From Nioella nitratireducens (GTDB taxonomy: Bacteria > Pseudomonadota > Alphaproteobacteria > Rhodobacterales > Rhodobacteraceae): a stretch of DNA of 64,000 nt. Both the position numbers and the translations under genes were made by a program. The DNA lies in assembly GCF_001879715.1 (NCBI RefSeq), contig NZ_MNBW01000006.1, positions 62,001 to 126,000 of the forward strand. The letters run 5' to 3'. Positions 1 to 64,000 of the stretch are shown piece after piece. Under the pieces are notes generated by a model. That model saw only the letters and a list, made by a program, of their open reading frames with translations. It searched no databases and was not told the origin of the DNA. How positions within the stretch are numbered: the first letter of the stretch is position 1; each line of letters starts with the position of its first letter.

Positions 1-872
1 ACCGTCAAGCCGGTTCCGCCCGCCAGCATCACTGGCCGGTCTCCGGTGCGGTCCAGCAGGCGCGGCAGCCCGATCGCCACCGCCATCGAGCCAAGGCCGA
101 AGGCGGCCATGGCCAGCGCCACGTCGCCCTCATCCCCGCCAAACGGCCCTCGCACCAGCACCACTGTATCGACCAGCACGAAGGCGATGACGCTCGACAC
201 CGCCATGTTGAGCGCCAGCAATCCCCGCAGACGCGGCGTGGCAAGGTAAATTTGCACCCCACGGGTCAGGCGGTCGCGGAACCGGCGCTGCCGGGTCGTG
301 GCGCGCGGCGGCAGCGGGGCCGACAGGATCAGCAAGGCCGAGCCGAGAAAGCCGACGACCGTCCCCACGAACAGCGTGTTATAGCTCATTACCATCAGCA
401 GCAGCCCGGCCAGCGTCGGGCTGAGCAGGTTTTCCAGATCATAAGCCAGCCGCGACAGGGACAGGGCGTTGGTATAATCCCGCTCCTTCGGCAGCACGTC
501 GGGAATCAGTGCCTGAAAGGCCGGGGTGAAACTGGCCGAGGCGGCCTGAAGCACGAAGATCAGAACATAGACCTGCCAGATTGCGTCGATGAAGGGCAGG
601 GCCAGCGCCACGGCGGCGCGGATCAGGTCGGCCCCCACCAGAACCGCCTTGCGCGGCAGGTGCGAAAACAGTGCCGCCGCCAGCGGCGACAGCCCGACAT
701 AGGCCACCATCTTGATCGTCAGCGCTGTGCCCAGAACCGTCCCCGCCCGGTCGCCCGCAAGGTCATAGGCCAGCAGTGCCAATGCGACGGTCAACAGGCC
801 GGTGCCCACCAGCGCCACGCCTTGGGCGGCGAAAAGCCGGATAAACACGGGATGGCGCAGGATGCTCAGCAT
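1..872 (-). CDS. MFS transporter, 3' end beyond the window
   Basis: A major facilitator superfamily efflux-type transporter of the inner membrane; the substrate cannot be told. The first 290 codons are visible and the gene runs off the left edge. The translated start reads MLSILRHPVFIRLFAAQGVA, followed by alternating hydrophobic helices, a basic loop after helix 2 (HLPRKAVLVGADL) and an acidic/basic mid-loop, which is the usual MFS pattern. The ATG at 872 is preceded by GGAGACC at good spacing. It lies upstream of and apart from the quinone oxidoreductase gene, so co-transcription is uncertain. A perfect 8-bp palindrome (922-940) lies between the two genes. Confidence 0.8.
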   Translation of the reverse strand, partial: MLSILRHPVFIRLFAAQGVALVGTGLLTVALALLAYDLAGDRAGTVLGTALTIKMVAYVGLSPLAAALFSHLPRKAVLVGADLIRAAVALALPFIDAIWQVYVLIFVLQAASASFTPAFQALIPDVLPKERDYTNALSLSRLAYDLENLLSPTLAGLLLMVMSYNTLFVGTVVGFLGSALLILSAPLPPRATTRQRRFRDRLTRGVQIYLATPRLRGLLALNMAVSSVIAFVLVDTVVLVRGPFGGDEGDVALAMAAFGLGSMAVAIGLPRLLDRTGDRPVMLAGGTGLT

Positions 873-946
873 GGGGTCTCCTCGGGGTGTCGTGCCATGG
901 TCCCCGCGAGTCGGGGCCGCGTCGCCGCCTTTGGCGGCGAAACCTG

Positions 947-1936
947 TCAGCGCACCTTCAGGACGATCTTGCCGATATGGGTCGAGCCTTCCATCCGGGC
1001 ATGGGCCTTGGCGGCGTCTTCCAGCGGGAACTCGGAATCCATCACCGGGCCAAGTTTGCCAGCCTCCAACAGGGGCCAGACGTTTTGCGCCAGCTCTGCG
1101 GCAATGCGCGCTTTGGCGTCAACACTTTGGGGGCGCAGGGTCGAGCCGGTCATGGTCAACCGACGCGTCATCAGCGGCGCGAAATTCACCTCGGCCTTGG
1201 GGCCTTGCAGGAAGGCGATCTGCACCAGGCGTCCGTCCTCGGCCAGCGCCGCGAGGTTGCGGGGAATATAGGGCCCGCCGACCATGTCGAGGATCAGGTC
1301 GGCCCCACCTTCGGATGTCATCACCTCGACGAAGTCCTCATCGCGGTAGTTGATCGCCCGCTCCGCGCCCAGATCGACGCAGGCGGCGCATTTGTCGGCG
1401 GACCCCGCGGTGGCAAAGACCCGTGCGCCGAATTCCCGCGCCAGTTGGATCGCCGTGGTTCCGATACCGGAGGACCCGCCATGGACGAGGAACCGCTCGC
1501 CCGCGCGCAAGCCCCCGCGCATGAAGACATTGGACCAGACGGTGAAATAGGTCTCGCACAGCGCCGCGGCGCGGTCCATCGCCATGCCCTCGGGCACCGG
1601 CAGCGCATGATCGGCGAAGGTCAGAACGTAGTCGGCATAACCACCGCCGGGCAACAGCGCCGTCACCTTGTCGCCAACCTGCCAGCGTGACACGCCCGGC
1701 CCAACGGCGGCGACGGTCCCCGCCGCCTCCAGTCCCGGCAGGGGCGAGGCATCGGGCGGCGGGGCATACATGCCCGCGCGTTGCAACGCGTCGGGGCGGT
1801 TCACCCCGGCATAGTCCACCGCGATCAGGATCTGGCCCGCGCCGGGCATGGGCACGGGCACCTCGACCGGGCGCAGAACCTCGGGGCCGCCGGGTTTGCT
1901 GATTTCCACGGCGCGCATGGTGTCGGGAACGGTCAT
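947..1936 (-). CDS. NAD(P)H:quinone oxidoreductase, zinc-independent MDR family
   Basis: A 329-residue medium-chain dehydrogenase/reductase of the quinone oxidoreductase (QOR/PIG3) type, which reduces quinones or enones with NADPH in the cytoplasm. The N-terminal GroES-like half contains GVNRPDALQRAG. The nucleotide-binding segment HGGSSGIGTTAIQLA is seen near residue 155, and the C-terminus ends in HIGKIVLKV. The structural and catalytic zinc cysteines of alcohol dehydrogenases are missing, as in QOR. The ATG at 1936 follows the COQ9-like gene by three bases (TGAGTCATG), so the two are very probably translated from one mRNA. The true substrate is unknown. Confidence 0.88.
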   Translation of the reverse strand: MTVPDTMRAVEISKPGGPEVLRPVEVPVPMPGAGQILIAVDYAGVNRPDALQRAGMYAPPPDASPLPGLEAAGTVAAVGPGVSRWQVGDKVTALLPGGGYADYVLTFADHALPVPEGMAMDRAAALCETYFTVWSNVFMRGGLRAGERFLVHGGSSGIGTTAIQLAREFGARVFATAGSADKCAACVDLGAERAINYRDEDFVEVMTSEGGADLILDMVGGPYIPRNLAALAEDGRLVQIAFLQGPKAEVNFAPLMTRRLTMTGSTLRPQSVDAKARIAAELAQNVWPLLEAGKLGPVMDSEFPLEDAAKAHARMEGSTHIGKIVLKVR

Positions 1937-1939
1937 GAC

Positions 1940-2641
1940 TCAGAAATCCTCTTGCCTTTTCGGGGTGCCCCAATGTCCGGGCATGTCGGCCATGGCGCCG
2001 GAGCGAGGCGGTTTGATGTGGCCGAGCAGCCAGTTCGGCCCGGCCATCAGGGGTTTCAGCAGCGGGCTCTTGTTGACCTGTGCCTTGAATTTCTCGAACC
2101 GCATCACGTCCTCGATCCGGCGATCGAGAAAGGCCCATGTCGCCGCGTGCCCCTCGGAATGATCACCAAGCCAGTAGAGCACGACCGAGGAATATACACC
2201 CGACAGCGTCATGCGCTTGGTATACCAGTTGTGATCGTCCGAGGTGTCGCCAATCGTTGTCCAGATCGCGTCGGCTGTTTCCCACAGCGCCCGCGCGCCG
2301 TCGCCTGCATGGATCGGCAGGGCAAAGAGCGTGGTGCCGCGCCGCACGGCTTCCTTGTCCATCTCCATCAATTCCAGCCGGGTGCGAATCGCATGGGTGA
2401 TTTTCTCGCGGATCTTCAGGCCCGCCAGAACCTCGGGCGTCAGGGCCGCCACCATGGCCGCATCGCCCCGCCGGTGAAAGGCCACCGCCAGATCGACCGG
2501 GCCGCGCGGGAACAACGCACGCACGGCGGCCTCATCGGTGCCGGTATCGCAAACCGCGGCTTTCAGAGTGGCATCTGACCAGCCGTCGAAGACGACATGG
2601 ATCAGGGCAGCATCGAGGATTTGGTCCTTCAGGTCTTGCAT
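1940..2641 (-). CDS. COQ9 family protein
   Basis: A 233-residue protein of the COQ9/RpsU-divergent family, a TetR-like fold that in eukaryotes binds lipids and helps COQ7 in ubiquinone synthesis. The bacterial role is inferred only. The N-terminal half looks like a TetR helix-turn-helix region (ILDAALIHVVFDGWSDATLK). The C-terminal half carries the family's Trp-rich segment with WTTIGDTSDDHNWYTKRMTL. The ATG at 2641 was chosen because AAGGAGACC precedes it, rather than an in-frame ATG 13 codons earlier. It is divergent from rpsU, an arrangement common in Rhodobacterales, and is followed three bases later by the quinone oxidoreductase gene, which fits a quinone-related operon. Confidence 0.87.
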   Translation of the reverse strand: MQDLKDQILDAALIHVVFDGWSDATLKAAVCDTGTDEAAVRALFPRGPVDLAVAFHRRGDAAMVAALTPEVLAGLKIREKITHAIRTRLELMEMDKEAVRRGTTLFALPIHAGDGARALWETADAIWTTIGDTSDDHNWYTKRMTLSGVYSSVVLYWLGDHSEGHAATWAFLDRRIEDVMRFEKFKAQVNKSPLLKPLMAGPNWLLGHIKPPRSGAMADMPGHWGTPKRQEDF

Positions 2642-2703
2642 CGGGGTCTCCTTTCGGGACGCTGTGCGGATGCTGGACATATAGCCGGGCCTTTGCTATA
2701 GCG

Positions 2704-2755
2704 CCACCTCCTGCAAATTCTTGCAACTCAAACTTAGAAAGGTGGTGAAAACCAC
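2704..2755 (+). promoter_or_regulatory. rpsU leader with two mutually exclusive hairpins at the ribosome binding site
   Basis: CCACCT (2704-2709) is complementary to AGGTGG (2740-2745), which is the Shine-Dalgarno sequence of rpsU. The same GGTGG can instead pair locally as GTGGT-GAAA-ACCAC (2742-2755), a GNRA-type tetraloop hairpin ending exactly at the start codon. Both pairings are seen in the sequence; control of translation by switching between them is inference. Confidence 0.4.
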
Positions 2756-2962
2756 ATGCAGGTTAGCGTTCGTGACAACAATGTCGATCAGGCCCTTCGG
2801 GCTCTGAAGAAAAAGCTGCAGCGTGAGGGTGTTTTTCGTGAGATGAAGCTCAAGCAGCATTACGAAAAACCGTCCGAGAAAAAAGCGCGTGAGAAGGCCG
2901 AAGCAATTCGCCGTGCTCGCAAACTGGCTCGGAAGAAAGCGCAGCGCGAAGGGATGCTCTAA
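2756..2962 (+). CDS. rpsU: 30S ribosomal protein S21
   Basis: The 68-residue small-subunit protein S21, which sits near the anti-Shine-Dalgarno end of 16S rRNA and helps initiation. The sequence begins [20 protein letters not shown], has the typical R/K-rich C-terminal helix ([20 protein letters not shown]) and full family length. The ATG is preceded by AGGTGG. It is transcribed alone, divergent from the COQ9-like gene, and a terminator-like hairpin follows about 50 bases downstream. The leader can fold over the ribosome binding site. Confidence 0.98.
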
Positions 2963-3012
2963 GCACCTTTCAGGCTTTGCGAACCAAAGGGTGGCTTGCT
3001 GCCCGAAAAGAC

Positions 3013-3047
3013 GCCCCCGCGCCGCCCGGCCCGGGGGTATTTTTTTG
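3013..3047 (+). terminator. Rho-independent terminator after rpsU
   Basis: CCCCCG pairs with CGGGGG across a long GC-rich loop and is followed at once by TATTTTTTT. Position and T-run fit an intrinsic terminator for rpsU. Confidence 0.6.
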
Positions 3048-3116
3048 CCCGCTTGCCACACCGCCCCTGCGCCAGTCAGACTTGTTGTGGGCCGAAGTGG
3101 CGCGAAGGGGCGAGGT

Positions 3117-3509
3117 ATGGACAAGGTCGAGGGCGGGTGCCTGTGCGGCGATGTGCGGGTGGTGGCAACGGGGCGGCCCTACCGGGTGGGGCTGTGCCAT
3201 TGCCTTGATTGTCGCAAGCATCACGGCGCCCTGTTCTACGCGGCGGCGGTGTTTCCCGGTGGCGCGGTGCAGGTCACGGGCGCGACACAGTCCTACGAGG
3301 GGCGGCATTTCTGCCCGCGCTGCGGGTCATCGGTCTTTGCGTGCAGCGATGATGAGGTAGAGCTGCATCTGGGCGCGCTGGATGAACCGGACAGGTTCCG
3401 TCCGACCTATGAAAACTGGATGCTCCGTCGCGAGGCTTGGTTGCCGGCGTTCCCGCTGGCCCGGCATTTTCCGCAAGACAGACAGGGCGGGGGCCGCTCG
3501 GAGGACTGA
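3117..3509 (+). CDS. GFA family protein (CENP-V/Gfa zinc fold)
   Basis: A 130-residue protein of the glutathione-dependent formaldehyde-activating (GFA) family, a small zinc-binding beta fold. Cysteines are in the family positions: CLCG at residues 8-11, CHCLDC at 27-32 and CPRCG near 64. Family members were first linked to glutathione-formaldehyde condensation, but most have no proven activity, so no reaction is assigned. The reading frame is open further upstream. The ATG at 3117 was chosen because MDKVEGGCLCGDV is the usual family start and the longer version has no homology-like features. It stands alone between the rpsU terminator and the convergent lipoprotein gene. Confidence 0.88.
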   Translation: MDKVEGGCLCGDVRVVATGRPYRVGLCHCLDCRKHHGALFYAAAVFPGGAVQVTGATQSYEGRHFCPRCGSSVFACSDDEVELHLGALDEPDRFRPTYENWMLRREAWLPAFPLARHFPQDRQGGGRSED

Positions 3510-3581
3510 CGCTACACTCCAGCACAAGAAAACCCCCGCCGATTGGCGAGGGTGCCGGGATTTCACGATCGTGACCTTGGC

Positions 3582-4229
3582 TCAGGTGCCGCCGGTGATT
3601 TGGGCTGCGCGTTGCTGGCGCAGTTCGGTTGCGGCCTGACGGGCCAGAATCTCGGTATTGTTGTCCGAGTCGTCATCGTAAATCTCTCGGGTCTGAACCC
3701 CCGCCAACGTGGCGAAGTTTTCCATCGTCCGAACCGGGAAATAGGACCGGCTGAAATCGTCGTCCCAGCCCGGCACCTGGCTGAGGATCGTGGAAATCGA
3801 CAGCGAGCATTGCGCCTTGGGCACGGCGCCGTATTCCTGCACGGCGCGGGACAGTTGTGCCGCGACCTCGGGCGTGACCTCCAGCCGCTGCGCCACCACG
3901 TGATAGGTCGAGCGGGCGTGGTAGTCGATGTAGAAATCCAGAAGCTGCGGCGACATGCCGAAGAACACGTCGTTGCGCTCGGGCGCAGCAGGGTTGCGCC
4001 AGGTTCCCGCCGGGTCGAACAGCAGACGCTGCGCCCCGTCAATCATCAGCGCCGAATGCCCCCCCGCGCCAGAGCGGTTCGAGATCATCGTATAGAGCGT
4101 GATGGTGGGCGCACCTGTGGGTTCGTAGCGGGCGCGCGCCACGGCCTCATCCGGGGCCCAAACCGGTTCGGCCCCGCAGGCGGCAAGCCCGAGGAGAAGC
4201 CCAAGGGCAAGGAGCGCGCGCCGAACCAT
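3582..4229 (-). CDS. Putative lipoprotein, possibly a permuted papain-like (NlpC/P60 superfamily) hydrolase
   Basis: A 215-residue exported lipoprotein. The start MVRRALLALGLLLGLAACG is a typical signal peptide with lipobox LAAC, giving a lipid-anchored Cys at about residue 18. The mature part has a GAGGHSALMIDGAQ segment and, later, AQCSLSISTILSQ. A His in a strand followed much later by a Cys at a helix start is the order seen in circularly permuted papain-like enzymes such as the YiiX and DUF4105 families. That assignment is inference from motif order only. Its ATG overlaps the stop of the cox subunit IV gene (TAATG), so the two are translationally coupled. The family name is not recognised. 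Confidence 0.7.
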   Translation of the reverse strand: MVRRALLALGLLLGLAACGAEPVWAPDEAVARARYEPTGAPTITLYTMISNRSGAGGHSALMIDGAQRLLFDPAGTWRNPAAPERNDVFFGMSPQLLDFYIDYHARSTYHVVAQRLEVTPEVAAQLSRAVQEYGAVPKAQCSLSISTILSQVPGWDDDFSRSYFPVRTMENFATLAGVQTREIYDDDSDNNTEILARQAATELRQQRAAQITGGT

Positions 4230-4369
4230 TATTGGAAGAACAGCGCCAGGATCACCACCACCAGAAGGCAGAAGATGATCCCGTTGGTCAGAAACTTCAC
4301 GAAGCCGTTGAAGGTTCCTTCCTGCTGGTGAATGTCCATTTCGCCGTGCTTGTGGGTGTGTTCAGCCAT
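4229..4369 (-). CDS. aa3-type cytochrome c oxidase subunit IV
   Basis: A 46-residue one-helix membrane protein with a charged, His-rich N-terminus (MAEHTHKHGEMDIHQQE), then GTFNGFVKFLTNG and a hydrophobic helix ending ALFFQ. This matches the bacterial aa3 oxidase subunit IV family (COX4_pro_2), whose members of about 45-50 residues share the HGEMDI...F.GF.KW/F pattern and pack against subunit I of the oxidase. The gene was read by translating the minus strand directly. The stop TAA overlaps the ATG of the lipoprotein gene. The rest of the aa3 operon is not in this window, which is usual for this subunit. Confidence 0.85.
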   Translation of the reverse strand: MAEHTHKHGEMDIHQQEGTFNGFVKFLTNGIIFCLLVVVILALFFQ

Positions 4370-4464
4370 GGATCGGGGTCCCTCATGTCGTCCTGTTGAA
4401 TGCGTCGCGATTCGAATTAGCCCAATTCGCCGCGTCTGTCACGGTCCGCAAAGCGCCGCAGTGC

Positions 4465-4965
4465 CTAGCTGTTGCCGTTGGACCCCGGTTCGGGTTCGGC
4501 CTCGGGGGGCGTGTCCCCCAGATCTGCGGCCAATTGAAAGCCGATGCGGTGCGCGGGCTGATCCGGCAGACGCGGCAGTGCGCGCAGGGCCACGTTCAAT
4601 TGGCTGACATGCTGGATCAACTGGGTTTTGAGCCCCGAGCCATCACTGCCATAGAAGGTCAGGATATCCGGGGCGAAGAATCCCATCCCCTCGATCCGGA
4701 TCACGCCCGTGTCGGAGCCGGCAAAGCCCATGGCGACCTCGTGCTCGGAATCGAGCTGTTCCTCGAAATTCTTGATATAGAGGATGATCCGCTCATAGGC
4801 CCATTCCGCCGGGGATTTTTCCTCTATCGGCTTTTCCTGAACCTTCGCGGGCAGGGGCATTTCCTCGGGGGTGGGGCGGGCACCGGGATCGCAATGCACC
4901 ACCCGCGCCTGCGGCAGGGCGGCGTTTTCCATCGCCTCGGCCGATGTCTGGATGTCGTTGGTCAT
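4465..4965 (-). CDS. DUF6173-like conserved protein
   Basis: A 166-residue soluble protein without signal peptide or membrane helix. The central segment (WAYERIILYIKNFEEQL followed by EVAMGFAGSDTGVIRIEGMG) looks like the DUF6173 family known from Rhodobacterales; its function is unknown. N- and C-terminal tails are Pro/Glu-rich and probably disordered (PEAEPEPGSNGNS). The ATG at 4965 overlaps the stop of the metallo-hydrolase gene as ATGA and was preferred to an in-frame ATG 9 codons upstream that would overlap the neighbour more deeply. It is the third gene of the overlapping acyl-CoA dehydrogenase operon. Confidence 0.72.
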   Translation of the reverse strand: MTNDIQTSAEAMENAALPQARVVHCDPGARPTPEEMPLPAKVQEKPIEEKSPAEWAYERIILYIKNFEEQLDSEHEVAMGFAGSDTGVIRIEGMGFFAPDILTFYGSDGSGLKTQLIQHVSQLNVALRALPRLPDQPAHRIGFQLAADLGDTPPEAEPEPGSNGNS

Positions 4966-5990
4966 GTCCCGTCCGTAAGTTGCCAAAGCCACGCGCCGTC
5001 ATCGCGTTTTTCGCGCGTGACCTCGCCCAGGGCAAGCAAATGGTTGAGATGCGCCACCGCCTCGACCATGGCGAGGCCATAGGTGCCTTCGCCGATCTCT
5101 CGCTTGAACAGGGGTTTGAAGCAGTCGGTGGCGACGCGCGGGCGATCAAGGTGATCACGCAGACGTGACAGCGCGCCGTGGTGGTTCTCGATCAATTGGT
5201 GCAGCCGGTCGGGCAGGCCGGTGAAGGGCAGCTTGTGGCCGGGCAGCACAAGCTGGTCGGCGCGGGCATAGCGCGCGAGGTGGCTACAGCTTTCGATCCA
5301 GTCGGTCACGGGGTCGGCCGCGGGTTCGGTCGCGTAAACGCCCAGATTGGGCGAGATCGACGGCAAGAGCTGATCGCCGCCAAGCACGAGCGGTGCGTCC
5401 CGGCACCACAGGGTGGCATGTTCCGGCGCATGGCCGTGGCCGATCCGCACCTCCCAATCGCGGCCGCCGATGGGCAGCACGTCGCCCTCGCGGATGCGGG
5501 TATACCCAAGCGGCATCGGCGCCACGACATCGGCGAAGTTGAACGGTTTTTCAAACCGCCTCTTGGCGTAAATTTCGGCGTCCATCCCCGCTGCTCGCCA
5601 AAAGGCCAGGGTTTCCTCGGTCGGGGCCTCTTGCTCGTCCAGGACCAGCATTCGCGCCATCAGCCACGCGGTGCGGGTGGTGACCAGCTCGGCCCCGTTT
5701 TCCTGAAACCAGCCGGCAAGGCCGACATGGTCGGGGTGGTGGTGGGTCACGATCACGCGGGTGACGGGCAGCCCTTGCAGCGGCCCGGCCAGCGCGGTTG
5801 TCCAGATGTCGCGCGCTTTGCGGCTGTCAAAGCCGGTATCGACGATGGTCCAGCCCGCGCCATCGCGCAATGCAAAGACATTGACGTGATCGAGCGCCAT
5901 CGGCAGCGGAAAGCGCAGCCACAGGATGCCCTCGGCGACCTCGATCGCGTCGCCGGGGGCGGGGGGTGTTTCGAACGGGTAGCGGATCAC
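4962..5990 (-). CDS. MBL-fold metallo-hydrolase
   Basis: A 342-residue metallo-beta-lactamase fold hydrolase. The binuclear zinc motif HxHxDH appears as THHHPDHVG near residue 90, a further ligand His in IGHGHAPEHA, and the conserved Asp in VLGGDQLLPSISPN. The C-terminal part has the extra helical region typical of the glyoxalase II/LACTB2-like branch. The physiological substrate, a thioester or ester, is unknown. The start is GTG at 5990, overlapping the stop of the acyl-CoA dehydrogenase gene (GTGA). Such tight coupling suggests hydrolysis of a product or by-product of the dehydrogenase, which is inference. Confidence 0.88.
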   Translation of the reverse strand: MIRYPFETPPAPGDAIEVAEGILWLRFPLPMALDHVNVFALRDGAGWTIVDTGFDSRKARDIWTTALAGPLQGLPVTRVIVTHHHPDHVGLAGWFQENGAELVTTRTAWLMARMLVLDEQEAPTEETLAFWRAAGMDAEIYAKRRFEKPFNFADVVAPMPLGYTRIREGDVLPIGGRDWEVRIGHGHAPEHATLWCRDAPLVLGGDQLLPSISPNLGVYATEPAADPVTDWIESCSHLARYARADQLVLPGHKLPFTGLPDRLHQLIENHHGALSRLRDHLDRPRVATDCFKPLFKREIGEGTYGLAMVEAVAHLNHLLALGEVTREKRDDGAWLWQLTDGT

Positions 5991-7684
5991 GCCGCGAACT
6001 CGTCGGCGCTGAGGGCATATAGGTCGTCCGCCCCGGTCAGCGCCTGCGTCAAAAGCCCGTGCGCTTCTGGCAGCAGACGTCCAAGGAAGAACGTCGCCAG
6101 CTTGCTGCGCGGTCCGGTCCCGCCCTCTGCCAGGGCGGCCTTGAGGTGATAGTGCCCGCCAAGCACGCGCGCCACGGCCATCAGGTAGGGCACGGCCCCG
6201 GCAAAGCGGTCGTTCATCTCCATGCCCACAAGCGTTTCCGTCGCTTGGCGCAGGGCGGTGGAGCCTGTCGCCAGCCCGGCATGGTCGCCTGCCGTCGCGG
6301 TTGCATCGACCTCATCGAGCAGGGCGGCCATCGCGGCCCCGCCATCCATCATCTTGCGTGCGACAAGGTCCATCGCCTGAATGCCGTTCGTGCCCTCGTA
6401 GATCGCGGTCACGCGCACGTCGCGCAGATATTGCGCCGCGCCGGTTTCCTCGATGAAGCCCATGCCACCATGCACCTGGATGCCAAGCTGGCTGACGGCG
6501 ATCCCGGTTTCGGTCCCATAGGCCTTGGTCACCGGGGTCAGCAGCGCCGCCCGCGCCGTCCACGCGTCGTCGCCGGTCGCCTTGGCCATGTCGATCGACA
6601 GGGCGTTGTCGAGGGCGATGGCGCGGGCGGCGAAGATCTCTGCCTTCATCTGCATCAGCATCCGGCGCACATCGGCGTGGTCGAGGATCGTTCCGGTGCC
6701 ACCCTCGACCGGGCTGCGGCCCTGCTTGCGCTCAGTCGCGTAGGCCAGCGCGTGCTGATAGGCGCCTTCGGCGGCGCACAGCCCCTGCACGCCAACGCCG
6801 AGCCGCGCGTTGTTCATCATGGTAAACATTGCCGCCATCCCGCCATGCGGTTTGCCGATCATCCAGCCGGTGGCGCCATCATACTGCATCACGGCAGTGG
6901 GCGAGCCATGCAGGCCCATCTTGTGCTCAAGGCTGACGACGCTCAGGCTGTTGCGCGCGCCCGGTTCGCCGTTTTCATCGGGAATGAGTTTCGGCACCAT
7001 GAACAGGCTGATGCCCTTGGTTCCCGGCGCACCATCGGGCAGCCGCGCCAGCACGAGGTGGCAGACATTGCCTGAAAAATCGTTGTCGCCCCAGGAAATG
7101 TAGATCTTTTGCCCCGTGATCGCATAGGTGCCATCGCCATTAGGCTCTGCCTTGGTGCGCAGCGCGCCCACGTCAGAGCCCGCCTGCGCCTCGGTCAGGT
7201 TCATGGTGCCACACCACTCGCCCGAAATCAGCTTGGGCAGGTAGAGCGCCTTCAACTCGTCGCTGGCGTGATGTTCCAGCGCCTCGATCTGGCCCTGCGT
7301 CATCAGCGGGTTCAGTTGCAGCGACAGGCAGGCCGAGCCGATCATCTCGTTCACCGCCGTCGTCACCGTCATCGGCAGGCCAAGCCCGCCATAGCCCGGG
7401 TCCGCCGACATGCCGACATAGCCGCCCTCTGCAATCGCCTTGTAGCCGTCGGCAAAGCCCGGAGAGGTACGCACGACACCGTTTTCCAGATAGGCCCCGT
7501 GCGCGTCTCCGCCCCGGTTCAGGGGGGCCAGCACGGTTTCGGCCATCTTGCCCGCCTCGGTCAGGATCGCGGTGACCATGTCGGGGCTGGCCTCGGCGAA
7601 GGTGTCGGTCGCCGAAACGCGGTCGAAGCCGACGATATGGCTCATCAGGAAGTCGAACTCGGATACGGGGGCGGTGTAGGGCAT
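5987..7684 (-). CDS. Acyl-CoA dehydrogenase, long DmdC-like family
   Basis: A 565-residue FAD acyl-CoA dehydrogenase with the extra C-terminal domain of the AcdB/DmdC branch, about 590 residues long. This branch includes 3-(methylthio)propanoyl-CoA dehydrogenase of DMSP breakdown, but also general fatty-acid enzymes. Seen: MNLTEAQAGSDVGALRTKA and YAITGQKIYISWGD (FAD/substrate site), GIQVHGGMGFIEETGAAQ, and YEGTNGIQAMDLV with the expected catalytic Glu. The ATG at 7684 follows AAGGAGGAGTGACC, a strong ribosome site; an upstream in-frame ATG lacks one. It is first in an overlapping three-gene operon and divergent from tsaC. Substrate chain type is unknown. Confidence 0.9.
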   Translation of the reverse strand: MPYTAPVSEFDFLMSHIVGFDRVSATDTFAEASPDMVTAILTEAGKMAETVLAPLNRGGDAHGAYLENGVVRTSPGFADGYKAIAEGGYVGMSADPGYGGLGLPMTVTTAVNEMIGSACLSLQLNPLMTQGQIEALEHHASDELKALYLPKLISGEWCGTMNLTEAQAGSDVGALRTKAEPNGDGTYAITGQKIYISWGDNDFSGNVCHLVLARLPDGAPGTKGISLFMVPKLIPDENGEPGARNSLSVVSLEHKMGLHGSPTAVMQYDGATGWMIGKPHGGMAAMFTMMNNARLGVGVQGLCAAEGAYQHALAYATERKQGRSPVEGGTGTILDHADVRRMLMQMKAEIFAARAIALDNALSIDMAKATGDDAWTARAALLTPVTKAYGTETGIAVSQLGIQVHGGMGFIEETGAAQYLRDVRVTAIYEGTNGIQAMDLVARKMMDGGAAMAALLDEVDATATAGDHAGLATGSTALRQATETLVGMEMNDRFAGAVPYLMAVARVLGGHYHLKAALAEGGTGPRSKLATFFLGRLLPEAHGLLTQALTGADDLYALSADEFAA

Positions 7685-7787
7685 GGTCACTCCTCCTTGG
7701 CATGGCGCGCCGCGCGCGCTATGGGCCTGTCTCTGAGGCAGATATTTTGCGATATCGCCCCCGATCAACAGAAACGTTACGTCGCTC

Positions 7788-8747
7788 ATGGCCCACGGCA
7801 AGACTGAAATCCTGATGCCCGATGACGCAGGGGTGGCCCGCGCGGCCCGCCTTGTGGCCGATGGGCAGATTGTGGGCCTGCCGACCGAAACAGTCTATGG
7901 CCTTGCAGGCGACGCCACCAGCGACCTTGCCTGCGCCCGGATCTTCCAGGCCAAGGGGCGGCCGCGGTTCAACCCGTTGATCGTGCATCTGCCGACGCTT
8001 GAGGCCGCCGAGCGGATCGCGGACCTGAACGCCACCGCCCGCGCCCTGGCCGCGACCTTCTGGCCCGGCCCGCTGACCATGGTGTTGCCGCTGCGCACGG
8101 GGCACGGGCTGTCGCCGCTGGTGACGGCGGGACTGGACAGCGTGGCGTTGCGCCTGCCAGCCCACCCGGTGATGCGCGCGGTGTTGCAGGCATTTGGCGG
8201 CCCCATCGCCGCCCCCTCGGCCAATCCCTCGGGGCGGATCAGCCCGACCACGGCAGCGCATGTGCTGGCGGGGCTGGAGGGGCGGATCGCGGCGGTTCTG
8301 GATGGCGGGCCCTGCGGGGTCGGCGTCGAGTCGACCATCCTCGCCCCCTCCGACACCGGCACGCGGCTGTTGCGCGAAGGCGGGCTGCCGCGCGAGGCGG
8401 TCGAGGGGCTGACCGGCCCGCTTGTCACCGATACCACGCCCGGCAAGGTGCAGGCACCGGGGCAGTTGTCCAGCCATTACGCGCCGGGGGCGCCGGTGGT
8501 GCTGAACAGCGATCTGAGCGACCCGAAGACCATCCGCGTGGGCTTTGCCCAGGACGGCCCCGACCTGACCTTGACCGCCAGTGGCGACCTGACCGAAGCC
8601 GCTGCCAACCTCTTTCGCGTGCTGCATGAGGCCGACCGGCTTGCAACCGAGCGCAACGCCCCTGCGATCCACGTCGCGCCGATCCCGGGCACTGGCCTTG
8701 GCCGCGCCATCAACGACCGGCTTTCGCGCGCCGCGGCCCCACGCTGA
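7788..8747 (+). CDS. tsaC: L-threonylcarbamoyladenylate synthase (Sua5/YrdC type)
   Basis: A 319-residue enzyme that makes threonylcarbamoyl-AMP from threonine, bicarbonate and ATP, the first step of t6A37 tRNA modification. The YrdC domain fills residues 10-200, with GLPTETVYGLAGDA, KGRPRFNPLIVH, the WPGPLT segment and SANPSGRISPT. The remaining third is the Sua5 extension, joined through LSSHYAPGAPV. This makes it the long Sua5 form rather than the short E. coli TsaC. It is divergent from the acyl-CoA dehydrogenase. TsaE, a later factor of the same pathway, is encoded at 21.3 kb. Confidence 0.95.
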   Translation: MAHGKTEILMPDDAGVARAARLVADGQIVGLPTETVYGLAGDATSDLACARIFQAKGRPRFNPLIVHLPTLEAAERIADLNATARALAATFWPGPLTMVLPLRTGHGLSPLVTAGLDSVALRLPAHPVMRAVLQAFGGPIAAPSANPSGRISPTTAAHVLAGLEGRIAAVLDGGPCGVGVESTILAPSDTGTRLLREGGLPREAVEGLTGPLVTDTTPGKVQAPGQLSSHYAPGAPVVLNSDLSDPKTIRVGFAQDGPDLTLTASGDLTEAAANLFRVLHEADRLATERNAPAIHVAPIPGTGLGRAINDRLSRAAAPR

Positions 8748-8795
8748 GGCCGCCTCTCTTCAGAAGGGCCTGAGACGGCGCGCTCCTCGCCCGGG

Positions 8796-9353
8796 TCAGG
8801 CGCGTCCGGCGTCGGCGGACAGCATAAGCGGCGACACGCCCAGCTTTTTAAGGGCAGCCTCCCATTTGCCATCCATGTCGCGGCCAAAAACGATCCCGGC
8901 ATCGGCGTCGCAGGTCAGCCAGCCGTTCTGCTGGATCTCGGCCTCCAGCTGTCCCGGTGCCCACCCGGCATAGCCGAGCGCCATGACCGCCTGCTCCGGG
9001 CCGTCGCCATGGGCAAGGTCTTCCAGCACATCGAGCGTCGCGGTCATGCCGAAGCCGCCAACCACATGCATGGTGTTGCCGTCTTCGTCGTAATCGTCGC
9101 TGTGCAGCACGAAGCCACGCCCGGTTTCCACCGGCCCGCCGAACAGCACCGGCACCTTGGGCGGGGAAATCGCCTCGATCCCCAACTGGCCGATCATCTG
9201 CGCAAAACTGAGGTCGCTGACCGGCTTGTTGATGATCAGCCCCATCGCCCCCTCGTCGGAATGATCGCAGAGAAAGACCACAGCCCCGGCAAAGCGGGGG
9301 TCGCCCATTCCGGGCATGGCGATCAGGAGGTGGCCTGTGAGATTTGTGGACAT
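8796..9353 (-). CDS. YqgE/AlgH family protein
   Basis: A 185-residue protein of the YqgE/AlgH (UPF0301, DUF179) family. The start MSTNLTGHLLIAMPGMGDP is typical, followed by the signature AVVFLCDHSDEGAMGLIINKP, VPVLFGGPVETGRGFVLHS and a C-terminal ALGYAGWAPGQLEAE. The family has a solved fold but no agreed function; a link to alginate control in Pseudomonas is indirect. The ATG at 9353 has AAGG before it and was preferred to a GTG two codons upstream. It is divergent from the DsbD-like gene. Confidence 0.93.
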   Translation of the reverse strand: MSTNLTGHLLIAMPGMGDPRFAGAVVFLCDHSDEGAMGLIINKPVSDLSFAQMIGQLGIEAISPPKVPVLFGGPVETGRGFVLHSDDYDEDGNTMHVVGGFGMTATLDVLEDLAHGDGPEQAVMALGYAGWAPGQLEAEIQQNGWLTCDADAGIVFGRDMDGKWEAALKKLGVSPLMLSADAGRA

Positions 9354-9507
9354 CTGCACCTTGTTCTTTCTGCCCGGTCAAGCATGTGCGGAATCCCGTA
9401 TATGTGCAAGCGGGCAAGGGGGGAACGCGCCAGATCGGCAACGGATGACAGCGCTTTCGCCAAAACGTGACTTCCTTTTGCCAAAGCGAGGCCATACCTG
9501 TCTTGCG

Positions 9508-10323
9508 ATGATGAAGAGAACGCTTTTCCCCGCGCTGGTCGCACTTGGTCTGATGGCGGCGACAGCGGCGCAGGCCGACGCGCCCCTGTCCGATTCCGAT
9601 ATCGTCCAGGTCGAGCTCTTGCAGGGCTGGCGCCGGGACGACGGCAGCCACATGGCCGGGTTGGCCATTCATCTTGCACCGGGCTGGAAAACCTATTGGC
9701 GCGCCCCGGGCGAGGCCGGCATTCCCCCGCATCTCAGCCTGCGCGACCGCGCCGGGCTGGAAGGCGTGGATATCCACTGGCCGGTGCCCGAGGTGTTCGA
9801 GTCGAACGGTATGCGGTCCATCGGCTATCGGCAGGACGTGGTGTTTCCGCTGGAACTGACGCTGACCGAGGGCACCGGGCCGATCCGTCTGTCGGGACAA
9901 CTGGAAATCGGTGTCTGCCATGACATCTGCATGCCGGTGACGCTGCGCCTGCGCGGCACATTGCCCGCCGGTGGCCATCCCGACCCGCGTATCGCGGCCG
10001 CCCTTGCCGATCGCCCGCTGACCCGCGCAGAGGCGGGGGCGGGGTCGATTGCCTGCACCCTGACGCCGATCTCGGACGGGCTGCGGATCGAGGCGACCAT
10101 TCCCATCGCCCGTCAGGGCGGGGCCGAGGTGGTGGTCTTTGAATTGCCCGATCCCGGCACCTGGATTTCCGAGGCCGAAACCGCGCGCCACGGCAACACG
10201 CTGACAGCGACCGCTGATATCGTGCCGCCCGATGCGGGGCCCTTCGCGCTCGACCGCTCGACCCTGCGGATCACGGTGCTGGGCGATGGCCGCGCCGTCG
10301 AGATGACCGGCTGCCATGGGTAG
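9508..10323 (+). CDS. Periplasmic DsbD-alpha/ScsB N-terminal-like protein
   Basis: A 271-residue secreted protein. It begins with a signal peptide (MMKRTLFPALVALGLMAA, cleavage after AAQA) and continues as a beta-rich domain like the alpha domain of thiol reductase DsbD/ScsB: WKTYWRAPGEAGIPP near residue 55 and a cysteine pair in GVCHDICMPVTL. The membrane (beta) and thioredoxin (gamma) domains of DsbD are absent, so it would need a separate electron donor; this is family knowledge plus inference. Tandem ATGs at 9508 and 9511 leave the exact start open by one codon. The stop lies about 70 bases before the terminator of the opposing RNA candidate. Confidence 0.8.
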   Translation: MMKRTLFPALVALGLMAATAAQADAPLSDSDIVQVELLQGWRRDDGSHMAGLAIHLAPGWKTYWRAPGEAGIPPHLSLRDRAGLEGVDIHWPVPEVFESNGMRSIGYRQDVVFPLELTLTEGTGPIRLSGQLEIGVCHDICMPVTLRLRGTLPAGGHPDPRIAAALADRPLTRAEAGAGSIACTLTPISDGLRIEATIPIARQGGAEVVVFELPDPGTWISEAETARHGNTLTATADIVPPDAGPFALDRSTLRITVLGDGRAVEMTGCHG

Positions 10324-10393
10324 CTGCGGTGTCTATACGGGCCACTGAAGTCACGGCAGCCACCAAAGCGTGACGTGACATGCCACAACCAAC

Positions 10394-10427
10394 GAAAAAG
10401 GAGGGTCCCGACCCCCCGGGACCCTCC
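10394..10427 (-). terminator. Strong intrinsic terminator of the RNA candidate
   Basis: On the minus strand an 11-bp perfect stem GGAGGGTCCCG / CGGGACCCTCC with a 6-base loop is followed directly by TTTTT. It lies downstream of the DUF2853 gene's own terminator, so it marks a separate transcript. The plus strand has no T-run after the stem. Confidence 0.8.
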
Positions 10428-10530
10428 TACACCCACGCGCAATCGCTCGCTCCGCACGTGTTCTATAAGGGTCCGCCATCCTGGTCGGGACAGGTAGACC
10501 CTAGCCCACGAACCTGCGACTGCGCAAAGG
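10395..10530 (-). ncRNA. Structured small RNA candidate of unknown family
   Basis: Between two intrinsic terminators on the minus strand lies about 100 bases with no ORF that fold into one long irregular hairpin. The closing stem is GCGCAGTCGC (10516-10525) with GCGATTGCGC (10437-10446), 10 bp with one G-U. Inside it GTTC pairs with GAAC, then GGGTC with GACCC, and finally CCTG with CAGG around a 7-base loop, with internal bubbles between. The strong terminator at 10394-10427 ends the transcript. The long rod with a central bubble is reminiscent of 6S RNA, but the sequence is not recognised as such. The start is uncertain; a TAAAAT box lies at 10544-10549. Confidence 0.5.
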
Positions 10531-10562
10531 AAATGCCCGCTGCATTTTAGCCAAACCGGAAA

Positions 10563-10590
10563 TGAAAAGGCCCGCCGGATCGGCAGGCCC
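10563..10590 (-). terminator. Terminator after the DUF2853 gene
   Basis: Minus-strand stem GGCCTGCCG / CGGCGGGCC (one G-U pair, 3-base loop) followed by TTTTCATTT, 23 bases after the DUF2853 stop codon. Confidence 0.75.
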
Positions 10591-10612
10591 CTTGTCGCAA
10601 GCGGCGTCCGGC

Positions 10613-10954
10613 TCAGCCGTAGACGCTCTCTTTGCCGAAATGTTTGGTCAGCAGGTAATAGATCACGGCGCGATATTTGTTGCGCTCGGATTTGCCATAG
10701 GTGTCGATCGCCGAGTTGATGGCGTCCATTAGGGCGGGGCCGTCGGACAGCCCGAGTTTCTTGATCAGGAAGTTGTTCTTGACCGTCTCCAACTCGCTTG
10801 CCTGAGACCCGGCAACAGTCGAGGCGTCCGCGTCATAGATCGCGGGACCGCAGCCGATGGTGACCTTGGTCAGCAGGTCCATGTCCGGCTCCATCCCGCA
10901 TTTGCTGCGCAGGTCTTCCGCGTATTTTGCGATCAGCTCGTCGCGTTTGCCCAT
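10613..10954 (-). CDS. DUF2853 family protein
   Basis: A 113-residue cytoplasmic protein of the DUF2853 family. It begins MGKRDELIAKYAEDLRSKCG and contains the family's NNFLIKKLGLSDGPALMDAI and C-terminal YYLLTKHFGKESVYG. Function is unknown; a structure of the family is all-helical. GGGGAGATC precedes the ATG at good distance. It is a single-gene unit with a terminator of its own. Confidence 0.9.
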   Translation of the reverse strand: MGKRDELIAKYAEDLRSKCGMEPDMDLLTKVTIGCGPAIYDADASTVAGSQASELETVKNNFLIKKLGLSDGPALMDAINSAIDTYGKSERNKYRAVIYYLLTKHFGKESVYG

Positions 10955-11159
10955 GTTGATCTCCCCGTTATTCTCAATGTCATTCGGCCCTGTCGGGTCG
11001 CGGGTATGAAACCCGCCTCTCCTTTCGCTGACAACGAAAAACTTTGGTTATCCCCCGAAAAGGGCGGCCAAATGCAGCGCAATGCGGGTTGGAGAGACGA
11101 TTTTCAGCCGGTTTCCCAAGCGTCAGGCCGAGGCAGGCGCGGTATCGGAAACGGCCGTG

Positions 11160-11172
11160 TCGTGGACCACGA
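11160..11172. promoter_or_regulatory. Perfect dyad upstream of the HD-domain gene
   Basis: TCGTGG-A-CCACGA is a perfect 6+6 bp palindrome with a one-base centre, 52 bases before the HD-domain protein's ATG, in an otherwise featureless intergenic stretch (10955-11224). It is too tight to be a hairpin, so an operator is more likely. The protein that would bind is unknown. Confidence 0.3.
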
Positions 11173-11224
11173 TGACGGCTAAGGTGGGGCCGAATACCCG
11201 TCCATGCAGCAGGAGATCACGACG

Positions 11225-11836
11225 ATGACAGCCGAACACACAGTCAGTTTCACCCAGATGAAGAACGGGACGAAAGAGGATTACAAGCTGTTGGAGAGGC
11301 TCGAAAAACCCTATCTGGCCCTGACCGCCGACCGCGTGTTGGACGAGCTGCGCCGTCAGGGCGAGGTGTCGCTTGAAGGATACCGCATCACCCGGCTGGA
11401 ACACGGGCTGCAATCCGGCACCCGCGCGCTGCGGGATGGGGCGGATATCGACTGGGTTGTCGGCGCTTTATTGCATGATATCGGCGACGGTCTGGCCCCC
11501 CAGAACCACGACCGCTTTTCCGCCGAGGTGATCCGGCCGTTTGTGCGGGACGAGGTGGCCTGGGTTGTGGAACACCATGGAATCTTTCAGGTTTTTTACT
11601 ACGGCCACCATTACGGCTGGGACCGCAATGCGCGCGATGAATTCAAGGATCATCCCTGCTGGCAGTGCTGCGCGGATTTCTGTGAACGCTGGGACCAGGC
11701 GTCTTTCGATCCCGATTACCAGTACGAGCCGCTGGAGGTGTTCGAGCCTATGGTGCGAGAGGTTTTTGGCCGGAAAGCCTATGATCCGGCGGTTTTGCAG
11801 GAAGGTGTGGTCAAGGGCCTGCCTCCCCTGGCGTGA
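11225..11836 (+). CDS. HD-domain protein, PhnZ/TmpB-like metal enzyme family
   Basis: A 203-residue HD-domain protein. Metal-binding residues are visible: LEHGLQSGTRAL, then ALLHDIGDGLAPQNHDRFSA (the HD pair), and VEHHGIFQVFYYGHHYG followed by an Asp. An early His, HD pair, two later His and Asp, together with the small size, resemble the mixed-valent di-iron HD oxygenases (PhnZ, TmpB, MIOX) as much as HD phosphohydrolases. The reaction cannot be fixed from sequence and no phosphonate genes are nearby. The ATG at 11225 has AGGAG 8-9 bases upstream; another ATG lies 7 codons earlier. Confidence 0.75.
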   Translation: MTAEHTVSFTQMKNGTKEDYKLLERLEKPYLALTADRVLDELRRQGEVSLEGYRITRLEHGLQSGTRALRDGADIDWVVGALLHDIGDGLAPQNHDRFSAEVIRPFVRDEVAWVVEHHGIFQVFYYGHHYGWDRNARDEFKDHPCWQCCADFCERWDQASFDPDYQYEPLEVFEPMVREVFGRKAYDPAVLQEGVVKGLPPLA

Positions 11837-11861
11837 CTCCGACTTTCCCAAAACAGGGGGG

Positions 11862-11908
11862 TGCCATGCGTGCACCCCCTGTGCACCCCCCGTACACCCC
11901 GCGTGCAG
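11862..11908. repeat. 11-bp-periodic GTGCAC array, copy 1
   Basis: After GCCATGC, three full 11-bp units follow: GTGCACCCCCT, GTGCACCCCCC and GTACACCCCGC, then a partial GTGCAG. Each unit begins with the palindrome GTGCAC or GTACAC, so identical faces recur every helical turn. A near-identical array in the other orientation is at 29819-29863. The segment just before it (CAGGGGGGTGC) can fold back on the first unit. Confidence 0.75.
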
Positions 11909-11985
11909 ACGAAACGCGGTTTTGACGGGTTTTTAAGAAAATCGTGCCAGTCTGCCCCGGACTTTCCCAACAAGAGTACCGGGCC

Positions 11986-12411
11986 ATGACCATGGATGGC
12001 ACACCGCTGAGCAAGAGCCAGCGCGAACATCACCACTACCTGACCGACGCGCTGGCGCGGGTCGAGTTCGACATGCACCACCGCATCTGGATCGACCGGC
12101 GCGTCCCCCGCTCGTGGGAGCGGATCGCGAACAGCCCCAGCCCCGACAAACGCCGGGTGACCATCCGCCTGGATGAGGACGTGGTAAAGTTTTTCCGCTC
12201 CATGGGCCGCGACTACGGCCCGCGCATGAACGACGTGCTCAAGGGCTTCATGCACGCCAAGCTGATGGGCCTGTTTCGCGGCGACGAGACCATCGACCAG
12301 TTCAAGGAGCAGGAGGATAACGGCCCCCACGAGCGCCCGGAATTCGGCTGGACCGACCGCCAGATGGCCGAGAGCAAGGCGTGGCACAAGGCGCGACGGG
12401 GCGAGGAGTAA
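11986..12411 (+). CDS. BrnA-like antitoxin family protein without adjacent toxin
   Basis: A 141-residue protein whose middle part (RRVTIRLDEDVVKFFRSMG, then YGPRMNDVLKGFMHAKL) matches the ribbon-helix-helix and tail pattern of BrnA antitoxins. Classical BrnA is about 90-100 residues; this one has an extra His-rich N-terminus (SQREHHHYLTDALARVEFDM) and an acidic tail. No BrnT toxin ORF lies next to it: the left side is the GTGCAC array and the right side a REP-like cluster. It could therefore be a stand-alone DNA-binding regulator. The ATG at 11986 or 11992 may be the start. The binding target is unknown. Confidence 0.7.
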   Translation: MTMDGTPLSKSQREHHHYLTDALARVEFDMHHRIWIDRRVPRSWERIANSPSPDKRRVTIRLDEDVVKFFRSMGRDYGPRMNDVLKGFMHAKLMGLFRGDETIDQFKEQEDNGPHERPEFGWTDRQMAESKAWHKARRGEE

Positions 12412-12455
12412 CGGGTCACGCGTGAGGGGTGAAATCACCCATCCGACGCCGGCCC

Positions 12456-12568
12456 CTGTCATCCCCGCGAAAGCTGTCACCCCCGCGACGGCTGTCATCC
12501 CCGCGAAAGCGGGGATCTATAACCCTGTCGCTTGTGGCGGGAGGTCCCCGCTTTCGCGGGGATGACAG
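12456..12568. repeat. REP-like palindromic repeat cluster
   Basis: Three tandem 18-bp units share CTGTCATCCCCGCGAAAG (12456-12473, 12474-12491 with changes, 12492-12509). The last one extends to a 26-base arm (12492-12517) that pairs with 12543-12568 at 25 of 26 positions around a 25-base loop. The core CCCCGCGAAAGCGGGG is itself a palindrome. This type of REP/RPE-like element is scattered in many alphaproteobacterial genomes. Confidence 0.8.
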
Positions 12569-12604
12569 GGGGTGGGAATCCCCGCGCCACCCCGCCCGGC
12601 GGTG

Positions 12605-12641
12605 CACAAACGAACACACCGGCCAACTTACGCTGGCCGGT
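12605..12641 (-). terminator. Terminator after ahcY
   Basis: On the minus strand ACCGGCCA pairs perfectly with TGGCCGGT across an 8-base loop, 28 bases after the ahcY stop, followed by the moderately T-rich GTGTTCGTTTG. This is a plausible intrinsic terminator with a weak tract. Confidence 0.55.
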
Positions 12642-12668
12642 GCTCCAAATTCCTGAACCGATCCGCCC

Positions 12669-14063
12669 TCAGTAGCGGTAATGTTCCGGCTTGAACGGGC
12701 CGTCCGGCGAGACGCCGATATAGGAGGCCTGCTCCTCGCTGAGTTTGGTCAGGCGGGCGCCGACCTTGGCGAGGTGGAGGCTGGCCACTTTCTCGTCGAG
12801 ATGCTTGGGCAGCACGTAAACCTTGTTCTCGTACTGGTCGCCGCGCGTCCACAGCTCGATCTGGGCCAGCGTCTGGTTGGTGAAGCTGGCGGACATCACG
12901 AACGAGGGGTGCCCGGTGGCGTTCCCGAGGTTCAGCAGGCGGCCTTCGGAGAGCAGGATCAGACGCGCGCCCGAGGGCATCTCGATCATGTCCACCTGGT
13001 CCTTGATGTTGGTCCATTTGTGGTTCTTGAGATTGGCGACCTGGATCTCGTTGTCGAAGTGGCCGATATTGCCGACGATGGCCATGTCCTTCATCTCGCG
13101 CATATGCTCGATGCGGATCACGTCCTTGTTGCCGGTGGTGGTGATGAAGATATCGGCCGAGGACACGACATCCTCCAGCAGCACCACCTCGAACCCGTCC
13201 ATGGCGGCCTGAAGCGCACAGATCGGGTCGGCCTCGGTCACTTTCACGCGGGCGCCGGCGCCGCGCAGCGAGGCGGCGGAGCCTTTGCCGACGTCGCCAT
13301 AGCCGCAGACCACGGCGACCTTGCCGGCCATCATGGTGTCGGTGGCGCGGCGGATGCCGTCGACCAGCGATTCCTTGCAGCCGTACTTGTTGTCGAATTT
13401 CGACTTGGTGACGGAATCGTTCACGTTGATGGCAGGGAAGGGCAGGTGGCCCTTTTCCATCATCTGGTAGAGGCGATGCACGCCGGTGGTGGTTTCCTCG
13501 GTCACGCCCTGGATCAGGTGGCGCTGCTTGGTGAACCAGCCGGGCGAGGCGGCGAGGCGCTTCTTGATCTGTGCGAAGAGGGCAACCTCCTCCTCGGAGG
13601 TGGGGGTTTCGATCAGGTCGGTCTCACCTTCCTCGACGCGCGCGCCCATCAGGATATAGAGCGTGGCGTCGCCGCCATCGTCGAGGATCATGTTGCAGCC
13701 GCCATCCTCGAACTGGAAGATGCGGTCGGCATAGTCCCAGTATTCCTCCAGCGTTTCGCCCTTGATGGCGAAGACCGGCACGCCCGTGGCCGCGATAGCG
13801 GCGGCGGCGTGGTCCTGGGTCGAGAAGATGTTGCACGAGGCCCACCGGACATCGGCCCCCAGATGCACCAGCGTTTCGATCAGCACGGCGGTCTGGATCG
13901 TCATGTGCAGGCTGCCCGCGATGCGCGCGCCTTTCAGCGGTTTGCTTTCGCCATATTCCTCGCGCAGGGCCATCAGGCCAGGCATCTCGGTCTCGGCAAT
14001 GTCGAGTTCCTTGCGGCCATAGTCGGCCAGCGCAATGTCTTTGACGATATAATTTTCGGCCAT
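12669..14063 (-). CDS. ahcY: S-adenosylhomocysteine hydrolase (adenosylhomocysteinase)
   Basis: A 464-residue cytosolic NAD-dependent enzyme that splits S-adenosylhomocysteine into adenosine and homocysteine, keeping the SAM methylation cycle running. Full length with the expected blocks: [20 protein letters not shown] at the start, [38 protein letters not shown], the NAD-binding [13 protein letters not shown] and the C-terminal FKPEHYRY. Tandem ATGs at 14066 and 14063 are possible; the second has better spacing to GGAG. In Rhodobacter capsulatus ahcY lies beside the LysR gene hvrB and the reg genes, as here. No SAH riboswitch core was found in its leader. Confidence 0.97.
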
Positions 14064-14218
14064 CATGGGGCTCCGTTCCGGTACAGCTTTGCCACGGCAC
14101 ATAGCATCGGGCCAAGCTATCGGCAACGTGTGGGGCGCTGACCGCGACAGCGCGGGCCGGGGAAGCTCTTTCACGGGGGTGGACTTTGCGCTGGCGTGGC
14201 ACTGAAACCGGCACCGGG

Positions 14219-14252
14219 TGGCAGAGCAGCCCCCGCGCTGGCTGCTCTGCCA
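14219..14252 (-). promoter_or_regulatory. Perfect 13-bp hairpin in the ahcY leader
   Basis: TGGCAGAGCAGCC (14219-14231) is perfectly complementary to 14240-14252 around an 8-base loop. It lies about 155 bases upstream of the ahcY start. There is no T-run on the ahcY strand, so a simple terminator is unlikely. A structured leader or an operator are both possible. Confidence 0.45.
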
Positions 14253-14426
14253 AGGGGGGGAAGTCAACGGCGCGGGACTGATCGAGACATGGGGCACTTA
14301 CGGGACCGGGCCAAGGAAACGCCGATCAAGGCGCTGATATAGCGTCATATTTTTTAAAGACAGGATCGGTATGCCCCCCGAAACCCGCCCGCCGCAGGCA
14401 TAGTAAAAGGCCCTTTGCGGGAAGGA

Positions 14427-14476
14427 GGTCGTTGAATTCCTGGCGACGAGTTGGTTTTTAGGAGTTCAGCACGACC
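14427..14476 (+). promoter_or_regulatory. 15-bp bulged hairpin upstream of the HD hydrolase gene
   Basis: GGTCGT + TGAATTCCT (14427-14441) pairs with AGGAGTTCA + ACGACC (14460-14476), leaving a 2-base bulge and one G-U pair. The 18-base loop ends in TTTTT. The structure ends 22 bases before the ATG of the HD hydrolase, so it would lie in its 5' untranslated RNA or form a large operator. Confidence 0.45.
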
Positions 14477-14498
14477 AAGGGCGCGATGGCGAGGACCG

Positions 14499-15095
14499 AT
14501 GGCAAGACAGACACCAAGAGCGTGGCAGCGAATGCTGTCGGGACGCAGGCTGGACCTGCTGGACCCGACGCCGGTGGATATCGAGATCGAGGATATCGCC
14601 CACGGGCTGGCCTTCGTAGCGCGCTGGAACGGGCAGACGCAGGGCGATTTCCCCTATTCGGTCGCCGAACACTCGTTGCTGGTTGAACAGATCTTTGCGC
14701 GGATATCGCCCGAGGCGCCGGTCAAATGGCGGTTGGCGGCGCTGCTGCACGATGCGCCGGAATATGTGATCGGAGACATGATTTCGCCGGTCAAGGCGGC
14801 GGTCGGGCCGGGATATGGCGAGCTTGATGCGCGGCTTGCGGCCGCGATCCACCTGCGCTTCGGTCTGCCGGGCGCGATCCCCAAGACGGTGAAGGCCCGG
14901 ATCAAGCGGGCCGACAAGGTTTCGGCCTGGTTGGAGGCGACGCAACTGGCGGGCTTTGCCGAGGCCGAGGCGGACCGGTTCTTTGGCCGTCCCGCCCCGG
15001 CATTGGCCGAGGGTCTGCGCCTGCATTTGCGCCCCCCGGCCGAGGTGCGCGCGGATTTCACCGCGCGGCACGAAGAGCTGTTGGCTCAGCTATAG
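14499..15095 (+). CDS. HD-family hydrolase, YfbR-like
   Basis: A 198-residue HD-domain hydrolase. Seen: QGDFPYSVAEHSLLVEQIF (first metal His), LAALLHDAPEYVIGDMISPVK (HD motif with the following E of YfbR/5'-deoxynucleotidase relatives), and RIKRADKVSAWLEATQ with a late Asp ligand. This pattern fits nucleotide 5'-phosphohydrolases of the YfbR type, but the substrate is not certain. The ATG at 14499 was chosen over upstream non-ATG starts because it follows GCGAGGACCG and begins MARQTPRAWQRML. It faces away from ahcY; in R. capsulatus a gene next to ahcY is co-controlled by HvrB, and this could be its counterpart. Confidence 0.82.
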   Translation: MARQTPRAWQRMLSGRRLDLLDPTPVDIEIEDIAHGLAFVARWNGQTQGDFPYSVAEHSLLVEQIFARISPEAPVKWRLAALLHDAPEYVIGDMISPVKAAVGPGYGELDARLAAAIHLRFGLPGAIPKTVKARIKRADKVSAWLEATQLAGFAEAEADRFFGRPAPALAEGLRLHLRPPAEVRADFTARHEELLAQL

Positions 15096-15101
15096 TCTGA
15101 C

Positions 15102-15269
15102 TTACCGAATCCCGGTATCTGACAGGCTTCGGCGCAGGCGGGCACGCTCGGCATCCCGCCGGTTCCGGCGCGTGCGATAGTCCTGCTGTTGGCGGTGCCA
15201 GTGGTCAGGTGCGTTCCACATATCAGTGCGTGTCGCGGTTTTCATGGCGTTGGAGAAGATCGAGAACAT
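15102..15269 (-). CDS. Small basic protein, 55 residues, divergent from LysR
   Basis: A short reading frame read directly from the minus strand. It starts MFSIFSNAMKTATRTDMWNA, continues PDHWHRQQQDYRTRR and ends in an Arg-rich helix (NRRDAERARLRRSLSDTGIR). ATG at 15269 is preceded by AAAGGACC at normal distance, and the stop lies 6 bases from the convergent HD hydrolase stop. It has no signal peptide; the hydrophobic start is too short for a membrane helix. The family is not recognised. Its divergence from a LysR gene makes it a likely target of that regulator, which is inference. Confidence 0.6.
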   Translation of the reverse strand: MFSIFSNAMKTATRTDMWNAPDHWHRQQQDYRTRRNRRDAERARLRRSLSDTGIR

Positions 15270-15365
15270 GGGTTTGGTCCTTTCGCTTTGATGCCCTCAC
15301 CCTAGCGATCTTGCCCTTGCATCTCGAATCAGGAATAAATCTCATATGTTAGATCAGCTATCATA

Positions 15366-16241
15366 ATGGATTGGCGCGAAATCCCCTCTCTGGCGGCGCT
15401 GCGAGCGTTCGAGGCGGCGGCCCGCCTGGAAACCTTTTCGGCGGCGGCGCGGGAATTGAACGTGACCCATGCCGCCATCGCCCAACATGTGCGCAGCCTG
15501 GAAGACCATTTCGGCCAGAAACTGATGCTGCGCGAAGGGCGCGGGATGCGGACCACGGCGGCGGGGCGGCGGTTGGCGGCGGACCTGGGCGAGGGGTTTT
15601 CGACCATCGCGGCGGGCGTGCGGACACTGATGGACAACCAGCGGCAGCGGCCCTTGCAGGTGACCATGACGCCCTCGTTCGCCGAGGCTTGGCTGATGCC
15701 CCGGATCGGCCAGTTCTGGTCGCGCCACCCCGATATCGAGGTGGCGCTGATTCCGTCGGTTTCGGTCATCGACCTGCGCCGCGACGGGTTTGACATGGCG
15801 CTGCGCTTTGGCGAAGGCGATTGGCCCGGTTATGACGTCGAGCCGCTGGTCATGAGCCCCTTCGTCGTGGTGGCTGCGCCCGATCTGGCCAAGGGGCGGA
15901 TGCTGGACGAGATGGGCGCGCTCGACCAATACCGCTGGTTCACGTCAGAGGCGTCGCGCGAACAGTTGGTCTGGGGCCATGCGGCAGGGCTGGATATGGC
16001 GCGGATCAATTTCACCGAACTGCCTAACAACAGCCTCGCGCAGGCGGCGGCTCGCGCCGGGCACGGGGTGTCGATTCAGGCGCAGACGCTGGTCGAGGGC
16101 GATCTCAGGGACGGGCGGCTGGTGGCGCTCTATACCGGCGAGAGCGAGGGGTTGGGGTATCACATCGTGACCCCCCGTGGCCCGAAACCCCCGGCGTTGG
16201 CCGCTTTCGTGTCTTGGCTGCGGCGGGCGGCACGGGGGTAG
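15366..16241 (+). CDS. LysR-family transcriptional regulator, HvrB-like by context
   Basis: A 291-residue LysR regulator. The N-terminal winged helix-turn-helix reads LAALRAFEAAARLETFSAAARELNVTHAAIAQHVRSLED in outline, and the rest is a periplasmic-binding-protein-like effector domain (MTPSFAEAWLMPRIGQF onwards). It resembles the GcvA/AmpR-like branch. In R. capsulatus the LysR protein HvrB sits between ahcY and the reg cluster and activates ahcY; the same neighbourhood is seen here, so HvrB is a fair guess. The small gene divergent from it is the other candidate target. The effector is unknown. Confidence 0.85.
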   Translation: MDWREIPSLAALRAFEAAARLETFSAAARELNVTHAAIAQHVRSLEDHFGQKLMLREGRGMRTTAAGRRLAADLGEGFSTIAAGVRTLMDNQRQRPLQVTMTPSFAEAWLMPRIGQFWSRHPDIEVALIPSVSVIDLRRDGFDMALRFGEGDWPGYDVEPLVMSPFVVVAAPDLAKGRMLDEMGALDQYRWFTSEASREQLVWGHAAGLDMARINFTELPNNSLAQAAARAGHGVSIQAQTLVEGDLRDGRLVALYTGESEGLGYHIVTPRGPKPPALAAFVSWLRRAARG

Positions 16242-16287
16242 CGCGTCATCCCGTCCTGGCGCGGCCTTGGCCCGAGATGAGGCGGGT

Positions 16288-16766
16288 CTAGCGGAAGAAG
16301 CAGGTGCGGCCGGACCAGAGCGTGGTGATCGCGGGGCCGGTTTCCTCGACCAACGCCCAGACCCCGCCAACCTCGAACTCTTGTCCAAGGGTGGTGTTCT
16401 CCATCTGCACCGCAGGCGGCATGTCGCCAACGGTCAACCCCCCGGCGGCGGTCAGGTCGGGCTCGGTCAGAACCCAGCCGCGGAAATCGCCGTCGACGAA
16501 ATTCATCGTCAGCCCGTCGGCCCAGTAGGCCGCGGTCACGTCGCCGCAATCCGCCATGGTGGTGATGTCGGTCGGCTGCGCCCCCAGCAAGCGCGAGACG
16601 GTGGCAATCGCCCCCTCTTGCGCCCGGCCAAAGTCGATGCGCAGGTCTGTGCTTGCCGGTTGCAGGCCGCCCGCATCGGGGGTCAGGCCCTGCGGCGCGG
16701 GCCCTTCGGCGCCGGGCATGGCACAGGCGCAAGGGCGAGGGCGGAGAGCAGGAGAGCCGCGCGCAT
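16288..16766 (-). pseudogene. Lipoprotein gene with a one-base frameshift in its signal peptide
   Basis: An ATG one base after the regA stop (TAAGATG) begins MRAALLLSALALAPV, a signal peptide, but this frame ends after 27 codons. A second frame starting at 16719 gives MPGAEGPAPQGLTPD and runs 143 codons to 16288 (TLWSGRTCFFR). Adding one base at about 16722-16725 joins them as LALA-x-C-A-M-P-G, restoring a lipobox Cys. So the gene looks like an exported lipoprotein of about 158 residues broken by a one-base deletion, or the sequence has an error there. The mature part is unrecognised: Cys pair, no transmembrane helix. If real, the downstream ATG could still make a non-exported protein. Confidence 0.6.
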
Positions 16767-16767
16767 C

Positions 16768-17325
16768 TTAACGGGGGCTGCGCTTGGCGAGGATGCGCTG
16801 CAGCGTGCGGCGATGCATGTTCAGCCGCCGGGCGGTCTCGCTGACATTCCGGTCGCACAGTTCATAAACGCGCTGGATATGTTCCCAGCGGACGCGATCC
16901 GCGCTCATCGGGTTTTCCGGCGGTGGCGGCATGTCGTCTTCTTCGGCCAGCAGGGCCGCGGTGATGTCATTGGCGTCGGCGGGTTTCGACAGGTAGTCGG
17001 TCGCCCCGATCTTGACCGCGGCGACGGCGGTGGCAATCGCGCCATAGCCGGTCAACACGACGATCCGGGCATCGGGGCGTTTTTCGCGCAGGGTTTCCAC
17101 CACGTCCAGCCCGTTGCCATCCTCAAGCCGCAGATCGACCACGGCATAGGCCGGCGGGCGGGCGGTGGCGATGGCGCGTCCGGCGGCCACGGACTCGGCG
17201 GCCTCTACCTCGAACCCGCGTTTTTCCATCGCGCGTTGAAGGCGCCTCAGGAACGGCTCGTCATCATCTACAAGCAGCAGTGATTTGTCTGGTCCGATAT
17301 CCCGCAACGAGCGTTCCGTGGCCAT
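16768..17325 (-). CDS. regA: Redox response regulator RegA (PrrA/ActR/RoxR)
   Basis: A 185-residue two-component regulator, partner of RegB. The receiver domain carries LLVDDDEPFLRRLQ, phospho-acceptor Asp64 in YAVVDLRLEDG, the Thr of VVLTGYG and the Lys of YLSKPAD. A Pro-rich linker (EEDDMPPPPENP) leads to the short Fis-type helix-turn-helix NVSETARRLNMHRRTLQRIL, which is nearly invariant in this family. RegA controls photosynthesis, carbon and nitrogen fixation and respiratory genes in response to redox state in relatives; which apply here cannot be told. It lies downstream of senC and is divergent from regB, the classical order. Confidence 0.96.
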   Translation of the reverse strand: MATERSLRDIGPDKSLLLVDDDEPFLRRLQRAMEKRGFEVEAAESVAAGRAIATARPPAYAVVDLRLEDGNGLDVVETLREKRPDARIVVLTGYGAIATAVAAVKIGATDYLSKPADANDITAALLAEEDDMPPPPENPMSADRVRWEHIQRVYELCDRNVSETARRLNMHRRTLQRILAKRSPR

Positions 17326-17410
17326 GCGATCTGTCCTCCACGCATTGTCTTTGTGTCTTAGACGGAAATCCTCGTCAGCGTCAAATAGTCCGCTTGGGCC
17401 GAATGGCGAC

Positions 17411-18049
17411 TCACGACCCTGCGGCATCCATGAAACAACTGATCCGGTCGGCCATTTCCTCGGGCGATTCATCGCGGCGGAAGAAATCGACAAAGCCGAA
17501 ATCGGGGAACACCAGGTAGGTGAAGGTCGAGTGATCCACGAGGTAGAACCCGTCCTCGCCGGGGTCCTGGTAGTTGTAATAGGTGCGATAGGCACGCGAC
17601 GCGGCGGCGGTCTGGTCGGGCGTGCCGGTCAGGCCGATCATGCGCGGGTGCAGGTTGTCGGTGAAGGCGCGCAGAACCTCGGGGGTGTCGCGCTCGGGGT
17701 CGATCGAGATGAAGACCGGCGTCACCATGCGGCCCTCGTCTTCGAGGATTTCCACCGCGACGGCGTTGCGCGCATTGTCCAGAGGGCAGACATCGGGACA
17801 GAAGGTGTAGCCGAAATAGATCAGTGTCGGCCCGGTGATGATGTCTTCATCCGTCACCGTCTCGCCGTCTTCCGACACCAGTTCGAACGGCCCGCCGATA
17901 TCGCCCGAGCCGCCCGCGACCTGTGTGGCGCGGCATTGTGCGAACAGGTCTTCATCCTGATTGGCCCGCCCCCAAAGGATAAATCCGCCGATTCCGGCGA
18001 TCAGGGCGGCGGTAAGAGCCAGAGCACTGGCGGCATAGACACGATTCAT
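17411..18049 (-). CDS. senC: SCO/SenC copper chaperone for cytochrome oxidase
   Basis: A 212-residue membrane-anchored thioredoxin-fold protein of the SCO1/SenC/PrrC family. One N-terminal helix (VYAASALALTAALIAGIGGF) is followed by the periplasmic domain with the copper motif CPDVC in YFGYTFCPDVCPLDN and the third ligand His in YLVDHSTFTYLV. It delivers copper to oxidase CuA or CuB sites and, in relatives, links oxidase activity to RegB signalling. The ATG at 18049 was chosen from the signal-anchor start. The gap to regA is 85 bases; regB starts 129 bases away in the other direction. Confidence 0.94.
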   Translation of the reverse strand: MNRVYAASALALTAALIAGIGGFILWGRANQDEDLFAQCRATQVAGGSGDIGGPFELVSEDGETVTDEDIITGPTLIYFGYTFCPDVCPLDNARNAVAVEILEDEGRMVTPVFISIDPERDTPEVLRAFTDNLHPRMIGLTGTPDQTAAASRAYRTYYNYQDPGEDGFYLVDHSTFTYLVFPDFGFVDFFRRDESPEEMADRISCFMDAAGS

Positions 18050-18177
18050 GGCGCAGATCCCTTGCGGTTCAACGCGCCGTTGATCGGGCATTCTTCCGCG
18101 TCTATCAATTCACGACTGCGAAACTGTGACAGAACGCCCACATCCCCTGTCGCGCCGAACCGAAAGCCGCGCCGCCC

Positions 18178-19584
18178 ATGTCCCTTGATCCAGACCAGAC
18201 ACGCACCCTGCTGATGCGCGACCTGCGCAGCGACTGGGTGCGCTTGCAAACGCTGCTGGTCCTGCGCTGGCTGGCGGTGCTGGGCCAGACCGTGACCGTG
18301 GTGGTGGCCAGCTTCTATTTCGGCCTGCGGGTCGAACTGGGTCTGTGTTTTCTCGCCATCGGGTCATCCGTGCTGTCGAACATGATCGCAATGACGGTGT
18401 TTCCGCCAAACCAGAGGCTGCACGACTGGGACGCGATGCTGACGCTGCTCTTCGACCTGACGCAATTGTCGTTCCTGCTGTTCCTGACCGGCGGTCTCAA
18501 CAACCCGTTTTCCTTGCTGATCCTGGCGCCTGTCACGATCTCGGCCACGGCACTGACCATGCGCTCGACCTTGATCCTTGGCTTTTCCGCCATCGTGATG
18601 ATCACCCTGATCGCGTTTTACCACATGCCGCTCAGGATGCGGGATGGCGAGATGATCACCCTGCCGCCGCTCTTTCTGCTGGGGTTCTGGATCGCCATCG
18701 TGATCGGTATCGTGTTCCTGTCGGCCTATGCCCGCCGCGTCACGAAAGAGATCCACACGATGAGCCAAGCCCTTTTGGCGACGCAAGAGGCGCTGGCGCG
18801 GGAACAGAAACTGACCGACCTTGGCGGTGTGGTGGCCGCCGCCGCCCATGAACTGGGCACGCCGCTGGCGACCATAAAGCTGGTCTCGACGGAACTGGCC
18901 GAAGAGTTGGAGGATCACCCCGAACTGGCCGAAGACGCCCGCCTGATCCGCGAACAGGCCGACCGCTGCCGCGACATCATGCGCGACATGGGGCGCGCCG
19001 GGAAAGACGACCTGCACATGCGTTCGGCCCCCGTGGGCGCGGTGGTGCGCGAGGCGGCCGACCCCCATACCGACCGGGGCATCGAGGTGCTGTTCGACTT
19101 CGCCCCGAGCGAGGGCGGGCAGGCGGCGCAGCCGGTGATCCGGCGTCGTCCCGAGATCATCCATGGTCTGCGCAACCTCGTTCAGAACGCGGTCGATTTC
19201 GCCGACAACACCGTCTGGATCGAAGGCGTATGGGACGCCAAGGCCCTGCGCCTGACCCTGACCGATGACGGGCGGGGCTATCCCCCGGACCTGCTGGGCC
19301 GGTTGGGCGACCCGTTCCTGCGCCGCAGGAAGAGCCCGCAAAACAGCGCCAAGCGTCCCGGCTACGAGGGCATGGGTCTGGGCCTGTTCATTGCCAAGAC
19401 CTTGCTGGAACGCTCCGGGGCGTCGATCACCTTTCGCAACGCGGGCGATCCGTTCCTGCTGGTCGAGGAAAGCGGTGCGCGTCGGGGCGCGGTGGTCGAG
19501 GTCTCTTGGCCGCTCGATGCGATCCGGGTGGCCGATCAAGAGGCCAAGGGACCGCTCGGGGAAAACCGGCAGATCCCGGTTTAA
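18178..19584 (+). CDS. regB: Redox sensor histidine kinase RegB (PrrB/ActS)
   Basis: A 468-residue inner-membrane kinase. Six hydrophobic helices fill residues 25-185 and include the quinone-sensing motif GGLNNPF (105-111). The H-box AAAHELGTPL has the phosphorylated His at about 224, and the redox-active Cys is in ADRCRDIMRD at residue 264, which matches Cys265 of R. capsulatus RegB. C-terminal ATPase motifs are LRNLVQNAVDFADN, DDGRGYPPDLL and GLGLFIAKTLLERSG. It reports ubiquinone-pool redox state and phosphorylates RegA. It is divergent from senC-regA and followed by divL. Confidence 0.96.
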   Translation: MSLDPDQTRTLLMRDLRSDWVRLQTLLVLRWLAVLGQTVTVVVASFYFGLRVELGLCFLAIGSSVLSNMIAMTVFPPNQRLHDWDAMLTLLFDLTQLSFLLFLTGGLNNPFSLLILAPVTISATALTMRSTLILGFSAIVMITLIAFYHMPLRMRDGEMITLPPLFLLGFWIAIVIGIVFLSAYARRVTKEIHTMSQALLATQEALAREQKLTDLGGVVAAAAHELGTPLATIKLVSTELAEELEDHPELAEDARLIREQADRCRDIMRDMGRAGKDDLHMRSAPVGAVVREAADPHTDRGIEVLFDFAPSEGGQAAQPVIRRRPEIIHGLRNLVQNAVDFADNTVWIEGVWDAKALRLTLTDDGRGYPPDLLGRLGDPFLRRRKSPQNSAKRPGYEGMGLGLFIAKTLLERSGASITFRNAGDPFLLVEESGARRGAVVEVSWPLDAIRVADQEAKGPLGENRQIPV

Positions 19585-19672
19585 CCCCTTATTAACCTTT
19601 AGAGAACATTGATGAATCTGCAGGCGTGGGGGACGCGCCTGTCTTTGGGACCAGTTTGACGGGGGCCAGATC

Positions 19673-21265
19673 GTGTTTTCCGATATGATGACCATGTTCT
19701 TCGTGGTGGGCAGCAGCCTGTTGGCCGCCGCCACCGCTGTCGGGTTCGGTCTGGTGCTGTTTCGCCGCGATCAGTCCGACACCCATGTGTTGCTGCGCGG
19801 CGTGGATCTGCCTTGCTCCTACACCTTTCGCGATGGCTATCTCCTCAGTGATGCAGTGCGCAATGACCCGTTTCTTGCCGACCCCGATGACCGTGTGGCC
19901 GCTTGGGGCGACCTGCGCGAAAGCCTTGTGGCGCTGAACCACGATGCCGGGCGCGCCATGGATGCGCTGCGAACGCGCGGCGACAGTTTTCTGGTGACCG
20001 CGCGGATCGGCGACGATGATCTGTCGGTCAGTGGGCGGCTGCAACAGGGGCGCAGCGTCGTCAGCATCTCCTCCACGACTCCGGGCAGCGACCGGCGGCT
20101 TGTCGATAGCGCCGGGCTCGACGCGATGACGGATGAGCTTGACCTGCTGCGCCACGCCCTCGCCTTCGGAGAGATGGCGCTGTGGCAAGAGGATGACACC
20201 GGCCAGATCGTCTGGGCCAACAAGGCGTATTTCGACCTGTTGCAGCGGACCGATCCGGCAGCCGAAACGCTGGTGTGGCCCATCCGCCGCCTTTTCCCCC
20301 CCGACAAAGAGGCAGAGTCCGGGTCGTCGAGCCGTGTCACGCTTGACCTGCCCGACAGCCCCGACCCACTGCGGTTCGAACACGAAAACACCGTCTATCA
20401 ACGCGGTGCCCTGCATGTGGCCCGGCCGATCGACCGGCTGGTGGCGGCGGAAACCTCGCTGCGGGATTTCGTTCAAACCCTGTCGCGGACCTTTGCACAA
20501 CTGCCCATCGGTCTGGCGATCTTCGACAAGCGTCGGCAACTGGTCCTGTTCAACCCGGCGCTGGTAACGCTTTCGACCCTGCCATCGGACTGGCTGTCGG
20601 CGCGCCCCGACCTGCCCGCGTTCCTTGATCGGCTGCGCGAACATCAGCGGATGCCCGAACCAAAGGATTACAAGGAATGGCGCGCCGAGATGGCCGCGCT
20701 GGAACAGGCCGCGCGCGATGGCACCTACCAGGAACTCTGGACCTTGCCCAACGGCCAGACCTTCCGCGTGATCGGGCGCCCCCATGCCGACGGGGCCGTC
20801 GCCTTCCTGTTCGAAGACATCAGCCAAGAGGTGACTCTGACACGCAAGTTCCGTGGCGATCTCGACCTTTACCAAGCCGTGATGGATGACAGCCCCGAGG
20901 CGCTGGCGGTCTTTGCCAAGGATGGGCGGTTGGTGTTCTCTAACGCAGCCTATGACACGATGTGGCCTGCCGCGACCGGCGCCGGGGTGATCGAGGCCAG
21001 CCGCCAGTGGCAAGAGGCCTGCGCGCCGTCGCCGCTTTGGGGCGACCTGCGGGATTTCGTCGGTGGCTTCGGCGACCGCTGTGCATGGAGCGAACCTGTC
21101 GAGACCGCCGACGGGTGTGGCCTTGTCTGTCGCATGGCGCCGCTCAAGGGCGGGGCGACGCTGGTTGGGTTTATGCCGCGAGGCGTGCTGGCATCCCCCC
21201 GCCCGAGAGAGGCCGCCCCCGTCGGCGGTGGCGACCGGCCCCAGATGGCGGCCGCGGCGCCCTGA
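19673..21265 (+). CDS. divL: PAS-domain regulator DivL, kinase-less Rhodobacterales form
   Basis: A 530-residue membrane-anchored sensor. One N-terminal helix (FFVVGSSLLAAATAVGFGLVL) is followed by PAS domains near residues 160-250 (FGEMALWQEDDTGQIVWANKA), 280-330 (LPIGLAIFDKRRQLVLFNPAL) and 405-500 (SPEALAVFAKDGRLVFSNAA). The histidine/tyrosine kinase and ATPase domains of Caulobacter DivL are absent. A shortened, kinase-less DivL that acts on the CtrA phosphorelay and gene transfer agent production is known in R. capsulatus. The gene order divL-tsaE-amgK-murU-addB-addA-trxA supports the name. Start is GTG at 19673 or ATG at 19685. Confidence 0.75.
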   Translation: MFSDMMTMFFVVGSSLLAAATAVGFGLVLFRRDQSDTHVLLRGVDLPCSYTFRDGYLLSDAVRNDPFLADPDDRVAAWGDLRESLVALNHDAGRAMDALRTRGDSFLVTARIGDDDLSVSGRLQQGRSVVSISSTTPGSDRRLVDSAGLDAMTDELDLLRHALAFGEMALWQEDDTGQIVWANKAYFDLLQRTDPAAETLVWPIRRLFPPDKEAESGSSSRVTLDLPDSPDPLRFEHENTVYQRGALHVARPIDRLVAAETSLRDFVQTLSRTFAQLPIGLAIFDKRRQLVLFNPALVTLSTLPSDWLSARPDLPAFLDRLREHQRMPEPKDYKEWRAEMAALEQAARDGTYQELWTLPNGQTFRVIGRPHADGAVAFLFEDISQEVTLTRKFRGDLDLYQAVMDDSPEALAVFAKDGRLVFSNAAYDTMWPAATGAGVIEASRQWQEACAPSPLWGDLRDFVGGFGDRCAWSEPVETADGCGLVCRMAPLKGGATLVGFMPRGVLASPRPREAAPVGGGDRPQMAAAAP

Positions 21266-21328
21266 TCGTCGCGCGGTGTCGCGCCGGTTCCGGTTGCGGT
21301 GCCTGACAGCGCGGGTAAACTCGCGCCC

Positions 21329-21832
21329 ATGCCAGACGCTGCTTCGCCCGCCCGTCCCATCATCCAGACCCGCCGCCTGACCTCGCCCGAGGCGACGGCG
21401 GCGTTCGCGTCGGCCTTGGCCGACCGGCTGGGGGCCGGTGATGTGCTGTGTCTGGAGGGCGATCTGGGGGCTGGAAAGACCCATTTCGCCCGCTCCCTGA
21501 TCCGCCATTTGCAGACCGCCCACGGGGCGCTGGCCGAAGATGTGCCGTCGCCCAGTTTCACGCTGGTGCAGACCTACGAGGCGGGGCCGCTGGAAATCTG
21601 GCACGCCGATCTCTACCGACTGTCCGACCCGTGGGAGGTGGACGAGCTTGGCCTTTCCGACGCCTTCGACGATGCGCTGTGCCTTGTCGAATGGCCTGAC
21701 CGGCTGGGGCCGGATGTGCCGCAGCGGGCGCTCTGGATCACCCTGCGCATGGTGCCAGAGGCCGAGGATGCGCGCGACATCACCTTGGCCTCGCACCAGC
21801 CTGACCGCTGGATCGGCAAGGTGCCAGCATGA
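21329..21832 (+). CDS. tsaE: tRNA t6A synthesis ATPase TsaE
   Basis: A 167-residue cytoplasmic P-loop ATPase needed, with TsaB and TsaD, to transfer threonylcarbamoyl onto A37 of ANN-decoding tRNAs. Seen: LEGDLGAGKTHFARSLIRHL (Walker A), VPSPSFTLVQTYE, WHADLYRLSDPWEVDELGL and LVEWPDRLGP, all family hallmarks. The ATG at 21329 was preferred to a GTG 10 codons upstream. The stop overlaps the amgK start (ATGA). Confidence 0.95.
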   Translation: MPDAASPARPIIQTRRLTSPEATAAFASALADRLGAGDVLCLEGDLGAGKTHFARSLIRHLQTAHGALAEDVPSPSFTLVQTYEAGPLEIWHADLYRLSDPWEVDELGLSDAFDDALCLVEWPDRLGPDVPQRALWITLRMVPEAEDARDITLASHQPDRWIGKVPA

Positions 21833-22746
21833 CGGTTGCCGCCTTCCTCGCGGCCCATGGCTGGGGCGGCGCCGTGTCCGTGCCGCTCGCAGGCGACGCC
21901 TCGGCCCGCCGCTATCACCGCCTGCTTCGGGGGGGCGCGCGCGCCGTGCTTATGCAGGCCCCGCCCGACGATCGCACCAGCTTCGACGCTTTCCTGTCCG
22001 TGGCCGCCCGCCTGCACGCGCTGGGCCTGTCCGCGCCTCGGGTTCTGGCCTCTGACGCCGACCGGGGCCTGATGCTGCTGGAGGATCTCGGTGATCTCCG
22101 CTTCGCCGATCTGGGTGCCGACCTGCCCGGTGCGACCGATGCGGCGGTGGATGTGCTGATCCACCTTGCGCGGCACCCCGAGGGCTGGGGCCTGCTGACC
22201 CTGACGCCCGACCGGCTGGCCGCGATGACCCGTGTCGCCCTGCCGGACTCGCCCCTGACCGACGCCGCCCTGCGCCTGATGGAGGCGCAGTTCACCGCCC
22301 ATTTCACCCATGCCCCGGTTCCGGCGCTGCGCGATGTTCATTCCGAAAACCTGATCTGGCTGCCAGACCGCGCGGGGCTGGCGCGGGTCGGCCTGCTCGA
22401 CTTTCAGGATGCGGTCATGGCTCCGCCGGGCTATGACCTCGTGTCCTATATCCACGACGCCCGCCGCGATGTGCCCGACGACATCGCGACCCGCGCCACC
22501 GACCGCTATGCCACCGCGCTGGCCCTCAACCCCGAGTCGTTCTCGGTGCACTGCGCGCTTCTGTCTTTGCAACGCAACCTGCGCATTCTCGGCGTGTTCC
22601 GCCGCCTGGCGCGCGAACGGGGCAAGCCGGGCTACCTGACCTTCCTGCCCCGCGTCTTCGCCCATGTGGACCGGGCGCTGGCCCACCCCGCGCTGGCCGA
22701 GCTCGACCGCGCAATGCGCCCCCTGATGCGCGGGCTGGCCCCATGA
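21829..22746 (+). CDS. amgK: N-acetylmuramate/N-acetylglucosamine kinase AmgK
   Basis: A 305-residue kinase of the aminoglycoside phosphotransferase fold. It phosphorylates recycled MurNAc (and GlcNAc) at the anomeric position so that peptidoglycan precursors can be rebuilt without going through GlcN-6-P. Seen: SVPLAGDASARRYHRL, the hinge segment LMLLEDLGDLRFADLG, the catalytic-loop LRDVHSENLIWLPD (His-Asp variant of Brenner's motif) and LLDFQDAVMAPPGYDLVSY with the metal-binding Asp. It overlaps tsaE upstream and murU downstream by ATGA, and the pairing with murU is what fixes the function. Confidence 0.9.
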   Translation: MTVAAFLAAHGWGGAVSVPLAGDASARRYHRLLRGGARAVLMQAPPDDRTSFDAFLSVAARLHALGLSAPRVLASDADRGLMLLEDLGDLRFADLGADLPGATDAAVDVLIHLARHPEGWGLLTLTPDRLAAMTRVALPDSPLTDAALRLMEAQFTAHFTHAPVPALRDVHSENLIWLPDRAGLARVGLLDFQDAVMAPPGYDLVSYIHDARRDVPDDIATRATDRYATALALNPESFSVHCALLSLQRNLRILGVFRRLARERGKPGYLTFLPRVFAHVDRALAHPALAELDRAMRPLMRGLAP

Positions 22747-23441
22747 GCGCGCCCGCCGCCTGCATGATCCTTGCCGCCGGGTTCGGCACCCGTATGGGCG
22801 ATCTGACCCGCACCCGCCCCAAGCCGCTGATCGAGGTGGCAGGCCGTCCGCTCATCGACCACGCTCTGGCGCAGGCGCGGGGCGGCGGGGCCAGGCGCAT
22901 CGTGGTGAACGGCCACCACCTCGCCGACCAGATGGCCACGCATCTCGCCGCCATGCCCGATGTCCGCTTCAGCCTCGAACAGCCGGAAATCCTCGACTCT
23001 GCCGGGGGCATCCGCGCGGCCCGCCCGCTATTGCAGGCCGACACGTTTTTTTCCCTCAACGCCGATGCGGTCTGGACCGGCCCCAACGCGCTGGCCCAAC
23101 TCGCCGCCGCGTGGCGCCCCGACAGCATGGATGTTCTGGCCCTGATGGTCCCGCAATCCCGTGCCATCGGGCGGCAGGCGGGCGGCGATTTCACCCGCGA
23201 CGCGCAGGGACGCCTCACCTGGGACAAGGCGGGAGAGGTCTATACCGGCGCGCAGATCCTCAAGGCGGACCTGCTGGATGGCTACCCCCCCGGCCCCTTC
23301 TCGTTGCACAAGGTCTGGCAGGCGGCGATGGACCGGGGCCGGATGGCCGGCACGCCCCATGCCGGGCACTGGGCCGATGTGGGGCACCCCGCCGGCATCC
23401 TGATGGCCGAACACATGCTGAGGGACCACGCCGATGTTTGA
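22743..23441 (+). CDS. murU: N-acetylmuramate alpha-1-phosphate uridylyltransferase MurU
   Basis: A 232-residue nucleotidyltransferase that converts MurNAc-1-phosphate plus UTP to UDP-MurNAc, the step after AmgK. The signature ILAAGFGTRMGDLTRTRPKP and PLIEVAGRPLIDHAL is at the N-terminus, with FSLNADAVWTGPNA (metal-binding Asp) near residue 105 and WADVGHPAGILMAE near the end. The pathway bypasses MurA and gives intrinsic fosfomycin tolerance in other bacteria. The last 8 bases overlap addB. Confidence 0.92.
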   Translation: MSAPAACMILAAGFGTRMGDLTRTRPKPLIEVAGRPLIDHALAQARGGGARRIVVNGHHLADQMATHLAAMPDVRFSLEQPEILDSAGGIRAARPLLQADTFFSLNADAVWTGPNALAQLAAAWRPDSMDVLALMVPQSRAIGRQAGGDFTRDAQGRLTWDKAGEVYTGAQILKADLLDGYPPGPFSLHKVWQAAMDRGRMAGTPHAGHWADVGHPAGILMAEHMLRDHADV

Positions 23442-26373
23442 CCCGACCGACTCCCCCCGCGTCTTCGCCACGCCGCTCGGCGTCGATTTCTCTGCCGCCC
23501 TCGTCGCCGGTCTCGACGCCCGCCTGCAAGGCCAGCCGCCCGAGGCGCTTGGAAAGGTCGCACTTTTCGTCAACACCGCCCGCACGCAACGCCGCCTGCG
23601 CGCGCTTTATGAACAGCGCGGCGCGGGGTTCCTGCCGCGCATCCGCCTGATCACCGACCTTGGCAATCGCCCCGACATGGCCGGTCTGCCCCCGTCCATC
23701 CCGCCGCTGCGCCTGCGCCTGCAATTGTCTCAACTGGTGTCGGCGCTGCTCGACCGCGACCCGTCGCTCGCGCCGCGGTCGTCGCTTTATGGCCTGTCCG
23801 ACAGTCTCGCCGACCTGATGGCCGAGATGCAGGAAGAAGGCGTGACACCAGACACCATCGCCGCCCTCGACGTTGGCGATCACTCTACCCACTGGCAGCG
23901 CGCGCAGGCCTTCCTGCGTATCGTCGCCCCCTATTTCGCAGGCAGCGCCGAGCATATGTCGCCGCAAGCCCGCCAAGCGGCCGTGGTGACCGAGCTGGAA
24001 ACCCTCTGGGCGGAAAAGCCGCCGCAGCACCCGGTGATCGTCGCCGGGTCTACCGGCTCTCGCGGGCCGACCGCGCGGCTCATGGCAGCCGTGTCACGTC
24101 TGCCGCAGGGGGCGGTGATCCTGCCGGGGCTGGATTTCGACCAGCCGCGCGCGGTCTGGGACCGGCTGGAGGACAGCCTGACTGGCGAGGATCACCCGCA
24201 ATTCCGCTTTGCCCGCTTCGCAGCAAGGGTGGGCCTGCACCCTGCCGACATTCCCCGATGGGGCCGCGACACCCCCGCCGCCCCTGCGCGCAACCGCTTG
24301 ATTTCACTGGCCCTTCGCCCGGCCCCCGTCACCGATCAATGGCTGGCCGAAGGCCCCGCGTTGACCGATGTCGCCGAGGCTGCCAAGGGCCTGACGCTGC
24401 TCGAAGCGGCCTCGCCCCAGCTCGAGGCCGCGGCCATCGCCCTGCGCCTGCGCAAAGCGGTCCAAGAGGGCGCGACCGCCGCGCTGATTTCCCCTGACCG
24501 GGGGCTGACCCGGCAGGTCACGGCGGCGCTTGACCGGTGGGGGATCGAACCGGATGACTCAGCTGGCGAACCGCTGTCGCAAACCGCGCCGGGGCGGCTC
24601 TTGCGCCACGTGGCCGGGGCTTTCGCCACCCGCCTGACGGCGGAGGATTTGCTGGTCCTGTTGAAACATCCGCTCTCCCATTCCGGGCGCGAGGACCGGG
24701 GCGATCACCTGCGCCGCACCCGCGACCTCGAATTGCAGCGGCTGCGCGGCAGGCTGCCGTTCCCGACCCGCGCCGATCTGGTGGACTGGGCTGAAAAGCG
24801 TGAAAATGACCCCGGCGTGATGGACTGGGTCACTTGGGTGGCCGACGCGGTGCTGGACCTGCATGCGCCGGGGGGGCGTGACCTGACCGATCATGTCGCG
24901 GCCCATCTTGCCGCCGTCGAACGGCTGGCCGCCGGGCCGGGGGCCGGGGGGGCAGGGGCCCTCTGGCAGAAAGAGGCCGGGCAAAAGGCCGAAACCACCC
25001 TGCGCGCCCTGTCGGACGAAGCCGGGGCCGGGGGCCGCATGACCGCCGCGGAATATCGCGATTTCGTTGCCGCCGTGCTGTCCGAGGAAGAGGCGCGCGA
25101 CCCCCGTGGACCGCATCCCCGCATCATGATCTGGGGCACGCTGGAGGCGCGCGTTCAGGGTGCCGATCTGGTCATTCTGGGCGGTCTCAACGAAGGCGCG
25201 TGGCCCGCAGCGCCTGGCGCGGACCCATGGCTCAATCGCCGGATGCGGTCCGAGGCGGGTTTGCGCCTGCCCGACCGCGAAATCGGCCTCTCGGCGCATG
25301 ATTTCCAGCAATCCGTCACGGGGAAAGAGGTCTGGCTGACCCGCGCCAAGCGCGATGCAGAGACCGAGACGGTGCCTTCGCGCTGGCTGAACCGCATCGT
25401 CAACCTGATGAAGGGCGCCAGTGGCGAAAGCGCGGCGGCGCTGGCCGACATGGTCGCGCGCGGGGCCGACTGGCTGACGCTGGCCGACCGGCTGGACGAC
25501 CCGGTCGAGCCTGTGCCCGCCGCCAAACGCCCCGCCCCGCGCCCGCCGCTGAGCCAGCGCCCCGACCGCCTGTCGGTGACGCAGATCGAAAAGCTGATCC
25601 GCGATCCATACTGGGTCTATGCCTACAAGGTGCTGCGGCTCAGGCCGCTGGACCCGCTGCGCCAGAAACCCGATGCGCCCTTGCGGGGCACCGTCCTGCA
25701 CGACCTGCTCAAGAAATTCATCGCCGCGACATGGGACGGCCTGCCAGAGGATGCCGAGCGCCTGTTGGTCGAAATGGCCGATCAGGTGCTGGACGACACC
25801 GCCCCGTGGCCTGCCGCCCGGCGGCTCTGGCGCGCGCGGATCGCCCGGATCGCGCCGTGGTTCGTCGAAACCGAGCGTGATCGCCGGGCCATCGCCGTGC
25901 CCCACCTGTTGGAAACACGGGGCGAAGCGGAGCTGGGCGCTGAGGGTTTCAGCCTCTACGGCACCGCCGACCGGATCGACCGCGCGGCAGACGGACGATT
26001 TCTTATATATGATTATAAAACCGGCAGCGCCCCAAGCTCGGATCAAGAGCAGCATTTCAACAAACAACTCTGGCTAGAGGCCGCCATGGCCGCGAAAGGC
26101 GCTTTCGGCGACCCTGCGGAAACCGCGCTCATCGCCTATATCGCGCTCGGCTCCGGCGGCAAGGTGCAGGACCATCCCGTGACCCCCGGCGAGTTGGATG
26201 AAATCGTCGCGGGCCTTGGCCGTCTGATCGCCCATTACCGTGACGAAGGCAACGGCTTCACCGCCCGCCGCGCCATGGAAAAGGTCCAGTATTCAGGGGA
26301 TTACGATCACCTCGCCCGCTACGGCGAATGGGACACCACACAAAGCCCGGTCAGCGAAAAGGTGGGATCATGA
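23434..26373 (+). CDS. addB: Double-strand break repair protein AddB (alphaproteobacterial type)
   Basis: A 979-residue helicase-nuclease subunit that works with AddA to resect DNA ends up to a Chi-like site for RecA loading. A degenerate P-loop region is seen at VIVAGSTGSRGPTARLM; most of the protein is the inactivated helicase fold. The C-terminal RecB-type nuclease has LSVTQIEKLIRDPYWVYAYK, LRGTVLHDLL and the catalytic IYDYKTG with the following Gln-Leu-rich helix. The ATG overlaps murU by 8 bases, and the stop overlaps the addA start (ATGA), so the two subunits are made from one message. Confidence 0.94.
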   Translation: MFDPTDSPRVFATPLGVDFSAALVAGLDARLQGQPPEALGKVALFVNTARTQRRLRALYEQRGAGFLPRIRLITDLGNRPDMAGLPPSIPPLRLRLQLSQLVSALLDRDPSLAPRSSLYGLSDSLADLMAEMQEEGVTPDTIAALDVGDHSTHWQRAQAFLRIVAPYFAGSAEHMSPQARQAAVVTELETLWAEKPPQHPVIVAGSTGSRGPTARLMAAVSRLPQGAVILPGLDFDQPRAVWDRLEDSLTGEDHPQFRFARFAARVGLHPADIPRWGRDTPAAPARNRLISLALRPAPVTDQWLAEGPALTDVAEAAKGLTLLEAASPQLEAAAIALRLRKAVQEGATAALISPDRGLTRQVTAALDRWGIEPDDSAGEPLSQTAPGRLLRHVAGAFATRLTAEDLLVLLKHPLSHSGREDRGDHLRRTRDLELQRLRGRLPFPTRADLVDWAEKRENDPGVMDWVTWVADAVLDLHAPGGRDLTDHVAAHLAAVERLAAGPGAGGAGALWQKEAGQKAETTLRALSDEAGAGGRMTAAEYRDFVAAVLSEEEARDPRGPHPRIMIWGTLEARVQGADLVILGGLNEGAWPAAPGADPWLNRRMRSEAGLRLPDREIGLSAHDFQQSVTGKEVWLTRAKRDAETETVPSRWLNRIVNLMKGASGESAAALADMVARGADWLTLADRLDDPVEPVPAAKRPAPRPPLSQRPDRLSVTQIEKLIRDPYWVYAYKVLRLRPLDPLRQKPDAPLRGTVLHDLLKKFIAATWDGLPEDAERLLVEMADQVLDDTAPWPAARRLWRARIARIAPWFVETERDRRAIAVPHLLETRGEAELGAEGFSLYGTADRIDRAADGRFLIYDYKTGSAPSSDQEQHFNKQLWLEAAMAAKGAFGDPAETALIAYIALGSGGKVQDHPVTPGELDEIVAGLGRLIAHYRDEGNGFTARRAMEKVQYSGDYDHLARYGEWDTTQSPVSEKVGS

Positions 26374-29300
26374 GCTTTGACGACGCCACGCTGGCGCAGG
26401 TGACAGCGGCCAATCCCGCATCGTCCACATGGCTTTCGGCCAACGCGGGCAGCGGCAAGACGCGGGTGCTGACCGACCGCGTCGCGCGGCTTCTTCTGCA
26501 AGATGTGCCGCCCGAACGCATCCTCTGCCTGACCTACACCAAGGCCGCCGCCTCCGAGATGCAGAACCGCCTGTTCAAGCGACTCGGCGAATGGGCGATG
26601 ACCCCCGACGCCGATCTGCGCGCCGACCTGTTGCAGCTCGGCATGGGCGCCGCGACGCTCACCCCTGCCTTGATGAACCACGCGCGCACGCTCTTTGCCC
26701 GCGCCATCGAAACCCCCGGCGGGCTCAAGATCCAGACCATCCATTCCTTCTGTTCCGCCGTGCTGCGCCGCTTCCCGCTAGAGGCCGGGGTGGCCCCCAA
26801 CTTTACCGAGATGGACGACCGCGCGCAGGCGATGCTCTGCGCCGATGTGCTGGACGAGATGGCCGATGGCACAGGCCGCGATGCCGTCGATGCGATGGCC
26901 GCCCATGCCTCGGGCGATGACGCCATGCCGCTGATCCGGGCCGTTCTGTCGAAACGCGTGCCGCTGGAAACAGGTTTCCCCGAGGCCGATATCGACGCGT
27001 GGTTCGATCTGCCCAAGGGCCTGACCGCCGAAGCCCTGCTGGCGCAGGTTTTCGAGGGGGACGAACACGAGATTTGCGAGACGGTCCGCGCCGCGCTCGA
27101 CCCCGACAACCGCAACCAGGGCGCCAATCGCCGCCGTCTTGGCGCGATCAACTGGGGCAACTTGACTCTCGCAGATCTGGCCGCGCTGGAGGACGTCTTC
27201 CTCACGGGGTCCAAGACCAAAACCCCCGACACCGCCAAGATCGGCACCTTCCCGACCAAGGGCATCTGGGCCAGCTTCGCGCCGATCGAAGGCGATCTCA
27301 CCGCCTTCATGGAGCGGCTGCAAGATGCGCGCCCGCTGCGCCGCGCGCTGCTGGCCGCCGAAAAGACCAAGGCGCTCCACCGCTTCGCCCGCGCCTTTCT
27401 GCCCGCCTATGACCGGGCCAAGGCGGCGCTTGGCTGGCTCGATTTCGATGACCTCATCCTCGCCACCCGCCGCCTTTTGGCCGATAGCGGCGTCGCGCAA
27501 TGGGTGCTCTTCCGGCTCGATGGCGGCATCGACCACATCCTTGTCGACGAGGCGCAGGACACCTCGCCGCCGCAATGGGATATCGTCGCGCAACTGGCCG
27601 AGGAATTCGCCGCAGGCTCGGGGGCGCGGGCGGATACAAAGCGCACCATTTTCGTCGTTGGCGACAAGAAGCAGTCGATTTATTCGTTCCAAGGCGCCGA
27701 TCCCGACGGGTTCGACCGGATGCGCGCCCATTTCCGCGACCGCTTGCAGCAGGCCGAGGCCCCCTTCCAAAGCTGCGCGCTGACCTATTCCTTCCGCTCG
27801 GCCCCACCGATCCTGCGGCTGGTGGATCAGGTCTTCGCGGGCACATCGCAGGCGGGGGTGGGGCAAAACGTGACCCACAGGGCGTTCTTCGGCGACTTGC
27901 CGGGGCGTGTCGATATCTGGCCCGTGATCGAAAAGGCAGACAAGGCCGAAAAGGCCGAATGGGATGACCCGGTGAACCTGCTGGCCGAGGATCATCATTT
28001 CGTCGTCCTTGCCCGCAACATCGCCGCAGCCATCGAACAGATGATTGGCGCGGGCGTGCCGATCACGGTGGACAAGACCCGCCGCCCGGTCACGGCGGGC
28101 GATATCCTGATCCTCGTGCAGCGCCGGTCCGACCTGTTTCACGAACTTATCGCCGCGATCAAGGAAAGGGGCTTGCCCATTGCCGGGGCCGACCGGATGC
28201 GGCTGGCCGCCGAACTGGCGGTCAAGGATCTGACGGCGCTCTTGGCCTTCCTCGCCACGCCGGAAGATGACCTGTCGCTTGCCGCTGTCCTGCGCTCGCC
28301 CCTTTTCGGCTGGTCAGAGGCGCAGTTGCACGATCTGGCGCAACCGCGTGGGCCTGCCTACCTGTGGCGCGCGTTGCAAACCCGGGCCGACGAGTTCCCC
28401 GACACCGTCGCCATGTTGCAAGACCTGCGCAATTCCGCCGATTTCCTGCGCCCCTATGACCTGCTGGAACGGGTGTTGATCCGCCATCGCGGGCGGCAAA
28501 AGCTGCTGGCGCGAATGGGGAACGAGGCAGAGGACGGCATCGACGCGATGCTGGCGCAGGCGCTCGCCTATGAACGGTTGGAGGTGCCCAGCCTCACCGG
28601 CTTCACCGGCTGGTTGCAGGCCGATGACGTGACCATCAAGCGCGACCCCGGCAGCGCGGGCGACCAGATCCGCGTCATGTCGGTGCACGGCGCCAAAGGG
28701 CTGGAATCGCCGGTGGTGATCCTGCCCGATACCGGCCTGCGCCGGGGTGGCCCGCCGGGGCCGAAACTGTTCGCGCCCGAGGGTGGCCCGGTGGTCTGGG
28801 CCGGTTCCAAGGACGACGCGCCGCTGCCGATGCACCCGGTCTATGACGAGGCCGCCGCCAAGGAAGAGGAAGAGCGCAACCGCCTGCTCTATGTCGCCAT
28901 GACCCGCGCCGAAAGCTGGCTGATCGTGGCGGCGGCGGGCGATGTGGACAGCAAGACTTCGTCAGGCTGGTATCCCCATATCGCCGATGCCGCGCGCGCC
29001 TGCGGGGCCGGGCCGGTCGAGATGCCGGGCGGCACGGGCCTGCGCCTGCAAACCGGCGACTGGACGCCGATGGGCCGCGCCTCGGCCACGTCCGCTGCCA
29101 AGCCCGCGTTGCCCGGATGGGTGGGGCAGCGGGCCGACACGCCCAAGCGGGAAGAGCCTGCCCGCTCCCCCTCCGATCTCGGCGGTGCCAAGGCATTGCC
29201 GGGCGAGGGCGACGGGCTGGAGGAAGACGCCGCCAAGGCCCGTGGCCGCCGCCTGCACCTGCTGCTGGAACACCTGCCGGAATTGCCGGAACCCGGATGG

Positions 29301-29744
29301 GCCGCCGCCGCGCCGGGTATTCTCGCGGTCGAGGGCGCGTTGGAACAAGACGCGTTGCGCGCCCTCTTTGACGAGGCCGTCGCCTGCCTGACCGCCCCGG
29401 CATTGGCCGAGGTCTTCGGCGCGGGCGCGCTGGCCGAGGTCTCGCTCACCGCCGACAGTGCCACCCTCGGCTGTCGTCTGACCGGACAGATCGACCGGCT
29501 GCTGGTCGGCCCCGACAGGGTGCTGGCCGTCGATTTCAAATCGAACGCGGTCTGCCCCGACCGGCCCGAGGACGTGCCCGACGGCATCCTGCGCCAGATG
29601 GGGGCCTATGCCGAGATGCTCGCCGCGATCTACCCCGATCGCGCGGTTGAGACCGCGGTTCTCTGGACCCGCGAGGCACGCCTGATGCCGGTGCCGCCGG
29701 GGCTGGCCGCAGCGGCCTTGGCGCGCGCAAGCCAATCGCAGTAG
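26370..29744 (+). CDS. addA: Double-strand break repair helicase AddA (alphaproteobacterial type)
   Basis: A 1124-residue UvrD-type helicase with a nuclease domain. Motif Ia/Walker A is SANAGSGKTRVLTDRVARLL, followed by ILCLTYTKAAASEMQNR, the Walker B HILVDEAQDTSPPQWD, FVVGDKKQSIYSFQGADP, MSVHGAKGLESPVVILPD and LLYVAMTRAESWLIVAAAG. The C-terminal RecB nuclease core reads VLAVDFKSNAVCPDRPEDVP. The start ATG overlaps the addB stop. A GTGCAC repeat array and the trxA promoter follow. Confidence 0.96.
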   Translation: MSFDDATLAQVTAANPASSTWLSANAGSGKTRVLTDRVARLLLQDVPPERILCLTYTKAAASEMQNRLFKRLGEWAMTPDADLRADLLQLGMGAATLTPALMNHARTLFARAIETPGGLKIQTIHSFCSAVLRRFPLEAGVAPNFTEMDDRAQAMLCADVLDEMADGTGRDAVDAMAAHASGDDAMPLIRAVLSKRVPLETGFPEADIDAWFDLPKGLTAEALLAQVFEGDEHEICETVRAALDPDNRNQGANRRRLGAINWGNLTLADLAALEDVFLTGSKTKTPDTAKIGTFPTKGIWASFAPIEGDLTAFMERLQDARPLRRALLAAEKTKALHRFARAFLPAYDRAKAALGWLDFDDLILATRRLLADSGVAQWVLFRLDGGIDHILVDEAQDTSPPQWDIVAQLAEEFAAGSGARADTKRTIFVVGDKKQSIYSFQGADPDGFDRMRAHFRDRLQQAEAPFQSCALTYSFRSAPPILRLVDQVFAGTSQAGVGQNVTHRAFFGDLPGRVDIWPVIEKADKAEKAEWDDPVNLLAEDHHFVVLARNIAAAIEQMIGAGVPITVDKTRRPVTAGDILILVQRRSDLFHELIAAIKERGLPIAGADRMRLAAELAVKDLTALLAFLATPEDDLSLAAVLRSPLFGWSEAQLHDLAQPRGPAYLWRALQTRADEFPDTVAMLQDLRNSADFLRPYDLLERVLIRHRGRQKLLARMGNEAEDGIDAMLAQALAYERLEVPSLTGFTGWLQADDVTIKRDPGSAGDQIRVMSVHGAKGLESPVVILPDTGLRRGGPPGPKLFAPEGGPVVWAGSKDDAPLPMHPVYDEAAAKEEEERNRLLYVAMTRAESWLIVAAAGDVDSKTSSGWYPHIADAARACGAGPVEMPGGTGLRLQTGDWTPMGRASATSAAKPALPGWVGQRADTPKREEPARSPSDLGGAKALPGEGDGLEEDAAKARGRRLHLLLEHLPELPEPGWAAAAPGILAVEGALEQDALRALFDEAVACLTAPALAEVFGAGALAEVSLTADSATLGCRLTGQIDRLLVGPDRVLAVDFKSNAVCPDRPEDVPDGILRQMGAYAEMLAAIYPDRAVETAVLWTREARLMPVPPGLAAAALARASQSQ

Positions 29745-29818
29745 GGTGCGTTTTCAACGCAGTGAAATTCCCTTTTTGCCAACTTCTGCGCGGATCCGCA
29801 CAGGGCGCGCGTTTGCCG

Positions 29819-29863
29819 GTGCACGGGGGGTGCACGGGGGGTGTACAGGGGGTGCACGCATGG
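29819..29863. repeat. 11-bp-periodic GTGCAC array, copy 2 (inverted)
   Basis: Read on the minus strand this is GCCATGC, then GTGCACCCCCT, GTACACCCCCC, GTGCACCCCCC and GTGCACC, i.e. the same element as at 11862-11908 in the opposite orientation. It lies in the 255-base addA-trxA gap, which otherwise holds only the trxA promoter region. Confidence 0.75.
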
Positions 29864-29999
29864 CGACGGGGCAATTCGGGATGAATCCGCCACGCTACGG
29901 CTCACAGTCCCGTGGGCGCGCGTCTTGTCCGCTTGACCTCGGTCCGCGGGCTACCTACCTTCCGTCACCAACCCGCTTTCATTGCCTGGAGGGCTAGAT

Positions 30000-30320
30000 A
30001 TGGCCACCGTCGCCGTCACAGACGCAACATTCGACACCGAAGTCAAACAATCCGAGATCCCCGTCGTGGTGGATTTCTGGGCCGAATGGTGCGGCCCCTG
30101 CCGCCAGATCGGCCCGGCCCTGGAAGAGATCGCCGCCGAAATGGAAGGCAAGATCAAGGTCGTAAAGGTCAACGTCGACGAAAACCCCAACGCCCCCATG
30201 CAACTCGGCGTCCGCGGCATCCCCGCGCTGTTTTTGTTCAAGGGCGGCGAGGTCGTTTCGAACAAGATCGGCGCGGCCCCGAAGGCGGCCCTGCAAAGCT
30301 GGATCGAAGGCGAGATCTGA
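30000..30320 (+). CDS. trxA: Thioredoxin
   Basis: A 106-residue cytosolic thiol-disulfide protein with the active site [13 protein letters not shown] near residue 32 and [17 protein letters not shown] with the cis-proline. Full family length. The start at 30000 ([11 protein letters not shown]) follows GGAGGGC; an upstream in-frame start is not supported. A strong terminator follows. It closes the conserved addB-addA-trxA run. Confidence 0.97.
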
Positions 30321-30347
30321 TCTGCGCCACCCTTGCTCAGACAACAC

Positions 30348-30382
30348 CCCGCCGTGGCGCCCTGCCCGGCGGGGTTTTTTTA
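30348..30382 (+). terminator. Terminator after trxA
   Basis: CCCCGCC (30348-30354) pairs with GGCGGGG (30369-30375), followed by seven T residues. Confidence 0.85.
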
Positions 30383-30401
30383 TCATGCTGTTTTAAAATA
30401 G

Positions 30402-30431
30402 AAAAACGGCACCTGAAGGTGCCGTTTTCCG
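30402..30431. terminator. Bidirectional terminator between trxA and amtB
   Basis: A perfect palindrome, AAAACGGCACC - TGAA - GGTGCCGTTTT, gives an A-tract stem T-tract structure on both strands. It serves amtB, which ends at 30488 on the minus strand, and backs up the trxA terminator. Confidence 0.85.
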
Positions 30432-30487
30432 TCTGTGCAGCGCCCGGCAGAGAGGGGAGGGCCAGGGGCTGCGGGCTGGGTGTTGGC

Positions 30488-31810
30488 TCAGCCCTTGGTG
30501 AACTCGGGGTAGGCTTCCATCCCCAGCTCAGCCATGTCGAGACCGTTGATCTCGTCTTCTTCCGGGACGCGAATGCCCATGGTCGCTTTCAGGATGAGCC
30601 AGACCACGGCGCTGACCACGAACGTGAAGATACCGACGATGGCAATCGAGATCAGCTGGCCGCCAAGAGTGGCGTCCGAGTTGGTCAGGACAACCGCGAT
30701 GGTCCCCCAGATGCCACAGACAAGGTGGACCGGGATGGCACCGACGACATCGTCGATCTTCAGCTTGTCGAGGAACGGCACGGCGAGGACCACCAGCACA
30801 CCGCCCACGGCACCGATCAGGGTTGCGGCCCCAAGACCCGGGGTCAGCGGTTCCGCGGTAATCGACACGAGACCGGCCAAGGCACCGTTGAGCACCATGG
30901 TGATATCCGGCTTCTTGTAGAGCAGTTGCGTCAGGATCAGGGCTGCGATCGCGCCACCGGCGGCGGCCGTGTTGGTGTTGGCGAAGATGCGGCTGATGTC
31001 AGCAACGTTGCCGGCCGTGTCCATGTAGAGCTGCGAGCCGCCATTGAAACCGAACCAGCCGAGCCACAGGATGAACGTGCCAAGCGTTGCGAGGGTCAGG
31101 TTCGAGCCCGGCATCGGAACGGTTTTGCCATCCTTGTACTTGCCGATACGCGGCCCGAGAATGAGGGCACCGGCCAGAGCGGCCCAGCCACCCACAGAGT
31201 GCACGACGGTGGACCCTGCGAAATCGAGGAAGCCGTAATTCGCATCGAGGAAGCCGCCGCCCCATTTCCAGGACGCCTGGATCGGGTAGATCAGGCCGGT
31301 CAGGACCACGGTGAAGATCAGGAAGGGCCACAGCTTGATGCGCTCGGCCAGCGTGCCCGAAACGATCGAGGCGGTGGTGGCGCAGAACATCAACTGGAAG
31401 AAGAAGTCAGAGCCAACCGAGGCATAGGTCAGATCGGTGTCCGGCGATCCGCCAACCGGCTCCATCACGGCGGGGCTGAATGCGCCAAGGACATTGGTGA
31501 TGGTCCAACCGTCGCCCGGATACATCAGGTTGTAGCCGATCAGGTAGTACATGATCGCGGCAATGGCGAAGAGCGAAACGTTCTTGAGCGACTGCATGGC
31601 CACGTTCTTGGACCGGACGAGGCCGGCCTCCAGCATCGAAAAGCCTGCGCCCATCCACATCACCAGAAAGCCGGTGACCAGGAACATGAATGTGGTGAAG
31701 ATATAGCCGATTTCTTCGTTCGGCGGCGTGACATCGGCCTCTTGCGCGAGGGCCAGCGTCGGCAGCGCGATCAGCGCGACAACGACGGGCAGTGTCTTGG
31801 TGAGTTTCAT
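30488..31810 (-). CDS. amtB: Ammonium transporter AmtB
   Basis: A 440-residue ammonium channel of the inner membrane. A cleavable signal peptide (MKLTKTLPVVVALIALPTLA, cut after ALAQ) is followed by 11 helices. Pore landmarks are visible: WMGAGFSMLEAGLVRSKN, DFAGSTVVHSVGGWAALAGA with the first pore His, and VHLVCGIWGTIAVVL with the second pore His region. The cytoplasmic tail (RVPEEDEINGLDMAELG) is the usual one. It is downstream of glnK by 28 bases; GlnK binds and closes AmtB when ammonium is plentiful. The start at 31810 was chosen from the signal peptide. Confidence 0.95.
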   Translation of the reverse strand: MKLTKTLPVVVALIALPTLALAQEADVTPPNEEIGYIFTTFMFLVTGFLVMWMGAGFSMLEAGLVRSKNVAMQSLKNVSLFAIAAIMYYLIGYNLMYPGDGWTITNVLGAFSPAVMEPVGGSPDTDLTYASVGSDFFFQLMFCATTASIVSGTLAERIKLWPFLIFTVVLTGLIYPIQASWKWGGGFLDANYGFLDFAGSTVVHSVGGWAALAGALILGPRIGKYKDGKTVPMPGSNLTLATLGTFILWLGWFGFNGGSQLYMDTAGNVADISRIFANTNTAAAGGAIAALILTQLLYKKPDITMVLNGALAGLVSITAEPLTPGLGAATLIGAVGGVLVVLAVPFLDKLKIDDVVGAIPVHLVCGIWGTIAVVLTNSDATLGGQLISIAIVGIFTFVVSAVVWLILKATMGIRVPEEDEINGLDMAELGMEAYPEFTKG

Positions 31811-31838
31811 TGTCGAAAAATCCCTTTTGCGGCGGCTG

Positions 31839-32177
31839 TTAAAGCGCGTCTTCGTTGGTTTCGCCCGTGCGGACACGAACGGCGGCACCTACGTCGAGGA
31901 CGAAGATCTTGCCGTCGCCGATCTTGTCGGTCTTGGCGGTGGACTGGATCGTTTCGACGACTTGGTCGGCCATCGCGGAGGCGACCACGATCTCCAGTTT
32001 GACCTTGGGCACGAAGTTCACGGCGTATTCCGCGCCACGGTAGATTTCGGTGTGTCCGGACTGAGAGCCGAAGCCCTTGATCTCGGTCACCATCATGCCG
32101 CGCACGCCGATAGAGGTCAGAGCCTCGCGGACCTCCTCCAGCTTGAACGGCTTGATTGCTGCAATGATGAGTTTCAC
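31839..32177 (-). CDS. glnK: Nitrogen regulatory protein P-II (GlnK)
   Basis: A 112-residue P-II signal protein that senses 2-oxoglutarate, ATP/ADP and, through uridylylation, glutamine. The start is GTG (VKLIIAAIKPFKLEEVREAL). The T-loop GHTEIYRGAEYAVNFVPKV contains the uridylylated Tyr51, and the C-terminal KIGDGKIFVLDVGAAVRVRTGE is the ATP/2-oxoglutarate region. Full length. Pairing with amtB makes it GlnK rather than GlnB. AAGGG precedes the GTG. Confidence 0.95.
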   Translation of the reverse strand: MKLIIAAIKPFKLEEVREALTSIGVRGMMVTEIKGFGSQSGHTEIYRGAEYAVNFVPKVKLEIVVASAMADQVVETIQSTAKTDKIGDGKIFVLDVGAAVRVRTGETNEDAL

Positions 32178-32289
32178 GGTGTTACCCTTCCGTTGTTGTG
32201 GGTGTGGGAACCCAGACGCTGTCAAATCAGAACGCCAGCGCCCCAAGAGCAACGAAGGCGGTCGGGTGATCGGGGCCGGAACGGGACAT

Positions 32290-32310
32290 ATTGCAAATTT
32301 TTTGCGCAAT
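32290..32310. promoter_or_regulatory. AT-rich dyad upstream of glnK
   Basis: ATTGC (32290-32294) and GCAAT (32306-32310) form an inverted repeat with an AT-rich centre, about 115 bases upstream of glnK and 110 before the PBP gene. NtrC sites in front of glnK-amtB are common in proteobacteria, but this dyad fits the E. coli consensus only loosely. Assignment is tentative. Confidence 0.3.
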
Positions 32311-32420
32311 CTTGGGCATATGATTAAATATTGAGCGGCGGAGAATTGCGGCAGCGCGGCGAGAACTCTCCACAAACGACTCGAATTCCCCTATGTTCGC
32401 CCGAAAGAACAGGATCGAGC

Positions 32421-34589
32421 ATGAGCGCATCGGGCAACAAAGGCGGGGGGCGTGGCCCCCGGAATCGCCGTATCGTGGCTGACCGGAGAACGGCGGCCCC
32501 GGCCAAGACCAAGGCAAGGAAATCCACCAGCCGAAAGCGCAGGCCCGCACGCAAGACGCAGCGGCGGCGTGGCGGTCTGTTGGGGCTGATCGGGGCGTTT
32601 TTCCGCCTGATCCTGCGGATTCTGTTCGGGATATTCTGGCGCGCGACGCTGGTCATGGTGCTGATCCTTGCGGGCGCAACGGCCTATATCTATTCGACCT
32701 TGCCGCCGGTCAGCGACCTTGTTGACGGGCGCGCGCGCGGCTCTGTCACCATGCTCGACCGTGATGGCGACGTGTTTGCATGGCGTGGCGACCAGTATGG
32801 CGGGCTGATTGACACAGACAGCGTCGACCCCGACGTGGTGAATGCCATCGTCGCCACCGAGGACCGGCGGTTCTATCGCCATTGGGGCATTTCCCCGCGC
32901 GGGATCGCCTCGGCCATCCGCATCAACCTGCGCGAAGGACGCGGCCCGCTGGAAGGGCACGGCGGCTCGACCATCACGCAACAGGTGGCGAAGCTTCTGT
33001 GTCTGGGCACCCCCTTTGACCCGGATGAATGGGAAAGCGAAGCGGAATACGAGGCCGATTGTCGTCGCGGGTCGCTCTGGCGCAAGATCCAGGAGGTGCC
33101 GTTCTCGTTGGCGATGGAGTTGCGCTACACCAAGGACGAGATCCTGACCATCTACCTCAACCGCGCCTACATGGGTGGCGGGGCCTATGGGGTGGAAGCG
33201 GCCATGCAGCGTTATTTTGGACATTCCGCCACCGATGCGACCCCGGCTGAGGCCGCGATCATCGCCGGGCTGTTGACCGCCCCGTCGCGGTATGCGCCCA
33301 CCTCTGACCTCGATCGTTCGCAGGAACGGGCCAACGTGGTGCTGGGGCTGATGGGGGAACAGGGCTATCTGACCGACACGCAAGTGGCCGATGGCCGCGC
33401 CAACCCTGCCACCCTGTCAGAAGCGGCCCAAGCCCGCGCGGGCGGTTATTTCGCCGATTGGGTGATGACCCAAGGCCCGGACTTCCTGCTGCGCGACACG
33501 ACCGAGGACGTGATCATTCGCACCACTTTCGACCCGAGGATGCAGCAAGCAGCCGAAGGTGCGCTGGCCAACGTGTTCGAAAATCAGGTGCGGGACGGCT
33601 CGGAGGCCGAAGCTGCGATCATCGTCATGTCCGCCGACGGTGCCGTGCGCGCGATGGTTGGCGGGCGCCAACCGGGCACTGGCCTGTTCAACCGTGCGAC
33701 CATGGCGCACCGGCAAACGGGGTCGGCCTTCAAGCCCTTCGTCTACGCGACCGCACTCGACCTTGGCTGGCGGTTCGATGACCTGATCGAAGATGCGCCC
33801 CTGACCATCGACATCCCCGGATCGGGGCCATACAGCCCGCGCAACTACACTGGCGAGTTCTACGGAACGGTGACGTTGACCGAAGCGCTTCGGGCCTCGC
33901 TCAATACGCCAGCGGTACGCCTGTCCGAGGAAGTGGGCCGCGATCTGGTGCGCACCGTCGCCTCGGAATTCGGGATCGAAAGCGACCTGGCCCTTGGCCC
34001 GGCACTGGCGCTTGGGGCGTCGGAAAGCACGCTGCTGGAGATGACCGGGGCCTATGCGGGCATTCTGAACGGCGGTTCGGCCGTGGCGCCCTACGGCCTG
34101 ACCGATCTGCGACTTGTCGGAGACAACGAGGCAATGATGGGCCAGGGCGGCGGCATTCAGGAGCGCGTGATCTCGGAAACCGCGGCGCGGCAGCTAACCT
34201 ACATGATGGCGCAGGTCGTGGCACAAGGCACCGGGCGGCGCGCGCAATTGCCGGACCGGCCCGTCGCGGGCAAGACCGGCACCACCACATCGGCCCGCGA
34301 TGCGTGGTTCATCGGCTTTACAGCGGATTACGTGGCCGGTGTCTGGATGGGCTATGACGACAACCAGCCGCTTTCGGGCGTGACAGGTGGCGGCCTGCCC
34401 GCCGAGATTTGGCGTCAGACAATGGAGCCGATCCACGAGGGTATTCCGCCCCGTCCGCTGCCGATGATCGACCCCGCCGAGATGGGCCCACGTCCTGACC
34501 CGGTCGAAGAGGCCCCCGGACGACGCCCGGATATCGCGGAACAGATCTTGATGGAGGTGCTCGGCCTGCTCGGTGCGAACCGCAACTGA
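32421..34589 (+). CDS. Bifunctional penicillin-binding protein (transglycosylase/transpeptidase, class A)
   Basis: A 722-residue peptidoglycan synthase anchored in the inner membrane. A basic cytoplasmic tail (KARKSTSRKRRPARKTQRRR) precedes one helix near residues 80-110. The GT51 glycosyltransferase has ATEDRRFYRHWGISP with catalytic Glu, GGSTITQQVAKLL and LTIYLNRAYMGGGAYGVEAA. The transpeptidase has the SxxK serine in RQTGSAFKPF, the SxN motif in SLNTPAV and KTGT in AGKTGTTTSARDAWF. It belongs to the PBP1A/PBP1C-like group; subtype is not decided. Its TGA stop directly abuts the stop of the convergent acyltransferase gene (TGATCA). Confidence 0.92.
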   Translation: MSASGNKGGGRGPRNRRIVADRRTAAPAKTKARKSTSRKRRPARKTQRRRGGLLGLIGAFFRLILRILFGIFWRATLVMVLILAGATAYIYSTLPPVSDLVDGRARGSVTMLDRDGDVFAWRGDQYGGLIDTDSVDPDVVNAIVATEDRRFYRHWGISPRGIASAIRINLREGRGPLEGHGGSTITQQVAKLLCLGTPFDPDEWESEAEYEADCRRGSLWRKIQEVPFSLAMELRYTKDEILTIYLNRAYMGGGAYGVEAAMQRYFGHSATDATPAEAAIIAGLLTAPSRYAPTSDLDRSQERANVVLGLMGEQGYLTDTQVADGRANPATLSEAAQARAGGYFADWVMTQGPDFLLRDTTEDVIIRTTFDPRMQQAAEGALANVFENQVRDGSEAEAAIIVMSADGAVRAMVGGRQPGTGLFNRATMAHRQTGSAFKPFVYATALDLGWRFDDLIEDAPLTIDIPGSGPYSPRNYTGEFYGTVTLTEALRASLNTPAVRLSEEVGRDLVRTVASEFGIESDLALGPALALGASESTLLEMTGAYAGILNGGSAVAPYGLTDLRLVGDNEAMMGQGGGIQERVISETAARQLTYMMAQVVAQGTGRRAQLPDRPVAGKTGTTTSARDAWFIGFTADYVAGVWMGYDDNQPLSGVTGGGLPAEIWRQTMEPIHEGIPPRPLPMIDPAEMGPRPDPVEEAPGRRPDIAEQILMEVLGLLGANRN

Positions 34590-36566
34590 TCAAGGATCGG
34601 TTGCGAAGGCCATGATGCGGGGGTCGCCAAAGAGGACCGCTGCCAGCACATCCAGCCCTGCGGGGCTGAGATGTTGTTGGTCGAAATACAGGATCGGACC
34701 ATCCGCTCCGTCGAAAATCCTGCACAGGTCATCGGGGCACATCGCGGCGTAGCGGTCGACATAGCGCGCGCCGGCCGCCTCGGCATAGCCGCGCATATCC
34801 GCGTTGACCCCACGCACGTCAAAGGCGAAGCGATCCGGCCCCAATCCCGGCACGTCGCGCAGTGACTGCCCGGAAAGCGCAAGATCCGTCGCATAGCTTT
34901 CCATCGGCGCATCGAAGGTCGGCCCCGGCCCGACGACCAGAACCTCGGCCCCGAGCCGGTCCAGCGTCGCCAGCGTGTCGGCCGCGCCCTCGTGCTCGCC
35001 AGCCATCCAGCGCGAGGCGAGGATCACCCGGTTGAGCCGACCGGCCTCGGCCAACTCGGTCAGGGTCTGTGTCAGGTCGGGAAAGCATAGCGAACGGCCC
35101 CGCACATAGGTTGCCGGCACACAGGAGGATTGGTGAAACAACACCAAGGGCAGGTCGGGCAGGGCATAGGACAGGGCAAGAAGCACATCGCGCCCGTGGC
35201 TGTCCCCAATCAGCAGAACGGCATCCTCGGGACCGCTCGGGTCGGTGAGACAAGCAAGCATCTGGTCGGGGCCTGACAGGCTGTCGTAGCTGCAATAATG
35301 CAGACCGTCGCGGGGGTTGCTGGCAAGGCGGTCCATCCGCGTCAGATACGCCTCGCGGCTGTTGTCGATCTCGGTCAGCGTTGCGCGCAGGCCGGCGAGG
35401 GGCAGAGCGCGGCCCAAGGCCGCGACCGGGGCTGTCGGCAAGGTCAGTCCGATCACTGCAATCGTGGCCAATGCTCCGCCCCCATAGCGCAGGATCGCGG
35501 CGCTGGAGGTGAAGCGCGTGCCGCTGCGCACCGGGGTTTCCACATAGCGATAGATCAGGTGGCCAAGGGCCAGGCTTACCAGCAGAGCGGCCGAGAGCGG
35601 CCCCTCGGACTGGCTCATATCCGCCGGGGTGACCGTCACGAACAGGGGCCAATGCACCAGGTAGATCGCGTAAGACCGCAGGCCGACCCATTGCAGCGGC
35701 GCGATATCAAGCGCCCGGCGCAGCAGGTCTTTGGGATGCCGGGGCGCGGCCAAGACCAAAACGGTACCCGTTACGGGCAACAGTGCGCCGACTCCGGGGA
35801 AGCTGCCGCCCGCATAACCAAAAATACCCCACAGGATCAGCGCGATCCCGCCCGCGCGCAGGCCTGTTGCTGCAAGCAATCCCTGTGGAAGATAGGGCAC
35901 CAGCAAAGCCACCAGCCCCCCCAAGACGAATTCCCAATAGCGCGGCAAAACGCCGTAAAAGGCCCAGCTTTCCCGGCCCGACCCGATCAACGCCTCGGAC
36001 AACAGCAATGAGACGGCGGCAAGGGCGCCAAGCGCCACCAATGGCGCCCCTTTTCCCAACCGGACCGTGGCCATCAGAACCAGTGGCGTCACAAGGTAGA
36101 ATTGCCATTCCAGCGACAACGACCACGTGTGCAACAACAGGTTCGTATCGCTTGCTCGCGCGAAATAGTCCGCCTCGGCAAGGAACTGGTAGTTGGAATA
36201 GAAAAACCCGGCGCTCAGGAAGTGGCCTGCGAACGCCGCGAACGCGCCCTGCCCCTTCAGCAGCAGGGCCGAGACCAGCGCAAACCCCAGAACCGGCAGC
36301 ATCGCGGGCAACAGCCGACGCACACGACGCAGCCAGAACCGGCCTGGATGGAACCGGCCGTTTGCCAGGGCGCGGGTGATCTGTTGCGTGATCAAATAGC
36401 CCGAGAGGGTCAGGAAGACATCCACCCCCATAAAGCCGCCCGCGAAATCGTTGTAGCCCGCGTGATAGCCGAGAACACACAGAACAGCGATCGCGCGCAG
36501 CCCGTCAAGCTCGTGTCGGTAGGTGGGGGAATCGAGGGCGGTCACGGCGGCGGGGCTGTCCGGCAA
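34590..36566 (-). CDS. Acyltransferase 3 / SGNH-hydrolase fusion (OafA-like)
   Basis: A 658-residue integral membrane O-acyltransferase. The N-terminal acyltransferase-3 domain starts YRHELDGLRAIAVLCVLGYH with the catalytic His, has the FMGVDVFLTLSGYLITQQI motif and about ten helices up to residue 370. The C-terminal periplasmic SGNH domain has LLIGDSHGRDVLLAL (nucleophile Ser) and YFDQQHLSPAGLDVL (Asp-His pair). Such proteins move acetyl groups onto LPS O-antigen, exopolysaccharide or peptidoglycan; the acceptor here is unknown. No polysaccharide cluster is adjacent. Confidence 0.92.
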   Translation of the reverse strand: MPDSPAAVTALDSPTYRHELDGLRAIAVLCVLGYHAGYNDFAGGFMGVDVFLTLSGYLITQQITRALANGRFHPGRFWLRRVRRLLPAMLPVLGFALVSALLLKGQGAFAAFAGHFLSAGFFYSNYQFLAEADYFARASDTNLLLHTWSLSLEWQFYLVTPLVLMATVRLGKGAPLVALGALAAVSLLLSEALIGSGRESWAFYGVLPRYWEFVLGGLVALLVPYLPQGLLAATGLRAGGIALILWGIFGYAGGSFPGVGALLPVTGTVLVLAAPRHPKDLLRRALDIAPLQWVGLRSYAIYLVHWPLFVTVTPADMSQSEGPLSAALLVSLALGHLIYRYVETPVRSGTRFTSSAAILRYGGGALATIAVIGLTLPTAPVAALGRALPLAGLRATLTEIDNSREAYLTRMDRLASNPRDGLHYCSYDSLSGPDQMLACLTDPSGPEDAVLLIGDSHGRDVLLALSYALPDLPLVLFHQSSCVPATYVRGRSLCFPDLTQTLTELAEAGRLNRVILASRWMAGEHEGAADTLATLDRLGAEVLVVGPGPTFDAPMESYATDLALSGQSLRDVPGLGPDRFAFDVRGVNADMRGYAEAAGARYVDRYAAMCPDDLCRIFDGADGPILYFDQQHLSPAGLDVLAAVLFGDPRIMAFATDP

Positions 36567-36619
36567 TCCTGAAAGGTCCGGCTAGTTAGCGTGGCCCGGC
36601 CGCCGCTGGCAAGGGCAGG

Positions 36620-37231
36620 TCAGCTGGCGTTGCGCAGATCGGCGATCATCGCATCCAGATTGCCGCGGTTGCGGTCCAGCATCGCGCCGACTTCTTCCGC
36701 TTCGGTGGTGCGCAGGTTGATGCCCTCGATGATGAGGTTGAACACCTTGGGCTGGCCAGAGCCGTCGGATACCAGCCAGACCACCTGGAAGGGGGCCTCG
36801 CCCTGCAAATGCGCGGTTGACGTGACCTCGAAGAAGTTTCGGATCGCGCGGGCGCCGTTCACTTCGATGCGGCCGCCGATCAGGTCGCGGAAGCGGCTGC
36901 CGTATTTGCGCGAGATATAGCCCGCGAATGCGTCGATGAAGGCGCTTCGCTGTGCCGTGCTTGCCCGGCGCCAATCCACGCCGAGCACGGATTGCGCGAT
37001 GATCGGCATGTCGGCGTAGCGGCCCAGCAAGGCCTCGAAGTCGTTATACATCCGGCTTTCGCCAGTGCCGGAATTGATCACGTCATACAGTTCCCCCACG
37101 AGCCGATCGACCAGAGCCTGTGCGGCCTGAACAGTCATGGCCCAGACACGGGCGGGGAGGGCGGCAGAGGCAGTCAAGGCAGCGGCGAGGCCAAGAAAGG
37201 CCCGCCGGGTCAGGCCGGGCTTAGTTTGCAT
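36620..37231 (-). CDS. mlaC: MlaC/Ttg2D-family phospholipid carrier
   Basis: A 203-residue periplasmic protein of the MlaC family, which shuttles phospholipids between the outer-membrane MlaA complex and the inner-membrane MlaFEDB transporter. A twin-arginine style signal peptide is seen (GLTRRAFLGLAAALTAS, cut after VWA). The mature part has the family's VLGVDWRRASTAQRSAFIDAF, GYISRKYGSRFRDLIGG and VVWLVSDGSGQPKVFNLIIEG. The ATG overlaps the 3' end of mlaA by 11 bases and lies inside a 12-bp tandem repeat. The mlaFED genes are not in the window. Confidence 0.9.
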   Translation of the reverse strand: MQTKPGLTRRAFLGLAAALTASAALPARVWAMTVQAAQALVDRLVGELYDVINSGTGESRMYNDFEALLGRYADMPIIAQSVLGVDWRRASTAQRSAFIDAFAGYISRKYGSRFRDLIGGRIEVNGARAIRNFFEVTSTAHLQGEAPFQVVWLVSDGSGQPKVFNLIIEGINLRTTEAEEVGAMLDRNRGNLDAMIADLRNAS

Positions 37232-38027
37232 AGGGGTCCTCGTAGGGGTCTGAATAGGGATCGGAATACGGGTCGAAATACTCGGCTTGCGCCGACCCGC
37301 GCAATTCATATCGGCGGTTTTGCAAATACAGGCTGCGGGCCTGAGAATAACCGTCGACGCTTTCATAATACAACCGGTCCACTTCGTTGGTGTAACGGTA
37401 GCGAGTATCAAGCGCGTCACCGACATTCGTGCCGGTGACATAATCGCTTTCAGGTGTGCTGAACGCCAGACGCGTCGGGTTCATCGCGGCGTCGACGATC
37501 AGGCCGACGGTGTCCCGGCTGGTCGAGGGGCCGAGGATCGGCAGCACGACATAGCCCCCCTCTGAAACGCCCCAGACATGCATGGTCTCGCCGAAATCGG
37601 TATCGGCGGCATAAATGCCCATATCCGTCGCCGGATCGAGCAGGCCTGCAAGGCCGAAGGTGCTGTTCACGAGAAAGCGGAACGTGTTCTGGAACGCGTC
37701 CGCAAATTGAAGCTGGAGCACATCGTTGACCACCATCAGCGGCTGATCGAGGTTGGACGAGAAATTCCTGACCCCGTTGCGCACGGGTTCCGGCACGACG
37801 GTGCCATACCCCTGCGAGACCGGGCGGACCAACGCGCGATCGACGGCGACGTTGAAATCGTACATCGCCCTATTGGCGTCTTCGGTCGGATCCTCGATCA
37901 CACCCTCGCCGGGCAGCACGGCCGGACCACAGGCGGTTAGCCCCCCCAATACCACAATGGCAAGAACGGCACGGAAACGGTCTGTGGGACATACTCGGAA
38001 CAATGGATTTCTCGTCAATGGTTTCAT
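37221..38027 (-). CDS. mlaA: MlaA/VacJ outer-membrane lipoprotein
   Basis: A 268-residue outer-membrane lipoprotein that removes misplaced phospholipids from the outer leaflet. The signal peptide has the lipobox LTAC (AVLAIVVLGGLTACGPA). The family core is present: DPTEDANRAMYDFNVAVDRAL, VRNGVRNFSSNLDQPLMVVNDVLQ, RFLVNSTFGLAGLLDPA and GGYVVLPILGPSTSRDTVG. The C-terminus is a short tandem repeat of DPYS/DPYE, an odd acidic tail not typical of E. coli MlaA. The gene overlaps mlaC, so both are made together. Confidence 0.93.
   Translation of the reverse strand: MKPLTRNPLFRVCPTDRFRAVLAIVVLGGLTACGPAVLPGEGVIEDPTEDANRAMYDFNVAVDRALVRPVSQGYGTVVPEPVRNGVRNFSSNLDQPLMVVNDVLQLQFADAFQNTFRFLVNSTFGLAGLLDPATDMGIYAADTDFGETMHVWGVSEGGYVVLPILGPSTSRDTVGLIVDAAMNPTRLAFSTPESDYVTGTNVGDALDTRYRYTNEVDRLYYESVDGYSQARSLYLQNRRYELRGSAQAEYFDPYSDPYSDPYEDPYAN
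37231..37278. repeat. Four 12-bp tandem repeats at the mlaA 3' end / mlaC start
   Basis: Plus-strand units TAGGGGTCCTCG, TAGGGGTCTGAA, TAGGGATCGGAA and TACGGGTCGAAA follow one another without gaps. In the mlaA frame they encode a four-residue repeat (Asp-Pro-Tyr-Ser/Glu). The mlaC ribosome site and ATG lie at the edge of the array, so a change in unit number would move them. Confidence 0.75.
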
Positions 38028-38178
38028 AAGAACAGCAGACTAGTGTCTCAAACCGGGATTCGACACGGATTGCTAGTGACCGCATGGCAGACTATCGGCC
38101 TTTGGTAAAACATGTGGCATCCCGGTCATCAAGATGTGAAGGTTTTGGCGGGTTGCAAGGGAAAGCTGGATAAAGAGT

Positions 38179-39909
38179 ATGGCGGTGCGTTCACAACAGG
38201 ATGATCTGATCCAGGCTTGGCGCCGCAATCGACCGCTCTTGTGGGCGGTTTTCCTGTTCAGCGTGTTCACCAATGTCCTGATGCTGACCGGACCGCTGTT
38301 CATGTTGCAGGTCTATGACCGGGTGCTTGGCAGCCGCTCGGAAGAGACGCTTTTGGCCTTGGCCCTGCTGGTCACGTTCCTGTTCCTGATGATGGGGGTG
38401 CTGGATTTCGCCCGTGGGCGGGTGGCAGCGCGAATCGGGGCCAAGTTGCAGGCGTCGCTGGACGACCGCGTGTTCCGGGCCGCTTTGGCCCGCGCGGGGC
38501 GCACCGGGCAGATGCAGACGGGGCTGGCAGATCTTGAGGCGATCCAGCGGCTCTTGTCCTCGCCGGTTTTCCTGTCGGTGTTCGATATGCCGTGGACGCC
38601 GCTTTTTCTGTTGGCGATCTTTGTCTTTCACCCCTGGCTGGGGATGCTGGCCCTTGGGGGCGGCGCGACCCTTGTGCTGGTTACCCTGCTCAATCAGGCG
38701 CGCTCGAAAGAGCCGCTGATCGCGGCCAACCGGGCAAGCGGGATGGCGGACCGGTTTGCCGGGCGCCTGCAATCTGAATCGGAACTCGTGCAAAGCCTCG
38801 GCATGCAGACCCACGCCCTTGCGCGGTGGCGAAAGATGCGCGCGCAGGCCCTTGGGCAGGGTATCCTCGCCTCTGACCAGGTCGGCGGCTTTACCACGCT
38901 GACCAAGACCCTGCGGCTGTTTCTGCAATCGGCCATGCTTGGCCTGGGGGCCTATCTGGTGCTGCATCAGCAGATGACGGCGGGCGCGATGATTGCCGGG
39001 TCTATCCTGATGGGGCGGGCGCTGGCGCCGATCGAATCCGTGATCGGGCAGTGGCAATTGATCGCCCGCGCCCGCGAAGGGCGGCAGCGGCTGGTCGCCC
39101 TGTTGCAAGAGGAAAAGGCCGACGCGACGCGAATGCCCCTGCCGCGCCCCAAGGCGTTGTTGGAGGTGAATCAGCTCTCGGTCGTGCCACCGGGCCAACG
39201 CCAACCGACGCTGCGCGGCGTGACCTTCCGGGTTCAGCCGGGGCAGGCCGTGGGCGTGATTGGGCCGTCGGGGGCGGGAAAATCGACCCTCGCCAAGGCG
39301 CTGACAGGTGTTTGGAAGCCGGCTGGCGGGCAAATCCGGCTCGATGGTGCGACGCTCGATCAATATGACCCCGACGCCTTGGGGCAGCTGATCGGTTACC
39401 TGCCGCAAAGCATCAGCCTGTTCGACGGCACCCTTGCGGAAAACATCGCCCGGCTGGAAGAGAACCCGGCCCCGGACGCCGTGGTGTCCGCCGCCAAGAA
39501 AGCTGCCGCCGACGCGCTGATCCGTCATCAGCCGATGGGCTACGACACCCCGATGTCTTCGGAAGGGGGGCGTCTGTCCGGCGGGCAAATCCAGCGGATC
39601 GGCCTGGCTCGCGCACTCTATGGCGACCCGGTTCTGCTGGTGCTGGACGAACCCAATTCCAATCTCGACAACGAAGGGTCGGAGGCGCTGAACCAAGCGA
39701 TCCGCGCGGCCAAGGCCACGGGCAACGCGGTGCTGATCATGGCGCATCGGCCCGCGGCGATCCGCGAATGCGACATGCTATTGGTGCTGGAAAACGGAAC
39801 GCCTCGGGCCTTTGGGCCACGGGACGAGGTGCTGCGCAAGGTCTTGCACAATGCCGACCACGTGGTCGACGCGACCCGCGCCGGGGCCGTCAATGGGGGG
39901 GTAAGCTGA
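38179..39909 (+). CDS. Type I secretion system permease/ATPase (PrtD family)
   Basis: A 576-residue inner-membrane ABC exporter of type I secretion. The membrane domain (residues 20-300) holds LLWAVFLFSVFTNVLMLTGP and further helices. The ATPase has Walker A IGPSGAGKSTLAKALTG, signature SGGQIQRIGLARALYG and Walker B PVLLVLDEPNSNLDNEG. The N-terminal C39-like domain of HlyB is absent, so it belongs to the PrtD/AprD/LipB group that exports RTX proteases, lipases or S-layer proteins. It overlaps the adaptor gene (TGATG). No RTX-repeat substrate gene is in the window. Confidence 0.93.
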   Translation: MAVRSQQDDLIQAWRRNRPLLWAVFLFSVFTNVLMLTGPLFMLQVYDRVLGSRSEETLLALALLVTFLFLMMGVLDFARGRVAARIGAKLQASLDDRVFRAALARAGRTGQMQTGLADLEAIQRLLSSPVFLSVFDMPWTPLFLLAIFVFHPWLGMLALGGGATLVLVTLLNQARSKEPLIAANRASGMADRFAGRLQSESELVQSLGMQTHALARWRKMRAQALGQGILASDQVGGFTTLTKTLRLFLQSAMLGLGAYLVLHQQMTAGAMIAGSILMGRALAPIESVIGQWQLIARAREGRQRLVALLQEEKADATRMPLPRPKALLEVNQLSVVPPGQRQPTLRGVTFRVQPGQAVGVIGPSGAGKSTLAKALTGVWKPAGGQIRLDGATLDQYDPDALGQLIGYLPQSISLFDGTLAENIARLEENPAPDAVVSAAKKAAADALIRHQPMGYDTPMSSEGGRLSGGQIQRIGLARALYGDPVLLVLDEPNSNLDNEGSEALNQAIRAAKATGNAVLIMAHRPAAIRECDMLLVLENGTPRAFGPRDEVLRKVLHNADHVVDATRAGAVNGGVS

Positions 39910-41213
39910 TGGCAGACTCTTCAAACCCGTTCTCGGTGCGTTGGCCGATCACTCTCGGGCTGGCGGCACTCGTGGTGCTAATCGGCGGATTCGGGGCGTG
40001 GGCCACCTTTTCCAACATCGCAGGCGCGGTGGTCGCCTCTGGCCGGATCGAGGTGGACCAGAACCGGCAGGCCGTGCAACACCCCGATGGCGGCGTGGTC
40101 GAGACGCTTGACGTGGTCGAAGGCCAGCGGGTCGAGGAGGGCGACGTGCTGTTGCGGCTCGATCCCTCGGATGTGGAGTCCAACCTCGCTGTGGCGACCG
40201 CGCAACTCAATGAGTGGCGCGCCCGGCAGGCCCGGTTGGAGGCTGAGCGCGATGGCCGCGACGACGTCACTTTCCCCGACGATCTGCTGGCCGCCGCCGA
40301 ACTGTCCCCCGCGCTGGCAGAAGTGCTGGAGGGGCAGCGCAACCTGTTTGCCACGCGGGCAGAGAACACCCGCCAACAGGTCGATCAACTCGCCCGGCGG
40401 ACCGATCAGATCCGCGCGCAGATCGAGGGGTTTGCGGCCCAAAGCGAGGCTTTGCAGGAACAACGCACCTTGATCTTGGGAGAGCTGGAGAACGTCCAGA
40501 ACCTGATCGACCGTGGCTTGTCCGAGGCGTCGCGTGGCCTGACGTTGCAACGCGAAAGCGCGCGCCTTTTGGGCAGCATCGGAGAGTTGGCCGCCAGCAC
40601 CGCCGAGGCCGAGGGCCGGATCACCGAAACGGACCTGTCGATCCTGCAACTCGAAACTGCGCGCCGCGAGGAAGCGATTTCGCAACTGCGTGAGGTCCGC
40701 GTTCAGCAGGCCGAACTGACCGAGCGTCAGCAGGGGTTGACCCGACAACTCGACCGCATGGAAATCCGCGCGCCGGTCTCGGGCGTTGTCTACGGGTTGC
40801 GCGTGTTCGGGGCGCGCTCGGTGGTTCAGGCGGCGGACCCGGTGCTCTACCTCGTGCCGCAAGACCGGCCACTGGTCATCACCACGCAGGTTTCGCCCAC
40901 CAATGTCGATGAGGTTTTCGTTGGGCAGGAGGTCGTCTTGCGGTTTCCGGCCTTTGATTCCCGGCAGACCCCGGAACTGTTTGGGCATATACGGCAGGTC
41001 TCTGCCGATGCCTTCACCGATCAGAATTCCGGTGTCAGCTACTTCGAGGCCCAGATCGTCCTGAACGAAGGCGAGGCGACGCGACTTGAGGGGCGGACAT
41101 TGTTGCCGGGGATGCCGGTCGAGGCCTTTATCCGCACCGAGGACCGGACGCCGCTGGCCTATCTGCTGCGCCCGCTGGCAAATTACTTCAATCGCGCCTT
41201 CCGCGAAGGGTAG
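39909..41213 (+). CDS. Type I secretion membrane fusion protein (HlyD/PrtE family)
   Basis: A 434-residue periplasmic adaptor bridging the ABC exporter and a TolC-like channel. One N-terminal helix (WPITLGLAALVVLIGGFGAWA) is followed by a lipoyl half (AVQHPDGGVVETLDVVEGQRV), long coiled coils between residues 95 and 290 rich in Gln/Glu/Arg, the second lipoyl half (MEIRAPVSGVVYGLRVFG) and a beta-barrel. The stop of the ATPase gene overlaps its ATG. The outer-membrane channel is not encoded nearby. Confidence 0.93.
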   Translation: MADSSNPFSVRWPITLGLAALVVLIGGFGAWATFSNIAGAVVASGRIEVDQNRQAVQHPDGGVVETLDVVEGQRVEEGDVLLRLDPSDVESNLAVATAQLNEWRARQARLEAERDGRDDVTFPDDLLAAAELSPALAEVLEGQRNLFATRAENTRQQVDQLARRTDQIRAQIEGFAAQSEALQEQRTLILGELENVQNLIDRGLSEASRGLTLQRESARLLGSIGELAASTAEAEGRITETDLSILQLETARREEAISQLREVRVQQAELTERQQGLTRQLDRMEIRAPVSGVVYGLRVFGARSVVQAADPVLYLVPQDRPLVITTQVSPTNVDEVFVGQEVVLRFPAFDSRQTPELFGHIRQVSADAFTDQNSGVSYFEAQIVLNEGEATRLEGRTLLPGMPVEAFIRTEDRTPLAYLLRPLANYFNRAFREG

Positions 41214-41219
41214 GGCCGC

Positions 41220-41819
41220 CTAAAAGGATTTGCGCGCCCGCAACGCGGCCGAAATCGTCCCGTCGTCAAGGTAATCCAGCTCGCCCCCCACCGGCACCCC
41301 TTGTGCGAGCGATGAGACAGTGACGCCGCTGCCCTCCAGCTCGCCAGCGATGTAATGGGCGGTGGTCTGGCCATCGACCGTGGCGTTGAGTGCGAGGATC
41401 ACTTCGGTAATGCCGTCGGTGCGGATGCGGTCCAGAAGCTTGGGAATGCGCAGATCGTCCGGACCGACGTCATCCAGTGCGGAGAGCGTTCCCCCAAGCA
41501 CGTGGTAGCGGCCCTGAAACGCCCGTCCCCGTTCCAGCGCCCAAAGGTCGGCGACATCCTCGACCACGCAGATCTGGCCGTTGCCACGCTCGAAATTGGC
41601 GCAGATCGCACAGGTGTCGGCGATTCCGATATTGCCGCAGGTCAGGCATTCGCGCGCGGTGGCGGCGACATGGGTCATCGCTTTGGCCAAGGGGTGCATC
41701 AGCAGCGCGCGCTTCTTGATCAGGTGCAGAACGGCCCGACGGGCCGACCGGGGGCCGAGCCCCGGAAGGCGGGCCATGATGTCGATCAGGGCCTCGATAT
41801 CCTCGGTGCCGCCTGCCAT
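41220..41819 (-). CDS. recR: Recombination mediator RecR
   Basis: A 199-residue DNA-binding ring protein that acts with RecF/RecO to load RecA at gaps. Helix-hairpin-helix [23 protein letters not shown], the four-Cys zinc motif [21 protein letters not shown] and the Toprim segment [26 protein letters not shown] are all seen. It is third in a dnaX-ybaB-recR operon, the standard order in alphaproteobacteria. The stop is 7 bases from the convergent HlyD gene. Confidence 0.96.
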
Positions 41820-41832
41820 GCGCTGCGCCGCC

Positions 41833-42177
41833 TCAGAAAGGCAGCTTCATGCCTTCGGGCAGGTTCAGCCCGTCGGTGAGCTTGGCCATCTCGGCTTGAG
41901 ACTTCTCATTGGCCTTGGCCTGTGCGTCCTTGATCGCGGCAAGGATCAGGTCTTCGACCACTTCTTTCTCATCGGGATTGAAGATCGAGGGATCAATATC
42001 CAGACCGGTCAATTCTCCCTTGCAGGTGGCGGTGGCCCGCACGAGGCCCGCGCCGGATTCGCCTTCGACCGTCATGGTGGCCAGTTGCTCTTGCACCTCG
42101 GCCATCTTGCCCTGCATTTCCTGCGCCTGTTTCATGATCTTGGCCATATCGCCAAGCTGGCCCAGTCCTTTGAACAT
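41833..42177 (-). CDS. YbaB/EbfC nucleoid-associated protein
   Basis: A 114-residue DNA-binding dimer. The family start [22 protein letters not shown] and the central [21 protein letters not shown] are present. It binds DNA broadly and sits between dnaX and recR as in most bacteria; its role in repair or nucleoid structure is not settled. The gap to recR is 13 bases. Confidence 0.95.
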
Positions 42178-42250
42178 CTTGTGTCTCCTGCGGAGTGAAG
42201 TACGGTTTCAGCCTAGATACGTGTGCTCCGGGGTCACGGCAAGGCGCCGA

Positions 42251-43981
42251 TCAATCCTCTTCGAACGGATCCCACTCATCCTCGACTTCGGGCAGGGCTT
42301 CGGCCTCGGCTTCTGCGGCCATATCCGCACGGGTGCGAATATCGGTGATCCTGGCCTGCGGGAACGCCTGAATCACGGCCTGCATCAACGGATGCTCCAG
42401 CGCCTGTTCTTCCAGCGCGCGACGCGCGGCGTCCTGCTGTTCCTCGATGGTCTCGCCGCCGCCCTCGTTGGCCAGTGTCACGGTCCAACGCACTCCGGTC
42501 CAATTCTTGAGACTTTGGGCCAGGCGCGGGGCTAGATCTTGCGGGGCACGCTCTGTCGGCTGGAAGGTGATCCGGCCGGGGCTGTAAGAGACCAGCCGTA
42601 CGCCCGTCTTCACCTCGATCAACAGCTTTATGTCGCGGTTGGATTCGATCAGCGCGACCACGGTGTCGAAGTTGTGATAATGCGCCAGCGCAGTGTCCGG
42701 GGCTTCGGCCAGCGCCATCGCCGCGCCACCCGACGGGCCGCGCGGGGCCGAGGCGCGGGGGGCCGGGCCCCTATCGGCAGAGGGCGCAGGTCCGCCTGCC
42801 GAAGGGGGTGGCGGCGGCATGTCCTTAAGCTTGCGGATCAGGTCCTCGGGCGGGGGCAGGTCGGACACATGGGTCAGCCGGATCACGGCCATTTCAGCGG
42901 CCATCATCGCGTTCGGGGCCTGCGCCACCTCTTCAAGCGCTTTCAGCAGCATCTGCCATGTCCGGGCCAACACCCGCATGGACAGCCGCGACGCAAGCGC
43001 TTGCCCGCGCGTGCGCTCATCCGGGCCAATCGTGGGGTCGTTCACCGCGTCCGGCGTGATGTTGATGACGCTCAGCCAATGGGTCAGTTCCGCCAGATCG
43101 CGCAGGACCGCCATCGGGTCGGCCCCGTCCGCGTATTGCGCGCCAAGCTCGTTCAGGGCGCCTGCGGCATCGCCGGACATGATCTGTTCGAACAGGTCCA
43201 TGACCCGGCCCCGGTCGGCCAGCCCCAGCATCGTGCGCACCTGTTCGGCGGTGGTTTCGCCCGCACCATGGGAAATCGCCTGGTCCATCAGGCTCATCGC
43301 ATCGCGGACCGAACCTTCGGCCGCGCGGGTGATCAGCGCCAGTGCATCCTCGTTTATCGCGGCCGATTCCTTTTGCGCGATAGCTTGCAGGTGGGCGATC
43401 ATCACTTCGGGTTCGATCCGGCGCAGGTCGAACCGCTGGCAGCGCGACAGCACCGTCACCGGCACCTTGCGGATCTCGGTGGTGGCGAAGATGAACTTCA
43501 CATGGGCGGGGGGCTCCTCCAGCGTCTTCAAAAGCGCGTTGAACGCGCTGTTGGACAACATGTGAACCTCGTCGATGATGTAGACCTTGTAGCGGGCCGA
43601 GGCCGCCCGGTAGTGCACGCTTTCGATGATTTCGCGGATATCGCCCACGCCCGTGTGGCTGGCGGCGTCCATCTCGATCACGTCGACATGGCGTCCTTCG
43701 GCGATGGCTGTGCAATGTTCGCATACACCGCAGGGGTCAGTTGTCGGCGAGCCGGTGCCATCCGCCCCGATGCAGTTCAGCCCCTTGGCCACGATCCGCG
43801 CGGTGGTGGTTTTCCCCGTTCCGCGAATGCCGGTGAGGATGAAGGCCTGCGCGATCCTGTCCGCCTCGAACGCGTTTTTCAGCGTGCGCACCATCGCCTC
43901 TTGCCCGATCAGATCGGCAAAGCTGGCGGGCCGGTATTTGCGGGCCAGAACCTGATAGCCTTTGTCTTTGGTCTCGGACAT
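42251..43981 (-). CDS. dnaX: DNA polymerase III subunits gamma/tau
   Basis: A 576-residue clamp-loader ATPase. Seen: YQVLARKYRPASFADLIGQE, Walker A TGIRGTGKTTTARIVAKGLN, the four-Cys zinc module in CIGADG...CGVCEHC, the DEVHMLSNSAFNALLKTLEEPP box, FIFATTEIRKVPVTVLSRCQRF and the sensor RAAEGSVRDAMSLMDQAI. A Pro/Ala-rich linker follows at about 400-440, then a tau-specific domain. No obvious A-rich slippage site for a gamma form was found. The ATG at 43981 has GAGG before it. The SRP RNA gene lies upstream on the same strand beyond the divergent phosphatase gene. Confidence 0.96.
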   Translation of the reverse strand: MSETKDKGYQVLARKYRPASFADLIGQEAMVRTLKNAFEADRIAQAFILTGIRGTGKTTTARIVAKGLNCIGADGTGSPTTDPCGVCEHCTAIAEGRHVDVIEMDAASHTGVGDIREIIESVHYRAASARYKVYIIDEVHMLSNSAFNALLKTLEEPPAHVKFIFATTEIRKVPVTVLSRCQRFDLRRIEPEVMIAHLQAIAQKESAAINEDALALITRAAEGSVRDAMSLMDQAISHGAGETTAEQVRTMLGLADRGRVMDLFEQIMSGDAAGALNELGAQYADGADPMAVLRDLAELTHWLSVINITPDAVNDPTIGPDERTRGQALASRLSMRVLARTWQMLLKALEEVAQAPNAMMAAEMAVIRLTHVSDLPPPEDLIRKLKDMPPPPPSAGGPAPSADRGPAPRASAPRGPSGGAAMALAEAPDTALAHYHNFDTVVALIESNRDIKLLIEVKTGVRLVSYSPGRITFQPTERAPQDLAPRLAQSLKNWTGVRWTVTLANEGGGETIEEQQDAARRALEEQALEHPLMQAVIQAFPQARITDIRTRADMAAEAEAEALPEVEDEWDPFEED

Positions 43982-44126
43982 GTCGCCTCGCGCCGGGGTT
44001 GGGTGCACGCAGGTTAGAGCGTTTTGACCGGGGGGTGAACAGGGGAGTTGTCGGCAGACGACGACATTGCACTTGCCTGCCGGATCAGGTCAGCATGACC
44101 CGGTGAGGTTTGGGCAGGAGGCTTGG

Positions 44127-44621
44127 GTGAGCGGCTTCAGCGTAGCAGAGTTGAGGGTTGCTGGCGGAACGCTTGGGATTTCCCCCTTGCCGGGGCGGGA
44201 TGGGGCCTATGCCGATGATCTGGAAGGCTTGCTGTCGTGGCGTCCAGGCGTGGTGCTAAGTCTGACCAGCGAGGACGAGATGCAGGCCAAGGGCGCTTGC
44301 ACCCTTGGGCCGGACCTGGCGGGCCAGGGGATCGCCTGGCGCCATTTTCCGGTGGTCGATTTCAGTGTGCCCAAGGCCCGCGACCGGACGGTTTGGACCG
44401 CCCTGTCGGCGGAGATTCACAGTGGTTTGGGGCAAGGCGCGCGCATCCTGATTCATTGCCACGGGGGGTGTGGGCGATCCGGTATGATTTTGCTGCGGTT
44501 GATGGTCGAGGCCGGAGAGGCGCCGGACGGGGCCCTGACGCGCCTGCGCGCGGTGCGCCCCTGCGCCGTCGAGACCGATATGCAACTGATGTGGGCGACC
44601 GAGGCAAGCCGCATGGCATGA
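44127..44621 (+). CDS. Dual-specificity/tyrosine phosphatase-like protein
   Basis: A 164-residue cysteine phosphatase. The P-loop HCHGGCGRSG fits the HCx5R(S/T) signature of protein tyrosine and dual-specificity phosphatases, and an Asp in the preceding FPVVDFSVPKARD is a candidate general acid. A second Cys inside the loop could protect the active-site thiol by a disulfide, which is inference. The GTG start at 44127 follows AGGAGG at ideal spacing; the upstream extension is unlikely. The substrate is unknown. Confidence 0.82.
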   Translation: MSGFSVAELRVAGGTLGISPLPGRDGAYADDLEGLLSWRPGVVLSLTSEDEMQAKGACTLGPDLAGQGIAWRHFPVVDFSVPKARDRTVWTALSAEIHSGLGQGARILIHCHGGCGRSGMILLRLMVEAGEAPDGALTRLRAVRPCAVETDMQLMWATEASRMA

Positions 44622-44844
44622 GAAGAATGCGCTGGATCACCGCCAATCTGCGCGGCGGAGTGGTCTGACCAACCTAGGTCGGCAAGCGAAAGGCGTGTCA
44701 CGATGGATAATCCCGGCAGCACGTTGAAAAAGTGCCGTGGCGGCGCAGAGGTCAGAACGGCCGGGTAAACTATGACCTGGGAAATCAGGCAGCGCGGGCC
44801 CGGAGGGATGCGACAATACCCGTCAATCCGCCGGTGGCTGAAGG

Positions 44845-44944
44845 GGTGAGAGGCTGGACATCGACCCAAGCGGGGCTCGTTGTGGCTGCTACCTTCCGGT
44901 CCTGACCAGGTTGGCGAGGCGCTTGCCCGCGCCAACCTCTCACC
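44845..44944 (-). ncRNA. ffs: Signal recognition particle RNA (bacterial small type)
   Basis: A 100-base SRP RNA. The minus strand contains the invariant domain IV hairpin, CCTGGTCAGGACCGGAAGG followed by TAGCAGCC, which binds Ffh. The ends GGTGAGAGG and CCTCTCACC pair perfectly. Its place close to dnaX is typical. Between it and the phosphatase stop (44622-44844) no further gene is seen. Ends are set by the closing stem, so they may be off by a few bases. Confidence 0.93.
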
Positions 44945-44948
44945 GGGC

Positions 44949-44977
44949 TACATAGGGGCCATAAGCCGGATTCGCAA
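44949..44977 (-). promoter_or_regulatory. Sigma70-type promoter of ffs
   Basis: On the minus strand TTGCGA (44972-44977), exactly 17 bases, then TATGTA (44949-44954); the RNA's first paired base lies 5 bases further on. Confidence 0.65.
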
Positions 44978-45016
44978 GGGGCTGTCCTTGGGCGGGTTCC
45001 GGGCGCAGGTGGCGGA

Positions 45017-46837
45017 TCACAGCGGCAGGTCAAACCGCTGGAATCCGGCGTCGCTCTGACCGTCGGGGATAAGGCCGAGGGCGGTCCAGGTCGCCTTGTG
45101 GGCCATCGCGCCCGGCCCGGTTTCATAGACCACACGGGTGCCCGGCATCGGAAGGAATCGCCATGTTGGCTGGGCTTCGATCCGAAGCGGCGACCGCGCC
45201 TCGATATGGCGCACCAGAACGTCGCGGGCGGACTCCGAGCCTTTGACGACCGAATCACAGCGCGCGGGGGCCGGGAAATGCCCTCCCCCTGCGGCCCGGT
45301 AGCTGCTGGTCACGACGAGGAAGCGATCTTCTGCCGCGACGGGGCGCCCCCGACAGGACAGCGCGCGGATGCGGCTGTTGGCCGGGTAAACCTGCTCGCC
45401 ATCGGCGGAATAGCGGGCGGCGGCAGACAGGTCGATCTGGTAGGTCACGCCAAAAATGACATCGAAGTTGTAGGCCGAGAAGCTTGGTGCCACCAACAGT
45501 TGCCCGGCCTGCCCCGGCACGATCTGGTTAAAGCCGCTGGCCGCGCGTTCCAGCCAATCCTGTAGGTCCGCGCCGGTGGCCACCACCACTTGCAGCGTGT
45601 TGGGGAAGGCATAAAGGTCGGCCGCGTGGCGAATGGACAGGGCACCTGCGGGAATGTCGGTGTAAAATCCGGGTCCAGCGCGGCCACCTGCCTTGAAGGG
45701 CGGTGCGACGGACAAAAGTGGCAGGTCGGATAGCGGGTGATCCGCCAGTTGGGCGCGGGCGAACTCTGCCTGCGCCTCTGCCAGCAGCGCCAAGGCCGGG
45801 CTGTTCCCCACGAGGGCAAAATAGGTTTCCAGCGGCGTCAGGCTGTCGCCGATCCTGCGGCGGGCATGGGCGAGTGTGGCGTGGTGGCTGTCCTCGGACA
45901 GGCGCATGATGGCTGGCGCGGGCGGAAGCGGGCCGATCGCGTCGCGCAGCGGCAAGACCTCGGACAGGGCGTTGCAGACTGTCCATCCAGTGGTGGTCTT
46001 GGTCAGGTCCAGTGTGATCCGGCCAAGATGCGACCCGTAGAACCCCGGCTTCACCACAGGCGTCGCACAGCCCTCCAATCCCGCGCGGACGCGGTGAGTG
46101 TGACCGGCAACGATGGCGTCGGCGATACCGGACCGGGCCAGCGGGATCAGGGCATTTTCCAGATCCGGGGCATCTTGTTCCGGTCCGGCGCCGGAATGGC
46201 ACAGCGCGACCACGATGTCGGCGCCCTCCGCCCGCAACTGGGCGGCTTCCGTGCGGGCGCTTTCGACGATCGGAAATGTCTCGACCCTTCCGGCCAGTAT
46301 GGCTCGGTCCCACTTGGTGATCTGCGGCGGTGCCAGACCGATGACACCGATGCGCAGGGTATGGGGGCGGTCGTCCGTATCGTGCATCTCGCGGTCGAGA
46401 ATGACCGAGGCGGGCAGCAAGGGGCCCCCGTCGGAGCGGCGGATATTGGTGGCAACCACAGGAAAGGCCGCGTCGGCAACGGTGGCCAGCAAGAAGTCGA
46501 GCCCGAAGTTGAAATCATGATTGCCAACGGTCGATGCGTCGTAGCCCATGGCGTTCATCGCCGCGATCATCGGATGCGGGCCTGTGCGGTCCGGCGCGGC
46601 GGCAACATCGCCCAGAGGCGACCCTTGCAACGTATCGCCATTGTCGAACAACAGGCTGTTCGGAACGTCGGGACGCAAGCGGTCCAGCAAGGTGGCGATC
46701 CGCGCCAGCGCAGGTTCATCTCCCGCGTTGTCGGTAAAGTAATTGTAGGGCCGCAGGTTCGCGTGCAGGTCTGTCGTGGCAAAGATCGTCAGGCGCAGAT
46801 TTTGCCTGCCGTCCGCTATGTCGGCTACTGTCCCCAT
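45017..46837 (-). CDS. 5'-nucleotidase / 2',3'-cyclic phosphodiesterase family protein (CpdB-like)
   Basis: A 606-residue metallophosphoesterase plus 5'-nucleotidase C-terminal domain. Metal-binding motifs: ATTDLHANLRPY at the start, LLFDNGDTLQGSP, STVGNHDFNFGLDF and VAGHTHRVRAG. The C-terminal substrate domain includes IRHAADLYAFPNTLQVV. The architecture is that of CpdB (2',3'-cyclic-nucleotide phosphodiesterase/3'-nucleotidase). Unlike E. coli CpdB no signal peptide is visible at the chosen ATG (46837) or just upstream, so location is uncertain. It would scavenge nucleotides for phosphate or nucleosides. Confidence 0.85.
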   Translation of the reverse strand: MGTVADIADGRQNLRLTIFATTDLHANLRPYNYFTDNAGDEPALARIATLLDRLRPDVPNSLLFDNGDTLQGSPLGDVAAAPDRTGPHPMIAAMNAMGYDASTVGNHDFNFGLDFLLATVADAAFPVVATNIRRSDGGPLLPASVILDREMHDTDDRPHTLRIGVIGLAPPQITKWDRAILAGRVETFPIVESARTEAAQLRAEGADIVVALCHSGAGPEQDAPDLENALIPLARSGIADAIVAGHTHRVRAGLEGCATPVVKPGFYGSHLGRITLDLTKTTTGWTVCNALSEVLPLRDAIGPLPPAPAIMRLSEDSHHATLAHARRRIGDSLTPLETYFALVGNSPALALLAEAQAEFARAQLADHPLSDLPLLSVAPPFKAGGRAGPGFYTDIPAGALSIRHAADLYAFPNTLQVVVATGADLQDWLERAASGFNQIVPGQAGQLLVAPSFSAYNFDVIFGVTYQIDLSAAARYSADGEQVYPANSRIRALSCRGRPVAAEDRFLVVTSSYRAAGGGHFPAPARCDSVVKGSESARDVLVRHIEARSPLRIEAQPTWRFLPMPGTRVVYETGPGAMAHKATWTALGLIPDGQSDAGFQRFDLPL

Positions 46838-47009
46838 GTCGCCTTTCGGTCCGCTTTCTTTTGTTTCATAAGCAGATAGAACGAGAAACCGGGAAAGCAC
46901 CAGTGGCGCGTATCAACGGCGAGAGGAACGTGCCGCTTTTGGGACTGTGCGGCATTCCTGCAATAGTTTTCTTTAAAAAGGTTAATGATCGAGAGGGGTT
47001 AGCAGAGAC

Positions 47010-47984
47010 ATGAGACTTGCGGAATCCGTGACATTCGGTGGTTCCGGCCTCGACCGCGCCGCGCATTTGCGGGCCGATGCGGCGGGCTTGGCGGCTGCCC
47101 TGTCTGATGGACGTGGGACCGTTCTGCCGATCTGGCGCGGCAAGCCACTGATGCAAGCGGACGCATCGGGCAAGCTGCGGTTGGTGTGGTTGCCAGCAGA
47201 TCACCCCGTGCTGGCCGAGGCCCTTGCGGAGCGGTTATTCCTTGGCGACGACGACGGCGCCTTGCGGTTTTCCGCAGATATGTCCGCGTGGCAGCCTGAC
47301 GATCCTGACTCGGCCGAGTTGGACAGTTTTGCCGATCAAAGCCAACAACGGCACCCCGCAGTGCAAGACGGCCAGACCTTTCAGGAATTGCGGCTGGCGA
47401 TGGCCCGGCTTTCGCCACGAGACGCGGAATTGGCCGCGACCGCCAAGGCCATGCTCGGCTGGCACAGGTCGCACCGCTATTGCGCCAAATGCGGGGCAGA
47501 AAGCAAAATGCAGCAAGCCGGGTGGCAACGGGTGTGCCCGGATTGCGGGGCGCATCATTTCCCACGCACCGATCCTGTCGTGATCATGCTGATCACACAC
47601 GGCAACGACCTGTTGCTTGGCCGGTCGCCGGGGTGGCCCGACGGCATGTATTCGCTGTTGGCGGGGTTCATCGAACCCGGCGAAACTGTCGAGGCTGCCG
47701 TGCGCCGCGAAGTCTTCGAGGAATCCGGGGTGCGTGTGGGCCGCGTCGACTATCTCGCCAGCCAGCCGTGGCCTTACCCCTCGTCGCTGATGATGGGCTG
47801 CCGGGGCGAGGCCTTGAGCCGCGACATCACGCTGGACCCGGCAGAGTTGGAGGATGCCCTCTGGATCAGCCGCGAAGACCTGACAAGCGCGTTCGCGGGC
47901 CTGCATCCGACGTTGAAACCGGCGCGAAAAGGCGCGATCGCGCAATTCATCATGGAAAACTGGCTTGCGGACAGGCTCGACTGA
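47010..47984 (+). CDS. nudC: NAD+ diphosphatase / RNA deNADding enzyme NudC
   Basis: A 324-residue Nudix hydrolase. The zinc ribbon CAKCGAESK...CPDCGAHHFPR is near residues 155-190, the Nudix box GFIEPGETVEAAVRREVFEESG follows, and the diagnostic NudC motif SQPWPYPSSLMMG comes just after. It cleaves NAD(H) and removes NAD caps from RNA. Full length. It is divergent from the nucleotidase gene and followed by the SRPBCC gene. Confidence 0.95.
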   Translation: MRLAESVTFGGSGLDRAAHLRADAAGLAAALSDGRGTVLPIWRGKPLMQADASGKLRLVWLPADHPVLAEALAERLFLGDDDGALRFSADMSAWQPDDPDSAELDSFADQSQQRHPAVQDGQTFQELRLAMARLSPRDAELAATAKAMLGWHRSHRYCAKCGAESKMQQAGWQRVCPDCGAHHFPRTDPVVIMLITHGNDLLLGRSPGWPDGMYSLLAGFIEPGETVEAAVRREVFEESGVRVGRVDYLASQPWPYPSSLMMGCRGEALSRDITLDPAELEDALWISREDLTSAFAGLHPTLKPARKGAIAQFIMENWLADRLD

Positions 47985-48031
47985 CGGGCAAATGGGGATA
48001 TTGCACCGCCCCTTGATAAAGGCCCGATCCA

Positions 48032-48508
48032 ATGCTGTTTGAAACCAGAGAAGAAGTGGACGTCCCGCGGGATTACGCCTTTTCGCATTTCGCCGACTTC
48101 ACCCGTTACGAAGCCACTGCCCGCCAGTATGGGGCCGATATCCGCCGAGTGAACGGCTTTTCGGACCTGGCCGAGGGCGCGAGCTGGCGTGGGTCTGTCG
48201 TGGTTCGCGGCAAAACACGCGGTGTCGAGGCGACCGTGACCCGGCTCGACGCGCCGGCCCATGCGCACATGGATACCGTCGTGGGCGGTATGGCGGTTGG
48301 GGTGGATCTGTTCTTTGATGAATTGGCGCCGGAAAAGACACTGGTCCGGGTGGTGGCGCAACTCAAGGCCACAACACTTGCCGCGCGGCTGATCCTGCAA
48401 ACGGCCAAGCTGGCGCGCGGGCGGATTCAGTCCAAGATCGACTCGCGCATCGTGGCGCTCGCCAACCAGTACGAAGACGACTATCGGCGGCTCAAGGCGC
48501 GCAACTGA
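48032..48508 (+). CDS. SRPBCC (START-like) superfamily protein
   Basis: A 158-residue protein with the helix-grip pattern: MLFETREEVDVPRDYAFSHFADFTRYEATARQ in outline at the start, a beta-sheet core (VTRLDAPAHAHMDTVVGG) and a long C-terminal helix (SKIDSRIVALANQYEDDYRRL). The family binds lipophilic or aromatic ligands in a deep cavity; no specific ligand can be given. It is 47 bases after nudC, probably co-transcribed. Confidence 0.8.
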   Translation: MLFETREEVDVPRDYAFSHFADFTRYEATARQYGADIRRVNGFSDLAEGASWRGSVVVRGKTRGVEATVTRLDAPAHAHMDTVVGGMAVGVDLFFDELAPEKTLVRVVAQLKATTLAARLILQTAKLARGRIQSKIDSRIVALANQYEDDYRRLKARN

Positions 48509-48511
48509 CCG

Positions 48512-49342
48512 TCAATCGCGCAACCGGTCTGCCGGATAGGTGCCCAGAATGTGCAGGTGCGAGGTGAAATACGCCAACTCTTCCAGCGCCAATTGCACCA
48601 TCCGGTCGTCGGGGTGCCCTTCGATATCGGCATAGAACTGGGTGGCGGTAAAGCTGCCGCCCACCATGTAGCTTTCCAGCTTGGTCATGTTCACACCGTT
48701 GGTGGCGAACCCGCCCATGGCCTTGTAAAGCGCTGCCGGGATGTTGCGGACCTGAAAGACGAAGGTCGTCATCATGCGATCGGCCCGGCGTGTCATGTCC
48801 GGTTCGCGCGACATGATCAGGAAACGCGTGGTGTTGCGATCGTGATCCTCGATATGGCGCGCCAGCACGTCCAGACCGTAGATTTCCCCCGCCAGTTCCG
48901 AAGCCAGTGCCGCGTGCGACTTGTCGCCCCGCTCGGCCACATCCCGGGCGGCGCGGGCATTGTCGGGGCTGACCCGGCCACGGATCGCGTGTTTGCGCAG
49001 GAACCCCGCGCATTGCGGCAGCAGCACAAGATGACTGTAGGCTTCTTCGATATCGGCAATTGTGCTGCCCGGCACGCCAAGCAGGTTGATATGCACGCGA
49101 ACGAACGCCTCATCCACGATATGTAACCCGGAATCGGGCAAAAGACGGTGAATATCGGCCACCCGGCCATAGGTTGAATTTTCGACCGGAAGCATCGCCT
49201 CGTCCGCTTCACCGCTGCGAACCGCCTCGATCACGTCTTCGAACGTGCCGCAAGTAAGGGCCTTCATATGTGGGCGAGCCTCGTGGCATGCTTGGTGCGA
49301 ATAGGCTCCGGGCTCTCCCTGAAAGGCGATACTTGCAGTCAT
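48512..49342 (-). CDS. pheA: Prephenate dehydratase
   Basis: A 276-residue enzyme that converts prephenate to phenylpyruvate in phenylalanine synthesis. The start IAFQGEPGAYSHQACHEARP, the VENSTYGRVADIH box and the catalytic NTTRFLIMSRE are present. A C-terminal ACT domain (VRNIPAALYKAMGGFATNGVNM, then LESYMVGGSFTATQFYADIEG) gives feedback inhibition by Phe. There is no chorismate mutase domain. It is divergent from the cytochrome c gene. Confidence 0.96.
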   Translation of the reverse strand: MTASIAFQGEPGAYSHQACHEARPHMKALTCGTFEDVIEAVRSGEADEAMLPVENSTYGRVADIHRLLPDSGLHIVDEAFVRVHINLLGVPGSTIADIEEAYSHLVLLPQCAGFLRKHAIRGRVSPDNARAARDVAERGDKSHAALASELAGEIYGLDVLARHIEDHDRNTTRFLIMSREPDMTRRADRMMTTFVFQVRNIPAALYKAMGGFATNGVNMTKLESYMVGGSFTATQFYADIEGHPDDRMVQLALEELAYFTSHLHILGTYPADRLRD

Positions 49343-49450
49343 TTTGGCGACTTTCTTCAACAAGGGCGTTCTGTCGCGCTGACTACACCTTGAAAGCAGG
49401 GTGGGAAAGTCGGTAGATACGCGCCAACTCGAAATGTGGACGGGATAACC

Positions 49451-49975
49451 ATGTTTGACACGATGACCCTTACCAAGGCCGTTGGTGGCGTATGCGCGGC
49501 CTGGCTGATTCTGCTCGTTGGTGGTTGGGCTGCCGACGGCCTTTACAGCGTCGGTGGCGGTGCTGGCCAGCATGGCGAAGAACACGCCGCATATGTGATC
49601 GACACCGGCGAGGGCGATGCCCCGGCCGAGGCCGCACCCGAAGTTCCGTTCTCGGAAGTGCTGGCTGCCGCAGACCCCGCGGATGGCGAAGGCCTGTTCC
49701 GGCAGTGCCGTAGCTGCCACTCGGTCGAGCCGGGCGTCGATGGCACCGGCCCGTCGCTTTACGGTGTGGTTGGCCGCGATGTCGGGTCCGAACCGTATCA
49801 CAGCTATTCTGACGCCATGGCGTCCAAGGGCGGCGCGTGGACGCCGGACGAGCTGAACAACTTCCTCGAAAACCCGCGCGGCTATGTGCAGGGCACCGCA
49901 ATGTCCTTCGCCGGTCTGCGCGACGTGGAAGACCGGGCCGCCGTGATTGCCTATCTCGACTCGCTCGATAACTGA
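49451..49975 (+). CDS. Membrane-anchored cytochrome c (CycM/c552 type)
   Basis: A 174-residue mono-heme c-type cytochrome held by an uncleaved N-terminal helix (AVGGVCAAWLILLVGGWAADG). An acidic, Ala/Pro-rich linker of about 40 residues leads to the class I heme domain, with heme motif CRSCH at 86-90 and the Met ligand in YVQGTAMSFAGL. This design is that of Paracoccus CycM (c552) and Rhodobacter cyt cy, which pass electrons from the bc1 complex to aa3 or cbb3 oxidase. The ATG at 49451 was chosen from the anchor start. A strong terminator follows. Confidence 0.92.
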   Translation: MFDTMTLTKAVGGVCAAWLILLVGGWAADGLYSVGGGAGQHGEEHAAYVIDTGEGDAPAEAAPEVPFSEVLAAADPADGEGLFRQCRSCHSVEPGVDGTGPSLYGVVGRDVGSEPYHSYSDAMASKGGAWTPDELNNFLENPRGYVQGTAMSFAGLRDVEDRAAVIAYLDSLDN

Positions 49976-49998
49976 TCCTTGGTGTCCAGAGCGAAACA

Positions 49999-50023
49999 GG
50001 CCGTCCCTCGGGGCGGCCTTTTT
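49999..50023 (+). terminator. Terminator after the cytochrome c gene
   Basis: GGCCGTCCC pairs with GGGCGGCC around a 3-base loop (one G-T pair), followed by TTTTT. Confidence 0.85.
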
Positions 50024-50137
50024 CATGTCCGGGGGTCACGATCCTGTAATCCGATCTTGAATACTGCCGGGGCTGGTCCTTACGGTATTGAGCACCATAA
50101 CAAGACCAATGAACAAGATCCCCGCAGTGGAGCTCCC

Positions 50138-52024
50138 ATGAACATATCCCATGCCAAGCCCCGTGAGACTCTGTCCCGGTGGACGATGGCGGCCCTGTTC
50201 GCCGCCCTGTTGTCCGTGCCGCCTGCTCTGGCGCAGGAAGATGGCGGGGACTTGACCGAAACCTACGGGATCTCGACCTTTGGCGATCTGCGGTATGGAC
50301 CGGATTTCGAACACCTCGACTACGTGAACCCCGACGCCCCGCGCGGGGGCGAGTTCTCGATGTCATGGACCGGATCGTTCGACTCGCTGCACCCCTATAC
50401 CCGGCAGGGGCGCCCGGCGGTTCTTGCGTCGGTCTTCTTTGAATCCATGCTTGAATCGACGGTGGATGAAATCGGCACCTACTACTGTCTGCTTTGCGAA
50501 AGCATGGCCTTCCCCGAGGACCGCTCTTACGTGATTTTCACCCTGCGGCCCGATGTGCATTTCTCGGATGGCACGCCGATGACCGCCCAGGATGTGTTGT
50601 TCAGCTATGAAATCCTGCGCGACGAGGGGCTGCCGTCTTTCCGCGCGGCCATCCCCCTGACCATCGACAGCGCCGAGGTGCTGGATGATCGGCGGATCAA
50701 GTTCACCTTCAACCCCGACGCGCCCATTCGCGGGCGGATCGACACGGCGGGCGGTCTGCCTGTCTTTTCCCAAGCCAGCCACGAGGCCGCCGGCATCCCG
50801 TTCTCCGATAGTCGGCTGGACCCGCTGATCGGCTCTGGGCCCTATGTGCTCGACAGTGTCGTGCCGGGCGAGCGCACGGTGTTCCGCCGCGACCCCGACT
50901 ATTGGGGCAACGACCTGCCGATCAATGTGGGCCGCTACAACTACGATACGATTCGGATCGAATACTACGGCGACTCGGTTGCCGCGTTCGAAGGCTTCAC
51001 GGCGGGCAATTATACCTTCCGGCAGGAATCCAGCTCGGTCCAATGGGCAACGGCCTATGACTTCCCGAAGATTCAGAACGGCACCGTGATCCGCGAGGAA
51101 TTGCCTGATGGCACGATCTCGCCGGGGCAAAGCTTCGTCCTGAACCTGCGACGCCCACAATTTCAGGACGCGCGGGTGCGCGAGGCGATCTCGCTGATGT
51201 TCAACTTCGAATGGACCAACCAGACGCTGTTCTACGGACTCTACGCGCCGAACGTGTCGTTCTGGGAAAACACCGATCTGGCTGCGACGGGGCAGCCGTC
51301 CGAGGCGGAACTGGCCATACTGGAGCCGCTGCGGGACGAATTGCGCCCCGAGGTTTTCTCGGAACCGGCCTATGCCTTGGGCGAGTCGGACCCTGACCGG
51401 GCCTTTGACCGCCGCCGCGCGCGCCGCGCCCTCGGCCTGTTGGAAGAGGCGGGTTGGACTGCGGGCGATGACGGCATGCTGCGCAACACGGATGGCCAGA
51501 CCCTCGATGTCGAGTTCATCGAGGACTCGCCTCTGTTCGAGCGGATCATCAATCCTTACGTCGAGAACCTGCGCGCGATTGGCGTCAACGCGCGGCTGAC
51601 CCGAATCGACAACGCCCAACTCAGTCAGCGGGAACGCGACTACGATTTCGACATCATCACCGATCATTTCCCGATGGGGTATGAACCCGGCTCTGGCCTG
51701 CGCCAGTATTTCGGATCGGCCTCGGCCAATGACTCGGTTTTCAATACCGCCGGGGTGGCCGATCCGGCTATCGACTCGTTGATCGAAACGGTGGTGAATG
51801 CCGAAACGCAAGACGACCTGACCGTTGCCGTCCATGCTTTGGACCGGGTGCTGCGGTGGGAACGGTTCCGCGTGCCGCAATGGTATAACCCCAATCACTG
51901 GGTCGCCTATTACGACATGTATCGCTACCCCGAGACCCTGCCACCCTATTCGCTGGGGCTGATCGACCTGTGGTGGATCGACCCCGAAGCAGAAGCGGCC
52001 TTGGCCCAAGCAGGGGCGTTCTAA
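50138..52024 (+). CDS. yejA: ABC transporter substrate-binding protein, family 5 (YejA-like)
   Basis: A 628-residue periplasmic binding protein. A signal peptide (WTMAALFAALLSVPPALA, cut before QEDGG) precedes a mature protein starting TYGISTFGDLRYGPDFEHLD, which is typical of YejA. Seen: LRPDVHFSDGTPMTAQDVLFSYE and a C-terminal WYNPNHWVAYYDMYRYPE. YejABEF imports oligopeptides, including microcin C-like peptides in E. coli. The first gene of the operon; yejB follows after 6 bases. Confidence 0.93.
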   Translation: MNISHAKPRETLSRWTMAALFAALLSVPPALAQEDGGDLTETYGISTFGDLRYGPDFEHLDYVNPDAPRGGEFSMSWTGSFDSLHPYTRQGRPAVLASVFFESMLESTVDEIGTYYCLLCESMAFPEDRSYVIFTLRPDVHFSDGTPMTAQDVLFSYEILRDEGLPSFRAAIPLTIDSAEVLDDRRIKFTFNPDAPIRGRIDTAGGLPVFSQASHEAAGIPFSDSRLDPLIGSGPYVLDSVVPGERTVFRRDPDYWGNDLPINVGRYNYDTIRIEYYGDSVAAFEGFTAGNYTFRQESSSVQWATAYDFPKIQNGTVIREELPDGTISPGQSFVLNLRRPQFQDARVREAISLMFNFEWTNQTLFYGLYAPNVSFWENTDLAATGQPSEAELAILEPLRDELRPEVFSEPAYALGESDPDRAFDRRRARRALGLLEEAGWTAGDDGMLRNTDGQTLDVEFIEDSPLFERIINPYVENLRAIGVNARLTRIDNAQLSQRERDYDFDIITDHFPMGYEPGSGLRQYFGSASANDSVFNTAGVADPAIDSLIETVVNAETQDDLTVAVHALDRVLRWERFRVPQWYNPNHWVAYYDMYRYPETLPPYSLGLIDLWWIDPEAEAALAQAGAF

Positions 52025-52030
52025 GCCAAG

Positions 52031-53185
52031 ATGGCCGCCTATATTCTCAGACGGATCCTGTTGATGATCCCGACCATCCTTGGGATCATGGTGATCAACT
52101 TCGTCCTCGTGCAGTTCGTGCCGGGTGGTCCCTTCGACCAGATCCGCGCACAACTGGAGGGCGATGGCGACGTGTTCCAGACAATTGCGGGCGGGGGCAA
52201 CGAGGCTGGCAACGCAGGGGTGGAGCAGGACAGCACCTATTTGGGCGCGCGCGGCCTGCCGCCCGACTTCCTTGCCGAGCTGGAGGTCGAATTCCACTTC
52301 TCGCGGATCGTCTGTGAAGACGGGTATACCGGCCCCCCGGATCTGGATGCCGAGGAATGCAGCGCCGAGCAGATCCCAGCCTATCAGCGGTTCTTCCTGA
52401 TGATTTGGGACTATTTGCGGTTCGACTTCGGCGAGAGCTATTTCCGCTCGATCTCGGTTGTCGATCTGGTCATCGAAAAGATGCCCGTGTCGATCACCCT
52501 TGGGCTGTGGAGCACGTTGATCGCCTATATCATCTCGATCCCGCTTGGCATTCGCAAGGCGGTCAGGAACGGCTCCAAGTTCGACAGTTGGACCAGTGGA
52601 GTTATCATTGTGGGATACGCGATTCCGGGCTTTCTGTTCGCGGTGTTGTTGCTGGTTCTTTTCGCTGGCGGGCGCTATTGGCAATTCTTCCCGCTCCGGG
52701 GACTGACCTCGGACAATTGGGAAGAGCTGAGTATGATCGGCAAGGTGATCGACTATTTCTGGCACATCGCGCTGCCGGTTCTGGCCTCGACGATCTCGTC
52801 CTTTGCCACGCTGACCTTGCTGACGAAAAACAGCTTCATGGACGAGATCCGAAAACAATACGTGATCACCGCCAAGGCCAAGGGGCTGGCAGAAAAGCGG
52901 GTGCTTTATGGCCACATCTTCCGGAACGCGATGCTGATCGTGGTGGCCGGTTTTCCGGGCCTGTTCGTCGCGGTCTTTTTCGGGGGCAGTGTGATTATCG
53001 AAACGATCTTCTCGCTCGATGGGCTGGGTCGGATGGGCTATCAGGCCGCTATTGCGCGCGACTACCCGGTGATTTTTGGCACGCTCTTCGTTTTCGGCCT
53101 TATCGGGCTGGTGGTGAACCTGCTTTCGGACCTCGTCTATATCCTGATTGATCCCCGCATCGACTTCGAAACGCGGGAAACCTGA
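52031..53185 (+). CDS. yejB: Peptide ABC transporter permease YejB
   Basis: A 384-residue inner-membrane permease. It begins MAAYILRRILLMIPTILGIM, the DppB-type first helix, has a large periplasmic loop (about residues 35-130) as in YejB, and the BPD_transp motif FATLTLLTKNSFMDEIRKQY with AKAKGLAEKRVLYGHIFRNA. Six helices are expected. It pairs with YejE. Confidence 0.93.
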   Translation: MAAYILRRILLMIPTILGIMVINFVLVQFVPGGPFDQIRAQLEGDGDVFQTIAGGGNEAGNAGVEQDSTYLGARGLPPDFLAELEVEFHFSRIVCEDGYTGPPDLDAEECSAEQIPAYQRFFLMIWDYLRFDFGESYFRSISVVDLVIEKMPVSITLGLWSTLIAYIISIPLGIRKAVRNGSKFDSWTSGVIIVGYAIPGFLFAVLLLVLFAGGRYWQFFPLRGLTSDNWEELSMIGKVIDYFWHIALPVLASTISSFATLTLLTKNSFMDEIRKQYVITAKAKGLAEKRVLYGHIFRNAMLIVVAGFPGLFVAVFFGGSVIIETIFSLDGLGRMGYQAAIARDYPVIFGTLFVFGLIGLVVNLLSDLVYILIDPRIDFETRET

Positions 53186-53188
53186 GCC

Positions 53189-54310
53189 ATGGCATTGATC
53201 ACTCTGTCGCCCCTGAACCAACGTCGCTGGCGCAATTTCCGCTCGAACCGTCGGGCATTCTGGTCCTTGATCATCTTTTGTCTTCTGTTCGGCCTGTCGC
53301 TGTTTGCCGAATTGCTGGCAAATGACCGGCCATTGCTGGTGAGCTATCGGGGCGATCTCTACGCGCCAATCTTTCGGTTTTACCCGGAAACCGCGTTTGG
53401 TGGCGATTTCCGCACCGAGGCGGTCTATCGCGACATCGAGGTTCAGTGCCTGATTATTTCGGGCGGGATGGATGCGTGCTGGGACGACCCGCAAACCGTG
53501 ATCGACGCAGCGCAGACGGGGGCGTTGGCCGAGAGTGTCGAGAACTTCCAACAAGGCTGGATTCTCTGGCCGCCGGTGCCCTACGCCTACAACACAGTCA
53601 ATGACATCGAGGGCGCCGCGCCCTCGGCCCCGGATGAAAATCACTGGCTGGGAACCGACGACACCGCGCGCGACGTGCTGGCGCGGGTGATCTATGGCTT
53701 TCGACTGAGCGTGGCCTTTGCCTTGATCGTGACCTTTACGACATCGGTCATCGGTGTCGCGGCCGGGGCCGTACAGGGCTATTTTGGCGGGCTGATCGAC
53801 CTGATCTTTCAGCGGGTGATCGAGATCTGGTCATCGACTCCGCAACTTTACATCATCATCATCGTGGCGGCGATCTACCAGATGAATTTCTGGCTTCTGG
53901 TCATCTTGATGACGGCCTTCGGCTGGATGGGGCTGGTGGGCCTGGTGCGGGCAGAATTCCTGCGGGCGCGGAATTTCGAATATGTGCGCGCGGCCAAGGC
54001 CCTTGGGGTGACCGACGGGGTGATCATGTTCCGCCATGTGCTGCCCAATGCGATGGTGGCGACGCTGACCTTTCTGCCCTTCATCATTACCGGCGCGATC
54101 GGCACGCTTGCGACGCTCGACTTTCTCGGCTTCGGCCTGCCTTCTGCATCGCCCTCGCTCGGCGAGTTGACCCTGCAAGCCAAACGCAACCTGCAAGCGC
54201 CGTGGCTGGCCTTCACGGCCTTTACAACGTTTGCCATCATGCTGTCGCTCATGGTCTTCGTCTTCGAAGGTGTGCGCGACGCGTTCGACCCAAGGAAGAC
54301 ATTTCGATGA
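53189..54310 (+). CDS. yejE: Peptide ABC transporter permease YejE
   Basis: A 373-residue permease with an N-terminal helix (RAFWSLIIFCLLFGLSLFAELL), a long periplasmic loop containing NHWLGTDDTARDVLARVIYGFR, then the DppC-type core VGLVRAEFLRARNFEYVRAAKALGV in outline, which carries the ATPase-contacting EAA loop. Its stop overlaps the yejF start (ATGA), 3 bases after yejB upstream. Confidence 0.93.
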   Translation: MALITLSPLNQRRWRNFRSNRRAFWSLIIFCLLFGLSLFAELLANDRPLLVSYRGDLYAPIFRFYPETAFGGDFRTEAVYRDIEVQCLIISGGMDACWDDPQTVIDAAQTGALAESVENFQQGWILWPPVPYAYNTVNDIEGAAPSAPDENHWLGTDDTARDVLARVIYGFRLSVAFALIVTFTTSVIGVAAGAVQGYFGGLIDLIFQRVIEIWSSTPQLYIIIIVAAIYQMNFWLLVILMTAFGWMGLVGLVRAEFLRARNFEYVRAAKALGVTDGVIMFRHVLPNAMVATLTFLPFIITGAIGTLATLDFLGFGLPSASPSLGELTLQAKRNLQAPWLAFTAFTTFAIMLSLMVFVFEGVRDAFDPRKTFR

Positions 54311-55908
54311 GCCTGCTTGAGGTCCGCAACCTGTCGGTCAGTTTCACCCAGGACGGGAACAAGATCGACGCCGTGAAAAAGGTGAGCTTTGACGTCGCCA
54401 AGGGTGAGACCGTCGCCATCGTGGGCGAGTCAGGTTCCGGCAAGTCGGTGACGGCGCTTTCCACCGTGTCGCTCTTGCCGGGCAGTGCCGAGGTCGACGG
54501 CTCGGTCCGCTACAACGGCAAAGAGATGGTCGGCGCACCTGAGTCCGAGCTGCGCCGGGTGCGCGGCAATGACATTTCGTTCATCTTTCAGGAACCGATG
54601 ACATCGCTCAACCCGCTGCACACGCTGGAAAAGCAGTTGGGCGAAAGTCTGGCGCTGCATCAGGGGCTGTCGGGAAAAGCCGCCGAGACCCGCATTCTCG
54701 AATTGCTGAAAAAGGTGGGCATTCGTGATGCCGAAACCCGCCTGAAAGCCTATCCGCACCAATTGTCCGGCGGCCAGCGGCAGCGTGTTATGATCGCCAT
54801 GGCGTTGGCCAACCAACCCGACCTGTTGGTGGCGGATGAACCGACGACCGCGCTTGACGTGACCATTCAGGCGCAAATTCTCGATCTGCTGGCCGATCTC
54901 AAGCAGGCCGAGGGCATGAGCCTGTTGTTCATCACCCACGACCTGACCATCGTGCGCCGTATCGCTGACCGGGTCTGCGTGATGCAGGCGGGCGAAATCG
55001 TCGAGACCGGACCGACCGAAGATATTTTCGCAAATCCGCGCCATCCCTATACGCAGATGCTGCTGGCCGCCGAACCGACGGGCACCCCCGATCCGGTGCC
55101 GGACGGGGCAGAGCAGATCATGCACACCGAGGCCCTGCGGGTCTGGTTCCCGATCCAGCGCGGCTTTCTACGCAAGACGGTTGGCTATGTGAAGGCGGTG
55201 AACGACGCCACGATCGCCGTGCGCCAAGGCGAAACCTTGGGCATCGTGGGCGAGTCCGGGTCAGGCAAGACGACGCTGGCGCTCGCGATCCTCAGGTTGC
55301 TGTCGTCGGAAGGCAAAATCGCGTTTCTGGGCAATGAGTTGCAGGATTGGCCCTCGGCCCGTATCCGGCCCTTGCGCAAGGACATGCAAGTGGTGTTCCA
55401 AGATCCCTATGGCTCGCTCAGTCCGCGAATGACGGTGGGGCAGATCGTCGCCGAAGGACTGACCGTGCATGGCGATCAGGTGGCGGGCAACCCCGAGCAA
55501 CTGGTCAAGGACATCTTGCGGGAAGTCGGACTAGACCCCGAGATGCGCCACCGCTACCCGCACGAGTTCTCGGGTGGGCAGCGCCAACGTATCGCTATCG
55601 CCCGAGCGATGATCCTGCGGCCGCGTCTGGTGGTGCTGGACGAGCCCACCTCGGCCCTCGACATGACGGTTCAGGTGCAGATCGTCGATTTGCTGCGCCG
55701 CCTGCAAAAGACGCACAACCTCGCTTACCTCTTCATCAGCCATGACCTGAAGGTCGTGCGGGCGCTCAGCCACAAGGTGATCGTGATGAAGCAGGGCGAC
55801 ATCGTCGAGTCCGGCGCGAATGACGAGATTTTCGGAAATCCGCAGGCGCCCTATACGCGGGAACTGATGGCAGCAGCTTTCGGCACCACGGTTCTGGACG
55901 CGGGCTAG
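54307..55908 (+). CDS. yejF: Peptide ABC transporter fused ATP-binding protein YejF
   Basis: A 533-residue protein with two ATPase domains in tandem. Domain 1: Walker [18 protein letters not shown], signature [15 protein letters not shown], Walker [15 protein letters not shown]. Domain 2: [32 protein letters not shown] and [14 protein letters not shown]. This is the fused arrangement of YejF (DppD plus DppF). It energises YejBE. A small CCCGC/GCGGG hairpin follows the stop. Confidence 0.94.
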
Positions 55909-55963
55909 CGCCAGGCATCCCGCCCCAGCGGGGAACACGCGCAGAACGGCGCGCCCGGCGTGA

Positions 55964-57319
55964 TCAGATGGCCGAGCTATGTCCCTCGGCCCGCATCTCG
56001 TAGGCATCGAACTGACGCGCCACCAGACGCGCCAAGGCTTGGCCCTCGGGCAAGAGTTCGAACCCGTCGGCATTCCATCGCACCATGGCGGGGAATGCCT
56101 CTTCCGCCTCGCGGAACAGCGCTTCAAGCTCGGACTGCGCCGTGCCGAAGCTGTTCCGGATCTCGGTCGCGTCAATCCGAAAGTCGCACATCAGCGCCTC
56201 GATCATCCGCGCCCGCAGCCTGTCTTCTCCCTTGAACAGGTGGCCTCGTCCGGTGGCGAGCTGACCGGCGCGGACGGCCTTTTGGTAGTCGGCCGTGCCG
56301 GCGGCGTTTTGTGCGAAGCCCTGCGGGAACTTGGAAATCGACGAGGCCCCAAGCCCGATCAGCACGTCGCAGGTGTCATCGGTATAGCCTTGGAAATTAC
56401 GCCGAAGATGTCCGGTGCGGGCGGCCTCGGCAAGGCTGTCTTCTGGTTTTGCGAAATGGTCGATGCCGATATCGACGTAGCCGTCCCACTTGAACAGCCG
56501 CCGCGCAGTATCGAACAGGTGCAGCCGTTCTTCTGGACGGGGCAGGGCATCCGTCGGGATCATCGCCTGCCGTCGCGCCATCCATGGCACATGCGCATAG
56601 CCGTAAAGCGCGACCCGATCGGGCGCGAGCGACAGCAGCATCTGCACACTGTCGGAAATCCGTTCTTGCGACTGTTCGGGCAGGCCAAAAAGGATATCCG
56701 CGTTGAGCGACTGAATGCCCCGTGCGCGCAGCTCTTCCACCGCGCTGCGGGTCACTTCGTAGCTTTGGATTCGGCCAATGATCTTCTGAATGCCGGGGTC
56801 GAAATCCTGCACCCCGATGGATGCCCGATTGAGACCGGCGGCCGCCAGGGCGTCTAGCCGGGCAGCGTCGATCTCGTTGGGGTCGATTTCGACGGAAAAC
56901 TCAAGGTCCGGTGCTTGGGGAAACGACTCGGCGACCGTGGTTGCGAGGTCGGTGATCATGTCGGCGCTCAGCAGGGTCGGCGTGCCGCCGCCCCAATGCA
57001 GGCGGGCAACTTCCACCCCGTCGGGCAACATTGCGCCAACCAACCGAACCTCTTTCTTGAGCGTTTCGAGATAGGCGCGTACCGGTTCATCGCTGCGCAC
57101 CCCTTGGGTGCGACAGGCGCAGAACCAGCAAAGCCTGCGACAGAACGGCACGTGAAGATAGAGCGACACCCGCGTTCCGGCGGGAATCGTGGTAATCCAA
57201 TCCCCGAACACGGCTGAATCCACGTCGTTTGAGAACTTCGTGGCGGGCGGGTAGCTCGTGTATCGCGGAACCTTTGCCTCGAAGAGCCCGAGGCGACGAA
57301 GTTGCGCAAGATTTTCCAT
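55964..57319 (-). CDS. hemN: Oxygen-independent coproporphyrinogen III oxidase
   Basis: A 451-residue radical SAM enzyme that makes protoporphyrinogen IX without oxygen. The cluster motif is seen in LHVPFCRRLCWFCACRTQG (CX3CX2C plus the fourth HemN Cys), preceded by PRYTSYPPATKFS and followed by LHWGGGTPTLLSADMI and FSVEIDPNEID. The C-terminal HemN domain is present. It is divergent from fnrL with one perfect FNR box between them, so it is very probably induced at low oxygen to supply heme for cbb3 oxidase and other cytochromes. Confidence 0.95.
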   Translation of the reverse strand: MENLAQLRRLGLFEAKVPRYTSYPPATKFSNDVDSAVFGDWITTIPAGTRVSLYLHVPFCRRLCWFCACRTQGVRSDEPVRAYLETLKKEVRLVGAMLPDGVEVARLHWGGGTPTLLSADMITDLATTVAESFPQAPDLEFSVEIDPNEIDAARLDALAAAGLNRASIGVQDFDPGIQKIIGRIQSYEVTRSAVEELRARGIQSLNADILFGLPEQSQERISDSVQMLLSLAPDRVALYGYAHVPWMARRQAMIPTDALPRPEERLHLFDTARRLFKWDGYVDIGIDHFAKPEDSLAEAARTGHLRRNFQGYTDDTCDVLIGLGASSISKFPQGFAQNAAGTADYQKAVRAGQLATGRGHLFKGEDRLRARMIEALMCDFRIDATEIRNSFGTAQSELEALFREAEEAFPAMVRWNADGFELLPEGQALARLVARQFDAYEMRAEGHSSAI

Positions 57320-57354
57320 TGCGTTAGCCTTAAACTGCGCTGAACAGGTTGTAT

Positions 57355-57368
57355 TTGATCGAAATCAA
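57355..57368. promoter_or_regulatory. Perfect FNR box between hemN and fnrL
   Basis: TTGAT-CGAA-ATCAA matches the FNR/FnrL consensus TTGAT-N4-ATCAA exactly. It lies 36 bases before the hemN start and 37 bases before the fnrL start, so it can control hemN and give fnrL autoregulation. Confidence 0.9.
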
Positions 57369-57404
57369 ATCAGCCCCCGAAGTCTGACCCACGAGGGGTA
57401 CTCG

Positions 57405-58151
57405 ATGCCTAGTCGCTCTCTTGCCATGCCAGAACTGGCCTGTGCCGATTGTCCGATCCGCCACCGGGCGGTCTGCGCGCGATGTGAGTCCGATGAGTTG
57501 GAGCAGCTTGACGCCATCAAGTACTACAGACGTTTCGAGGCCGGTCAGACGATTGCCTGGGCCGGGGATCAGATGGATTTCGTGGCCTCTGTCGTAGAGG
57601 GCGTGGCCTCGCTGACCCAGACGATGGAGGATGGGCGCCGCCAGATGGTGGGCCTGTTGTTGCCGAGCGATTTTCTCGGTCGTCCGAATCGAGAGTCGGT
57701 CGCCTATGATGTCACCGCGACCACCGATGTCATGCTGTGTTGCTTCCGCAGGGTGCCGTTCCAGACCCTGATCTCGGAAACGCCGCATATCAGCCAGCGG
57801 CTTTTGGAAATGACATTGGATGAACTGGATGCCGCGCGGGAATGGATGCTGCTTCTGGGGCGCAAGACGGCGCGCGAGAAGATTGCAAGCTTTCTGTCGA
57901 TCATCGCGCGGCGCGATGCGAGCCTGAAGAACCGCCCGAACGCCAATGAATTGGTATTCGATCTTCCCCTCACGAGAGAGGCGATGGCGGATTATCTGGG
58001 GCTGACGCTGGAAACCGTGTCGCGGCAGATGTCTGCCTTGAAGCGGGACGGAGTGATCGAGTTGAAGGGCAAGCGGCACATCACGGTGCCGGATGTTTCG
58101 GCCTTGATGGAAGAGACCGGCGATGATGCCGATGGCGGGATGTTCGGCTGA
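57405..58151 (+). CDS. fnrL: Anaerobic transcriptional regulator FnrL
   Basis: A 248-residue CRP/FNR-family regulator with an oxygen-labile [4Fe-4S] cluster. The N-terminal cysteines are at 13, 16, 24 and 27 (ELACADCPIRHRAVCARCE) and the distal cluster Cys at 112/113 (DVMLCCFRR). The effector/dimer helix is followed by the helix-turn-helix TREAMADYLGLTLETVSRQMSALK, where E..SR reads the TTGAT half site. FnrL activates hem, cco and dor/bch type genes in relatives; here hemN, usp and cco have matching boxes. AGGGG precedes the ATG at 57405. Confidence 0.95.
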   Translation: MPSRSLAMPELACADCPIRHRAVCARCESDELEQLDAIKYYRRFEAGQTIAWAGDQMDFVASVVEGVASLTQTMEDGRRQMVGLLLPSDFLGRPNRESVAYDVTATTDVMLCCFRRVPFQTLISETPHISQRLLEMTLDELDAAREWMLLLGRKTAREKIASFLSIIARRDASLKNRPNANELVFDLPLTREAMADYLGLTLETVSRQMSALKRDGVIELKGKRHITVPDVSALMEETGDDADGGMFG

Positions 58152-58164
58152 GGGTGTCGCCGCG

Positions 58165-58296
58165 TCAGATGCTGGCCCAATCCGTAAACATGTGGCGCGG
58201 CTTTGCCGGGGCGGTGCGCACGCGTGCGTCGGTGTTGCGGGTCGGAATGGCTGCGGCGGTCTGGCGGCGGGGCTGGTGATGGGCGGTGCAGAACAT
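58165..58296 (-). CDS. Small basic protein, 43 residues
   Basis: A short reading frame read from the minus strand: MFCTAHHQPRRQTAAAIPTR, then NTDARVRTAPAKPRHMFTDW and ASI. AAGGA lies 8 bases before the ATG at 58296. A well-formed promoter (TTGTTT-N17-TATTAT) lies at 58334-58362; it overlaps an in-frame upstream ATG at 58335, which makes the shorter version the better one. It is rich in Arg, His, Thr and Ala, has one Cys and no signal peptide. Not recognised. It is convergent with fnrL, 13 bases after its stop. Confidence 0.45.
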   Translation of the reverse strand: MFCTAHHQPRRQTAAAIPTRNTDARVRTAPAKPRHMFTDWASI

Positions 58297-58333
58297 TGGG
58301 GCGGTCCTTGTTGGCGTGAAGCGGTATTCCTTC

Positions 58334-58362
58334 ATAATAGTGTAAAAATAACACTTAAACAA
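58334..58362 (-). promoter_or_regulatory. Promoter with an operator-like dyad in its spacer
   Basis: TTGTTT (58357-58362), a 17-base spacer, then TATTAT (58334-58339) on the minus strand. The spacer is almost filled by the palindrome AGTGT-N7-ACACT (58339-58355). A repressor bound there would block RNA polymerase. The binding protein is unknown. Confidence 0.5.
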
Positions 58363-58401
58363 GCGTCGAATTCCCGAACCCCTAAGCGGCTGACATGAAA
58401 T

Positions 58402-58433
58402 GAAAAAGGGCACCCTGAATAGGGCGCCCTTTT
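58402..58433. terminator. Bidirectional terminator between the small gene and usp
   Basis: GGGCACCCT and AGGGCGCCC pair around GAAT, with an A-run on the left and TTTT on the right, so it works for usp on the minus strand (which then reads into TTTTTCATTT) and possibly in the other direction. Confidence 0.75.
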
Positions 58434-58457
58434 GCGTGAGTTATGGTGATGCGAGCG

Positions 58458-59297
58458 TCAGTGCGCCATGAAGACGGGCACCTCTGCCTGCTCCAGCAGG
58501 TTGCGAGTCGCCCCGCCCAGAATCGCCTCGCGGAAGCGGGAATGCCCGTAGGCCCCCATCACCAACATATCGGCGTTCTGATCCGAGACATGCCGCGAGA
58601 TGAGGTCGGAAATGCGCGGCAGGCTGCGCGGCACCAGCGAGATTTCGACCTTGGCCCCGTGCCGGGACAACATGGTCGAGAGTTCCTCGCCCGGATCGGC
58701 CACATCCGAGCTGTGCTGCTGCGGATCGACGATCAGCACGTTGACCTCCTTCGCGGCCAGAAGCAGCGGCAGCGCCCGGCGGATGGCCGACATTGCCTCG
58801 GTGCTTTGGTTCCACGCGATCACCACCCGGTCCGGCGTCGTGGTCGGTGCCTTTTGTCCCGGCAAGACCATGACAGGGGCCTGCCCCTGGAACATTGCCG
58901 CCTCGACGATGACGGGCGCGTCCATCGTGCGGTTTTCGCCATAGGGCTTGGGCAGCATCACCAGATCGGCAAAGCGCGCACGCCGGGCGACCAGACCGGC
59001 AACGGTGGCGGTTTGGGCGACGACGGCATCGACACCCCAACTGACCTCGGTCTGGCCGAGTCGGTCCCGCACCGCGCGCTCCAGGTCCTTGGCTTCGGAT
59101 TGGGCCTGTAGCAGCGTTTCTTCGTGCATCAGCGCCGTGGCGCCAGCGAAGTAATAGCCGGTCTGGGTGCGGTCGATGCCGAGGCAGAGCACGTCGAGAT
59201 GTGCGCCCTCGGCACGAACAAAGGGCAGGGCCCCTTCCAGTACCGGCCCCACATCCGCGAGATCCGTAATGACAGTGAAAATACTCTTGTAGGCCAT
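58458..59297 (-). CDS. Universal stress protein, tandem UspA domains
   Basis: A 279-residue cytoplasmic protein with two UspA-like halves. The second half has the ATP-binding signature MLVMGAYGHSRFREAILGGATRNLL; the first has the degenerate RFADLVMLPKPYGENRTMDAP. It begins MAYKSIFTVITDLADVG after AAGGAGACC. Relatives are induced under oxygen limitation. The two FNR boxes shared with ccoN in the divergent promoter region fit that control. The role is protective but not defined. Confidence 0.92.
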   Translation of the reverse strand: MAYKSIFTVITDLADVGPVLEGALPFVRAEGAHLDVLCLGIDRTQTGYYFAGATALMHEETLLQAQSEAKDLERAVRDRLGQTEVSWGVDAVVAQTATVAGLVARRARFADLVMLPKPYGENRTMDAPVIVEAAMFQGQAPVMVLPGQKAPTTTPDRVVIAWNQSTEAMSAIRRALPLLLAAKEVNVLIVDPQQHSSDVADPGEELSTMLSRHGAKVEISLVPRSLPRISDLISRHVSDQNADMLVMGAYGHSRFREAILGGATRNLLEQAEVPVFMAH

Positions 59298-59351
59298 GCG
59301 CGGTCTCCTTGACTGATGAAGTCGTGATATAACTCACATTGTTGCAACGCC

Positions 59352-59365
59352 TTGACCTGCATCAA
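59352..59365. promoter_or_regulatory. FNR box 1 between usp and ccoN
   Basis: TTGAC-CTGC-ATCAA, one mismatch to the consensus, 54 bases before the usp start. Confidence 0.85.
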
Positions 59366-59383
59366 CCCTGTCTTTCCACAAAC

Positions 59384-59397
59384 TTGACATGGATCAA
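59384..59397. promoter_or_regulatory. FNR box 2 between usp and ccoN
   Basis: TTGAC-ATGG-ATCAA, one mismatch to the consensus, 96 bases before the ccoN start and exactly 32 bp from box 1, i.e. about three helical turns on the same face. Confidence 0.87.
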
Positions 59398-59493
59398 GGC
59401 TTGCTCGGGGCACCTGCGCGATGTGGGGGCAGATGGAACAGTTCCGGATGGCTCTCTTTGAGTCGCTACCGGGGCATGACGAAGGGACGATCA

Positions 59494-61101
59494 ATGCTTA
59501 ACTACTTGAAGCTGGTGATCCTTGGCCTGATCGCGGTGCTGGCCGCGATCGCAGCCAACTATGCCCGGGACTCGATCTATATGATCCATATGGTCCTGGT
59601 GATGGTTGTGGCCGCGGGTCTTTTCCTGTGGCAACTGCGCCGCACGGATGAACCGGTTCCGGCAGATGTGCTGGAATCAGAATATATGGACGGCCCGGTG
59701 CGCGTTGCCGTGGCCCTGACGGCCTTTTGGGGCGTCGTCGGGTTTCTGGTCGGCGTGTATATCGCCTTTCAGTTGGCGTTTCCGCAGCTCAACTTCGATT
59801 GGGCACAGGGTTACATGAACTTTGGCCGTCTGCGCCCGCTGCACACCTCGGCGGTGATCTTCGCCTTCGGGGGCACGGGTCTGCTGGCCTCGTCCTTCTA
59901 CGTCGTGCAGCGCACCAGCGCCACGCGGATGTGGGGCGGGAACCTGGCGTGGTTCGTTCTCTGGGGATACCAGTTCTTCATTCTGCTCGCCGCGACCTCC
60001 TATATCCTGGGCGGATCGCAGAGCCGGGAATATGCTGAACCGGAATGGTATATCGACCTGTGGCTGACCGTTGTCTGGGTGGCCTATCTGGCCATGTATG
60101 TCGGGACGCTGATCAAGCGAAAAGAGCCGCATATCTACGTGGCCAACTGGTTCTACCTCAGCTTCATCGTGACCGTGGCGATGCTGCACGTGATCAACAA
60201 CCTGGCCGTGCCGGTGTCGATCTTCGGGTCGCGCTCTGTCTCGCTCTTTTCGGGTGTGCAGGATGCCATGACGCAGTGGTGGTATGGCCACAACGCCGTT
60301 GGCTTCTTCCTGACCGCAGGCTTCCTTGGCATGATGTACTACTTCGTTCCGAAGCAGGCTGAGCGTCCGGTCTACTCCTACAAACTGTCGATCATTCACT
60401 TCTGGGCGCTGATCTTCCTGTATATCTGGGCCGGCCCACACCACCTTCACTACACCGCGCTGCCGGACTGGGCCTCGACCCTCGGCATGGTGTTCTCGGT
60501 CGTGCTGTGGATGCCCTCCTGGGGTGGCATGATCAACGGTCTGATGACGCTGTCTGGCGCATGGGACAAACTGCGGACCGACCCGATCCTGCGGATGATG
60601 GTGACCTCCATCGCCTTCTACGGCATGTCGACCTTCGAAGGCCCGATGATGTCGATCCGCGCGGTCAACTCGCTGTCGCACTATACCGACTGGACGATCG
60701 GTCACGTGCACTCCGGTGCGCTTGGCTGGAACGGGATGATCACCTTCGGGATGCTCTACTACCTCGTGCCGCGCCTGTGGAACCGCAAGGCTCTGTATTC
60801 GCTGCGCATGGTCAGCTGGCACTACTGGCTCGCCACCATCGGCATCGTTCTCTACGCGGCCTCGATGTGGGTGACCGGGATCATGGAAGGGCTGATGTGG
60901 CGTGAAGTCGATCCGCAGGGTTTCCTCGTGAACTCCTTCGCCGACACCGTGGCCGCCAAGTTCCCGATGTATGTGGTCCGTGGCTTGGGTGGGGTTATGT
61001 ACCTGACCGGTTCGCTGATCATGGCCTACAACCTCTGGATGACCGTGCGCAAAGGGGCTGCTTCCGACGCAGTTGCCCCCGCGACGGCCCCCGCCGAATA
61101 A
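59494..61101 (+). CDS. ccoN: cbb3-type cytochrome c oxidase subunit I
   Basis: A 535-residue heme-copper oxidase core subunit of the high-affinity cbb3 oxidase, which binds low-spin heme b, high-spin heme b3 and CuB in the inner membrane. Seen: [22 protein letters not shown] (heme ligand His), [29 protein letters not shown] (CuB His region), [20 protein letters not shown] (CuB His pair) and [20 protein letters not shown] (heme ligands). The ATG at 59494 follows AAGGGACG. First gene of ccoNOQP, controlled from the FNR-box promoter. Confidence 0.97.
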
Positions 61102-61114
61102 GGAGCGAAACCAG

Positions 61115-61837
61115 ATGGCTTTTCTCGACGGACACAAGAAAATCGAGACCAACGCGACGCTTCTGCTGGCGTTGAGTTTCGTGGTCGTCACCATCGGCGG
61201 GATCGTGGAAATCGCGCCCCTGTTCTACCTGGACAACACGATCGAGGAAGTAGAGGGCATGCGCCCCTACTCTCCGCTCGAATTGGCAGGGCGCGATATC
61301 TACATCCGCGAAGGCTGCTATGTCTGCCACTCGCAGATGATCCGCCCGATGCGGGACGAGGTTGAACGCTACGGTCACTACTCGCTGGCAGCGGAGTCGA
61401 TGTACGACCACCCGTTCCAGTGGGGGTCCAAGCGGACGGGGCCTGACCTCGCCCGCGTCGGTGGCCGCTATTCGGACAGCTGGCATGTGGATCACCTGAG
61501 CGATCCGCAGTCGGTTGTCCCTGAATCGGTGATGCCGCCCTACGCCTATCTGGCCGAAACGGTGATCAGCCCCGAGCATATCGGCGACCTCATGTCGACA
61601 CATCGCATCGTGGGCGTTCCCTACACGGACGAGATGATCGAACAGGCCTCCTTCGACTTTGTCGAACAGGCTACCGATTTCGGCGACAGCGCGGTGCAGG
61701 ATCGTTACCCGGGGGCGCAGGTGCGCAACTTCGATGGCAATCCTGAAATCACCGAGATGGACGCTTTGATCGCTTATCTTCAGATGTTGGGCACGCTGGT
61801 CGATTTCTCGACCTTCACGCCCGACGAAAGCCGCTAA
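61115..61837 (+). CDS. ccoO: cbb3-type cytochrome c oxidase subunit II
   Basis: A 240-residue membrane-anchored mono-heme cytochrome c. An N-terminal helix ([21 protein letters not shown]) is followed by the heme motif CYVCH at 68-72 in [22 protein letters not shown], and the Met ligand is in [15 protein letters not shown]. It relays electrons from CcoP to CcoN. AAGGAG lies before the ATG, 13 bases after ccoN. Confidence 0.97.
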
Positions 61838-61845
61838 CGGAGGGC

Positions 61846-62067
61846 ATGATGGAAGCAACCTATCACATCATGCGGATCTTCGCGGGAAGCTGGGGACTGG
61901 TCTTCATGTTCCTCGTCTTCGTCGGCGTCATCCTTTGGGCCCTGCGGCCCGGAAGCCGGACTGTCCACGAGGACACCGCGAACATCCCGTTCCGCCATGA
62001 CGACAAGCCGGCCCGGTCCATGGTGACCCCAGGCCAAGACGCCCACCCCAAGGAGGCGCGGCAATGA
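61846..62067 (+). CDS. ccoQ: cbb3-type cytochrome c oxidase subunit CcoQ
   Basis: A 73-residue single-helix protein that stabilises the cbb3 complex in oxygen. It has a membrane helix ([20 protein letters not shown]) and the typical cytoplasmic [20 protein letters not shown] tail. Tandem ATGs at 61846/61849; GGAGGGC precedes. The stop overlaps the ccoP start (ATGA). Confidence 0.93.
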
Positions 62068-62972
62068 CCGAACAGAAACACCCTGAAGAACAGATCCTGC
62101 AGGAAGGCGATCCGGATACCACGGGTCACTCCTGGGACGGGATCAAGGAGTTCAACAACCCGCTGCCGCGTTGGTGGCTGTGGACCTTCTACGCCTGCAT
62201 CGTGTGGGCGGTGATCTACACGGTCCTGTTCCCGGCATGGCCGCTGGTGCACGGGGCGACCGCCGGTCTGCTCGGGTATTCCACCCGGGGCGAAGTGGCC
62301 GCCGAGATTGCCAGCTTCGAAGAGATGAACGCCCCGATCCGGGCGCGCATCGAAGACGTGGAGCTGGCGTCGATCAACCCCGACGACAACCCGGACCTCT
62401 ACAACTATGCCATTCAAGGTGGGGCCGCGATCTTCCGCACCTGGTGCGCTCAGTGTCACGGCTCGGGTGCGGCTGGCGTGCAGGGGCAGGGCTATCCCAA
62501 CCTGCTGGACGATGACTGGCTGTGGGGCGGCTCGCTTGACGATATCCACACCACCATAAGCCACGGCATCCGCAACGAGGACGATCCTGAAGCCCGCTTT
62601 TCGCAGATGGTCGCCTTTGACGGCATCCTGAGCGACGAGGAAATCTCCAGTGTCGTGCAGTATGTGCGCAACATTTCGGGCCAGTCGCATGACGCCGATC
62701 TGGCGGCAGCCGGAGAGCAGGTGTTCCTCGACAACTGTGCCGCCTGCCACACGGAAGACGGCACCGGCGACCGGATGCTCGGCGCCCCGAACCTGACCGA
62801 CGCCATCTGGCTCTATGGCGGGGACGAGGCGACGCTGGAAGAAACGGTTCGCAACGCCCGCTTCGGTGTGATGCCGGCATGGTCGGAAGACGCCAGTGCG
62901 GCAGGCCGCCTGAGCGAAGCCGAAGTGCGCTCGGTGTCTGTGTATGTCCACTCTCTGGGTGGCGGGGAGTAA
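62064..62972 (+). CDS. ccoP: cbb3-type cytochrome c oxidase subunit III, di-heme
   Basis: A 302-residue di-heme cytochrome c that receives electrons from soluble or membrane cytochromes. The N-terminal anchor is [20 protein letters not shown], preceded by the family motif [19 protein letters not shown]. Heme sites are CAQCH (128-132) and CAACH (225-229), each with a downstream Met ligand (QMVAFDG, GVMPAWS). Last gene of ccoNOQP; a repeat-rich 500-base gap follows before ccoG. Confidence 0.97.
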
Positions 62973-62980
62973 TCCCCAAC

Positions 62981-63258
62981 GAGATTTCCGGTGGCCCCTC
63001 CCGGCCATCGGAAAAAGGTGCCGGTTCTGGTCCTGTTCGCGCGTTTCCTGCAGAACCGGCACCCTAAATATCAAGAGTTCCCGAGGCTGCGTATCGGCCG
63101 ACGGACGAGGTGTCGGTTCCGGTCCTGTTCGCGCGTTTCCTGAGGAACCGGCACCTTATCAATCAAGAGATCCGGCGGCCCCTTCCGGCCGACGGACAAG
63201 GTGCCGGTTCTGGTCCTGTTCGCGCGTTTCCTACAGAACCGGCACCTTTCTATAACTT
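62981..63258. repeat. Three tandem units of about 92 bp, each with two stem-loops, between ccoP and ccoG
   Basis: Units start at 62981, 63075 and 63167 (94, 92 and about 92 bp). Each has a first hairpin, clear in units 1 and 3 (9 bp, with loops CCTCCC and CCTTCC), and a second hairpin whose 12-13 bp stem closes the invariant 20-base loop GTCCTGTTCGCGCGTTTCCT. Second stems are 63017-63029/63051-63063, 63109-63120/63144-63155 and 63200-63212/63234-63246. Units 1 and 3 have GTTCT/AGAAC; unit 2 has GTTCC/GGAAC, a compensatory pair change. No credible ORF is present. The remainder of 62973-63472 holds a terminator, a FNR box and the ccoG leader. Confidence 0.85.
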
Positions 63259-63281
63259 TTTCCGTAACTTGCCAGAAATTT

Positions 63282-63305
63282 GCCGCCTCGGCGGCGTTTT
63301 TCTGT
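63282..63305 (+). terminator. Terminator after the repeat array
   Basis: GCCGC-CTCG-GCGGC followed by GTTTTTCTG. A short but GC-rich stem with a T-run, at the end of the ccoNOQP transcript including its 3' repeats. Confidence 0.6.
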
Positions 63306-63385
63306 TCTGGGCCGAGCGATATCGTCGCAGCGCTCTCCAAAAGCTGAGACGAGAAGTCATCTTTTTTTGGTGTCGCATCGTCGGT

Positions 63386-63399
63386 TTGATCCACGTCAA
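63386..63399 (+). promoter_or_regulatory. FNR box upstream of ccoG
   Basis: TTGAT-CCAC-GTCAA, one mismatch to the consensus, 74 bases before the ccoG start. It suggests a separate FnrL-controlled promoter for the oxidase assembly genes. Confidence 0.8.
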
Positions 63400-63472
63400 G
63401 GATGAGCGGCGGGCCAACCCCCTAAGAACGGTCCACGCACAGCCATGCCGACTTCAAGGAAAGACTCCGTTC

Positions 63473-64000
63473 ATGAGTTCCACCGAAACCCCCCCGAAGC
63501 TTTATGCCGCCCGTGAACCCGTATTCCCCAAGCGGGTACACGGTACGTTTCGGAACCTGAAATGGCTGATCATGATCGTGACCCTCGGCATCTACTACAT
63601 CACGCCGTGGATTCGATGGGACCGGGGGCCGTCGCTTCCCGATCAGGCGGTGCTGGCTGACCTGTCCAGCCGCCGCTTTTTCTTTTTCTGGATCGAGATC
63701 TGGCCGCACGAGTTCTATTTCGTCGCGGGCCTTCTTATCATGGCTGGCCTCGGCCTGTTCCTGTTTACCTCGGCGCTTGGCCGGGTGTGGTGTGGCTATA
63801 CCTGCCCGCAGACCGTCTGGACCGATCTGTTCTACACCGTCGAACGCTGGATCGAGGGCGACAGGAACGCCCGTCTGCGCCTGTGGAAACAGGAATGGAA
63901 TGCCAAGAAGATCCGGCTGCGTTTGACCAAATACCTTGTGTGGTTGCTGATCGCTATCGCGACCGGCGGGGCGTGGGTGTTCTATTTCACCGATGCGCCG
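63473..64000 (+). CDS. ccoG: cbb3 oxidase assembly ferredoxin CcoG (RdxA/FixG), 3' end beyond the window
   Basis: The first 176 residues of a polyferredoxin-like membrane protein needed for copper handling during cbb3 oxidase assembly. It begins MSSTETPPKLYAAREPVFPK, has the first helix LKWLIMIVTLGIYYITPWIRW and the family signature LGRVWCGYTCPQTVWTDLFY with the conserved Cys pair near residue 105. The gene is cut by the window edge before the 2x[4Fe-4S] domain. AAGGA lies 13 bases upstream of the ATG. Normally ccoHIS follow. Confidence 0.95.
   Translation, partial: MSSTETPPKLYAAREPVFPKRVHGTFRNLKWLIMIVTLGIYYITPWIRWDRGPSLPDQAVLADLSSRRFFFFWIEIWPHEFYFVAGLLIMAGLGLFLFTSALGRVWCGYTCPQTVWTDLFYTVERWIEGDRNARLRLWKQEWNAKKIRLRLTKYLVWLLIAIATGGAWVFYFTDAP

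Follow-up and report, generated by a model that had tools for sequence, protein, structure and literature searches.

The ccoP-ccoG gap of Nioella nitratireducens contains a tandem array of three copies of an RNA element of Rhodobacterales, which matches the published motif HRC-8-4, and comparison of sequences suggests that the copies most likely encode a trans-acting small RNA (sRNA) that is induced at low oxygen. The element is real, conserved and already listed as a motif; as far as the published section on the motif goes, the function proposed here and the triplicated form are new. The array is located in the 3' UTR of ccoP and starts 8 nt 3' of the ccoP stop codon, within the stretch of 64,000 nt that was analysed (hereafter ‘the window’; contig NZ_MNBW01000006.1, positions 62,001 to 126,000, positions below being those of the window). 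As a preliminary description of this DNA had proposed, positions 62981-63258 consist of three units of about 92 nt, with start-to-start spacings of 92 and 91 nt (TRF: 92-nt unit, 2.9 copies, score 352). The same description gave each unit two hairpins, and the second of these (H2, with a stem of ~13 bp and a loop sequence common to all three units) was present in each unit folded alone, but the first (H1) is weak in unit 2 (Table 1). A scan of the window for the 21-nt loop string GGTCCTGTTCGCGCGTTTCCT that tolerated up to three mismatches returned three sites (63029, 63121 and 63212), all exact, compared to a mean of 0.00 in shuffles, and the H2 loop is invariant as had been claimed. Fold z-scores were -7.7 for the whole array and -6.6, -2.1 and -5.0 for units 1, 2 and 3, respectively. 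In the MFE fold of 290 nt both H2 arms of unit 1 are paired to the H2 arms of unit 3, leaving unit 2 as the sole unit in which H2 forms internally, so the whole array might fold as one structure. Unit 3 is followed by TTTCTATAACTTTTT, and no U run follows units 1 and 2; the predicted ccoNOQP-array transcript would end at the intrinsic terminator downstream. The genome contains the array at a single locus, to which exact copies of a 16-nt portion of the loop are also confined, with nine other sites carrying one or two mismatches. Rfam 15 gave no match on the array at gathering score and nothing convincing at E<=10 (best Cyano-2, E-value 0.007, 20.5 bits against a gathering score of 40). Elsewhere in the window, a Bacterial small SRP RNA (44844-44942, minus strand) is the sole Rfam gathering match, and short tandem repeats occur at 11869-11907, 12456-12510, 16686-16717 and 29818-29858.

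Table 1. Positions in the window of the array, its predicted signals and the flanking genes.
Feature	Position	Strand	Details and basis
FNR-box-like site TTGACCTGCATCAA	59352..59365	.	between divergent usp-like gene and ccoN
Second FNR box TTGACATGGATCAA 5' of ccoN	59384..59397	+	sequence
ccoP, last gene of ccoNOQP	62064..62972	+	ORF; NCBIfam TIGR00782 above cut-off; tblastn match in 28/29 related loci
Unit 1	62981..63072	+	H1 62985-63014 (loop CCTCCC 62997-63002)
Unit 1 H2	stem 63017-63029/63051-63063, loop 63030-63050	+	fold, covariation
Unit 2	63073..63163	+	weak H1 63081-63104; H2 63107-63157, loop sequence as unit 1
Unit 3	63164..63258	+	H1 63171-63196; H2 stem 63198-63212/63234-63248, loop sequence as unit 1
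Predicted intrinsic terminator TGCCGCCTCGGCGGCG + TTTTT	63281..63301	+	fold; 2 terminator-like rows there, shuffles mean 0.9
FNR box TTGATCCACGTCAA of predicted ccoG promoter	63386..63399	+	CTAAGA at class II -10 spacing; sequence only
ccoG, first gene of ccoGHIS	63473..64000, continues past window	+	NCBIfam TIGR02745 match over part in window, below cut-off (gene truncated by window end)

Conservation of the element was assessed in 31 units taken from the window and from 24 of 29 related loci (see below), the loops of which are identical by the way the loci were found. Changes on both sides with pairing kept were seen at 15 of 22 pairs, and 96.8% of cells were paired overall (92.5% in H1 and 99.8% in H2), compared to 28-46% in a control with slid partners. 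The covariation score was reached by 0 of 500 shuffles, which upholds the earlier claim of selection on RNA structure; the stem changes reported with that claim (GTTCT/AGAAC to GTTCC/GGAAC, and GCC to GTC through G.U) are present. Among 117 further copies, G.U combinations in H2 outnumbered A-C combinations by 196 to 17 in a fit that allowed wobble. When the 117 stems were refitted under the wobble rule of each strand, the plus strand fitted better in 83, the minus strand in 9 and both equally in 25, indicating that the RNA is the plus strand, i.e. in the sense of ccoNOQP. The loop core CUGUUCGCGCGUUUC (15 nt) is nearly fixed across copies, and perfect copies of the core CTGTTCGCGCGTTTC are found in 106 of the 117 covariance-model matches, a degree of conservation that may be overstated because the model itself favours the core. 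At the H2 end, TTT was found in 41/79 copies adjacent to ccoP and 24/38 other copies (65/117 in total, background 10.9%) and TTTT in 23/79 and 12/38 (35/117 in total, background 2.6%), so H2 is terminator-like in many but not all copies. The CCTCCC loop of H1, complementary to Shine-Dalgarno (SD) sequences, had been pointed out for unit 1, where it exists; it is absent from unit 2, and a role as the key feature is not supported. CCTCCC occurs 5' of H2 in 19/31 units of the nearest clade and in 7/36 copies with their own promoter (0.97 in shuffles), and 0/79 ccoP-adjacent copies carry it, so the idea of a conserved anti-SD loop fails family-wide. A CCUCCC-type, CU-rich anti-SD loop is the mark of CcsR or cuckoo RNA, and in this respect the element differs from them. 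We also observed a C-rich 5' part before H2 in the predicted RNAs of six loci detached from ccoP (L098, L109, L126, L132, L138 and L179).

The distribution of the element was surveyed in 295 genomes of the family, representing 294 genera. Genome contigs were scanned for exact occurrences of GGTCCTGTTCGCGCGTTTCCT, which identified 29 stretches from genera that include Nioella, Roseicyclus, Roseibacterium, Rhodophyticola and Boseongicola, with ccoP upstream in 28; the remaining one (L059) is at a contig end and has ccoG downstream. Two or three units are present in the Nioella loci, in L042 and in the window, and one unit with the exact string in the other named loci. L059 and L049 belong to one strain of Nioella sediminis, the assembly of which breaks inside the array (contigs 37 and 38), so the copy number in this species is uncertain. 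The covariance-model search suggested in the preliminary description, run with a model built from the window and related units, matched 125/295 family genomes under strict filters, by which weak copies may be missed. One copy was found in 123 of the 125 genomes and three copies solely in two genomes of the window's genus. A pattern of the loop core matched 127/295 genomes, compared to 3 matches for the reversed control; among the 14 genomes found by pattern only, the core was at the cco locus in 7 and elsewhere in 7, and two genomes had an additional second, chance pattern match. In total, the element was detected in 132/295 genomes (125 by model and 7 by pattern) and not detected in 163/295. 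Within the flank examined, 113 of 117 model matches lie downstream of ccoP; the other four have ccoG downstream in three cases and neither ccoP nor ccoG in one (L105). On these genome sequences, genomes with the element normally carry a single copy, at the ccoP-ccoG locus, and the sequence 3' of it differs between loci. Inverted repeats arranged in tandem could also belong to selfish DNA, such as a dispersed palindromic repeat of the REP/BIME type, a reading to which we give next to no probability since it is already contradicted by the single locus in the own genome, the single copy in almost all matched genomes, the fixed location and covariation that preserves G.U on one strand.

The preliminary description knew of no earlier account of the array. 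In our literature search of titles and abstract openings we recognised one, in the paper that reported HRC-8-4 (Brewer et al. 2021, RNA Biol; PMC8632094), and no ‘cco’ was found in the main text of the Ruegeria and Paracoccus sRNA papers. As described in its section of that paper, HRC-8-4 has 160 representatives, all in Rhodobacterales, is located between ccoNOQP and ccoGHIS and sometimes before hvrB, and consists of a strong stem of terminator type, the loop of which has conserved nucleotides; the authors state its function as unknown and speculated on a terminator-type riboswitch or on binding of HvrB (PMC8632094). The array shares with this motif its place in the ccoNOQP-ccoGHIS gap, its taxon and its form, and is matched to it on these grounds and not by consensus letters. 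In comparison to the present work, the HRC-8-4 section mentions neither an FNR promoter nor a tandem array nor any target (PMC8632094).

We then considered where the element lies relative to ccoP and to FNR boxes. These counts cover the copies of 117 of the 125 genomes matched by the model, with G000, G004 and the six genomes that contain L073-L078 set aside. Relative to the end of the ccoP match, 79 copies lie within 60 nt (‘adjacent’), 34 are detached by 80-1921 nt, and four have no ccoP in the flank examined. A perfect FNR box (TTGAYNNNNRTCAA) is located 21-103 nt 5' of 33/34 detached copies, the exception being L177 with no box, and 5' of three of the four copies without ccoP, the fourth having a box with one mismatch. 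By comparison, 0/79 adjacent copies have a perfect box within 150 nt, and the background at up to one mismatch was 110/2340 random 150-nt stretches. The box is also present at detached copies from the pattern search (L206 and L208) and at L069. When 36 copies were aligned on the box, A was found at box+23 in 33, and YANNNT at box+22 in 15, compared to no more than 3 at each of the remaining offsets and when read in reverse. In class II FNR architecture the box centre is at -41.5, and the distance from the box centre to the -10 signal in the 36 copies as a group equals class II spacing. The RNAs predicted from these promoters are 72-150 nt long in 35/36 copies and 194 nt in one. The region 5' of ccoN carries FNR boxes in 16/16 named loci for which it is available, with two in the window, where class II spacing predicts a start of the ccoNOQP mRNA near 59432, with GATGTG, a poor match, as -10. 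A fourth perfect FNR-box match in the window, at 57355, is outside the cco operon. Overall, by sequence the detached element follows an FNR box of its own, with a -10 signal at class II spacing, and the adjacent element follows the FNR-box ccoNOQP operon, and both findings agree with the earlier suggestion of an sRNA carried on the low-oxygen ccoNOQP mRNA. The FNR box and predicted promoter of detached copies are new in the present analysis. The paper on FnrL ChIP in R. sphaeroides lists ccoNOQP and rdxBHIS, together with the sRNAs RSs0019 and RSs2461 from other loci (PMC4263372); the passages of it that were examined (12 of 19) name no sRNA at the cco locus.

Mapped onto a 113-row ccoP tree, the adjacent and detached arrangements need 22 changes at fewest, at least 8 of them on well-supported branches, compared to a mean of 29.4 with shuffled labels; the arrangement is clustered, yet has changed many times. 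What stays constant across loci is FNR control and the loop, and what does not is the position relative to neighbouring genes, and this is our main argument in favour of a product that acts in trans. The same evidence bears on two readings in which the element acts in cis. A terminator-embedded riboswitch or protein-binding attenuator of ccoG or hvrB, in which a ligand or HvrB on the loop opens the terminator, would suit the terminator-like H2 with its frequent T runs and the LysR-like ORFs (this name, like the usp-like and pilin-like gene names, was assigned by eye) that lie 3' of the element at some loci, L081, L082 and L088 among them. However, in the window a terminator distinct from the array and a predicted promoter with an FNR box lie between array and ccoG, three tandem copies before a separate terminator are no simple attenuator, downstream content varies among loci, and the FNR promoter of detached copies would drive a transcript predicted to end at H2 itself; we thus regard this reading as improbable. 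We consider it similarly doubtful that the element is chiefly a 3' barrier that stabilises ccoNOQP mRNA against 3' exonucleases and keeps it apart from ccoGHIS, as the preliminary description had offered as its other option. In its favour, 79/117 copies place stable hairpins no more than 60 nt from the end of ccoP, and for the adjacent arrangement a barrier is feasible and could coexist with an sRNA role, but it would need neither a fixed loop nor its own FNR promoter, leaves the copies with such a promoter unexplained, and several detached copies come after a terminator-like hairpin behind ccoP (by eye).

Candidate targets of the putative sRNA were sought at translation starts. Exact sites of RBS type (pattern AGGAAACGCGCN{0,9}ATG) occur in 164/295 genomes, at 1.12 per genome with the element (n=132) compared to 0.67 without it (n=163; p = 0.001, with two self-matches removed and with genome size and kinship ignored). 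No gene recurred among the first 30 site loci. A further 40 loci were then picked by hand, of which 33 came from genomes with the element, and the resulting 70 included petB three times (L291 from the first 30, L319 and L323), hmgA twice, a corrinoid protein twice, and two distant pairs with 23-24% identity. HmgA, fumarylacetoacetase and pyruvate dehydrogenase (PDH) E2 passed NCBIfam cut-offs, and the cytochrome b and corrinoid protein family matches were below cut-off. The string AGGAAACGCGC precedes the starts of the corrinoid protein (two genera), PDH E2 (one) and fumarylacetoacetase (one), and these loci (L320, L324, L329 and L333) are possible further targets. For petB, SD-to-start strings, which needed an AGGA site and the expected N-terminus, were recovered from 131/295 genomes, all of different genera. 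Pairing with the loop over at least 10 contiguous nt was found in 22/67 element-positive genera (three of these genomes, G046, G032 and G282, being discovery genomes) compared to 1/64 element-negative genera (p = 9e-7), the latter being G212, with 13 nt; over at least 9 nt the numbers were 26 and 5. The mean duplex energy was -13.0 kcal/mol in positive and -9.4 kcal/mol in negative genera (p = 9e-4), and the difference was reached by 0/300 shuffled loops. The pairing strings fit AGGA[A/G][A/G]CGCG in 21/22 cases, with pairing kept through G.U. On a 32-row tree, 0/19 element-negative genera that lie among the pairing ones and have 85-91% identical cytochrome b reach 10 nt, compared to 9/13 element-positive genera, which were hand-picked; tested by phylogeny, this leaves two independent pairs on well-supported branches and a sign test that is not significant. 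Thirty more element-positive genomes yielded pairing of at least 10 nt in 2, i.e. in 24/97 positive genomes examined, so petB pairing cannot be what fixes the loop everywhere, and the window's own petB pairs over 8 nt only.

The hmgA gene was found in 24 of 30 chosen genomes, with positives drawn from those with petB pairing and the start codon taken as that with the best SD score. Its duplex energy was -16.2 in 14 positive compared to -10.2 in 10 negative genomes (p = 0.011), and pairing reached at least 10 nt in 4/14 and 0/10 (p = 0.11) and at least 9 nt in 5/14 and 1/10 (p = 0.34), respectively. In G004, a discovery genome of the window's genus that was excluded from the counts, hmgA pairs over 13 nt. 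We regard petB and hmgA as candidate targets in relatives of the window's genome, with petB better supported than hmgA. Complementarity to the loop within the ccoG coding sequence (GCGCGAACAGG, at the REQVC motif) seemed recurrent at first but was rejected as a codon coincidence because the GAA/GAG codon varies and the 11-mer is kept in 17/40 loci. Small pilin-like ORFs lie between the element and ccoG at L045, L050, L056, L063 and L067, and the RBS of that at L045 (AGGAAACGCGCAATG) is complementary to the loop over 11 nt. These pairing data also bear on the idea that the loop binds a conserved protein, such as an RNA chaperone or regulator, and that the RNA is a sponge or processing signal and not a base-pairing sRNA. 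The 15-nt core, perfect in most matches to a model that favours it, exceeds the usual length of an sRNA seed and speaks for such binding. Against it, petB start regions track the presence of the element, and hmgA weakly so, and self-pairing of the loop through CGCGCG is unremarkable: loop-loop kissing by this route was rejected, since 84/500 shuffled loops are equally strong. We consider protein binding as the main role rather unlikely, and favour a base-pairing sRNA.

Overall, the preliminary interpretation is partly supported, and the following model would accommodate the results. At low oxygen, FNR would turn on ccoNOQP and with it this RNA, either directly or as the 3' end of the mRNA, the latter presumably being the case in the window's genome. 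The units could be released by cleavage in the AT-richer linkers; release of CcsR from its mRNA has been ascribed to RNase E (PMC8625941), and the same enzyme would be our guess here. The exposed loop would then serve as the seed and cover SD regions of target mRNAs, among which may be petB (cytochrome bc1 complex) and hmgA (an oxygen-using dioxygenase), the lowered translation of which would reduce aerobic functions when oxygen falls; triplication may raise the RNA dose. To this reading in its full extent, i.e. HRC-8-4 as an FNR-dependent global sRNA of Rhodobacterales that is the counterpart of FnrS, has its seed in the loop of its own terminator-like hairpin, has moved repeatedly between 3' UTR and independent production with FNR control retained throughout, covers the RBS of petB and hmgA and is present in triple dose in the window's genus, we give an even chance. 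If true, cytochrome bc1 and oxygen-using catabolism would be trimmed as oxygen falls, and an orphan motif for which the literature offers a riboswitch guess would become a testable oxygen-controlled sRNA in a widespread bacterial family, for which a start site, a length, a seed and first candidate targets are now predicted. The natural series of production from an mRNA 3' end or from an own promoter would also offer a case for how 3'-UTR sRNAs originate or become independent.

Among known sRNAs, as described in the papers cited, CcsR1-4 of Rhodobacter sphaeroides (PMC8625941, PMC10253847) resemble the array, with its putative sRNA units, in that several sRNAs lie in one 3' UTR, and they come from the same order of bacteria. 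However, CcsR1-4 lie behind ccaF1 (DUF1127) and an RpoHI/RpoHII promoter and the array lies behind ccoP; kinship with CcsR, to which the array had been compared, is not borne out by this host gene, by the CU-rich loop, which is not conserved, or by Rfam at gathering score. RepG of Helicobacter pylori (PMC8295292) base-pairs through its terminator loop, as is proposed for the element, but its loop is C/U-rich and directed against a G-repeat, unlike the core CUGUUCGCGCGUUUC. NarS, from the narK 3' end (PMC8139620), derives from an mRNA under FNR control, as the putative sRNA of the adjacent arrangement would, whereas the element lies in a 3' UTR in some genera and behind a predicted promoter of its own in others. 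In expected function the element resembles FnrS of E. coli (PMC8139620), in that an FNR-driven sRNA would lower aerobic functions at low oxygen. The two differ in genomic place and in that the putative seed of the element is in a terminator-like loop, and the element would be a counterpart of FnrS by function, with no claim of kinship in sequence.
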